Shown one piece after another: positions 1-36,919 of a DNA stretch of 36,919 nt. Origin of the DNA: Merdibacter massiliensis (GTDB lineage Bacteria; Bacillota_I; Bacilli_A; Erysipelotrichales; Erysipelotrichaceae); contig NZ_LT699723.1 of NCBI RefSeq assembly GCF_900155395.1, positions 1 through 36,919 on the forward strand. Reading direction: 5' to 3'. The notes under the pieces were generated by a model that ran no database searches, was not told the origin of the DNA, and saw only the letters and a list, made by a program, of their open reading frames with translations. Positions within the stretch are counted from its first letter, which is position 1; each line of letters opens with the position of its first letter. Made by a program: the position numbers and the translations under genes.

Positions 1-2
1 AA

Positions 3-119
3 TGCCAGCTTATGCAGAGTATCTTCCCAAAGGAAAATGCCGATAAAGCCCTAAAATACAGGCTATACCGACATTTACCAGCTTATGAAAAGATAATCAG
101 AAATTTAGTGAGTTTTTAA
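3..119 (+). CDS. 3' end of an unidentified plus-strand gene (partial)
   Basis: An open frame enters from the left edge and stops with TAA at 117-119, giving 38 residues ending AYEKIIRNLVSF. A plus-strand hairpin followed by a T-run lies 56 bases downstream (175-197), as expected at the end of a real gene. The fragment is too short to recognise a family, and its start is outside the window. It would be convergent with the conjugation operon. It could also be a chance open frame. Confidence 0.3.
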   Translation, partial: CQLMQSIFPKENADKALKYRLYRHLPAYEKIIRNLVSF

Positions 120-165
120 TGTAAAAATAAGGTATATTTTATATACTATTTGAATCATAGTGATG

Positions 166-282
166 TCAAATATCCCGATAAACATCGGATTTTTTGCGTT
201 TTTCGTATGGTGTAAGTGCGATAGCAAACCCCATACCAAACCCCATACCAAACCCCATACCAAACCCCATACCAAACCCCAT
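166..282 (-). CDS. Possible 38-aa Gly/Met/Phe-repeat peptide
   Basis: The 12-bp tandem repeat at 225-284 reads in frame as repeated Met-Gly-Phe-Gly, followed by AIALTPYEKRKKSDVYRDI and a stop. The unit length is a multiple of three, so the frame stays open through all copies. No ribosome binding site precedes the ATG (the upstream bases are an A-run with GTTT), so translation is doubtful. It follows the last gene of the conjugation operon by 60 bases. It may simply be an untranslated repeat. Confidence 0.2.
   Translation of the reverse strand: MGFGMGFGMGFGMGFGMGFAIALTPYEKRKKSDVYRDI
175..197 (+). terminator. Rho-independent terminator, plus strand
   Basis: CCGAT-AAAC-ATCGG is followed by ATTTTTTG. 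The T-run is only on the plus-strand side, so it would end transcription entering from the left edge. It would not terminate the minus-strand operon. Confidence 0.55.
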
Positions 283-284
283 AG
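225..284. repeat. Five tandem copies of a 12-bp unit
   Basis: The unit CAAACCCCATAC occurs five times head to tail. Four copies are identical and the last ends in G instead of C. The array lies between the plus-strand terminator at 175-197 and the end of the minus-strand operon. Confidence 0.9.
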
Positions 285-341
285 CTTTTTTAAACTTTTT
301 TCGCACTATAATTGATTGGATAAATCATTTGAATTAGAGCA

Positions 342-602
342 CTATTTCTGTATCAACTCATATAAAGTATCTAGATAGATTCGTTCAGTAAAATGCCCTT
401 TTCCTATCCTGTATTCGATTTCTTTAAGAACAGAGCGGTCTACTCCTTGACAAAGAAGTTCCCAATACTCTACATAATAGTGATCTGCTTCCTTCATCAA
501 TTGCTCTTGTTGATCCAAGTTCTCCGTTTCATTCACTTGCAATTCAAGCATCTGCATTTTTTCTTGCAACTCATACAGTTGATTTAATTTATTCATATCC
601 AT
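342..602 (-). CDS. Hypothetical 86-aa coiled-coil protein
   Basis: A small hydrophilic protein rich in Glu, Gln and Leu. Residues 5-40 (LNQLYELQEKMQMLELQVNE) look like a coiled coil. No family is recognised and there is no signal or membrane segment, so it should be cytoplasmic. It is the last gene seen in the conjugation operon. Its ATG lies 5 bases after the stop of the upstream gene, behind an AGGTAAGG-like binding site, so the two are probably translationally coupled. Position and size suggest an accessory or regulatory protein of the element; no function can be assigned. Confidence 0.65.
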   Translation of the reverse strand: MDMNKLNQLYELQEKMQMLELQVNETENLDQQEQLMKEADHYYVEYWELLCQGVDRSVLKEIEYRIGKGHFTERIYLDTLYELIQK

Positions 603-607
603 ATTCC

Positions 608-1303
608 TTACCTCATTTCAAATAGTTCAACTGGAGCCTCCAAACGATCCCCTGTATCTTCACTACGACAAATTAAAACTTGCTCATCATTGAAATAACG
701 AACATCTATGATAATACATGCAATTGCAAACTCTTTATCTCGATAACCATAAATAGCTCTTTTTCCAATCAACTTATCTCGTTGATCGATTATGTGTTTC
801 ACCCTGTTCATAATCTGTTCTTGATAATATTTTTCTATATCTGACATGAATCTCTGATAGTCATTTTCACAATGTAGAGCAGTTAGTTGATCAACGATAT
901 TTTCATCAATGGAAAGTCTTTGCTTCAGTGTTGATGGTATCTGTTCCTCAGACAGATGAAACTGATACAGCATCCAATCCAGCGTTTGTTGATAAATGTG
1001 ATGAACTTCTTCTATAATGTCGCTAGCTTCTATATGAAAATCATTCACCATTTCTTTTTCATATCGTTTTATTTCTTCCATCGTAATCCATGTAGGTTTC
1101 TTATCATCCGGAAAACTTTCATATAAAAGTTTCATATCTAAAATAGGATCTTTCACATTGCCAGACCATAGATTTTTTTCATTTCTTCTTCCAAAACCCA
1201 AATAGTAATCACAATCTCCTCGCAAACGATCTAATAGCATGTATTTATACTCATCATCTTCTTTGTATTGATTTATTATTTTCTTCATATCTTCTTCTGG
1301 CAT
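608..1303 (-). CDS. Hypothetical 231-aa cytoplasmic protein of the conjugation operon
   Basis: No family is recognised. The protein is acidic and helical, without a signal peptide or membrane segment. Residues about 95-180 are helical (EASDIIEEVHHIYQQTLDWM). The last 50 residues (RAIYGYRDKEFAIACIIIDV) look like a small beta-rich domain. The start is set at MPEEDM because GAGGTGAGAAG precedes that ATG; a longer frame to 1351 would overlap the upstream lipoprotein gene without a better binding site. Tight packing with its neighbours implies cotranscription with the mating-channel genes. Confidence 0.7.
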   Translation of the reverse strand: MPEEDMKKIINQYKEDDEYKYMLLDRLRGDCDYYLGFGRRNEKNLWSGNVKDPILDMKLLYESFPDDKKPTWITMEEIKRYEKEMVNDFHIEASDIIEEVHHIYQQTLDWMLYQFHLSEEQIPSTLKQRLSIDENIVDQLTALHCENDYQRFMSDIEKYYQEQIMNRVKHIIDQRDKLIGKRAIYGYRDKEFAIACIIIDVRYFNDEQVLICRSEDTGDRLEAPVELFEMR

Positions 1304-1316
1304 ATTCTTCTCACCT

Positions 1317-1787
1317 CTATTTTTCAAGTAATTCCATTCGCAAAATTTCATTGATACGCTGATCTTTTATTGATACCTGTAATAGGTATGTTTGCCTGGT
1401 AACTGATATTTTACTTGTTGAAATTAGAGTGAAAATAGCTAATGCTCCATCATCATTTGAATAAAAAGTTGAATCATCTATCTCCGTTTGATAATCTTGA
1501 TTGTCAATCTGAGCATCTTTAACGGCTATTTTATCAAATAAAGAACTGCTAATGATGCTATTTAATTCTTGATCCCTTTTTTTCTCATTTTTGCTCTCAT
1601 ATACTACACTTACATACCGTTTCAAAAGATCAATATTTTTTTGATTAGTATCTTCTTTCTCTTCAGATATAGTATTTTGATAAACATCTTCTTTCTTCGA
1701 ATCTATATCTTTTGAAGAAAGATCTCTCTGTGTGCTGCATCCACTCATCATTAACATAATCAATAAAATGATCATATGTTTTTTCAT
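1317..1787 (-). CDS. Lipoprotein of the conjugation operon
   Basis: A 156-aa protein with a type II signal: MKKHM, a hydrophobic stretch, then the lipobox LMMSGC, so the mature protein should be lipid-anchored on the outer face of the membrane. A charged linker (residues about 25-55) is followed by a domain with the pattern of NTF2-like or VirB8/TcpC-like folds (YVSVVYESKNEKKRDQEL and later ILRMELLEK). That fold resemblance is only a guess. The ATG sits 7 bases after GGGGTGA, which also forms the stop of the upstream hydrolase gene. It may act with the cell-wall hydrolase or the channel. Confidence 0.7.
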   Translation of the reverse strand: MKKHMIILLIMLMMSGCSTQRDLSSKDIDSKKEDVYQNTISEEKEDTNQKNIDLLKRYVSVVYESKNEKKRDQELNSIISSSLFDKIAVKDAQIDNQDYQTEIDDSTFYSNDDGALAIFTLISTSKISVTRQTYLLQVSIKDQRINEILRMELLEK

Positions 1788-1792
1788 TATGT

Positions 1793-2872
1793 TCACCCCA
1801 ATTCTTTAAACAATTTAGTTGGATCGATTATTTTATTAGAAGTTCCCAGAGAACCTGCAGTATCTTCATGGATCTCAATATGCAAATGGGATCCTGTTGA
1901 ATTTCCACTATTGCCTTGTGTCCCTATTGCTTGTCCTTGAACCACTTGCTGACCCTCATTAACATATATATTTTCCATATGTGCTAGAGTCATATATAAA
2001 ACACGCTCATCATAGTGAATTTCTAATTGTATATAATTCCCTGCTCCTGCTGCTTGATCAAAAGGACAATAATTCCCATAATAACCTCCATTCGACTCAC
2101 AACTTGAACTAGCTTTATGTACAATTGCATCTATTGGTGCATAGATTGTTGCTCCATATCCAGCAGAAAGATCCAATCCATAATGAAATGTGTCTAAATC
2201 ACGACCACCATAATCAGAAGTAACTACTGCATCTCTCATGGGTATAATGAAATCCCCCTCTGCAACTACGATGAGCGAATATGTATAATACGACATTACT
2301 TTTGCAGCATAATGCGGATCCCCATAAGAGCTCCAGCCAAGAAGTTCACATTGTAGTTTTGCAAATTCATTTGATGACTCTAAAGACCACTTTCCACCAT
2401 TCTTTTGGATCCATGAAATATATCCATTTCCAAAGTTATAACCTTGCAAAGCAATTTTAATCGCTTCTAGATCTTGTGGATTTTTTACGTTTGCAAGCTC
2501 TAAGCATGACTTTAACTCTTTAATACCACACTCTATAGAATATATTGGATCTAAAATTGCATTTGGCAAGTGCGGATATCGAAAATTAAATGGACCTTCA
2601 CTCGCTTGCATAGGATCATTACCATTCCCTCCAGACTCAATCTGCATAACAGCTAATATAAGATCTACATATTCCTCCATACCATTATCTGCTGCTATCT
2701 CTTTCACAGTCATTCGATAGTTCTCTACTTGAACATTTAAAGTAGATACACGATCAATACTGTCATTGCTTTGCGCATTGCTCACACCGCCACCAGAAAC
2801 GAGCAAAATAGAAAATAATGCTAACAATGGAAATAGGAAGAAGATCAATAACGATCTACGTATCCATTTCAT
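1793..2872 (-). CDS. Bifunctional cell-wall hydrolase: CwlT-type transglycosylase plus M23 peptidase
   Basis: This protein should open peptidoglycan for the mating channel (TcpG/CwlT/VirB1 role). After an N-terminal membrane anchor comes a lysozyme-like domain containing AVMQIESGGNGNDPMQASEG, typical of CwlT-like muramidases of Gram-positive conjugative elements. The C-terminal half is an M23/LytM metallopeptidase with zinc motifs HYGLD and HLHIE. In Tn916-type CwlT the second domain is usually NlpC/P60, so the M23 partner is a variant. The start is set at MKWIRR, with GGAGG 9 bases upstream; a frame to 2905 exists but lacks such a site. The start overlaps the end of the VirB6-like gene by 17 bases. 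Confidence 0.88.
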   Translation of the reverse strand: MKWIRRSLLIFFLFPLLALFSILLVSGGGVSNAQSNDSIDRVSTLNVQVENYRMTVKEIAADNGMEEYVDLILAVMQIESGGNGNDPMQASEGPFNFRYPHLPNAILDPIYSIECGIKELKSCLELANVKNPQDLEAIKIALQGYNFGNGYISWIQKNGGKWSLESSNEFAKLQCELLGWSSYGDPHYAAKVMSYYTYSLIVVAEGDFIIPMRDAVVTSDYGGRDLDTFHYGLDLSAGYGATIYAPIDAIVHKASSSCESNGGYYGNYCPFDQAAGAGNYIQLEIHYDERVLYMTLAHMENIYVNEGQQVVQGQAIGTQGNSGNSTGSHLHIEIHEDTAGSLGTSNKIIDPTKLFKELG

Positions 2873-4982
2873 TATTGATTTCCTCCATCTCTGTTTCTTC
2901 CTCAATATCCTTTTGTTCTTCTTGTGAATTATTCTGTTCTTCTAAAGACTCTATACTTTCTTCATTGATCTCTTGTCTTTCATTCGTACTATCTGACGCA
3001 TCTGGAGAATCTATATCTGATTCAATTGTCTGTACAGTTGAATTGCTATCACTTTCTATTTCATCTTCATTTGCATCATCTATGATATCTAGATCGAGAT
3101 CAGTCTCATCTTCCAACACGTTATCTGGAATATCACTTAAATTTTCTTCGGTATCTTCTTCTAATGAATCCATTTCTGATGGGATTGTCTCATCTGATTC
3201 TTTATCATCCAACTCAAAAGATTTGTCATATGTATTTCCCGAATCTGCTTCCTGTTCTCCTTGCAACATTTCTGCTTGCGTTACCATTTCTTCATCGTCA
3301 ATTTCTTCTGATAAATTTGAATCTGCATCATGATTTTGATCTTCTGCATTTTTAGCATTTTCTTCACTTTGACTTAATTCATCATCCAAAGCTGTAGATT
3401 CATCAAACAGCTTATTATCTTCGGCATTCTCTCCTGCTTCGTCTGCCGCATCTCCATCGTTCATTTCTTCATCATTAAAGATGTCATTATCTTGATCGGA
3501 AAGATCCTCTTGGTTTAAACTTTCTGACTCAGTTTCATCTAAATAATTACCATCCTCAGATACACTACTTTCTTCATTTGCAGAATCAATTGAAGTTTGA
3601 CTGTTCTTTCCAGATAGGTGAGAGAAAGATTGGCTAGGTGATTGACCAACTAATGCTGCCTGTAAAATTTCTCCAGATTCTCTTAATTTTGCTCCAATGG
3701 TACTGATATTTTTTGCTGCATAAATGCAAAGAACTAGAAGAAGAACATCGAATGCAATCATAAGCAATGGATGTATAGCAGAAACTTTCACGCATGCCTC
3801 CATCACAAAATACATTGCGATATTAAATAGCAAATCTACTCCAATCGATAATATGCTCCAGGTCATGCGATCTAAAAACCATTGCCTTGCTCGATGCGTT
3901 CTTCGAATCATCCACCATAGTAATTGATATACGCTTAAAAACATTAATAGAACTTTTAATAATTTAACTATACCAACTCCAATTGCTAAAATGGCAATTA
4001 CCAATCCAATCAAACCACGATGTACAAGACCCATGAATGAAAGAAATAAAACTTGCGAACAACTAGCGATATCATGAGAAATCGCTGTGTTATTAAAATC
4101 ATTTAATTCTATCCTTGCATTATTTTCCGTTGGATCATCTAATAGCGTTTGTACTCTAGTTTCTGCATCTTCCTTGCTTTGATTGGCAGATGCAGCAATC
4201 GCATCATAAGAGACAGTTCCAAAATGTCTTAACATAAATGGCTGCAGCTGCATAATTTCATATATATTTTCTTTATTAGCAATTTCCATATTCTCCGATT
4301 GACCATCGAAAACAAAAGTTTCGACCAGAACATCTTGCGCCAGGCTCTCCATAGAAAACATGATCTTTCTTCCATTTTGTCCAATAAAGATAATCAAAAA
4401 CATCGATAAAAAACCAGAAAGAATTACTTGCATGATTTGTTTGTATCCATGTAATTTAGTGAAATTTTTAATCAATTGATATAGGATACCGACCAAGGTA
4501 ACTAAAACGACTACTTTTATAATCCAAGAATTATAATCTGACCAATTAAAGACCACTGATTCTATAGATTTCAAAATCGTATCAACGACCGTCATCATAA
4601 ATGTACTGCTTACGAAGTTATACAGAACCATAACAAAGAATGTAATCACGCTTCCTAATAATTCCAACAACATTGTAATCACATTTAATAGTGTCATAAC
4701 AATTGTATGTGGTCGAAATAGATTCAACCCTTCCGTCATTACTGTTTGCGTAGAATTATAGAAATTACGCATATAATTTTCATTACTTTCCTGTGCAGCA
4801 GTATTTTCATCTAAACTGCCTAAAGCACCTGTTATAAAGTCACCATTTGAAGAAGTTCCCTGTTCTGAACGTAAAGTAGATTGTACTTTTATAAAATGAT
4901 CTGCTGCATCAACATGTACAGGCACACTTAATGCAAAAAGAATGCCAATCACAAGAAATATACGTTTTACTTTTATACTCAT
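2856..4982 (-). CDS. VirB6/TcpH-like polytopic channel protein with a long acidic tail
   Basis: A 708-aa protein. The signal peptide (MSIKVKRIFLVIGILFALSV...VDAA) is followed by several hydrophobic segments (about residues 95-205 and 310-430), the layout of Gram-positive VirB6/TrbL-like channel subunits. From about residue 455 to the end it is a low-complexity Asp/Glu/Ser/Asn tail of roughly 250 residues with almost no hydrophobic stretches. Similar tails occur in other Gram-positive VirB6 homologues, but this one is long and extremely acidic. The gene starts in an ATGA overlap with the VirB4 stop, and its own end overlaps the hydrolase gene. Confidence 0.85.
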   Translation of the reverse strand: MSIKVKRIFLVIGILFALSVPVHVDAADHFIKVQSTLRSEQGTSSNGDFITGALGSLDENTAAQESNENYMRNFYNSTQTVMTEGLNLFRPHTIVMTLLNVITMLLELLGSVITFFVMVLYNFVSSTFMMTVVDTILKSIESVVFNWSDYNSWIIKVVVLVTLVGILYQLIKNFTKLHGYKQIMQVILSGFLSMFLIIFIGQNGRKIMFSMESLAQDVLVETFVFDGQSENMEIANKENIYEIMQLQPFMLRHFGTVSYDAIAASANQSKEDAETRVQTLLDDPTENNARIELNDFNNTAISHDIASCSQVLFLSFMGLVHRGLIGLVIAILAIGVGIVKLLKVLLMFLSVYQLLWWMIRRTHRARQWFLDRMTWSILSIGVDLLFNIAMYFVMEACVKVSAIHPLLMIAFDVLLLVLCIYAAKNISTIGAKLRESGEILQAALVGQSPSQSFSHLSGKNSQTSIDSANEESSVSEDGNYLDETESESLNQEDLSDQDNDIFNDEEMNDGDAADEAGENAEDNKLFDESTALDDELSQSEENAKNAEDQNHDADSNLSEEIDDEEMVTQAEMLQGEQEADSGNTYDKSFELDDKESDETIPSEMDSLEEDTEENLSDIPDNVLEDETDLDLDIIDDANEDEIESDSNSTVQTIESDIDSPDASDSTNERQEINEESIESLEEQNNSQEEQKDIEEETEMEEINNEMDT

Positions 4983-7393
4983 GCCGGCTCATCTCCCACT
5001 ACAGCATGCTTTTGCTTGTTGTCTTTTTTCAATGTATAAAATGCTTTTGAGAACGTATTTAAAAATTTCAGTTTCGTCATACACTTTCTGTTATTGTAAT
5101 CAACGTATAGAAAATTGTACTTTTTTGTTTCACTGAGTCCTTCATCTTTTGTTCTATCCATCAACAATCCACTGAGAGCTGAATTACTTGTTAAATCAAA
5201 ATGTTTGAGAATTAATTCTATCTCTTGCTTGCTCTTCATGCTGCCTATGAAGAATTGTCCAGTATTGTTTATGATCGAATCCGGAAGATCGCTCCAATTT
5301 TGTAGTATGATCAGTAGATTCATCATTTCAGAACGAGCAATTAAATTATTATTAATCAATACATCGATTCCACCCGGTACAGTAGACCAAAGTTTGGCTT
5401 CATCAATTAATAAGGTTTTTGGTTTTCCTTTTTCCATTCGAATAAATCGATTCGTAATTTCTGTTGTTTTTCCAATGATCAACGCATAGATGCGATGTTC
5501 TAGATCTTCTTCATGATAAACATAGCCTCCTTGTTGAGAAAATACTGGCAATTTTGCAAAGGTAACAAGGTTATATGGACGATCCAAACGAAATACCGAA
5601 TCAACGTCTGTTGTTTCTTCTCCAAAGAATAATCGTGCCATTGGATCCTTTTTTAATGATTTAACATTGCTGGCTACTTCTGGATCAAGCTCCATTAAAT
5701 AGTCGATCAGATAGCTCATTGTAAACCTGTGGATCTTTCCATGTTTTTTTGCCAAACACATTTGGTCATATGCTTGATCTATCAATAGCAAATTCACTTT
5801 TTGATTGTGATTAACTGCCCTCGATAAATTCACGATATCGTTCTTCGCTAATGCTAATGCCTCCATCGAATCATCTGGATGCAAGAGAAAAGCATCAAAC
5901 ATGCCCGAAGGAGAATCTTTGTCACCAATGATCAGATGTGAAGCTATATCTCCATATCGATTTAATGTATTTATAAGTTCCATTCGATCCCCTTTAGGAT
6001 CGATGTTCAAAGTTTTATGTCCATAAAAGATCATAGATGTCATCACAAAGTTATTGGCGATTTGTGATTTCCCTGCTCCTGTTTCTCCTGCAAAGATCAT
6101 TGTAGACGAGGCACTTTTTGCATTTCCTTTTATCGGAGCCTCCACGTCTACAAGGATTGGAAGATCTGCAGGATTCGTGTAAGTAGCAATCGTTCCTCCT
6201 GACTCCTCTCCAATATATAAGCCACCAAAAAAATTAAAACTTGCGAAATACAAAACATCTGTCAAATTTAAGTAGTGAGGATAACAGCTATTATATGGAA
6301 AAAGATGACGTGCCAATCGTTCTTGTTCCCCGATTGCATAAGTTAATGGAACATGTTTTCCTTCAAACCGTTTACGCATACGATCCGTTCTTTTATTAAG
6401 CATCGATTCATTATCAGCTCTTAACCTAAATAACATTTGCCAGCGGAGCTTACTCTCTTCGATACTAGGATCAGCATTTTCTCCTATCTTTGCCAATTCG
6501 ATTGCCTTTTTTGCATCTACGTCTTGCCGATCCGAAAGATTATAATATCTTTTTGCACTTTTTCTGATATCCTCTCGTTTACTGGTCATATTTCTACGAA
6601 ATGCTTGCGTATGCTCTAAATCAAATTTCACAATGGTATCTACTGGATAGTCATACTCTTGTATCTTATTAACAACAGTATTTGCACTATTTACTTTCAC
6701 AGAAAGATATTCGATCCGTTCAGCAATCAATGTACGAGTATAAATCGAAGTAAATTGATCATCTCCTTTACTGATATATTCTTGCTGCAAATAAGTTGGT
6801 TGAGGCGTCGTGTAATACTCCTCTACTTTCTTTTCAGAATCAACTGGAAGCGCCAAATAATTATGAAATTCTTCAATATCTTGCTCTGTTAAACGATCTA
6901 CTGATAAATTTGATGCTAGTTTTTTATAAATTTGTTCATCTACAATCTCACATAAACTAGATGTACGATGATCCATCTTGATGTTTTGATGCTTTAATAG
7001 ATCTGCATAAAACCTTCTGCGTAATGGCTCTCTATTATCGGTAAATACTACACAGATTCGATAACGATAACGTATTTTCTCTTTCAACTGTTCGCTCACG
7101 TCTTTTAATACGCTTTTAGCCAATTTATTCATTTCTTGCCTTTGATTATCCTTGTAAAGTGATTTATATGTTTGTAATATTTCTTTCTTGCTCACCTTTT
7201 TAGGCAATATGTATATTGCCCCAGGCATATTGATTGCTAAAATTTTCTCCTTAAGAGTCTCAACCAATGTCTGCAATTGGGTATCACTAGCATATAAACT
7301 ATTAATTGGCTTTATCCAGTAGTAATACCCTACACAGTCTTCATGTGAGACGATGTTTCCTTCCCCATATGTGTATATTTTCTCCACAAACAT
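4979..7393 (-). CDS. VirB4-like conjugation ATPase (TcpF/ConE type)
   Basis: An 804-aa ATPase that should energise assembly or substrate passage of the type IV secretion channel. The Walker A motif GETGAGKS is at residues 436-443 and Walker B LLIDEAK at 661-667. An N-terminal half of about 400 residues has no transmembrane segment, as usual for VirB4. The ATG lies a few bases after GAGGGAG and 53 bases inside the end of the TcpE-like gene, so the two are translationally coupled. The frame is intact from end to end. Confidence 0.95.
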   Translation of the reverse strand: MFVEKIYTYGEGNIVSHEDCVGYYYWIKPINSLYASDTQLQTLVETLKEKILAINMPGAIYILPKKVSKKEILQTYKSLYKDNQRQEMNKLAKSVLKDVSEQLKEKIRYRYRICVVFTDNREPLRRRFYADLLKHQNIKMDHRTSSLCEIVDEQIYKKLASNLSVDRLTEQDIEEFHNYLALPVDSEKKVEEYYTTPQPTYLQQEYISKGDDQFTSIYTRTLIAERIEYLSVKVNSANTVVNKIQEYDYPVDTIVKFDLEHTQAFRRNMTSKREDIRKSAKRYYNLSDRQDVDAKKAIELAKIGENADPSIEESKLRWQMLFRLRADNESMLNKRTDRMRKRFEGKHVPLTYAIGEQERLARHLFPYNSCYPHYLNLTDVLYFASFNFFGGLYIGEESGGTIATYTNPADLPILVDVEAPIKGNAKSASSTMIFAGETGAGKSQIANNFVMTSMIFYGHKTLNIDPKGDRMELINTLNRYGDIASHLIIGDKDSPSGMFDAFLLHPDDSMEALALAKNDIVNLSRAVNHNQKVNLLLIDQAYDQMCLAKKHGKIHRFTMSYLIDYLMELDPEVASNVKSLKKDPMARLFFGEETTDVDSVFRLDRPYNLVTFAKLPVFSQQGGYVYHEEDLEHRIYALIIGKTTEITNRFIRMEKGKPKTLLIDEAKLWSTVPGGIDVLINNNLIARSEMMNLLIILQNWSDLPDSIINNTGQFFIGSMKSKQEIELILKHFDLTSNSALSGLLMDRTKDEGLSETKKYNFLYVDYNNRKCMTKLKFLNTFSKAFYTLKKDNKQKHAVVGDEPA

Positions 7394-7766
7394 AATGGAT
7401 CACTCCCTCTTTTCTTTTTGATAAATAATGTCTATTTCCATGCATGTCATAAACAATTCTGTATTTTTTGATGGATGTATAGAAAAATGTAAGTAAACGA
7501 TTCTTTCCAGATTCTCGATCAATTTCAGTTGCAAATGTAACAGTAATCACCTCAAGCAGTACTGTAAGAGCTACTGCAATCACAAACCCAAAATCGCCAA
7601 ATATCAATGAAAGTGGAAAGCCTAATATAGGTAAACCAATTAATACTCCTAATATCATTCCGATTACTACTGACCATCCAGAAAATTCAAATCCTACATA
7701 TGGTATATAAATTTTCTGTTTATGTCGTTCAACTAACGTATAATTATAGGAAGATTTAATGCTCAT
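7341..7766 (-). CDS. tcpE: TcpE-like conjugation membrane protein
   Basis: A 141-aa protein with a basic N-terminus, two adjacent hydrophobic segments (about residues 29-52 and 56-82) and a hydrophilic C-terminal half. Size and layout, and its place immediately before a VirB4 ATPase, match the TcpE/PrgI-like family of Gram-positive conjugation systems. The start follows GGAGTAAAAGT and overlaps the stop of the preceding gene. Family assignment rests on layout and position more than on a diagnostic motif. Confidence 0.75.
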   Translation of the reverse strand: MSIKSSYNYTLVERHKQKIYIPYVGFEFSGWSVVIGMILGVLIGLPILGFPLSLIFGDFGFVIAVALTVLLEVITVTFATEIDRESGKNRLLTFFYTSIKKYRIVYDMHGNRHYLSKRKEGVIHYVCGENIHIWGRKHRLT

Positions 7767-8056
7767 ACTTTTACTCCAACAAATCGTAAAATCTGCAGCA
7801 CTAAATCAAAAATCCAAGTAATCGGGGTTTTTAAAAAATTAAATACTGTTGTAGGCGGTAAGCTTCCAACTAAAAGAAAGCCAGCCGAGACCACGATTCC
7901 GATGGCGATCTCATCAATCACTGACGATATTTTTCCACCTGTTCTTTTTAATGAATTACTTGCACTTCTTACCAGCCACATAATTAAGCTCAACCATACG
8001 ATTACTAAAATCAAATAATAGAAAACTGTAAATCCTGGCATATTTAAAAAATCCAT
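7763..8056 (-). CDS. Small TcpD/ConB-like membrane protein
   Basis: A 97-aa protein with two hydrophobic segments: FYYLILVIVWLSLIMWLV near residue 12 and IAIGIVVSAGFLLVG near residue 50, plus an amphipathic C-terminus. Genes of this size lie between tcpC and tcpE in clostridial tcp loci, which is the basis for the TcpD-like call. The ATG follows GGAGGAATATTAAT, and the GGAGG is part of the end of the upstream tcpC frame. It probably helps assemble the mating channel. Confidence 0.65.
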   Translation of the reverse strand: MDFLNMPGFTVFYYLILVIVWLSLIMWLVRSASNSLKRTGGKISSVIDEIAIGIVVSAGFLLVGSLPPTTVFNFLKTPITWIFDLVLQILRFVGVKV

Positions 8057-8057
8057 A

Positions 8058-8864
8058 TTAATATTCCTCCATGTCTAAAATTTTATTTGTTGCCTGATCA
8101 ATCCTAAATCGGATTGTTTGTCTTTGTTGTATTAAATCTGAACTGCTAACTAACACGCTTACATCCACGATATACTCGTCGTTATTTTCTCGAATACTTC
8201 CAAAATTTTCGATCTTAATAGTTGTTGTTGCATCTAGTGGATCCAACTCTGATGGATTATTCATCAACAATCTAGCCTGTGTATAATCGCTGGCATATGT
8301 TGTTAAAAATAACTGTATTGTTGTTTTTAATTCTTCTTTTTTTGAATCATCACATTCTGTTCCTTCTAAAGCGTGATCAACTGCATATGTTTTTTTTAAT
8401 TCATCACTCATACTTTGAGAATCTGTATAATTCATAGTTATTGGAGCGATTACTAAGTAACTTTCTCCATTACGAATAACTTTTAGTTTCACATTTGCAC
8501 CTAGATCTTGTGATTTTTCTTTGGTATCTACTTTTAAATTTATGTGCGCATAATAATTAAAAGCTTCATCTGATTGTTCAACACGATAAATGTCCGTGTT
8601 AGTTACTTTTGCCGATTGCACCTCTCCTAATCCATAATCTGCTTTCCAATTTCCATCCAATGCATTGCTGTTCAGATAAGCATTAGTGCTTTCATCTTGA
8701 GGAAATTGAAAATAATTAGATATGTATGAATCAACAAAAGAATAATCGTTGATAGCTAACGCATAGGGTGATTCTTTTGTGCTAATCAACAGACCTTTGA
8801 TTGAACCGATCACAACGATAAGTATTAAGCAATAATACAAAAAACCTTTTAATCGCTGTGTGAT
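8058..8864 (-). pseudogene. tcpC: tcpC, 3' part (267 codons), separated from its 5' part by an insertion sequence
   Basis: TcpC is the bitopic scaffold of Gram-positive conjugation channels. This part has the membrane segment (FLYYCLILIVVIGSIKGLL) followed by two extracytoplasmic NTF2-like domains, ending MEEY. The frame is open right up to the insertion sequence and has no proper start codon or binding site; TTG at 8840 is the first possible start and lies inside the membrane segment. Joined to 12099-12248 after removing the insertion and one copy of a 3-bp duplication, the frame reads through: ...KKMKRILI/TQRLKGFLYYCL..., 317 aa in total, a normal TcpC length. Confidence 0.88.
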
Positions 8865-8928
8865 ATGATCCCACTAAAGTGGACACACGAAATAAATAAA
8901 CGTGGTTCTATGGAGGTGGGATTTTTCT

Positions 8929-9645
8929 ATGGGGAGAAAACCAAAATTATCAGTTGAACAAAAAGCGAATATTTGTGAACAGTATTTAGGTGGAAAGAAA
9001 AGTGTAAGAGAACTGTCTCAAGAATTTGATGTTGGTGTAACCGTTATACGACTATGGTCAAAGATGTATCAGGCAAATGGTGTAAGTGGTTTACAGACAA
9101 GTTTACATAATGCAACCTATACGAAAGAGTTTAAGCAACAAGTGGTGGAAGCTTATTTCAACAAAGAAGGTACCATTAATGATCTGATAATTAAATATAA
9201 AATTCCTTCATCTACTACCCTAAGAAAATGGATCAAGAAGTATAATGACCTCGAAGAGCTTAAGGATTATGATCCTCAGCCGGAGGTATATATGAAAGAT
9301 CGCACTAGAAAGACAACGCTGGCAGAACGCATGGAAATCGTAAATCATTGTCTGGAACACGGGAACAACTATAAACAAACAGCCGAGGTATTCGATGTCT
9401 CTTATACGCAGGTCTATCAGTGGGTCAAGAAATATCAGTCATATGGAGAAGACGGACTTGTCGATCGTCGTGGACAGCACAAGAGGAATGAGGAGCTCAG
9501 CGATAACGAAATATTAAAGCGTAAGGTCAGGATACTTGAACGTCTGCTTAGAGAAAAGGAGATGGAGATCGATCTATTAAAAAAAGTACAAGAAATCGAA
9601 AGGAGGCGATCTTCTCTAAGACGAAAAACGAAGCAAAATACCTAG
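8929..9645 (+). CDS. IS3-family OrfA (DNA-binding subunit of the transposase)
   Basis: A 239-aa protein with two helix-turn-helix regions: residues about 14-55 (SVRELSQEFDVGVTVIRLW) and about 125-170 (NYKQTAEVFDVSYTQVYQWV). A C-terminal leucine-zipper-like coiled coil follows (LKRKVRILERLLREKEMEID). These bind the element ends and mediate OrfA/OrfAB pairing. The start is taken at MGRKPKL. Near its 3' end, AAAAAAAG (9579-9586) is a classic -1 slippage site that would lead into orfB. Confidence 0.9.
   Translation: MGRKPKLSVEQKANICEQYLGGKKSVRELSQEFDVGVTVIRLWSKMYQANGVSGLQTSLHNATYTKEFKQQVVEAYFNKEGTINDLIIKYKIPSSTTLRKWIKKYNDLEELKDYDPQPEVYMKDRTRKTTLAERMEIVNHCLEHGNNYKQTAEVFDVSYTQVYQWVKKYQSYGEDGLVDRRGQHKRNEELSDNEILKRKVRILERLLREKEMEIDLLKKVQEIERRRSSLRRKTKQNT
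9579..9586 (+). promoter_or_regulatory. Programmed -1 frameshift site
   Basis: Seven A residues followed by G (A-AAA-AAG in the orfA frame), directly after the leucine zipper of OrfA. The orfB frame is -1 relative to orfA and is open from here without a stop (continuing KEAIFSKTKNE). This is the arrangement by which IS150-like elements make the OrfAB transposase. An AGGAGG lies 16 bases further on. Confidence 0.7.
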
Positions 9646-10592
9646 CAGTCAAGGAACTTCACAAGAAGAAGGATTACAGTATTCAATGGATGTGCAAACG
9701 TTTGAATACGAGGCGTTCCGCATACTATAAGTGGCTGAAACGTTCCATACCCAGCAATGAACAGGAAGATATGGAATTGGCAGAAATCATCATAGGCTAC
9801 CATAAAAGATACGGTGGTATCTTAGGATATCGCAGAATGCGCCTATACATCAATCGCGATTATGACAGGCACTACAATACAAAACGGATCCATCGAATCA
9901 TGAAAATCATGGATGTACATTCATCCATCAGGAGAACAAGAACGTGCTGCACAGTGGCAAACAAAGCAAACCAAACAGTAGAGAATGTACTTCACCGCGA
10001 ATTTGAAGCGTCAAAGCCGAATGAAAAATGGACAACGGATGTAACGGAATTCAAGGTCCCGCATTCAACAGAGAAAATATATCTTAGTGCATTTTTAGAT
10101 CTGTATGACCGTTCGATCATAGCTTGGTCAATCAGTAACCGAAATGATAATGCGCTTGTATTCGATACGCTTAATAAGGCAATTGAGAAATATCCTGACA
10201 CACATCCTCTATTTCATTCGGACCGGGGATATCAATATACCAGTCCATTATTCCAGAACAAATTGAAAAATTATGGAATGGTACAATCGATGTCCAGGGT
10301 AGCCTGTTGTTTAGACAATGGTCCAACAGAAGGATTATGGGGTATCATTAAAACAGAGATGTACCGAATGTATGAGATCCATACAAAGGAAGATTTAATT
10401 CAAGCAATTAGCAAATACATTGATTTTTATAACAATCGACGTTATCAAGCTAGATTCGATTCCAAAGCTCCTATGGAAGTAAGAGAGGAGGCGTTCAATA
10501 ATAAGGCACCTAAAAAATATCCAATTGCATATAATCCAAAAATAGCAAAATATAAAGAGACCCTAAAAGAGAATGTAGAAAAAGATGTGTAA
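9585..10592 (+). CDS. IS3-family OrfB (DDE integrase domain of the transposase)
   Basis: The catalytic part, probably made as an OrfAB fusion by -1 frameshifting; the first ATG in frame is only at 9690. The rve/integrase domain shows the DDE residues: D in TTDVTEF, D in LFHSDRGYQYT and E in GPTEGLWGIIK. An HTH_21-like region (GYHKRYGGILGYRRM) precedes it. The stop codon TAA (10590-10592) overlaps the apparent left tip of the nested IS256-type element, so the natural C-terminus may have been slightly changed. Confidence 0.92.
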   Translation, partial: STRNRKEAIFSKTKNEAKYLAVKELHKKKDYSIQWMCKRLNTRRSAYYKWLKRSIPSNEQEDMELAEIIIGYHKRYGGILGYRRMRLYINRDYDRHYNTKRIHRIMKIMDVHSSIRRTRTCCTVANKANQTVENVLHREFEASKPNEKWTTDVTEFKVPHSTEKIYLSAFLDLYDRSIIAWSISNRNDNALVFDTLNKAIEKYPDTHPLFHSDRGYQYTSPLFQNKLKNYGMVQSMSRVACCLDNGPTEGLWGIIKTEMYRMYEIHTKEDLIQAISKYIDFYNNRRYQARFDSKAPMEVREEAFNNKAPKKYPIAYNPKIAKYKETLKENVEKDV

Positions 10593-10650
10593 ATAGTTGA
10601 AAACAGGTAAGAATGAAGATGAATAACGATCTTATCAGGAGGAATTCGAC

Positions 10651-11865
10651 ATGAACACATCTTTTATTTCGACACAACAGATCAAGGATCTGATCAATGA
10701 ACAAAAGTTTACATCTACCAAGGATATCATGGACTGCATGAAGAGCATGTTCGCCGATGTCCTCGAACAAACATTACAAGCTGAAATGGATCAGCATCTC
10801 GGTTATGAACATGCGGAAAGAAGAAATGATGATGCTAAAAAGAATTATCGCAACGGTTCCGTTAAAAGGACGATGAAAACACAGCTGGGTGAAGTGGAGG
10901 TCAATGTCCCCAGAGACCGCAACGGAGAATTCGAACCAAAGATCATCTCAAAGTATCAGCGCAATGCAGATGGTATCGAGGAACGTATCCTGTCCCTTTA
11001 TGCTGCTGGCATGTCTACCCGTGAGATCAAGGAGCAGATCAAAGGTCTATATGACGTGGAGATATCGGAAGGACTTGTAAGCAAGATCAGTGAGCGTATC
11101 CTTCCTGAGGTGAAACAATGGCAGGATCGCCCTTTAGAAGCCTGCTATCCCTTCGTATTCATGGATGCCATCCATTACAAGATCCGTGAAGATCATCAAG
11201 TGGTGACAAAGGCTGCCTATGTGATCCTGGGAATCAATGAGGACGGAATCAAAGAGGTCCTTGGCTTATGGGTAGGTGCCAGCGAATCGGCCAAATACTG
11301 GATGGGCGTATTGAATGAGCTGAAAAGCAGAGGGGTACAGAACGTTTCTTTGTTCTGCGTAGACGGCCTTACCGGCTTCAAAGAAGCAATCACGGCTGTT
11401 TATCCCAAAGCAAGGATACAGAGATGCATCATTCACCAGATCCGCAGCAGCACACGTTTTGTGAGCTATAAACACATCAAGGAATTTATGAAAGATCTCA
11501 AGCAGGTATATCAGGCAAATACAGAAGAACAGGCCATGAGCCAGCTGGCGACATTCAGTGAAAAATGGGAGAAACAATATCCAACAGCGGTGCATAGCTG
11601 GGAAGAAAATTGGGACATACTAAGCACGTATTTCGATTATCCCGTGGAAATCCGAAAGATCATCTATACGACAAATGCGATCGAAGGACTAAACCGACAA
11701 TTCAGAAAAGTGACAAAGACAAAGAATGTATTCCCTAATGATGACAGCTTGAGGAAGATGCTGTATCTGGCTATTCAGAATCTGAGCAGCAGATGGACAC
11801 AGAGGTGCAGGAACTGGGACCTGATCATCAATCAGCTCAGGATCATGGACAGCAGTGAAGAATGA
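10651..11865 (+). CDS. IS256-family (mutator-type) transposase
   Basis: A 404-aa DDE transposase that cuts and joins the ends of its own element. Family signatures: FVFMDAIHYKIRED (first Asp, about residue 173), FCVDGLTGFKEA (second Asp), the C-x2-H pattern in RCIIHQIRSS, and TTNAIEGLNRQFRK (catalytic Glu). The ATG follows AGGAGGAATTCGAC. Full length for the family (about 390-410 aa) with no frameshift, so it is probably active. Confidence 0.97.
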   Translation: MNTSFISTQQIKDLINEQKFTSTKDIMDCMKSMFADVLEQTLQAEMDQHLGYEHAERRNDDAKKNYRNGSVKRTMKTQLGEVEVNVPRDRNGEFEPKIISKYQRNADGIEERILSLYAAGMSTREIKEQIKGLYDVEISEGLVSKISERILPEVKQWQDRPLEACYPFVFMDAIHYKIREDHQVVTKAAYVILGINEDGIKEVLGLWVGASESAKYWMGVLNELKSRGVQNVSLFCVDGLTGFKEAITAVYPKARIQRCIIHQIRSSTRFVSYKHIKEFMKDLKQVYQANTEEQAMSQLATFSEKWEKQYPTAVHSWEENWDILSTYFDYPVEIRKIIYTTNAIEGLNRQFRKVTKTKNVFPNDDSLRKMLYLAIQNLSSRWTQRCRNWDLIINQLRIMDSSEE

Positions 11866-11898
11866 TATGTAATAAAAAACGAAAAAAAGCCGGCATGA

Positions 11899-11925
11899 AA
11901 TCAACTCAATGATCATACCGGCTTA
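11899..11925 (+). terminator. Hairpin after the IS256-type transposase
   Basis: AGCCGGCATGA and TCATACCGGCT form a stem with one mismatch about 35 bases after the transposase stop. There is no strong T-run, so termination would be weak. Confidence 0.35.
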
Positions 11926-12029
11926 AGGGACGAGGACAAAGGTCAGGTGACACCATTCGACTTTCACGGGTCAAAACCTGTCGAATATTACTTACACATG
12001 ATTGGTCACATTCCCCCCTAAAAAACAAA

Positions 12030-12065
12030 GCCCAATCAGCATGATACTAATTGGGCAAGACTTTT
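12030..12065 (+). terminator. Terminator at the 3' end of the IS3-family element
   Basis: GCCCAAT and ATTGGGC form a stem (12030-12056) followed by AAGACTTTTT. It lies in the piece between the IS256-type right end and the IS3-type right end, so it probably served the IS3 orfB transcript before the nested insertion. Confidence 0.55.
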
Positions 12066-12071
12066 TACTTA

Positions 12072-12248
12072 TTAAACATGTCCACTTGACAGGGACCAGA
12101 TCAGTATTCGCTTCATCTTTTTTATTTCTTTCTGCAAACGGTTTTCTAGTTCTTCTCCATCATTTATCTTTTCTTTAACTGTCAATTCTTTCTCTCTATC
12201 ATCCGAGAAATCGTTCGCTTTATGTATTTTTTTAAATAACACATCCAT
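12072..12248 (-). pseudogene. tcpC: tcpC, 5' part (50 codons), truncated by the IS3-family element
   Basis: This is the cytoplasmic N-terminus of TcpC: highly charged residues ending KKMKRILI at the target duplication (12099-12101). After that the frame runs nine codons into the insertion sequence and stops at 12072. AAAGGAG lies just before the ATG at 12248; a GTG two codons later has better spacing. The start overlaps the end of the upstream gene. The 150 coding bases outside the insertion join in frame to 8058-8861. As it stands the product would be a soluble stub without the membrane anchor. Confidence 0.85.
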
Positions 12249-12555
12249 ACTCCTTTCCAAGCTCTTGCAACCCTTGCAAATATCGTTCACAAATATATTG
12301 CATTTGCTGAACGGTTAGATTCTTTGTTAAAAATTTGCTATTTCCATATACAGAATAAAGGTCTGCATAAACTTTTTGATTCAATGGATCATTTTCAAAA
12401 TTTCGTAGATGTCCTAATATTTCTACAATGCTTAAAGCTTTATTCTTCTGATGATAATCCAATTTAAGAAAAAGGTAGCGCTGAATGATTTCTTGATAAC
12501 ATTCCGGATATATTTTTTTGAATGAATCAAATAACTGTTTATAATAAGACAACAT
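12232..12555 (-). CDS. Hypothetical 107-aa helical protein upstream of tcpC
   Basis: No family is recognised. Predominantly helical and soluble, with a pattern of aromatic and charged residues (MLSYYKQLFDSFKKIYPECY, later QMQYICERYLQGLQELGKEY). It has no signal or membrane segment. It ends inside the start of tcpC, so the two were translationally coupled before tcpC was interrupted. A GTG one codon upstream is an alternative start; GAGGGT precedes both. Its place between the surface-protein genes and the mating-channel genes suggests a cytoplasmic accessory of the channel. Confidence 0.65.
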   Translation of the reverse strand: MLSYYKQLFDSFKKIYPECYQEIIQRYLFLKLDYHQKNKALSIVEILGHLRNFENDPLNQKVYADLYSVYGNSKFLTKNLTVQQMQYICERYLQGLQELGKEYGCVI

Positions 12556-12583
12556 CACTATCTACCCTCACATCCTTCACTTT

Positions 12584-12602
12584 TGTACCAGTCTCTGGTA
12601 CA
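12584..12602 (+). repeat. 19-bp palindromic element, copy 1
   Basis: TGTACCAGTCTCTGGTACA: two 8-base inverted arms around TCT. It lies in the 50-base gap between the stop of the Ig-like membrane protein gene (12606) and the start of the next gene (12555). Confidence 0.95.
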
Positions 12603-12605
12603 TTT

Positions 12606-13421
12606 TTAATTAACCAACTCATACCCAACAGCAATACCATTTTCGTCCATAATTACCTTGCAGCTGTATGTCCCTGCTCCACTCTGCTTTCCGGCAGCCA
12701 TACAATCTGTTCTTGCATCTTCGAATCCATATCCTTGCGCAACATACCACTGTTTTTGAGTTATTATTGGCTGATTAGATGTACCAGTCTCTGGTACATT
12801 TTGAGAATCAGTTTCTTTTGATGAGTCACTTATTACCGTAGATCCTTCTTCCTTGTCTGAAGTTTCATTATTATTTTGTTTCTTCGCAATTACTATTAAC
12901 TTTAATGTTTTAACTGTCTTTAAATTGCTGCTATTTTTAACCGTATAAGTAATGGTATAAGTACCCACCTTATTCAAATCATAATTTCCGCTGATCGCTA
13001 CTTCTAACTCTCCATCATAGATATACACGGCTTTTTCAATGTACTCTTTTGGATCAAAAGGATCTCCTTCTGTTATTGTCACTTCTTCTTTTGCCAGTTT
13101 TAACAGTGGAGGCTTAACAGAAATAATCGTTATTTTTTTCATAAATTCCTTTTGTTCTCCATGCTCCCCAACAGCTATGTAAAGTAAATTTTTTTCTCCT
13201 GGCTGACTACTATCAATCGTGGGATATAAAATCTTCGCAGAGGAGGAAGATTTAACCAGATCAACCGGATCAATCTCCTTTCCTACTTTGAAGGTATTTT
13301 TATCGACAAAAGTTATGTTTAATTCATCTTTTGTCGGTTGTCGCAAAAGAAGATACCAAGTCAAAAGACTACATATTAATATGATTGCTGCAAAAAATAC
13401 TGCATATTGCTTTTTAGTCAT
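12606..13421 (-). CDS. Membrane-anchored Ig-like (DUF5011-type) surface protein
   Basis: A 271-aa protein. An N-terminal uncleaved anchor (YAVFFAAIILICSLLTWYLL) places the rest outside the cell. A bacterial Ig-like domain of DUF5011 type spans about residues 105-185 (EVTITEGDPFDPKEY... GTYTITYTVKNSS). A Ser/Glu/Asn-rich linker (about 190-225) follows, then a short C-terminal module (about 226-271) ending GIAVGYELVN with two Cys. The module resembles the C-terminus of the lipoprotein at 17454-18437. The ATG overlaps the stop of the adhesin gene (ATGACTAA), implying coupling. The linker contains the in-frame palindromic repeat at 12780-12798. Probably assists the adhesin or the mating channel. 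Confidence 0.75.
   Translation of the reverse strand: MTKKQYAVFFAAIILICSLLTWYLLLRQPTKDELNITFVDKNTFKVGKEIDPVDLVKSSSSAKILYPTIDSSQPGEKNLLYIAVGEHGEQKEFMKKITIISVKPPLLKLAKEEVTITEGDPFDPKEYIEKAVYIYDGELEVAISGNYDLNKVGTYTITYTVKNSSNLKTVKTLKLIVIAKKQNNNETSDKEEGSTVISDSSKETDSQNVPETGTSNQPIITQKQWYVAQGYGFEDARTDCMAAGKQSGAGTYSCKVIMDENGIAVGYELVN
12780..12798 (+). repeat. 19-bp palindromic element, copy 2 (inside a gene)
   Basis: Identical in sequence and orientation to the other copies, but inside the gene at 12606-13421, where it encodes VPETGT of the low-complexity linker. Confidence 0.95.
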
Positions 13422-16400
13422 GGGTTTCACGACGGCGATACATAATTAGCGCTGCCAATAATGCTCCTGTACCAAGGAATACCCAGAATGTTGTTGTATT
13501 TGTTGTTCCAGTACCACCACTTTCTGGTAGTGGCATATCTGGATAAATGATTACACGTGTATGATCACTGGAGATCCAATTCTCATCTATAGTAACTTCA
13601 ACGACCTCATCACTTAATTGATATCCAATAGGAGCTCCAGTTTCTTTAATATAAACTGTACTTCCATACTCAATTCCATCAAACCTCGCTATTCCATCTT
13701 TTCCGCCTTTCTGCACGTCAATAACCTTAGTACAGTCTTTATCTGCATACATTGTAAATTCAGCGAATGGTAAGGCTCTAGCTTGGTCATAATAATCAAC
13801 TTTCAATATATCAATATGATATTTTGCTAAATCATCCTTCATCTGAATCTTCTGAACTTCACTTGTATCCGATATTGTAAACTGGATGTCTTTTGCAATT
13901 TCATATCCAAGTGGTGCTTCTACCTCTACCAAGCGATATGTATCTCCAACTACCAGTTTTTCTACAATGTGTGCTGTACCATCTGAGATCCATTCATCTA
14001 CAATATTGTTATGAGCATCTACTATCTGCAGATGAGCCCCTATCAGTTCTTTTTCACCTGTAATATCTGTTTTAGTTATTTGTACTTGTGTTCGTTCATT
14101 TTGAAACTCAAATGCAAATTCTTGTACAGACTGATTTTGATCTGTATATTTTGAATCGAACAAATGGCGAATAGTTCCACCACTTACATATCCTTGTGGT
14201 GCTTTTGTTTCCTGAACATACCACAATGAGTTCAGATTACCTTCATAGCGGATTCCATCATCATACATAACACCAAACGCATCATCTTCTAATGGATCAA
14301 CAGCATATTCTGGTGTTAGATCCATTGGCAGATCTACATCGAATACTGCTTCTCCATTTTCATTAGTAATGGCTGTTGCTACTAAATCATTTGGCTCTAA
14401 GATTACTTCGCCATCATAGTTATATACTTTTCTATTTGCATATAAGCTGATTTCTGCACCTTGCAGCTTTTCTTTTGTTTCTGCATCTAACTTAGTAGCA
14501 GTTACAGATACTTTTTGACGATCATTCAGATAGGTTTGAAGATCACTGAATACTACAGGCGTAGTTTGATCTTTGTAAGTTAATTCGACATATTTCACTT
14601 CATTAGTTAATACATAGCCATTCGGCGCTTGAATTTCATGAATCATATATTTGCCCAATGGAAGTTCTTTTGAAAGAACCTTGCCATCTGATCCAGTCGT
14701 AACGGTATCGACAATCGTTCCTGCTGAATATAAAACTGTACCATCGTTCGATGGATCAAGAATATCTTCGCTGGCGATGATATTTGCAGTCATTCCCTCA
14801 ATACCACGTTCCTCGTAAATAAATTGACCATCTTTATAGTCCGTTAATACTTCACCACGTTTTTCAATCTGAATCTGTCCTTTGACTGCTTGATCGCTCA
14901 TTTTTACTGTGATCAAAGGAGTTGTTCCATCTGGTAAGGTTTCATAAGCGGTATTCATTGTGATTTTAAACTTCACTGGCTCTGTATTTAGCACATAGCC
15001 ATTCGGTGCTTTGACTTCTTCTAATTGGTATTCTCCCGGATCAAGAACATCACCAGTCATTACCACTCCATCTTCTGATGTTGTCCACTGATCCACATAA
15101 TGAGGTAATGGAGTCCATTCCCAATATCCGACATATTCATTTGTAGTCAGATTTTTAATCTTAAAGGATGCTCCTTCAAGTTGAATTGTTTTGCCTGTAT
15201 CTGCATCTAATTTTACGATTTCAATTACTGCACGGAATTTTTCATCATTCAGTATTCTCCATGCCTGCGGATCTCTGCTATCCTCATCGATCACTACCGT
15301 AAAATCGTCAACAGCATAATGATCAGCTGGCACTTTTGTTTCTCGCACAACATATGTTCCATAAGGCAATTCATCCGATACGGCATATCCTTTTGAATCC
15401 GTTACTAATATGGATGCTTCTTTTCCTTGAGCGTTCTTTGCAATTGGTGCATCTTCCCAGCTACCATATTGATCGATATCTTTTTGTGCTTTAATTGTAA
15501 ATTCAACACCTTTTAAAATATCAGCTTCCCCACTGCCATTGTCTGAAACTTTGATGATCTGAAATGCCTGTGATTTTACTTTTTCTTTTACAATCTGATT
15601 GACCGTTACAGTTGCTGTCGTTTGTCCTTGATAAGATAAAACGACATCATACTCTGTTTCATCCAATGTATATCCTTCACTGGCTTCGATTTCTTTTAAG
15701 TAATATTTTCCTAAGTATAGATCTGAAATACTTGCTTTGTGTTGATTGTTGATCGTTAATTCAGAAACGAGTTCATCTGCATTGTAAATAACAGAATGAT
15801 CCGCTGGATCTAATATATTCTCTCTTGCATATAGTCCATACTTTGCACCGACAAGTGTTCCCTCTCCTTGTGCAGTATTACCAGTAATACTATCCTTTTT
15901 TTCAATATTGATTGTTCCTCGTACTCGTTCATCTACACCATTGACTTCGATCTTTTGTTCATTTTCAGTAATTGTTACTGGATATTTCGTATCATTCAAA
16001 ATATAGCCATCTGGTGCGATTACTTCTTTTACATAATAGTCGCCAAAACGAAGATAATCACTGGATGCATATCCATTGGCTAAAGTAGTGATTCTAGCAA
16101 CCTCTTGATTCGTATTTGCATTGTAGATAGCATATACTGCACCAGCTACTTGCTTTCCAGATTCTTTGTCCGTTTTGCGGATCAACACTTTTCCTTTTTT
16201 CCAATTGTTCTGTGCAGTAAAGGATGCTGTTTGATTCGCTTGTACGGTTACTTGATGAATGGTAGAATCTAGCACCAAATGATCAGGGACAGCTGTTTCC
16301 TGCACATAATAGGTTGCCGGCAGCAGATCATTGATCGTTACTGTTCCATCATTTCCTGTTGTATAAGTGCCGATCGGATTGCTCATATCATTATTTGCAG

Positions 16401-17274
16401 AAACCTTAAAAGAAGTATTCGGAACAAGTGTTCCATCTTCATCCTGTTTTGCAATCTTTAAAGATCCATATTTATTTACTGTGATATTGATATTGAAACT
16501 TCTTGGATCTTCTTGTTTAAATACAGCTACATTTTGTGAGATTGACGAAGAATATAACAAAGATGTACCAACATAATTATCTTTTACTAATTGATACGAT
16601 ACAGTTGCGTTTTCTGGCGCAGCTGCGGTGGCAGTGATCGTTAACTTATTTCCAGATTTTGAAACAGTGATTCCACTGCTTTTAGTATCAAGGTAATAAT
16701 TACTGAATACTCCATTTGTATCTGTTAATGTTATACTTTCTCCTACATTCAAAGTTAGATTTTGATTTCTAAAAGATGGATACGAATAAAATAGTTTATT
16801 CACCTTATCTTGAATAGATTTCTTTTTCGCAGTATAGCCAGTATATGAAGTGCTATTGATCTTTGTTCCTAATGTTTCCCAAATCATCAGCTGGGTAGCA
16901 ACATAATCTTCATCTGTTTTACCAGATAATTCCCATCCTACATAAGCAATTTGTTCTAATAATCTTCTTTGTGCAGCTGAGGTACTTGTATAACTTGAAG
17001 ATGAATAATTAGCACCTGTCTGTACTACCACTTCTGGTTGAACACAAAACGCTATTTCTCCATCTGCATAAATATGCTGGAAATTAGCTCCCCAAGCGGA
17101 ATATCCATTCGCACTTGTTACATTGTAAGAATAGTTAATTGCATTTTTTACTGTTACTGAACCAGTCGCTGCTTTTATAGTTGTGAAATCAAAATTTCCT
17201 ATTGCTATAATCATCGCCATCATTGTCACAACAAAACGATATATATTTCTTTTCGCTTTTTTTAATATTTTCAC
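13414..17274 (-). CDS. Thioester-domain adhesin with nine Cna-B/SpaA-type repeats and an LPxTG-type anchor
   Basis: A 1286-aa wall-anchored surface protein. After the signal peptide (hydrophobic core near residues 13-28, ending KAAT) comes a thioester domain: FCVQPE (Cys77) and TQLMIWETLG (Gln128), the pair that forms a Cys-Gln thioester in TED adhesins and can bind target amines covalently. Nine Cna-B/SpaA-type domains follow, each ending in a motif like YYVKEVIAPDGY or YQLEEVKAPNGY; these often carry stabilising isopeptide bonds. The end is LPESGGTG, a hydrophobic segment and RRRETHD, a sortase signal. The start is GTG with AAAGGAGG 8 bases upstream. It lies in line with the conjugation genes. 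Confidence 0.93.
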   Translation of the reverse strand: MKILKKAKRNIYRFVVTMMAMIIAIGNFDFTTIKAATGSVTVKNAINYSYNVTSANGYSAWGANFQHIYADGEIAFCVQPEVVVQTGANYSSSSYTSTSAAQRRLLEQIAYVGWELSGKTDEDYVATQLMIWETLGTKINSTSYTGYTAKKKSIQDKVNKLFYSYPSFRNQNLTLNVGESITLTDTNGVFSNYYLDTKSSGITVSKSGNKLTITATAAAPENATVSYQLVKDNYVGTSLLYSSSISQNVAVFKQEDPRSFNINITVNKYGSLKIAKQDEDGTLVPNTSFKVSANNDMSNPIGTYTTGNDGTVTINDLLPATYYVQETAVPDHLVLDSTIHQVTVQANQTASFTAQNNWKKGKVLIRKTDKESGKQVAGAVYAIYNANTNQEVARITTLANGYASSDYLRFGDYYVKEVIAPDGYILNDTKYPVTITENEQKIEVNGVDERVRGTINIEKKDSITGNTAQGEGTLVGAKYGLYARENILDPADHSVIYNADELVSELTINNQHKASISDLYLGKYYLKEIEASEGYTLDETEYDVVLSYQGQTTATVTVNQIVKEKVKSQAFQIIKVSDNGSGEADILKGVEFTIKAQKDIDQYGSWEDAPIAKNAQGKEASILVTDSKGYAVSDELPYGTYVVRETKVPADHYAVDDFTVVIDEDSRDPQAWRILNDEKFRAVIEIVKLDADTGKTIQLEGASFKIKNLTTNEYVGYWEWTPLPHYVDQWTTSEDGVVMTGDVLDPGEYQLEEVKAPNGYVLNTEPVKFKITMNTAYETLPDGTTPLITVKMSDQAVKGQIQIEKRGEVLTDYKDGQFIYEERGIEGMTANIIASEDILDPSNDGTVLYSAGTIVDTVTTGSDGKVLSKELPLGKYMIHEIQAPNGYVLTNEVKYVELTYKDQTTPVVFSDLQTYLNDRQKVSVTATKLDAETKEKLQGAEISLYANRKVYNYDGEVILEPNDLVATAITNENGEAVFDVDLPMDLTPEYAVDPLEDDAFGVMYDDGIRYEGNLNSLWYVQETKAPQGYVSGGTIRHLFDSKYTDQNQSVQEFAFEFQNERTQVQITKTDITGEKELIGAHLQIVDAHNNIVDEWISDGTAHIVEKLVVGDTYRLVEVEAPLGYEIAKDIQFTISDTSEVQKIQMKDDLAKYHIDILKVDYYDQARALPFAEFTMYADKDCTKVIDVQKGGKDGIARFDGIEYGSTVYIKETGAPIGYQLSDEVVEVTIDENWISSDHTRVIIYPDMPLPESGGTGTTNTTTFWVFLGTGALLAALIMYRRRETHD

Positions 17275-17344
17275 AAACTTTTCCTCCTTTTTGTATTGCA
17301 TTCAATTCATACACTAATGGTGGATCCCGTAACCTATAATTCAT
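17189..17344 (-). CDS. Possible 51-aa leader ORF overlapping the adhesin start
   Basis: GAAAGGAG followed 7 bases later by ATG opens a 51-codon frame (MNYRLRDPPLVYELNAIQKG...) that runs over the adhesin's ribosome binding site and first 29 codons in another frame. The product looks like no known protein. The strong binding site, placed right after the leader hairpin, suggests a translated leader that couples to or tunes adhesin translation. It could also be accidental. Confidence 0.35.
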   Translation of the reverse strand: MNYRLRDPPLVYELNAIQKGGKVCENIKKSEKKYISFCCDNDGDDYSNRKF

Positions 17345-17363
17345 ATTTGTGCTCCTTTCCAAT

Positions 17364-17389
17364 AAAAAAGGGAGCAATTTTTACTCCCT
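17364..17389 (-). terminator. Leader hairpin/terminator directly before the adhesin gene
   Basis: On the minus strand AGGGAG and CTCCC flank a 9-base loop and are followed by TTTTTT. Only about 90 bases separate it from the adhesin start and I see no promoter in between, so adhesin transcription must pass through it. Confidence 0.65.
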
Positions 17390-17390
17390 A

Positions 17391-17420
17391 AAAATAAAAG
17401 GTAGATCACTCTACCTTTTA
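17391..17420 (-). terminator. Terminator after the Ig-like lipoprotein gene
   Basis: On the minus strand AAAGGTAGA and TCTACCTTT form a 9-bp stem with a 4-base loop, followed by TATTTTT. It lies 34 bases after the lipoprotein stop and just before the second hairpin at 17364-17389. Confidence 0.75.
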
Positions 17421-17453
17421 CCACTGCTATTCACCTAAAATGTCAAATATTTT

Positions 17454-18437
17454 TTAAAAATCCCAATCGGGTGCTTGTCCTTCATAATTAAATCCTACGG
17501 TATATCCTACGATATTATCACAAGTATCTACAACTGGACCTACTGAATATGATACTATATTATCTGGTCCATTTTCCTCATTATCTTTAATGTAGGATTT
17601 TGCCCAAGCATGGGCTTCTTCTTTGGTGGTAAACATCATTCCACTATTATCATACTGATTTGATGGAACAGTACATGCTGGTTTATTTGAGCCACTTCCA
17701 GAGGAAGATCCCGAATTGCTAGAAGAACTACTAGATGATGATTGATTACCATTGCTTGAAGATGGTTTTTTATTCGTGCTGCTGGATAAATTTCCAGAAG
17801 ATGTACTGCTTGAATTAGTAGATCCGCTTGAAGATGAATTACTATTGGATGTAGTTGTACTTTCCTCTTTTGGTTTGGATTTTACTGTAATTGTGCAGTC
17901 TTTCTCTGTTTTATTTCCGTTTGCATCCTCTGCAATTACCTTAACTTTGTAATCGCCTGCTTTCTTCGTATTGATTTCCCCATCCACACTGATCGTTACG
18001 TCTGCAAGATCGGTTGCTGAAAAGAGATCTGCAAGATCTTTAGAATAGCCATAATCAATAGATACATTATCTTTGAAATCTTTAAATTCGGGTGCAACTG
18101 TGTCCTTGACTTCTACAGATAGCTGTAATGGCTTTTTATCATCTGCATAATCAATTTCCAGTTTGTATTTACCAACCGCTAATGGCTGTTCTTCAGTAAT
18201 GCTATCAGCATCTATTTTTTCATCCTCATTTGATAGTAAAGATAAAGAAAATTGATATTCACTTTTAATAGAATCATAATTCTCTAATAAACTCTTTAAT
18301 TGTATGTCTGTATATGGATCTTGCCCATATTCTAATGTTAGTGATTCTTCTTTAAGTGCTGGTACATTTGTAGCACTGCAAGCTGCCAAGCCGATCAAGC
18401 TAATCCCACACAATATATTGACCAAAATCTTCTTCAT
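17454..18437 (-). CDS. Lipoprotein with an Ig-like (DUF5011-type) domain and Ser-rich stalk
   Basis: A 327-aa protein with lipobox LIGLAAC, so it is lipid-anchored outside the membrane. Residues about 25-120 form one beta-rich domain. A DUF5011-type Ig-like domain follows (VAPEFKDFKDNVSIDYGYSK... GDYKVKVIAEDANGN). Next is a long Ser/Asn/Gly stalk (about 190-255), then a C-terminal module (FTTKEEAHAWAKSYI ... CDNIVGYTVGFNYEG). The C-terminal module resembles the end of the protein at 12606-13421. The start is set at MKKILVN, which has GGAGG upstream. First gene of the surface operon, behind a regulated promoter and hairpin leader. Confidence 0.78.
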   Translation of the reverse strand: MKKILVNILCGISLIGLAACSATNVPALKEESLTLEYGQDPYTDIQLKSLLENYDSIKSEYQFSLSLLSNEDEKIDADSITEEQPLAVGKYKLEIDYADDKKPLQLSVEVKDTVAPEFKDFKDNVSIDYGYSKDLADLFSATDLADVTISVDGEINTKKAGDYKVKVIAEDANGNKTEKDCTITVKSKPKEESTTTSNSNSSSSGSTNSSSTSSGNLSSSTNKKPSSSNGNQSSSSSSSSNSGSSSGSGSNKPACTVPSNQYDNSGMMFTTKEEAHAWAKSYIKDNEENGPDNIVSYSVGPVVDTCDNIVGYTVGFNYEGQAPDWDF

Positions 18438-18465
18438 ATTCTTTCCTCCATCTTTCATTTTCTAC

Positions 18466-18496
18466 TAAAAAAGGCGACTACTTTCAGTCACCTTTT
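18466..18496 (-). terminator. Leader terminator between promoter and lipoprotein gene
   Basis: On the minus strand AAAAGGTGACT and AGTCGCCTTTT form an 11-bp stem (one G-T pair) with a 6-base loop, followed by TTTT. It sits after the promoter at 18548-18575 and only about 30 bases before the start codon, the layout of a transcription attenuator. Confidence 0.7.
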
Positions 18497-18510
18497 ATAC
18501 AATTTCTATG

Positions 18511-18541
18511 GATGAGATCAATCAATTACATTGATTTCATC
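18511..18541 (-). promoter_or_regulatory. Inverted repeat at the predicted transcription start
   Basis: GATGAGATCAAT and ATTGATTTCATC are 12-base arms with one mismatch and a 7-base spacer. It lies just downstream of the -10 box and upstream of the leader terminator. It could be an operator, or in RNA a competing hairpin. Confidence 0.5.
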
Positions 18542-18547
18542 ATACAT

Positions 18548-18593
18548 ATTATAGCATAAAAAATTGACATGTAAAGTGACATAAAACTGACAT
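18548..18593 (-). promoter_or_regulatory. Promoter of the surface operon with three direct repeats
   Basis: On the minus strand TTTACA (18570-18575), a 16-base spacer and TATAAT (18548-18553). ATGTCA is repeated three times at about one helical turn (18565-18570, 18577-18582, 18588-18593), overlapping and upstream of the -35 region. Phased direct repeats at this place are typical of activator sites. Confidence 0.65.
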
Positions 18594-18775
18594 ATTTATG
18601 GATATTATCGTCTTTTTGATAGAAATATATATTCTTTTTTATCTTTTTTGTAACTAATTTCATTTTTTTAATCAATATTGTCACCCCTTGACAAAGAAAA
18701 ATTATTATAATTTTTTCAGAATATTTTAATTTTTTCTCTCTTTTGATTAATTATAGCAGATTTTTAATCTTTTTT
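18594..18775. other. Gene-free AT-rich spacer
   Basis: About 180 very AT-rich bases between the surface-operon promoter and the sigma-like gene, with no convincing open frame. A minus-strand TATAAT (18762-18767) lies next to the palindrome at 18776, but no good -35 box accompanies it. Confidence 0.5.
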
Positions 18776-18794
18776 TGTACCAGTCTCTGGTACA
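18776..18794 (+). repeat. 19-bp palindromic element, copy 3
   Basis: Exact copy, 5 bases beyond the stop codon of the sigma-like gene (18800). Confidence 0.95.
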
Positions 18795-18799
18795 TTTTT

Positions 18800-19225
18800 T
18801 TATTTTTTGATAGCTATACCATAAACAATGGCAAAATTAATATGCATTCGATTTAATCTGCGAAAGATATGTCTATCTGAATTACCAATCTTTTTTGCTA
18901 TCTCCGCAATTGTCAATCCCTCCACGTATCTGAGGTTGATCAATTCTATTTCTGAAAAATCTAAACGATTTATACATATCTGTATCTTATTCAAATACGA
19001 ACGAATTTCTTCATAATTCCTATCTTTTTGTTCAATTTTTTTTAACAAAGCTGCATCTGCATTTACATATGCACTAAATGATAATGTTTGAATAGATCTA
19101 CTCTGCAGATCAATATCAATTAATGCGTGATTAACAATGTTTAGAAGTCTGGAATATTCATGTAACACACGCTTTGCTACCTCAATCGTTCTTTTTTTAT
19201 CTATTTGATCAAAGTATCCGATCAA
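18800..19225 (-). CDS. Sigma-region-4-like helix-turn-helix regulator
   Basis: A 141-aa soluble protein. The C-terminal third (LINLRYVEGLTIAEIAKKIGNSDRHIFRRLNRM) is a helix-turn-helix of sigma-70 region 4 / ArpU-like type; the rest is helical. The start is set at TTG (19223-19225), with AAAGGAG 8 bases upstream. A longer frame to 19297 would have to translate through the palindromic repeat at 19258-19276. It follows parA-parB and directly precedes the promoter with direct repeats, so it is the obvious candidate regulator of the surface and transfer operons. That link is inference. Confidence 0.7.
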   Translation of the reverse strand: MIGYFDQIDKKRTIEVAKRVLHEYSRLLNIVNHALIDIDLQSRSIQTLSFSAYVNADAALLKKIEQKDRNYEEIRSYLNKIQICINRLDFSEIELINLRYVEGLTIAEIAKKIGNSDRHIFRRLNRMHINFAIVYGIAIKK

Positions 19226-19257
19226 ATAAATCACTCCTTTCGTTACTTTCCGATATA

Positions 19258-19276
19258 TGTACCAGTCTCTGGTACA
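19258..19276 (+). repeat. 19-bp palindromic element, copy 4
   Basis: Exact copy in the gap between the parB stop (19282) and the start of the sigma-like gene (19225). Confidence 0.95.
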
Positions 19277-19281
19277 ATTAT

Positions 19282-20229
19282 TTATTCTATATTCCAAAGT
19301 TCAAACAAAGATAATAGCTGTTTGATGGCAATCTCCACCGCTTTTTGATCTTCAACAAATTGCATATTCTCTAACCGCTTGCTGAGTTTTTTCACTTCAT
19401 TAACAGCTCTCTTCACCAACATTATCCTAAGTTCTTGTTCCTGCTGTTCTTCATTTTGCATATCCTCGTATTCATCCTCAATTTCAATTGGATCTTCTTC
19501 TACGACTAACTCATCATCTTCATTAAAATATTGCTGTTTCATCACTGTATCTTTGAATACATCCACTTCTTTACGACTAAATGTTTCCGCTGTTTCTAGA
19601 AATTCATTTTGATCTTCTTCGCTCAAATCTACCAGTGCAGCTGCTGCATCAATAGAAATTGCATCATCCCGAATCTTTTCCCGGACTTCTTCCGTTGCAT
19701 GATTTAATACTTTTTCATAATTAGCAACCTGCGACTTTTTAATCCCCATTTCGTCCGCAATCAGCTCCTGAATGCGTCCAGGTATTTTTTCACCAGCAGC
19801 TTTTTTCGCCCGATAAATCTCTCTGAGTTCCTCTACAGCCTCCAATTTTTCTGCAGCAGTTAGTGGATCGTTCTCATGATTGTTGAGAATCAACCGCCGA
19901 CGGGCATCCAAATCACTTAATCTCACTTTTTTACATGGGATATACTCGTAAGTCAAATCACCATGTTCAATGTTATAGAGGATTGCTGAGTATCGACGTT
20001 CTCCTCCAATCAATTCTACCTCATACTGTTCATCCTCAATCTCCCTTACCAAAAGATTATTCTCCAAACCATCTTCACGAATGTCCTCAGCAAGCTCTTC
20101 AATACGTCGTAGCTTTCGATTTTTGTTTGGTCTTCGGATCTTTGTATAGTGAATATTGACTATCTGATTGTCAAATGCAACCTTCTTTGCATCAAAATTC
20201 AGAAAATCGCCTAAAATGCTCTTTCCCAT
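19282..20229 (-). CDS. parB: ParB-family partition protein
   Basis: A 315-aa centromere-binding protein. The N-terminal ParB/Srx domain has IGGERRYSAI (residues about 73-83), the CTP-binding box of ParB proteins. A helix-turn-helix region follows (IADEMGIKKSQVANYEKVLN, about 160-180). After an acidic linker (about 235-260) a short C-terminal helical region probably dimerises. It should load on a specific DNA site and work with ParA to hold or partition the element, for example in a replicating excised form. The gene starts 2 bases after the parA stop. The exact repeats at 19258 and 20981 bracket parAB. Confidence 0.93.
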   Translation of the reverse strand: MGKSILGDFLNFDAKKVAFDNQIVNIHYTKIRRPNKNRKLRRIEELAEDIREDGLENNLLVREIEDEQYEVELIGGERRYSAILYNIEHGDLTYEYIPCKKVRLSDLDARRRLILNNHENDPLTAAEKLEAVEELREIYRAKKAAGEKIPGRIQELIADEMGIKKSQVANYEKVLNHATEEVREKIRDDAISIDAAAALVDLSEEDQNEFLETAETFSRKEVDVFKDTVMKQQYFNEDDELVVEEDPIEIEDEYEDMQNEEQQEQELRIMLVKRAVNEVKKLSKRLENMQFVEDQKAVEIAIKQLLSLFELWNIE

Positions 20230-20230
20230 A

Positions 20231-20953
20231 TTAGATCACCTCCAACAATTCCTGTGCAACCACTGCATAATCTACGGCTGCCTTTGCACGAGGATAACGA
20301 TAACTGATCGGTGCACGATATTTCCGTGATCTCTTGATTGGCAGATAACAGTAACGAATCACTCGTTGAAAAGATACCGGTGCCAACTGTTTTTGTAATT
20401 CCTGTAATCCTTTCTGTGTTTCTTTAGATCGGTCAACCTTTGTATATAAGATTCGAAATTTTGTCTGAGAGAATAGTTGTGTGATCTCATTGATCGTCGT
20501 TATTGTTCCACGAATCGAATCATCATTGATCTCTGTCGGTATGATAACCAAATCATGTGCCCTCATAATCTCCGCAATTAGCTTATTAAAATACGGTGAG
20601 GTATCTATCAGTATGTAATCATATTGTTCCTTCAGTTGAGCCAGCTGTTTTACAAATATATTATCTTCAATTTCTTCATTTGCTAAGTAATCATTGCCTG
20701 GAATTATATCCAATCCAGAAAATCGTGTATGATAAACGCAATGCCATACATTCTCATGTTTCAGCATGCCCAGAATACTCTTCTTATAATTCTTTCCACT
20801 CAAGCCTTCTGTGGCATTTCGCTGTGGATCGCCATCAATCAATAATACTAATTTACCCATTTTGCTTAATTCATAAGCTAAGTTTTTTGCTGTGGTTGTT
20901 TTTCCGGATCCTCCTTTACGATTTCCGATTACAATTACCTTTCCTTTTCTCAT
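20231..20953 (-). CDS. parA: ParA-family partition ATPase
   Basis: A 240-aa ATPase. The deviant Walker A motif NRKGGSGKTTTAKNLA is near residues 11-26, the A' motif LLIDGDPQRNAT follows, and Walker B is YILIDTSPYFNK. It is a small-type ParA without an N-terminal DNA-binding domain. With ParB it should drive segregation of the element. The ATG follows AAGGAGAAAGAGT. A copy of the 19-bp palindrome is centred about 37 bases upstream of the start, where a centromere or operator is commonly found in par loci. Confidence 0.95.
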   Translation of the reverse strand: MRKGKVIVIGNRKGGSGKTTTAKNLAYELSKMGKLVLLIDGDPQRNATEGLSGKNYKKSILGMLKHENVWHCVYHTRFSGLDIIPGNDYLANEEIEDNIFVKQLAQLKEQYDYILIDTSPYFNKLIAEIMRAHDLVIIPTEINDDSIRGTITTINEITQLFSQTKFRILYTKVDRSKETQKGLQELQKQLAPVSFQRVIRYCYLPIKRSRKYRAPISYRYPRAKAAVDYAVVAQELLEVI

Positions 20954-20980
20954 ACTCTTTCTCCTTCAATTTCTCCATTT

Positions 20981-20999
20981 TGTACCAGTCTCTGGTACA
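20981..20999 (+). repeat. 19-bp palindromic element, copy 5
   Basis: Exact copy in the short gap between the stop of the upstream small gene (21002) and the parA start (20953). Confidence 0.95.
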
Positions 21000-21001
21000 T
21001 T

Positions 21002-21166
21002 TCATTTTTTTGCGATCATCTCAATAAATTGAATTTTTTTCTTACTCCCTGCTTTAGGGGAGTTCTTCACCTTCCCTATATCTACGAGAACATATCTTTC
21101 TCTTAAATATGCAATTAATTTTTCTCGATCCTCTTCGCTAAAATATTCAATTTTAATCGTGATCAT
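21002..21166 (-). CDS. Hypothetical 54-aa basic protein upstream of parA
   Basis: No family is recognised. The sequence begins MITIKIEYFSEEDREKLIAY and ends with a Lys-rich tail. The start at 21166 follows GGAAAGGAAG; another ATG at 21172 is possible. It overlaps the end of the winged-helix gene and has no membrane segment. It may be a small DNA-binding or regulatory protein of the partition region. Confidence 0.55.
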   Translation of the reverse strand: MITIKIEYFSEEDREKLIAYLRERYVLVDIGKVKNSPKAGSKKKIQFIEMIAKK

Positions 21167-21413
21167 ATTCATCTTCCTTTCCAATTCTCCTTTTTTGTTG
21201 ATGTTGCAAAACAATTAGTTGTCTAACAGTTCCTAATGTTGTTATCCTGTATTTTCTTTCGATCTTGCCCGATTTTGCTAAACGACGAATCATTACGGAT
21301 ATAGATTTAGGCTGTAACTGAATTAATTCGGAGATCTCTTTATTTGTCATCTCAAAATTATCTGATTTGCAAATCATATCTAATAACATTTCTTCATAAA
21401 GTGACTTTCTCAT
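21153..21413 (-). CDS. Small winged-helix DNA-binding protein
   Basis: An 86-aa protein. Residues 22-60 (MTNKEISELIQLQPKSISVM-IRRLAKSGKIERKY) form a MarR/IclR-like winged helix-turn-helix: two short helices, a recognition helix and a wing. It has no ligand or sensor domain, so it is probably an element-specific repressor or accessory replication/partition factor. The start codon at 21413 follows a purine-rich stretch (AGAAAAGGAGAATG). It overlaps the next small gene. Confidence 0.72.
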   Translation of the reverse strand: MRKSLYEEMLLDMICKSDNFEMTNKEISELIQLQPKSISVMIRRLAKSGKIERKYRITTLGTVRQLIVLQHQQKRRIGKEDEYDHD

Positions 21414-21454
21414 TACATTCTCCTTTTCTATCTATACATCTCAAAACTTTTCTC

Positions 21455-21709
21455 TTACTTCACAATCACAAACGACTCTTGTGGTTCATCTAACAAAAAT
21501 TGTAGAAGAATAGCTAAATGTACATCTGCAACATAATGCATAAATTCTTCTTGCACATATTTCTTTTGATATATTGTAAGATCCATATCATCTGTTACTG
21601 TTAATTCATGACCTTCATTTCTTTGTATAAATTGAACAAGAGCTTCTATACTATCATCAATACGCTCAGCTCCATTGTGGTAAATTCCTGTATAAACATA
21701 ACCTAACAT
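21455..21709 (-). CDS. Hypothetical 84-aa acidic protein
   Basis: No family is recognised. A soluble acidic protein starting MLGYVYTGIYHNGAERIDDS, with no recognisable motif. The start is well supported by AAAGGAGGAAAGAT. About 50 bases upstream in the same transcript is CCCTCCTCC (minus strand, near 21772-21780), complementary to the GGAGG of this binding site and also able to form a small hairpin. This could modulate translation. It lies between the replication gene and the partition genes. Confidence 0.6.
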   Translation of the reverse strand: MLGYVYTGIYHNGAERIDDSIEALVQFIQRNEGHELTVTDDMDLTIYQKKYVQEEFMHYVADVHLAILLQFLLDEPQESFVIVK

Positions 21710-21804
21710 ATCTTTCCTCCTTTCTTGGTTGCATTCCTCTATTCCGTATGTAATTAAATCTAGCTCCTCTTGGAGGAGGGCGACTCACATATAATCAATG
21801 CGAC

Positions 21805-23325
21805 CTAGTTTTTGGCAACAGCCCCCATCCGAACTAAATAATCTAATGCCGTATAAGCGATTTTCAGCCATTTTGCGAGCCGTTGCTGTACTTGATAGAT
21901 TGTCTTACGTCTAAATTCTTCCGAGCTTATAGCGTCCTCTATCGCATCCATATAGTCTTTTAATTTTCTAGTAAACTGCCAAGCATGCTCTTTGATATAT
22001 TTCAAATCCTTCGTTACTGTTGATCGATGTACTCCCAAGATATCGGCGATCCGTGAATTAGACAAATGCTGGACATTTTTTAACTCACATACTCGAGTCC
22101 TTCTCTCTAAGATACGTTGTTGCTTCTCCGTTCGGTTAAGCAATAAAATTTTACGTTTTCTTCTTGCATAAGCAGCTTTTTTTAATGCCTTTCTCTTTAA
22201 TACTCTCATATGTAGCTGTTCTTCCGCTGTAATCTCTAGATGTTCAATTATTGTATCTATATTACAACCAGATCGATTAGACGAAGGACGACACTGATTC
22301 TCTACTTGTTCTTTGGTTAAAGGAGAATGAAATTGTTCATTTAATTTATTAGCTAACTGTACACTTTCACTCACAGAATATCCAAGCCATGTAGCTTTTT
22401 CTCTAGCAATCCAAAGTAATGTTTCCCTGTATCCTTCATATTGCTGCTTCTTATTTCTTAATTCAATCAGTGTTTGAAAATCTTTATAATATCCCTCAAA
22501 ATAAGGACGACGTTTTGATAGATCCCAATCCACTTTCTTCTTTTGTTTTTTTTCTGTTTTTTTATATTTATTCACTTCATCCATTGTCCATGGAAGTTGA
22601 TCAGCAAATTGCTGTAATGTATATTGAGTTTCATTCAGCTCTAACACCTGTACAGTTCGCCCTGTTTTTGAATTAATTGTGCCTGGTAGTCTAATTACTT
22701 GTGTTGTATTTAGAGCTCGTGGATCCATACCATACTTCTCAAATTTCTTTAAAAAAGATTTCATGACCGCATGATAAAGACGATTCATGTGATATGAGCA
22801 ATGTTTAAAACAATAAATCACATACAATCCTCTACCACTATCTACTAATGCTGTAGGTTTCACTGATAATTTTCTTTTTATGTACTTATTGTAGAAATCA
22901 ATCGGCTGTAAATCTGCATACTTATCGATCTTGTAGAAATCAAAATCCAAGCAGAACGCATTGATATGTCGAACTTCTTCTGATTTTTTCTTTTTTCTAT
23001 AAAAACTATTAAGTGAAAAATATACATCTTTCTCTCCTAGCAAACTATAACAACTTTTTTTAAAATCGTTTATCAAGAATAAGCGATCATAAAAATTCGT
23101 TACACGGTCTGCCAAATACCTTACACGGTATTCTTGTAATAAATAAGTAACCTCATCATTCGAAATATCTAACGCTTTTGCAATTTCCTTTTCTGGAAGA
23201 GCGGATGCATATAGATCGAATACTCTATCGCCAAACTTCATTGATGTAGATTTCCAGTCTGTTAATAAAGCTGCATAACATGATTGATCACCGCCATCGT
23301 GAATCTTTGATATTAAATTATTCAT
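21805..23325 (-). CDS. Primase-like replication protein with a C-terminal helix-turn-helix
   Basis: A 506-aa protein. Residues about 115-225 show archaeo-eukaryotic primase (prim-pol) features: the acidic pair in AFCLDFDFYKID and the motif LVDSGRGLYVIYCF, followed by TTQVIRLPGTINSKTGR. This resembles primase/replication proteins of plasmids and phages. A helical region follows, then a helix-turn-helix (LSNSRIADILGVHRSTVTKDLKYI, about 420-445). It probably starts or primes replication of the element. The start at 23325 has GGAG 9-10 bases upstream; an ATG at 23331 is also possible. It overlaps the end of the ribbon-helix-helix gene. Confidence 0.75.
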   Translation of the reverse strand: MNNLISKIHDGGDQSCYAALLTDWKSTSMKFGDRVFDLYASALPEKEIAKALDISNDEVTYLLQEYRVRYLADRVTNFYDRLFLINDFKKSCYSLLGEKDVYFSLNSFYRKKKKSEEVRHINAFCLDFDFYKIDKYADLQPIDFYNKYIKRKLSVKPTALVDSGRGLYVIYCFKHCSYHMNRLYHAVMKSFLKKFEKYGMDPRALNTTQVIRLPGTINSKTGRTVQVLELNETQYTLQQFADQLPWTMDEVNKYKKTEKKQKKKVDWDLSKRRPYFEGYYKDFQTLIELRNKKQQYEGYRETLLWIAREKATWLGYSVSESVQLANKLNEQFHSPLTKEQVENQCRPSSNRSGCNIDTIIEHLEITAEEQLHMRVLKRKALKKAAYARRKRKILLLNRTEKQQRILERRTRVCELKNVQHLSNSRIADILGVHRSTVTKDLKYIKEHAWQFTRKLKDYMDAIEDAISSEEFRRKTIYQVQQRLAKWLKIAYTALDYLVRMGAVAKN

Positions 23326-23629
23326 TATCATTTTCTCCAGATTCTATTTCCGGAATAAATTCACTGATCAATCCTTCTTTATGAAGTTCTTTCAAAATAA
23401 GTGCTGCTTGTTCTAGCAAAGCCGTCTGACGATTAATTTGTTGTAAATCAAGTCTCTGTTTTGGTGACATATCGTACACGAACTTCAATTGCGGATGACT
23501 AGCAATATTCAACGAAAGATTTCTTAACAGAGTTGCTGCTTTCTTACAATGCACTTGTTCTTGAAATTGTTTTATCATGTCGTATTCTTCTTCACTAAAC
23601 CTAACATTTACTGCATAATTCCGTCTCAT
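23318..23629 (-). CDS. Ribbon-helix-helix (MobC/CopG-like) DNA-binding protein
   Basis: A 103-aa protein. The N-terminus (MRRNYAVNVRFSEEEYDMIK) has the beta strand plus helix pattern of ribbon-helix-helix proteins, followed by HCKKAATLLRNLSLN, as in MobC-like mobilisation accessory proteins. The C-terminal half is helical and acidic. The start is set at MRRN, which has GGGAGG 7 bases upstream; the open frame upstream to 23737 crosses a terminator hairpin. First gene of the element next to the tRNA, transcribed away from it. It could regulate its own operon or act at oriT. Confidence 0.75.
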   Translation of the reverse strand: MRRNYAVNVRFSEEEYDMIKQFQEQVHCKKAATLLRNLSLNIASHPQLKFVYDMSPKQRLDLQQINRQTALLEQAALILKELHKEGLISEFIPEIESGENDNE

Positions 23630-23650
23630 GTAGATTCCTCCCATTTGCAC

Positions 23651-23696
23651 AAAAAAAGGCGATATCGTTAGAATAATGTAACGAATATCGCCTTTT
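23651..23696 (-). terminator. Long hairpin with T-run between tRNA-Glu and the element's first gene
   Basis: AAAAGGCGATATCGTTA and TAACGAATATCGCCTTTT form a stem of about 17 bp with one bulge and an 8-base loop. On the minus strand it is followed by seven T, so it can terminate tRNA transcription before it enters the element. I see no promoter between it and the gene at 23629, so it may also act as a leader attenuator. Confidence 0.75.
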
Positions 23697-23699
23697 AAG

Positions 23700-23733
23700 T
23701 ATATAACGAACAATTGTAGAGGTTCGTAAGTTT
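23700..23733 (-). promoter_or_regulatory. Possible promoter and operator at the element edge
   Basis: ACGAAC (23706-23711) and GTTCGT (23722-23727) form an inverted repeat between a weak minus-strand -10 (TATATA, 23700-23705) and the tRNA. TAACGA-like hexamers recur here and in the hairpin at 23651-23696. This would suit autoregulation by the ribbon-helix-helix protein or a recombinase site; the promoter itself is weak. Confidence 0.35.
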
Positions 23734-23738
23734 GCAAA

Positions 23739-23813
23739 TGGTACCGCGTACGGGACTCGAACCCGTGATACAGCCTTGAGAGGGCTGTGGCTTAACCGCT
23801 TGCCGAACGCGGC
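23739..23813 (-). tRNA. tRNA-Glu (anticodon CUC)
   Basis: A 75-base cloverleaf including the encoded CCA: acceptor stem GCCGCGT/ACGCGGT, D arm GGC...GCC, anticodon stem CAGCC/GGCTG with loop CTCTCAA (anticodon CTC), and T arm ACGGG-TTCGAGT-CCCGT. It reads GAG. Its 3' end is exactly where chromosomal genes stop and the conjugative element begins, making it the likely integration site. Confidence 0.95.
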
Positions 23814-23827
23814 ATGAATGCTTTACT

Positions 23828-23856
23828 ATAATAGCATTCTGTATGTAAAATTGCAA
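23828..23856 (-). promoter_or_regulatory. Promoter of tRNA-Glu
   Basis: On the minus strand TTGCAA (23851-23856), a 17-base spacer and TATTAT (23828-23833), about 15 bases before the tRNA 5' end. The -10 box is enclosed by a 7-base inverted repeat (23816-23822 with 23833-23839). Confidence 0.7.
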
Positions 23857-23886
23857 CTATTTTATTTAATTTTTACTGTCTTCGTT

Positions 23887-24861
23887 TTACATCCAGGTAT
23901 TTTCCGACTCTTCTTCTTCATAACGTTCAATGATCTTTTGTACTAAAGGATGTCGAACGACATCTAATGCTGTTAATTCAACAAAGCCGATACCTTCAAT
24001 TCCTTCCAATAATTTTTTTGCCCCCAGCAATCCACTGTCACGTTTGCGAATCAAATCAATCTGAGTAACATCACCCGTGATAACAATCTTAGAATGAAAT
24101 CCCATTCTCGTTAAAAACATCTTCATTTGTGATCGAGTGGTATTTTGCGCTTCATCTAATATGATAAAAGCTTCATTTAAAGTTCTGCCACGCATATAAG
24201 CCAAAGGAGCAATCTCTATGATTTCTTTTTCTAACATTTTTTCTACAGCTTCTTGTCCAAGGGTGTCATATAACGCATCATATAAAGGACGAAGATAAGG
24301 GTCTACCTTTTCCTTTAAATCACCTGGCAAAAAGCCTAAACTTTCTCCAGCTTCTACAGCTGGTCGAGTCAAAATGATCTTTTTTACTTCTCCTTTTTTC
24401 AATAAACTAACAGCATACACCACTGCAAGATATGTTTTACCTGTACCGGCAACCCCGCTTGCAAAAACGATATCATTATATTCCATACATTGACACATAT
24501 AACGTTGCCCTAATGTTTTTGGATAAATACTCTTCCCTTGAAACGTACGCCCAACAGGATGTGATCTGGTAACATCAAAAGATTGTAACCGATGCAGTTT
24601 AGCTAACTTACACAAATAGATGACATCACGTTCACTGATTTCTTTTTGCGTCTCAATGAGTTGAAATAATTTTTTGACAACCAGTGTAATCATCGGTTCA
24701 TCTTCTTTGGAAACCATAATGCGCAATTCATTTTCACGCATGACAAAAGAAGCAGAAAATGTATCGCTCAACAAGTCTAAATACGCATCATTGGGTCCGC
24801 AAAAAATAGAAATCTCCTCCATTGAGTATTCTTCTAACGACATGCTAAAACTATCTTGCAT
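23887..24861 (-). CDS. phoH: PhoH-family ATPase
   Basis: A 324-aa cytoplasmic P-loop protein (PhoH/YbeZ) linked to RNA metabolism and usually acting near YbeY. Walker A GVAGTGKT is at residues 136-143 and Walker B ILDEAQ at 234-239. An N-terminal KH-like region and conserved LTRPAVEAGESLGFLPGD complete the family pattern. Full length. In many Firmicutes ybeY comes next; here tRNA-Glu and the element follow instead. The gene starts 14 bases after yqfD, consistent with one operon. Confidence 0.96.
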   Translation of the reverse strand: MQDSFSMSLEEYSMEEISIFCGPNDAYLDLLSDTFSASFVMRENELRIMVSKEDEPMITLVVKKLFQLIETQKEISERDVIYLCKLAKLHRLQSFDVTRSHPVGRTFQGKSIYPKTLGQRYMCQCMEYNDIVFASGVAGTGKTYLAVVYAVSLLKKGEVKKIILTRPAVEAGESLGFLPGDLKEKVDPYLRPLYDALYDTLGQEAVEKMLEKEIIEIAPLAYMRGRTLNEAFIILDEAQNTTRSQMKMFLTRMGFHSKIVITGDVTQIDLIRKRDSGLLGAKKLLEGIEGIGFVELTALDVVRHPLVQKIIERYEEEESENTWM

Positions 24862-24875
24862 GAATACCTCCTACA

Positions 24876-25796
24876 CTACACGGGACTGGATATATCCCGG
24901 TATATCGTATAATGAATTTTCATCCTTATTGTACCCGCTTTCTCTTCGAATTGCAAAATATTTTCATTCTCTATGCGATCATCTTTTAAGAAGTCTTTAC
25001 TTACCTGTTCTCGTGCATTCAATAACAAACGAAAAAATTGAACTGGTTTTGGTATCGCATCATTTTTACTAGAGACTTCAATCGTTTTCCATGTAAAAGC
25101 AAACACTCTTCCCTTTACCATCACATGTTTTTCTTTTTGAAATGAATCCAACAGGATCGATGAAACTAATACATCTCCTTTTTTTACAATATCATTCACA
25201 TTCACACATTTATTGCCGTGTTGAAGATCAAAGCCTGCAATTACACCATCATATTGTGCAATTAAATCTTGATCTCCAATCTTTTCTTCCTCTATTTGAT
25301 TCTGACTGGTAAAACGAATTTTTAAACGGCTTCCTTCTATATCTGCCTCTATCCAATTCAATGATGGCATCTTTGAGTGTATCAGCTCCTCAATTTCATC
25401 TTCTTTTAAAGAATAAAATGGAATTTGCCCATAGTTCTTTTTCAATACAGTAATCAACTGTTCTTTTATCGTTAAGGAATCCCCGGAAATATCTAAAATA
25501 AAAATAAACTGTGATAGAAACCACCAAACAGAGAGACAAGTGAGAAAAGAAATGACACGTGAAGGCTTTTTCATATTTCGAAAAAAGAAGCCCAGCACAC
25601 CATTTGTTTCTATCAAAGATGCTTGTGGAAACAGACGGGAAAATTTTTTTCGCTGATGTACCGGCACACTAGCAAACACAAGATTTTTTTCCTCATAGAT
25701 ATCATATAGTTCCAATCCTTTTTCACTAGAAACTTGCAATACTTTTAGCAAAACACTATTTATTTTCCAGCGATCAACTCCTAATAGATGTTTCAT
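24876..25796 (-). CDS. yqfD: Sporulation protein YqfD
   Basis: A 306-aa protein of the YqfD family, made in the mother cell under SigE in B. subtilis. It has one transmembrane segment (FLTCLSVWWFLSQFIFILDI, about residue 83) followed by a long extracytoplasmic part. It is shorter than the B. subtilis protein (about 398 aa), mainly at the C-terminus. It overlaps yqfC by 23 bases, and the pair precedes phoH as in other spore formers. Confidence 0.88.
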   Translation of the reverse strand: MKHLLGVDRWKINSVLLKVLQVSSEKGLELYDIYEEKNLVFASVPVHQRKKFSRLFPQASLIETNGVLGFFFRNMKKPSRVISFLTCLSVWWFLSQFIFILDISGDSLTIKEQLITVLKKNYGQIPFYSLKEDEIEELIHSKMPSLNWIEADIEGSRLKIRFTSQNQIEEEKIGDQDLIAQYDGVIAGFDLQHGNKCVNVNDIVKKGDVLVSSILLDSFQKEKHVMVKGRVFAFTWKTIEVSSKNDAIPKPVQFFRLLLNAREQVSKDFLKDDRIENENILQFEEKAGTIRMKIHYTIYRDISSPV

Positions 25797-25989
25797 GTTC
25801 CTTTATCCTCACACAATGAATCGTGCCTTTTAGTAAGATCTCATCTTTTGTCATGGCCATCATAAAAAGATTTTCTCCCTCAATGATCAAGTCATAATTT
25901 TCCATATGCACTTCAACTTCATCATTCTGTGCACGACAAATAGCTTCGTAATGTTCAATCATCAATTGATCTTTATTCAACGTTAGCAT
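25774..25989 (-). CDS. yqfC: Sporulation protein YqfC (YabP family)
   Basis: A 71-aa beta-rich protein of the YabP/YqfC family (IEHYEAICRAQNDEVEVHMEN ... LLKGTIHCVRI). The N-terminus is shorter than usual. Identification rests on the short sequence pattern and on its fixed place directly before yqfD. The gene overlaps yqfD, indicating coupled translation. Confidence 0.78.
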   Translation of the reverse strand: MLTLNKDQLMIEHYEAICRAQNDEVEVHMENYDLIIEGENLFMMAMTKDEILLKGTIHCVRIKEHETSIRS

Positions 25990-26051
25990 TTAAGCCACCT
26001 CATCCAAGTATATGCAAAATAAATGACTGATATGAAACATCATTTTTACAA

Positions 26052-26077
26052 AAAAAAAATCTGCTTTTGCAGATTTC
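26052..26077 (-). terminator. Rho-independent terminator after rpsU
   Basis: AAATCTGC and GCAGATTT form a perfect stem with an AAAA loop, followed on the minus strand by a run of nine T. It lies 6 bases after the rpsU stop codon. Confidence 0.9.
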
Positions 26078-26082
26078 TTTTC

Positions 26083-26262
26083 CTATTTACCGCGACGTGC
26101 TTTACGTGCAGCTTCAGATTTCAGTTTACGACGAACGCCGGGTTTTACATAAAATTCTCTTTTGCGAGCTTCAGCAAGGGTTCCGTTTCGAGATACCTGA
26201 CGTTTGAATCTTTTTAAAGCGTCATCAAGAACTTCATTTTCCTTCAAAACTACTTTTGGCAT
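26083..26262 (-). CDS. rpsU: 30S ribosomal protein S21
   Basis: A 59-aa protein starting [20 protein letters not shown] and ending [11 protein letters not shown], the typical basic S21 sequence of the small ribosomal subunit. GGGAGGG precedes the ATG at good spacing. It has its own promoter (26300-26328) and a strong terminator, so it is a single-gene unit. The position just upstream of yqfC-yqfD-phoH is common in Firmicutes. Confidence 0.97.
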
Positions 26263-26299
26263 TATTTACCCTCCCTTCACTTCACTAGCAAACATCCAC

Positions 26300-26328
26300 A
26301 TTATATAAAAAACTAAACAAAAATGCAA
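26300..26328 (-). promoter_or_regulatory. SigA-type promoter of rpsU
   Basis: On the minus strand TTGCAT (26323-26328), a 17-base spacer and TATAAT (26300-26305), about 38 bases before the start codon. Confidence 0.8.
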
Positions 26329-26365
26329 TCTTTTTTCATAATTTTGCTAAGAATTTCATATATTT

Positions 26366-27826
26366 TCAATTTTCTTCGCTATTCTCTTGTAAATAATAGC
26401 GCCGAATACATTCTCTTGCCGCAATATGATCACCGATCCAAGGAGCACGTCCATTTTCACGATACATGAAAACTTCATCCCCTTTTCCTAAAATAAGGAT
26501 CGTATCGCCTTCATTTGCCGATTCGACAGCTTGACGTATAGCATCGTAACGATTGGCAATGAATATCGATTTTGTATGATGGATTCCACTGCGGATTTCG
26601 TCTGCAATTTCATGCGGATCTTCATCACGCGGATCATCCTCTGTCAAAATGACCATATCACAATATTTATCGGCCAATTCTCCAAATATCGGACGTTTTT
26701 TCGTATCTCTTTTTCCGGCAGATCCGAAGACTGCAGTAATCTTATGACCTTCTTCCGTGATCATTTGACCATATTGCATGATTTTTTCCATTCCATCCGG
26801 TGTATGGGCAAAGTCTACGATTACATTAAACGGCTGTCCTTCCTGGATTCTCTCCATTCTTCCTTCAATCTGCTCAAGACTGCTTACCCATGGCAAAATC
26901 TCATCCAAACTCATGTCTGTTTCAGCCAGGGCAGCAATCGCAGCTAATAAATTATATATGTTATAGAGAGCTGCAAGATTTGTCTTGATTGCATATTCCT
27001 GTCCATCATGAATCAATGTAAAGCTCGAACCTTTTACATCAATATGAATGTGATCAGCACGATAATCAGCTTCTTTTTCAACGCCGTATGTCACGATGCG
27101 TGCTGGACACTGTTCAATAATTTTTTGTCCATGAGGGTCATCCACATTGATAACGGCAAGCCCCTCTGGTTTTAAATTCGTAAACAATTTTAATTTCGCC
27201 GCAAAATAGCGTTCCAATGTGCCATGAAAATCAAGATGATCATGTGTCAGATTTGTAAAGATCGCCACATCAAAATCCACCGACTGTACACGGCCCAGTT
27301 CCAACCCATGAGAGCTGACTTCTAAAGCACAGGCTTTCATCCCATCTTTTACCATTGCCGCCAGTGTAGAGTGAATGATGATCGGATCAGGTGTAGTTAG
27401 ATCCGGCGCTTTTTTAATTTTTCCATAACTGATAGCAATGGTTCCAATATAACCGCATGGTGCATGATGTGAATACAGATCACGAATGATATTTGCAATC
27501 GTGCTTTTACCATTTGTTCCCGTGATTCCATACATGCGTAATACATGGCTTGGATTTCCATAAAAACGAGATGCCACTTCATTCAATACTGCATTCACAT
27601 CTTTTACCTTGATATATACGGCTCCTTGCGGCATTTTTTCCAGATCTTTGGAATGAATGACACATACTGCTCCATTTTCGACAGCAGAAGCTGCAAACGT
27701 ATGGCCATCATTGACCAAACCCTCCATGCAAAAATACATATCCCCTTTTTTTACTTTTCGGGAATCGATAGCTAATCCACTAATTTCAATTGCTGGTACA
27801 TTATTAAATAATTTATTTAATTTCAT
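26366..27826 (-). CDS. murE: MurE, UDP-MurNAc-tripeptide synthetase
   Basis: A 486-aa cytoplasmic ligase that adds the third amino acid to UDP-MurNAc-L-Ala-D-Glu. The ATP-binding motif GITGTNGKST is at residues 100-109, the conserved NLTHDHLDFHGT near 192-203, and the substrate motif DDPR at 397-400. mDAP-adding enzymes normally have DNPR and Lys-adding ones often DDPA/DNPA-like motifs; the Arg here favours mDAP, but the second residue is Asp, so specificity is uncertain. The ATG overlaps the mtaB stop (ATGA), with GGAGGGG upstream. Confidence 0.95.
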   Translation of the reverse strand: MKLNKLFNNVPAIEISGLAIDSRKVKKGDMYFCMEGLVNDGHTFAASAVENGAVCVIHSKDLEKMPQGAVYIKVKDVNAVLNEVASRFYGNPSHVLRMYGITGTNGKSTIANIIRDLYSHHAPCGYIGTIAISYGKIKKAPDLTTPDPIIIHSTLAAMVKDGMKACALEVSSHGLELGRVQSVDFDVAIFTNLTHDHLDFHGTLERYFAAKLKLFTNLKPEGLAVINVDDPHGQKIIEQCPARIVTYGVEKEADYRADHIHIDVKGSSFTLIHDGQEYAIKTNLAALYNIYNLLAAIAALAETDMSLDEILPWVSSLEQIEGRMERIQEGQPFNVIVDFAHTPDGMEKIMQYGQMITEEGHKITAVFGSAGKRDTKKRPIFGELADKYCDMVILTEDDPRDEDPHEIADEIRSGIHHTKSIFIANRYDAIRQAVESANEGDTILILGKGDEVFMYRENGRAPWIGDHIAARECIRRYYLQENSEEN

Positions 27827-29133
27827 AAAGACCCCTCCAATGCAACCGCTAATAAACCAGTATCATGATACCCGATCACCTTTGCAAACATCCGTTTGTT
27901 TGCAGGCATCGTTGCTCCTTGGACATAAACAGGAAGATATTCGCTGCTATGACCAAACAGCATATTTTCTTTCATTTCTTCCAAAACGATATCTAACGTC
28001 TCTCCAATAAATGTGCCCATAAATTCATGATATAACCGTTGTGATACTTCCCCTAACATTCTTACGCGTTGTTTTTTTACCTTATTTTCAATCTGTCCCT
28101 TCATTTTTGCTGCCGGTGTATGGTCTCTTTTTGAATATGGAAAACAATGAATGAAAGAAAAGCGTAGTTCTTCTTCCACTCGTTTTAAAGCAGAACGAAA
28201 CTGTGCATCACTTTCATTAGGAAAACCAACGATCATATCTGTAGAAATACTGATGTTAGGAATAGCCTGACGGATCTTCTGCATTCGTTGGGCAAACCAA
28301 GCCACATCATATGGCCGATTCATTTCTTGCAACACCTTATCATCTGCCGCCTGAATCGGAATATGCAAATGCCGTGCGATCCTTTTTTCCTTTTGCATAT
28401 AAGCAATGAACGCATCATCAATTTCGTTCATTTCAATGCTGGATATCCGATAGCGGACATAATCAGGCGTGCTGGCTATCAATAACTTTAACAATTCTAG
28501 AAGTGAACTTCCCTGATCTCTTCCATATCTGCCTGTATGAATGCCGCTTAATACAATTTCTTGGTGCCCATTCTGTACCATTTGCCGTGCAATAGATACA
28601 GCTTCCATCGGTTCTATCGAACGTTCACTGCCTCTGGCATATGGAATGATACAATAACTGCAAAACTGATTGCATCCATCCTGAACTTTCAAAAATGCTC
28701 GAGACTGGTGAGAAAAAGCATGTACACTCAGTGATTCAAATGCACGAATTCCTCTTGCATCAACCAGCAAATTCGTCGTTGAAGAACGATTTTGCAATGC
28801 TTCTTTAATTTTTGGAACCAGTTCTCCTTTTCCCTGTGCTCCAATGATCACATCTGCCTGTAAAGTTGCAAGCACTTGCGGATCAATCGTCTGCACATAA
28901 CAACCGACGATAGCGACCAAAGCAGATGGATTTTGTTTTTTTGCCTGATGGATCTTCTGTCTGCTTTTAGAAGCTGCCGTATTTGTCACACAACAAGTAT
29001 TAATGATATAGATATCAGCCTGCTCATGAAAATCAACTTCCAAAAATCCCGCTTGTCTCATATCTTCTAAATAATGCTGCGACTCATATGTATTTACTTT
29101 ACATCCCAATGTAGTGATTGCGAATGTTGTCAT
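27823..29133 (-). CDS. mtaB: tRNA t6A37 methylthiotransferase MtaB
   Basis: A 436-aa radical-SAM enzyme that converts t6A37 to ms2t6A37 in tRNAs reading ANN codons. The N-terminal UPF0004 domain has Cys11, Cys47 and Cys78 (TLGCKVN, NTCCVTN, VGCY). The radical-SAM cluster motif C-x3-C-x2-C is at 154-161 (QDGCNQFCSYCIIP). A C-terminal TRAM-like region follows. The pattern TLGCKVNTYES is characteristic of MtaB rather than MiaB or RimO. It is directly coupled to murE. Confidence 0.95.
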   Translation of the reverse strand: MTTFAITTLGCKVNTYESQHYLEDMRQAGFLEVDFHEQADIYIINTCCVTNTAASKSRQKIHQAKKQNPSALVAIVGCYVQTIDPQVLATLQADVIIGAQGKGELVPKIKEALQNRSSTTNLLVDARGIRAFESLSVHAFSHQSRAFLKVQDGCNQFCSYCIIPYARGSERSIEPMEAVSIARQMVQNGHQEIVLSGIHTGRYGRDQGSSLLELLKLLIASTPDYVRYRISSIEMNEIDDAFIAYMQKEKRIARHLHIPIQAADDKVLQEMNRPYDVAWFAQRMQKIRQAIPNISISTDMIVGFPNESDAQFRSALKRVEEELRFSFIHCFPYSKRDHTPAAKMKGQIENKVKKQRVRMLGEVSQRLYHEFMGTFIGETLDIVLEEMKENMLFGHSSEYLPVYVQGATMPANKRMFAKVIGYHDTGLLAVALEGSL

Positions 29134-29243
29134 TTCATCACTCCTAACACAATGTATTATACACTAAAAAAGTAATGCTTCAAGAAATTTCCCCTGATCT
29201 GTTACAAGAATAGTTTCTTTCTTTCATTTCCGTATTTAATCAT

Positions 29244-29266
29244 GAAAAAAGATGGCAGAATACCAT
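29244..29266 (-). terminator. Rho-independent terminator after the 250-aa hypothetical gene
   Basis: On the minus strand AAGATGG and CCATCTT are followed by TTTT. It closes the rluB-rsmE-hypothetical unit just before mtaB. Confidence 0.75.
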
Positions 29267-29275
29267 CTTCATCAC

Positions 29276-30028
29276 CTAAGAATCCACTTTTTCTAATTTC
29301 TTTTTTAACTTCTTTTTTATCTCCGCATTTTCTTTTAACATTGTGCTTATTTTTTGTACATCCATCGCTAATAAAGCTTTAGCATAAACATGCAAAACGT
29401 CATCATCAAAACGAAGTTTATCAGGCAGGGATAAATTTTGAACACATATACCATGCTCTAATAAAAAGAATCGATTCATCTGCGGAAAATAAAATACTCC
29501 GCGATCCTTTTCTCCATCTTTCTCTAATAGCTTCAGCAACCCAAAACCTGCTTCGTATGGAAGATTTCCATAGGTTCCCCATTGCATATACGATGCATAA
29601 TGGCGCAACTGAAACGAATAGGATGGATACGTATATAATGCAGGAGAAAGAACATAGCGTTGATTGATTTCTTCTGTAAAACACGGTAATACGATCGTAT
29701 TCCCTCGATAGTCAAATTGTTTTAATCGCTGTAAGAGATCCTTAAGATCGACAAGAAGCAAACGGTTGATATCTTCATAATGCAGTGTATACATATAATC
29801 ATGCATACTGTCCAACGAGCGAAATAACTGCTCATCTAATAACTCTTTTTGCTGTAAAGCTTCTTTTTTTGCGCTCATTTCGATTAATTCCATATCATTC
29901 TTGATCTGGCAGGAAAGATGGCGTTCTTCAAAAAATTGTTCAATGGATCGAATCTCTTTTTTCATGATAGAACATTTTACAGCGGGCTTCCCATACATCT
30001 TGGTCAATATTGTGAAAATGTCTTTCAT
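29276..30028 (-). CDS. Hypothetical 250-aa protein downstream of rsmE
   Basis: No family is recognised. Soluble, with a helical N-terminal half including a likely coiled coil (MELIEMSAKKEALQQKELLDEQ). A middle part is rich in Tyr (YVLSPALYTYPSYSFQLRHY), and a Lys-rich helical C-terminus (LKENAEIKKKLKKKLEKVDS) ends the protein. The start codon overlaps the stop of rsmE by one base, so it is translationally coupled to the RNA methyltransferase. The frame is intact and lineage-specific as far as can be judged. Confidence 0.72.
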   Translation of the reverse strand: MKDIFTILTKMYGKPAVKCSIMKKEIRSIEQFFEERHLSCQIKNDMELIEMSAKKEALQQKELLDEQLFRSLDSMHDYMYTLHYEDINRLLLVDLKDLLQRLKQFDYRGNTIVLPCFTEEINQRYVLSPALYTYPSYSFQLRHYASYMQWGTYGNLPYEAGFGLLKLLEKDGEKDRGVFYFPQMNRFFLLEHGICVQNLSLPDKLRFDDDVLHVYAKALLAMDVQKISTMLKENAEIKKKLKKKLEKVDS

Positions 30029-30762
30029 TAAAGGTTCCTCGATTCTACTTCATAATCAATGTCTGCTAAAAGTGAGATTGCTGCGGTCTCTGCACGTAAT
30101 ATACGCGGTCCTAAAGAAATACAGAAGAAACCTTTGTCTTTTGCTATCTCTACTTCTTCCTTTGCAAAGCCGCCTTCACAGCCGACAAGCACAGAAATGG
30201 AAGAAAAGGTATTTTCTCTTAATTTTTTTGCCAGATGTAAAGATCTAGCATCTGCCCGTTCATATGCCATCAGATTCATTTCGCTTTTAAAATGATCCAG
30301 TTCTTCCATCGTAATTGGATGCTCAATCTTGCAGATAGTGGCACGTTCACATTGCTCACAAGCTTCTAAGGCGATACTCTGCCAACGCTGGATTTTTTTA
30401 TCTAGTTTCTCTTTTGTTATTTTAACGACACTATAACGTGTAAGGATAGGAACGATACGTGCAACACCTAACTCTGCTGCTTTCTGGATTACAAATTCCC
30501 AGCTTTCTCCTTTGATGAGACCCATGATCAATGTTATTTCACAGCCAGCAGAAAGAACAGGAATCGCTTCATAAGGAATTGCCCACACCGCCTTATCTTT
30601 GATCTGTATATGTGCAAGCATCACCTTTCCGCTATTATCCGCTAAACGTATACTGTCTCCATCTTTCATCCGCATAACATGAACGATATGATGATACTGA
30701 TTGGCATTCAATAAAAGGGGAATCTCTTTTTCCATCGTTTCTTCGACAAAATACTGCTGCAT
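30028..30762 (-). CDS. rsmE: 16S rRNA m3U1498 methyltransferase RsmE
   Basis: A 244-aa SPOUT methyltransferase that methylates N3 of U1498 in 16S rRNA. Family motifs: GLIKGESWEFVIQKAAELGV (about residues 85-105), VGCEGGF (about 190) and LGPRILRAETAAI near the C-terminus, which form the SAM-binding knot. The N-terminal PUA-like domain begins MQQYFVEE. Full length. Its stop overlaps the start of the next gene, and it begins 2 bases after the rluB stop. Confidence 0.95.
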   Translation of the reverse strand: MQQYFVEETMEKEIPLLLNANQYHHIVHVMRMKDGDSIRLADNSGKVMLAHIQIKDKAVWAIPYEAIPVLSAGCEITLIMGLIKGESWEFVIQKAAELGVARIVPILTRYSVVKITKEKLDKKIQRWQSIALEACEQCERATICKIEHPITMEELDHFKSEMNLMAYERADARSLHLAKKLRENTFSSISVLVGCEGGFAKEEVEIAKDKGFFCISLGPRILRAETAAISLLADIDYEVESRNL

Positions 30763-30764
30763 AA

Positions 30765-31505
30765 TTACCTCATATTCGTGATACGGCCTTTTAAAGCAAG
30801 CGCACGCAACATTTTGATCTCATGTGGTTTTAAGATACGGTATTCCCCCTGACTTAGGTCACTGCAGCCTAAAAAAGCAATCTGTTTGCGATGCAGCCTG
30901 CGTACTTCATAACCAAGTGCTTCCATCATACGTTTGATCTGGCGATTTTTCCCCTCATAGATCGTCAGATCAAAACTGCATTGATTTTTCTCTACATCTT
31001 TTTCTGTGATCTTAAAACGGCTGGACATCGTGCGATAGCCATCATCCAATACGACACCTTCCTTTAAGGCTTTCATGTCTTCTCCCGTAAGGATTCCGTT
31101 GATCGTTAAATTATATGTCTTCGGCAAATGATAACGTGGATGAATGATCTGGTTAGCAAATTCTCCATCATTGGTTATGATCAACGCCCCGCTTGTATCA
31201 TAATCCAAACGTCCAACAGTAAAAACTCGTTCTTCACAATCCATCAGATCGATCACCGTTTGCCGGCCTCGATCATCACTGGAAGCACAAAGGGTCTTCT
31301 TTGGCTTATTCATCAAATAATACACTTTATTTTCACGCTGGATCTGTTCTCCATCGACCTCTATGAGATCACCTTTTTTTACTTGAGTACCTAATTGAGT
31401 AACAACCTCTCCATTTACGCGTACTCTGCCTTCCACAATATAACGTTCCGCTTTTCGCCTAGACGTGATTCCGCTTGCAGCAATGACCTTTTGTAATCGT
31501 TCCAT
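30765..31505 (-). CDS. rluB: RsuA/RluB-family pseudouridine synthase
   Basis: A 246-aa rRNA pseudouridine synthase. The N-terminal S4 domain is LQKVIAASGITSRRKAERYI (residues 3-22). The catalytic motif GRLDYDTSGALIITNDG (about residue 97) contains the active Asp. In Firmicutes such proteins are called RluB and act on 23S rRNA helix 80; the exact site cannot be read from sequence. The ATG follows GGAGGATAGCAAGG. First gene of a unit with rsmE. Confidence 0.9.
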   Translation of the reverse strand: MERLQKVIAASGITSRRKAERYIVEGRVRVNGEVVTQLGTQVKKGDLIEVDGEQIQRENKVYYLMNKPKKTLCASSDDRGRQTVIDLMDCEERVFTVGRLDYDTSGALIITNDGEFANQIIHPRYHLPKTYNLTINGILTGEDMKALKEGVVLDDGYRTMSSRFKITEKDVEKNQCSFDLTIYEGKNRQIKRMMEALGYEVRRLHRKQIAFLGCSDLSQGEYRILKPHEIKMLRALALKGRITNMR

Positions 31506-31541
31506 CCTTGCTATCCTCCTGCTTTCTTTGTTTTCTTTTGT

Positions 31542-31569
31542 ATTTTACACAAAACAATCTCATTTGAAA
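31542..31569 (-). promoter_or_regulatory. Possible promoter of rluB-rsmE
   Basis: On the minus strand TTTCAA (31564-31569), a 16-base spacer and TAAAAT (31542-31547), about 35 bases before the rluB ATG. Moderate match only. Confidence 0.4.
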
Positions 31570-31608
31570 AGCAGTTTTTTTAGTTTACTTGTTATTTTCT
31601 TTTCTTAT

Positions 31609-32121
31609 CTAAATTTCTTGAAAAAAATATAAACCTAATACGATTGCCGCACAGATTCCTGCTATATCCGCAATGATGCCGATCACAAGTGAATTTTTGA
31701 TCTTACGGATCCCTACACTGCCAAAATATAAGGCAATCACATAAAAAGTTGTATCTGTCGCACCTTGCAGGATACTGCCGATAAACCCAGATAATGAATC
31801 CACTCCTTCATTGATAAAGATCGAATGCAAGACGGCCAGAGATGCATTCCCTGAAATAGGGCGAAAGAAAGCCATCGGCCAAATCGCAGATGGGACACAA
31901 GGAATCCATTTTTGAAACAATTGGCTGACTGCGGCCATCAATCCCCCTTTCTCCAATACAGCGACCATAAACAGCATTGCTAACATTGCCGGATAAATGC
32001 TTACAAATAACTCTAATCCTTCTTTTACCCCTTGCACAAAGCTTTGATAGGCATTAACTCCTTTGCACATCGCCCATAAAAATAAGACTGCGATCATGCC
32101 TGGCAAGATCCAATCATTCAT
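31609..32121 (-). CDS. spmB: Spore maturation protein SpmB
   Basis: A 170-aa integral membrane protein with several hydrophobic segments and the conserved FRPISGNASLAVL and GSILQGATDTTFYVIALYFG motifs of the SpmB (nucleoside-recognition/gate domain) family. With SpmA it is needed for spore core dehydration and heat resistance. The ATG at 32121 overlaps the SpmA stop (ATGA), with GGTGG upstream. The frame is full length. Confidence 0.93.
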   Translation of the reverse strand: MNDWILPGMIAVLFLWAMCKGVNAYQSFVQGVKEGLELFVSIYPAMLAMLFMVAVLEKGGLMAAVSQLFQKWIPCVPSAIWPMAFFRPISGNASLAVLHSIFINEGVDSLSGFIGSILQGATDTTFYVIALYFGSVGIRKIKNSLVIGIIADIAGICAAIVLGLYFFQEI

Positions 32122-32683
32122 GATAATTCCACCAACGGTCAACCGCTAAACCAACAATTGATGCAATTGCTGTGGATAGAATCGCAAAAGGCAGAAAAGA
32201 GAGCACATCTTGTGATGAAAAAGAAGCACGAATTGCAATGATAGAAGTAGAAAATAAGGTAACACCAGCTGTATTCAATACTAAAAATGTGATCATCGGA
32301 CGTGTAGCACATTTCTTGTCCGGATTCTCTTCTTGTAAAAGCTGCATTGCTTTTAATCCGGCCGGGGTCGCTGCCGATCCCAAGCCAAACATATTGACCA
32401 CAATATTAGTTGCAATATAACTTAACGCTTGCGGATTTTTAACATCCGGCAATAAACGATGCAAAAAAGGACGAAAGAGACGTTCCACTTTATCTAATAA
32501 TCCAGCATCTTTTGCTACGTTCAATATCCCGTTCCAAAAACAAGTCACACACAAGAGCGGCACGACGAAATCAAATGTATCTTTCCCTACTTCTAATACG
32601 ATTGCATTGACAACTTCTCCATTTTGATTGACCAATGCATAGAAAATCCCCACACTAATACAAAACAACCATATCCGATTCAT
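32114..32683 (-). CDS. spmA: Spore maturation protein SpmA
   Basis: A 189-aa membrane protein of the SpmA family. Conserved parts include VPLLCVTCFWNGILNVAKDAGL and MFGLGSAATPAGLKAMQLLQ. It partners SpmB. The start is MNRIWLF, whose site GGAGGTGAAGAT overlaps the stop of the dacF-like gene; a longer frame to 32761 would run inside that gene. The order dacF-spmA-spmB matches other spore formers, where the carboxypeptidase and Spm proteins act in spore cortex formation. Confidence 0.93.
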   Translation of the reverse strand: MNRIWLFCISVGIFYALVNQNGEVVNAIVLEVGKDTFDFVVPLLCVTCFWNGILNVAKDAGLLDKVERLFRPFLHRLLPDVKNPQALSYIATNIVVNMFGLGSAATPAGLKAMQLLQEENPDKKCATRPMITFLVLNTAGVTLFSTSIIAIRASFSSQDVLSFLPFAILSTAIASIVGLAVDRWWNYHE

Positions 32684-32687
32684 ATCT

Positions 32688-33650
32688 TCACCTCCACAAA
32701 TAAGTATATGCAACTGTATGCTCATCACTGTTAGCTTCCATATGATACCCTTGCTTGTCACAATATTCTTTTACTTGATAATCTGCATGTGAACGCAGAG
32801 TAATACCTTGTTCTTGTTCAACATAAAAACTTTTTCCATTCACATGATAGGTTCCTTTTGCTATTAATGGAAGAAAAGAATAAGACGAAAAAACTTTTTC
32901 ATAATACTGTTGATGAAATGAGAAGTCATCACTCATCTGAAAAGTGACGATCACTACCTGCAGTCCTTCTTTTTTTGCACAGCTGATCAATGTTCGTCCT
33001 GCTTTTTTTGTATAACCGGTTTTACCAGAAATCGCATACGGATATTGCGTTAATAATTTATTTTTATTGATCCATTGGATGCCTTTTTCATTGACATATC
33101 GTTTTGCAGCAGTGATCTTGGCAAAAGTTGGATCTGTCATTGCATACTTCATCAATAACGCCATGTCATACACACTGGAAAGATTGCCACCATCTTCTTC
33201 ATCCAATCCACTGGGATTACGAAATACGGTATCTTTCATTCCCAGTTGTTGAGCCTTTGCATTCATCCACTCGACGAAAGTCTCTTCATCTTTTGCCAGA
33301 GTAACGGCAATGCTTTTTGCAGCATCATTTCCGCTTCTCAACAACAACCCATATAACAAGTCTTGCAATGAATACGTTTCCCCTACTTTCAAATAGATAC
33401 TGCTGCCCTGTACACTCAAGATTTCTTTCCCAATCGTAATTTCTTGTGCAAGATCTCCATGTTCCATTGCAACGATAGCTGTCATGACTTTGGAAATACT
33501 GGCAACGCTTTGTACCTCATGCAGATTATTTCCATATAATATACGTCCATCTTGCGACATGACACAAAATCGCTGCGTATTTGCCTGAACTGTGAAAGAT
33601 ATTGATATCCAGATACAGAAAGATAAGAATAGACAGATATATTTTTTCAT
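32688..33650 (-). CDS. D-alanyl-D-alanine carboxypeptidase (DacF/S11 family)
   Basis: A 320-aa penicillin-binding protein that removes the terminal D-Ala of peptidoglycan stem peptides. Signal peptide MKKYICLFLSFCIWI...VQA. Active-site motifs: SISK (Ser51, Lys54), SGN (106-108) and KTG (210-212). After the catalytic domain there is only a short C-terminal region and no clear amphipathic anchor, so it is shorter than PBP5-type proteins. Linkage to spmA-spmB suggests the sporulation enzyme DacF. Confidence 0.93.
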   Translation of the reverse strand: MKKYICLFLSFCIWISISFTVQANTQRFCVMSQDGRILYGNNLHEVQSVASISKVMTAIVAMEHGDLAQEITIGKEILSVQGSSIYLKVGETYSLQDLLYGLLLRSGNDAAKSIAVTLAKDEETFVEWMNAKAQQLGMKDTVFRNPSGLDEEDGGNLSSVYDMALLMKYAMTDPTFAKITAAKRYVNEKGIQWINKNKLLTQYPYAISGKTGYTKKAGRTLISCAKKEGLQVVIVTFQMSDDFSFHQQYYEKVFSSYSFLPLIAKGTYHVNGKSFYVEQEQGITLRSHADYQVKEYCDKQGYHMEANSDEHTVAYTYLWR

Positions 33651-33676
33651 CTTCTCACCTTTTTCATTATATGAAA

Positions 33677-33701
33677 AGACGGGATCATTTATATCCCGTC
33701 T
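33677..33701 (-). terminator. Terminator between scpB and the dacF-like gene
   Basis: AGACGGGAT and ATCCCGTCT form a perfect 9-bp stem with a 7-base loop, followed on the minus strand by TTTTC. It separates the scpAB unit from dacF-spmA-spmB. Confidence 0.8.
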
Positions 33702-33706
33702 GTCTT

Positions 33707-34294
33707 TTATTCTTCCACCGCTGGCTCTTCAGTTGTATCCGTATCATTCGGTTCCAAGAAAAGATCCTCATCCAGGCTCATCTGTACCTTTGGAAGCTGC
33801 GGCAATTCTTGTAAACTTTCCAATTGAAATGAATCCATAAAAGTATCCGTTACTTTATATAGAATCGGTTTCCCCGGAATATCCATTCTTCCTCCTTCTT
33901 CGATCAGTCCTCTGGCAATCAATTTTTTCAACATCATATCACAGCCGACTCCGCGAATTTCCTCAATTTCTGCACGAGTGATTGGTTGTTTATACGCAAT
34001 GATGGCTAATGTTTCCATTGCAGCAGGCGATAAGGAAGAAGATTTGACGCTTGCAAATAGCCGTTGGGCATAAGGATATACTTTTTCCTTTGTCACAAAT
34101 TTATAATGGCCTCCAAAATGAATCAGTTCAATGCCAAATTCCTCGCTCGCATATCTCTTTTGTATTTGTGACAGGACCTCTTCTAATTCCGTTGGAAGCA
34201 CTTCTTGTAAACACTGTGATAATTGTGCAATCGTAATGCCTTCATCACCGCTTAGAAACAATAAGCCTTCAACGATCGATTGCCATTGTACCAT
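33707..34294 (-). CDS. scpB: Segregation and condensation protein ScpB
   Basis: A 195-aa protein of two winged-helix domains that binds ScpA in the SMC condensin complex. Typical features: VEGLLFLSGDEGITIAQLSQ at the N-terminus and LAIIAYKQPITRAEIEEIRGV near residues 95-115. An acidic C-terminal tail ends the protein. The ATG follows AAAGGAGAGG and lies inside the end of scpA (26-base overlap), so the two are coupled. Confidence 0.95.
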   Translation of the reverse strand: MVQWQSIVEGLLFLSGDEGITIAQLSQCLQEVLPTELEEVLSQIQKRYASEEFGIELIHFGGHYKFVTKEKVYPYAQRLFASVKSSSLSPAAMETLAIIAYKQPITRAEIEEIRGVGCDMMLKKLIARGLIEEGGRMDIPGKPILYKVTDTFMDSFQLESLQELPQLPKVQMSLDEDLFLEPNDTDTTEEPAVEE

Positions 34295-35024
34295 ATGTAT
34301 CCTCTCCTTTTATGATCCAGATCATTTCTTCATCATCAATGTGGAAACATAAGATATGATGCTTGATCAGATCCAACACAGATAAAAAAGTAACAATCAC
34401 CATGCGCAGATCACTGCAATCTTCACAAAGCTGAAGAAAACTCATTTTCCCATTCCAATTTTTCAATCGTTCTTTGATCTGCAGCACACGTTCATCCACT
34501 GACATCTCATTCACTTTCATTTTTGTCTCATAAGGATGCGCCAACGCCATACGATGCAAGACACGCCGCATCGCCTTGATCAGTTCATATGGGTTTCCTG
34601 CAATGTGCTCTTCTGTTTGTTCTTTCATCCAGCGCGCAGTTTCTTCGCTTAATGGCTTTTCCATTTTTCGCTGCCGGTGTTCATATGCATCCCGCAACGT
34701 TTCACTGATTTCTTTAAAACGCTGATATTCCAATAAACGAGCAACCAGTCGATCCCGATGATCTTCTTCATATTCTTCATTTACTTCCACTTTTTCTCTT
34801 GGTAATAACTTTTTACTCTTGTATTCCAGCAATGCTGCCAATTCACTAAGATATTCTGAGGCAACTTCCAAATGAAGAGACTCCATGGTGTCTAAATATG
34901 CCAGGTATTGGTCAGTCAATACATTCATATCCAAATCAAATAAATCTAATTTATTTTCTTTGATCAAATGCAGCATCAGATCCAACGGGCCTTCGAACTG
35001 ATCGATCAAGACTTTAAATTCCAT
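34269..35024 (-). CDS. scpA: Segregation and condensation protein ScpA
   Basis: A 251-aa kleisin that bridges the SMC heads. The N-terminus FEGPLDLMLHLIKENKLDLFD (residues 10-30) and EYLSELAALLEYKSKKLLP are diagnostic. The C-terminal winged helix is shorter and divergent. The ATG follows GGAGGGCTTGC. It is first in its unit, with an extended -10 promoter upstream (35051-35059). Confidence 0.95.
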   Translation of the reverse strand: MEFKVLIDQFEGPLDLMLHLIKENKLDLFDLDMNVLTDQYLAYLDTMESLHLEVASEYLSELAALLEYKSKKLLPREKVEVNEEYEEDHRDRLVARLLEYQRFKEISETLRDAYEHRQRKMEKPLSEETARWMKEQTEEHIAGNPYELIKAMRRVLHRMALAHPYETKMKVNEMSVDERVLQIKERLKNWNGKMSFLQLCEDCSDLRMVIVTFLSVLDLIKHHILCFHIDDEEMIWIIKGEDTYGTMAIDR

Positions 35025-35050
35025 GCAAGCCCTCCTTCTACACGCGTATT

Positions 35051-35059
35051 ATTATACCA
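35051..35059 (-). promoter_or_regulatory. Extended -10 promoter of scpAB
   Basis: On the minus strand TGG-TATAAT about 27 bases before the scpA ATG. There is no good -35 box at 17 bases, which an extended -10 tolerates. The IS1182-type element begins only about 35 bases further upstream. Confidence 0.55.
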
Positions 35060-35125
35060 AAACTTTCGCGCTACGACTAGAAAAATAAAAGAGGCTGTAA
35101 CGAATAAGGAATAGCCAAAAATAAA

Positions 35126-35165
35126 AAATGCATCTGATCTCAAAAGAGAAAGGATGCATTTTTTT
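35126..35165 (+). terminator. Hairpin shielding the IS1182-type transposase
   Basis: AAAAATGCATC and GATGCATTTTT form a stem followed by T-residues, immediately before the -10 box of the transposase gene. It would stop transcription entering from flanking DNA. Confidence 0.65.
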
Positions 35166-35173
35166 GGTATAAT
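35166..35173 (+). promoter_or_regulatory. Extended -10 promoter giving a leaderless transposase mRNA
   Basis: TTGGTATAAT ends 6 bases before the ATG at 35180, so the transcript should begin at or within a base of the start codon. No ribosome binding site lies between. Confidence 0.55.
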
Positions 35174-35179
35174 TTAGCT

Positions 35180-36763
35180 ATGAAAAACATCGAAGTGTTA
35201 GAGCTAAATCATTCCTATTTGAGCAATAGGAATTATACCGCATTTCAGATGATTTTACCACTGGATTGTGAAAAAAAGATCGATTCTTCTGATCCGGTGT
35301 ACAGTTTTCTTGAAGTGATGGAAGGAGTCAACTGGAACAAATATCTTGATCACCCTGCTCACAGAGGGCGTGAAGAATATAATCCCTTCAAGATGATCAA
35401 AGTCATCCTGTTTGCGTTCATGAATCATATTTATAGTCTAAGAGATATTGAAAAAAGCTGTAGAACAGACATCCGTTTCATGTTCTTGATGCAGGAGGAA
35501 ACGCCAAGTCACATGGCATTTCATCGTTTCATCCAAAAGTATTTAAAATATGACATCCAATTCATTTTTAGAGATATATTTGAATCAATTGAGATATTAG
35601 ATCCGTCAATTGATCATGATACGGTTTATATTGATGGAACCAAGCTTGAGGCCAATGCCAACAAGTTTACTTTCATCTGGAAAAAGACCGCAATCAAAAC
35701 AAGAGATAAAATATTCACTCGATTAAACGAATGGGTCAAGAAACTGGGTGATCGTATTGAAGCATCTCAAAAAGAGGAGTGGACAATAAAAGACATAGAG
35801 AATATGGCTAACCAAATTTTTCATATCGTTGAACAAGAGGGAATCACTTTCATTTATGGAAAAGGTAAGCGAAAAAGCCAGATCCAGCGTTATTATGATG
35901 AATTGATGAAATACAAAGAAACACTGCAAAACTGTTTGGAAAGAATTGAACTATGCGGACCTGACAGAAACAGCTGTTCGAAAACAGACCACGATGCAAC
36001 GATGATGCACATGAAAGAGGACCATTATATGAAGACAGGAATCTTCAAGGCAGGATACAATGCACAGATAGCAGTAAGCAGTGAATATATCCAATTGGCT
36101 TGTATCTATCAGGATAGAACCGATCAAAAGACATTTATCAAATTTCTTGAAACATTCAGAGCACTTTATAACAGGATGCCTAAAACAGTAGCAGCGGATG
36201 CAGGATATGGATCCTATGATAATTATTTCTTCTGTTTAGAAAATGATATGGAAGCCTATATCAAATATATGATGTATTCAAAAGAAAAAGAAACGAGCTA
36301 CAAGAAAAAAACATTCATCAAATCAAACTGGAACAGAAATGGAAATGGAAGATATATCTGCCCGGCAGGACATGAATTTGGCTGTATCAATGAAACGGTT
36401 GATAAGAGAAGCAAATATTATCGAATCAATCAAACGCACAGTTGTGGCAAATGCACGGATTGCCCACTCAAATCTCAATGTACGAAAGCCAAGGGAGATC
36501 GAACGATAAGCGTGAATCCGATACTTGAGGAGTTTGAAAGAACAGCGAGAAAAAAACTAAATAGCGAAGAAGGAATCCATCATCGAGTGCAAAGATCCAT
36601 ACAAAGCGAAGGAGCATTTGGAGTGATAAAAGAAGATTATGCTTATGACAGATTACATAGGAGAAGCATCAAAAATGTAGAAATGGAGTTCCTGTTGGTG
36701 TGCGTAGGCTTTAATCTGATGAAATATCATAACAAAAAAACAAGAAAAAAAGCACAAGCATAA
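35180..36763 (+). CDS. IS1182-family transposase
   Basis: A 527-aa DDE transposase. The N-terminal DUF772 region contains AHRGREEYNPFKMIKVILFA (about residues 60-80). Catalytic-domain features include IDGTKLEANANKFTF (about 150), NAQIAVSS (about 295) and AADAGYGSYDNY (about 337). A Cys cluster (HSCGKCTDCPLKSQC, about 425-440) precedes the last catalytic part, SIQSEGAFGVIKEDY (Glu near 475). Full length and intact. The start is fixed by the promoter just upstream, and the mRNA is probably leaderless. Confidence 0.95.
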   Translation: MKNIEVLELNHSYLSNRNYTAFQMILPLDCEKKIDSSDPVYSFLEVMEGVNWNKYLDHPAHRGREEYNPFKMIKVILFAFMNHIYSLRDIEKSCRTDIRFMFLMQEETPSHMAFHRFIQKYLKYDIQFIFRDIFESIEILDPSIDHDTVYIDGTKLEANANKFTFIWKKTAIKTRDKIFTRLNEWVKKLGDRIEASQKEEWTIKDIENMANQIFHIVEQEGITFIYGKGKRKSQIQRYYDELMKYKETLQNCLERIELCGPDRNSCSKTDHDATMMHMKEDHYMKTGIFKAGYNAQIAVSSEYIQLACIYQDRTDQKTFIKFLETFRALYNRMPKTVAADAGYGSYDNYFFCLENDMEAYIKYMMYSKEKETSYKKKTFIKSNWNRNGNGRYICPAGHEFGCINETVDKRSKYYRINQTHSCGKCTDCPLKSQCTKAKGDRTISVNPILEEFERTARKKLNSEEGIHHRVQRSIQSEGAFGVIKEDYAYDRLHRRSIKNVEMEFLLVCVGFNLMKYHNKKTRKKAQA

Positions 36764-36866
36764 ATAATGTTGATGGGTTTTCCACAATAGGTGTTTTCAT
36801 AATGCCAAAAAACAGGGATAATTGGGAGAATTGAAACAATTTCAAAGTAAAGAAAAGAAAAAAGAG

Positions 36867-36882
36867 GTCGTAACCTCAATAG
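36867..36882 (+). terminator. Small hairpin after the IS1182-type transposase
   Basis: GAGGT-CGTA-ACCTC, about 105 bases after the stop codon. There is no T-run behind it, so terminator function is weak. The remaining bases between 36764 and the window end show nothing else. Confidence 0.3.
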
Positions 36883-36919
36883 ACAGATTCGTTTAATTAA
36901 AATCTTCTATTTCGTTACA

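What the first reader, a model, noticed from the sequence alone, without database searches (positions are those of the whole stretch)
12584..20999. Five exact copies of an oriented 19-bp palindromic element around parAB and the surface operon
TGTACCAGTCTCTGGTACA occurs at 12584, 12780, 18776, 19258 and 20981 with no mismatch, including the asymmetric TCT spacer, always in the same orientation. Four copies sit in short gaps between genes; two bracket parA-parB. None occurs in the chromosomal part. Strict conservation of arms and spacer over 8.4 kb points to a protein-binding site under selection. The best candidate protein is the element's ParB (a dispersed parS set unlike the Spo0J site or the KorB operator); alternatives are the sigma-like or winged-helix regulator.
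Basis: partly seen in the sequence, partly recalled or inferred. Interest (0 to 1): 0.78.

Follow-up and report, generated by a model that had tools for sequence, protein, structure and literature searches.

The report
Mobile element's scattered centromere-like ParB sites
Five identical 19-letter DNA palindromes on a bacterial mobile element are most likely docking sites for the element's own DNA-segregation protein ParB, because relatives of that protein on other conjugative elements and phages each come with their own differently spelled set of the same kind of palindrome.

Summary
In detail: TGTACCAGTCTCTGGTACA occurs exactly five times (12584, 12780, 18776, 19258, 20981), always in one orientation and nowhere else in the 2.47-Mb genome; shuffles give none. 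Four copies lie in gaps, 2-5 nt after a stop codon. One lies in frame in a 274-aa ORF. Three conjugative elements found by ParB homology (31-47% identity) carry the same palindrome with one symmetric letter changed: TGTGCC..GGCACA x14 in Breznakia pachnodae, all on the element; TGTCCC..GGGACA in two drafts. Some sit in the same gene gaps as in the window. One IMG/VR phage (two identical contigs), found by the site, has parAB with two of its three TGTGCC..GGCACA sites inside parB. All thirteen phage contigs of a second ParB clade, found by ParB alone, have GTGYCC-N5-GGRCAC sites inside parB and usually more elsewhere. Of the window element's proteins, only ParA and ParB have relatives in those phages; the winged-helix protein has none anywhere, and the sigma-like protein is lacking in the phages found by ParB. 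Best reading: a dispersed private parS set loading a ParB clamp for segregation, possibly also regulation. No binding has been shown.

The parts
12584..12602 (+). site 1, TGTACCAGTCTCTGGTACA, gap between the 274-aa Ig-like ORF and the 108-aa ORF
   Evidence: the same gap holds TGTCCCGGTCACCGGGACA in G224 and TGTGCCGGTGACCGGCACA at the Ig-like gene's edge in Breznakia
12780..12798 (+). site 2, in frame inside ORF 12606-13430 (encodes VPETGT on the minus strand)
18776..18794 (+). site 3, downstream of the sigma-like gene, upstream of the lipoprotein gene
   Evidence: the same gap holds a site in Breznakia (C7:29132), G223 (C18:1830) and, degenerate, G220 (C109:1519)
19258..19276 (+). site 4, between parB stop and the sigma-like gene's RBS/start
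20981..20999 (+). site 5, just upstream of parA
19282..20229 (-). parB, 315 aa: ParB_N + ParB HTH, the proposed binder
   Evidence: PF02195 8.6e-8, PF17762 5.4e-6; model best matches Noc (Z 15.6, 3.4 A over 194), ParB-CTP, KorB; the Noc-NBS DNA-binding domain Z 12.0
20231..20953 (-). parA, 240 aa Walker ATPase (NRKGGSGKTTT)
   Evidence: AAA_31 6.5e-37; phrog_164 ParA-like
18800..19225 (-). sigma-70 region-4/ArpU-like regulator gene following parB (TTG start at 19225 chosen from its RBS)
   Evidence: phage_arpU 6.5e-8, below cut-off; phrog_248
21153..21413 (-). small winged-helix protein; no relative in the other elements
12606..13430 (-). Ig-like surface protein ORF holding site 2
17454..18458 (-). 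Ig-like lipoprotein gene next to site 3
21805..23331 (-). replication-type protein shared by the related conjugative elements (function assigned by inspection; only weak HTH-type family hits)
   Evidence: 54%, 53%, 38% identity
4979..7393 (-). VirB4-type conjugation ATPase of the same element
   Evidence: AAA_10 5.6e-21
8058..8840 (-). TcpC conjugation protein of the same element
   Evidence: PF12642 3e-12

Best explanation
The five palindromes are the dispersed parS-like (ParB-loading) sites of the integrated conjugative element's own ParABS system. A ParB dimer reads the half-sites TGTACC...GGTACA with its helix-turn-helix. Occupied sites would load CTP-bound ParB clamps that slide onto neighbouring element DNA, and ParA would then move the ParB-coated, excised or replicating element during cell division. 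Each element has its own spelling of the site (A, G or C at position 4 of the half-site), so its ParB would ignore the host's Spo0J parS and the sites of relatives. Shown here: the sites, their confinement to the element, their co-occurrence with the ParB family, and conserved placement in the same gene gaps. Inferred: binding by ParB, CTP-dependent loading, and the role in segregation; a side role in regulating element genes is likely enough to keep open.
For: Three ParB relatives exist among 316 genomes of the order and all three have the site family. Breznakia (ParB 47%): 14 copies TGTGCC(N7)GGCACA over 31 kb of its element and none in the rest of 4.3 Mb. G223 and G220 (ParB 32-33%): TGTCCCGGTSACCGGGACA in the genome, one beside the par operon in G223 and a degenerate copy there in G220. 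Site placement is conserved while the letters change: the gap downstream of the sigma-like gene (window, Breznakia, G223, degenerate in G220) and the gap beside the Ig-like gene (window, G224, Breznakia). The IMG/VR phage L074=L076, found by the site, turned out to carry parA-parB with two of three sites inside parB. Phages found by ParB alone have sites too: L098-L100 and L102-L111, every one with a GTGYCC-N5-GGRCAC site inside parB and most with further copies. Recurrent-palindrome test: 5, 14, 3, 4, 4, 3, 6 and 5 copies against a shuffle mean of about 1.1 (maximum 2) and 1-2 in 28 control viral loci. Of 21 window-element proteins only ParA and ParB have relatives in 15 phage loci. The ParB model matches Noc, ParB and KorB including their DNA-binding domains. 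Host parS TGTTTCACGTGAAACA is separate, on contig 21.
Against: No binding data. G051 has a lone site (TGTCCCGGTCTCCGGGACA) on a 3.9-kb element fragment, but no close ParA, ParB or Rep of this family was found in that 98%-complete draft. G105 has an orphan TGTACCAGTCAGTGGTACA beside an Ig-like gene without this ParB. G220 has only one good and one degenerate copy. The C. difficile plasmid pCd5_2 region, with a 40% ParB segment, shows no recurrent palindrome. The canonical ParA-binding motif LG[KR]GL is absent from the window ParB. The peptide patterns that fetched L102-L111 overlap the stretch of parB that holds the site, so that copy is not wholly independent there; several of those phages are near-identical.
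Confidence: 0.84

Rival explanations
1. ParB binds the sites, but their main role is control of element genes, as with KorB of RK2 or BisD of ICEclc: a sliding ParB clamp, perhaps with the sigma-like protein encoded just after parB as partner, represses or activates transfer and surface operons.
For: parA-parB-sigma-like gene order recurs in four conjugative elements and a phage. Sites are spread through operons, usually just before a start codon. ICEclc ParB (BisD), encoded after parA and with a small partner BisC, activates transfer genes (PMC7423338); KorB acts over long range from dispersed operators (PMC11790492).
Against: ParA is always encoded with it, which fits segregation. Sites lie in gaps inside operons with 25-32 nt to the next start, too short for a promoter after the site. 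Phage copies lie in coding sequence of structural genes and of parB. The 13 second-clade phage contigs show no relative of the sigma-like partner.
Confidence: 0.3
2. The sigma-70 region-4/ArpU-like protein encoded after parB binds the palindromes and controls late or transfer genes.
For: A site lies directly downstream of this gene in the window, Breznakia, G223, (degenerate) G220 and the L073/L074 phages.
Against: No relative in the 13 second-clade phage contigs with sites. Its recognition region is poorly conserved between elements whose sites differ by one letter, whereas the ParB stretch SQVxxYxxV is largely kept. Region-4 proteins are not expected to read a symmetric dyad.
Confidence: 0.05
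3. The elements act as RNA: hairpins or (bidirectional/antisense) terminators after stop codons.
For: The 19-mer folds as an 8-bp hairpin, and four copies score as terminator-like on the + strand.
Against: The T-run is on the strand opposite to the genes. In Breznakia the outer six positions of each arm never vary, while the inner two pairs are broken in several copies (ACTCACC, GTTGACC), which fits half-sites rather than a stem. Many copies lie inside coding sequence in both centre orientations.
Confidence: 0.04
4. A small mobile palindromic repeat (REP/MITE-like) that has spread through the element.
For: Identical copies, short, mostly intergenic.
Against: None on the host chromosomes. Placement is conserved between elements while the letters change; the unit has no conserved flank; and the letter set tracks the element.
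Confidence: 0.03

Closest known systems
KorB / O_B of plasmid RK2 (PMC11790492)
   Same: ParB-family clamp with several short palindromic operators dispersed over one mobile replicon; the ParB model matches KorB (Z 14.2)
   Different: Different operator, no KorA relative seen, Gram-positive conjugative elements and phages
BisD of ICEclc (PMC7423338; PMC12704722)
   Same: ParB-like protein of an ICE, encoded after parA and followed by a small regulator
   Different: Partner here is sigma-region-4/ArpU-like, not FlhC-like; no regulatory role shown
Chromosomal Spo0J/ParB-parS and Noc-NBS
   Same: Same protein fold and HTH; symmetric sites; a site inside parB itself (known for spo0J from general knowledge), as in the phages here
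   Different: parS is the 16-bp TGTTTCACGTGAAACA; here two hexamers spaced by 7 (or 5) bp with element-specific letters
Dispersed centromeres of phage-plasmid N15 (from general knowledge) and parS-like sites on the SGI1 island (PMC10954446, abstract)
   Same: parS sites scattered over or carried by a mobile element
   Different: Different ParB clades and sites; SGI1 uses its helper's ParB

Membership tests
ParABS partition system | ParA-type Walker ATPase encoded with ParB | tested here: met
   20231-20953 and 19282-20229 adjacent, AAA_31 6.5e-37, NRKGGSGKTTT
ParABS partition system | ParB with ParB_N/CTPase-type fold and HTH DNA-binding domain | tested here: met
   PF02195, PF17762; Noc Z 15.6, Noc-NBS domain Z 12.0
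ParABS partition system | cognate palindromic cis sites near parAB | tested here: met
   by co-occurrence and position in ParB-bearing elements, not by binding
ParABS partition system | ParB binds the site specifically and stabilises the replicon | not testable with these tools
   needs EMSA/ChIP and plasmid-stability assay
ParABS partition system | CTP-binding motifs intact | tested here: inconclusive
   GGERRYSA present in the window, GHRR or GETR in relatives; third motif diverged
ParABS partition system | ParA-binding motif (L/F/I)G(K/R)G(L/F/I), common but not universal | tested here: not met
   N-terminus MGKSILGDFLNF lacks it; the motif is not required of all ParBs
Spo0J-parS (chromosomal) | site TGTTTCACGTGAAACA | tested here: not met
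   host parS is on contig 21 and differs
KorAB of RK2 | KorA partner and O_B operator sequence | tested here: not met
   operator letters differ (O_B letters from general knowledge); no KorA-like gene in the par operon
BisDC of ICEclc | FlhC-like BisC partner | tested here: not met
   following gene is sigma-region-4/ArpU-like
ArpU/RinA late-regulator operator | site occurs only with the sigma-like gene | tested here: not met
   sites present in phages lacking a detectable relative

The most novel reading that the evidence does not exclude
The parA-parB-sigma-like operon is an element-wide control system: private parS sites load sliding ParB clamps that, with the sigma-region-4-like partner, switch transfer and surface operons as well as segregating the element, and single-letter changes in the half-site give each element its own address.
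Probability: 0.22. Interest if true: 0.78.

Novelty: new variant of a known kind. Interest (0 to 1): 0.6.

Why it matters
It gives a set of ParB proteins from conjugative elements and phages together with their likely DNA addresses, differing by single letters or by spacing. That makes ParB-parS specificity, and incompatibility between mobile elements sharing a cell, directly testable. It also suggests that these integrated elements segregate actively when excised.

Tried and rejected
Broad collection scans with the window's ParB gave only the three relatives already known; IMG/VR gave none for it. TGTACC..GGTACA hits in IMG/VR are single copies with random centres: chance. TGTTCC..GGAACA-type hits in G158, G215 and G216 lie in or beside chromosomal genes: chance. 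L075 is a lone site in a phage structural-type gene: chance. Winged-helix and sigma-like proteins were rejected as common binders. RNA hairpin and REP-like readings were weighed and set low. The alignment A4 was too diverse to search with. The P. sordellii plasmid hits were not opened. No paper found describes this site family; subscription journals are not covered.

Full report
Observation. The 19-mer is present exactly five times at the stated places, with no chance expectation, nowhere else in the host's 2.47 Mb and not in 145 relatives even with a free spacer. Four copies are wholly intergenic (p=4e-5) and begin 2-5 nt beyond the stop codon of the preceding minus-strand gene; three of them are only 25-32 nt ahead of the next start. 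The fifth is in frame within the linker of a 274-aa Ig-like protein. The par region holds parA, parB and a sigma-region-4/ArpU-like gene, inside a conjugative element with VirB4- and TcpC-type genes that abuts a tRNA-Glu gene.

Relatives found through ParB. Among 316 genomes of the order three have a full-length ParB relative, and all three carry further homologues of window-element genes. The Breznakia pachnodae element (record title) carries fourteen copies of TGTGCC-N7-GGCACA within 31 kb and none elsewhere in 4.3 Mb. G223 and G220 have TGTCCCGGTSACCGGGACA, and G220 also a degenerate copy. So the palindrome keeps its build, TGTnCC-N7-GGn'ACA, while one symmetric letter differs between elements. 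Two gene gaps keep a site although its letters changed: the one after the sigma-like gene and the one beside the Ig-like gene. G224 has its site in the latter gap, and a 73%-identical ParA lies at the end of another contig, so its parB is probably just cut off.

Relatives found through the site, and phages found through ParB. A pattern scan of IMG/VR for the Breznakia version gave a phage (two identical contigs) with three copies. It proved to encode parA and parB, with two sites inside parB and the third downstream of a sigma-like gene. Searching phages with that ParB gave Flavonifractor phage Cormatin and two gut phages; each has its own recurrent palindrome, GTGTCC-N5-GGACAC x4, the same x4, and GTGCCC-N5-GGGCAC x2. 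Ten more contigs fetched by ParB all have such a site inside parB, most with more elsewhere. L097 has GTGTCGGCCGCCGACAC twice inside parB. An unbiased count of recurrent palindromes exceeds shuffles and 28 control viral loci. The ParB tree separates the N7 and N5 site types with two changes.

Which protein. Only ParA and ParB of the window element have relatives in the 15 phage loci. The winged-helix protein has none even in the other conjugative elements. The sigma-like protein has no relative by sequence in the second-clade phages. A model of the ParB (mean pLDDT 78.5) matches Noc, CTP-bound ParB and KorB, and the Noc-NBS and Spo0J-parS DNA-binding domains. This makes ParB the likely reader, by association, not by experiment.

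Function. ParA next to ParB, several sites per element, sites within parB, and sites tolerated in coding sequence all fit parS. KorB (PMC11790492) and BisD of ICEclc (PMC7423338) show that such proteins can also regulate. The sigma-like gene after parB keeps that possibility open.

Limits. G051 and G105 have a site without a detected ParB of this family. Orientation is not conserved outside the window. Phage loci are partly redundant, and the peptide patterns overlap the site-bearing end of parB. Nothing here measures binding.

Noticed in passing
window 8902-11865: Genes that look like IS3-type orfAB and an IS256/mutator-type transposase (by inspection) sit between tcpC and the 108-aa gene; in G224 the two genes are neighbours, so these are insertions.
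   Followed up: partly
window 13414-17301: A 1295-aa surface protein with a thioester domain and nine SpaA-type repeats, conserved in the related elements.
   Followed up: partly
window 23739-23813: tRNA-Glu at the element's edge; no second copy of a 24-nt stretch of its gene was found in the draft genome, so the attachment site stays undefined.
   Followed up: partly
L091 (G105:C72) 2343-2361: Orphan TGTACCAGTCAGTGGTACA 45 bp upstream of an Ig-like surface gene, in another family of the order, without this ParB.
   Followed up: partly
G051:C53:3290-3308 (L089): TGTCCCGGTCTCCGGGACA on a 3.9-kb fragment with element surface genes; rest of the element not found.
   Followed up: partly
window 12584, 18776, 19258, 20981: Four sites also score as terminators on the + strand, antisense to the operon.
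   Followed up: partly
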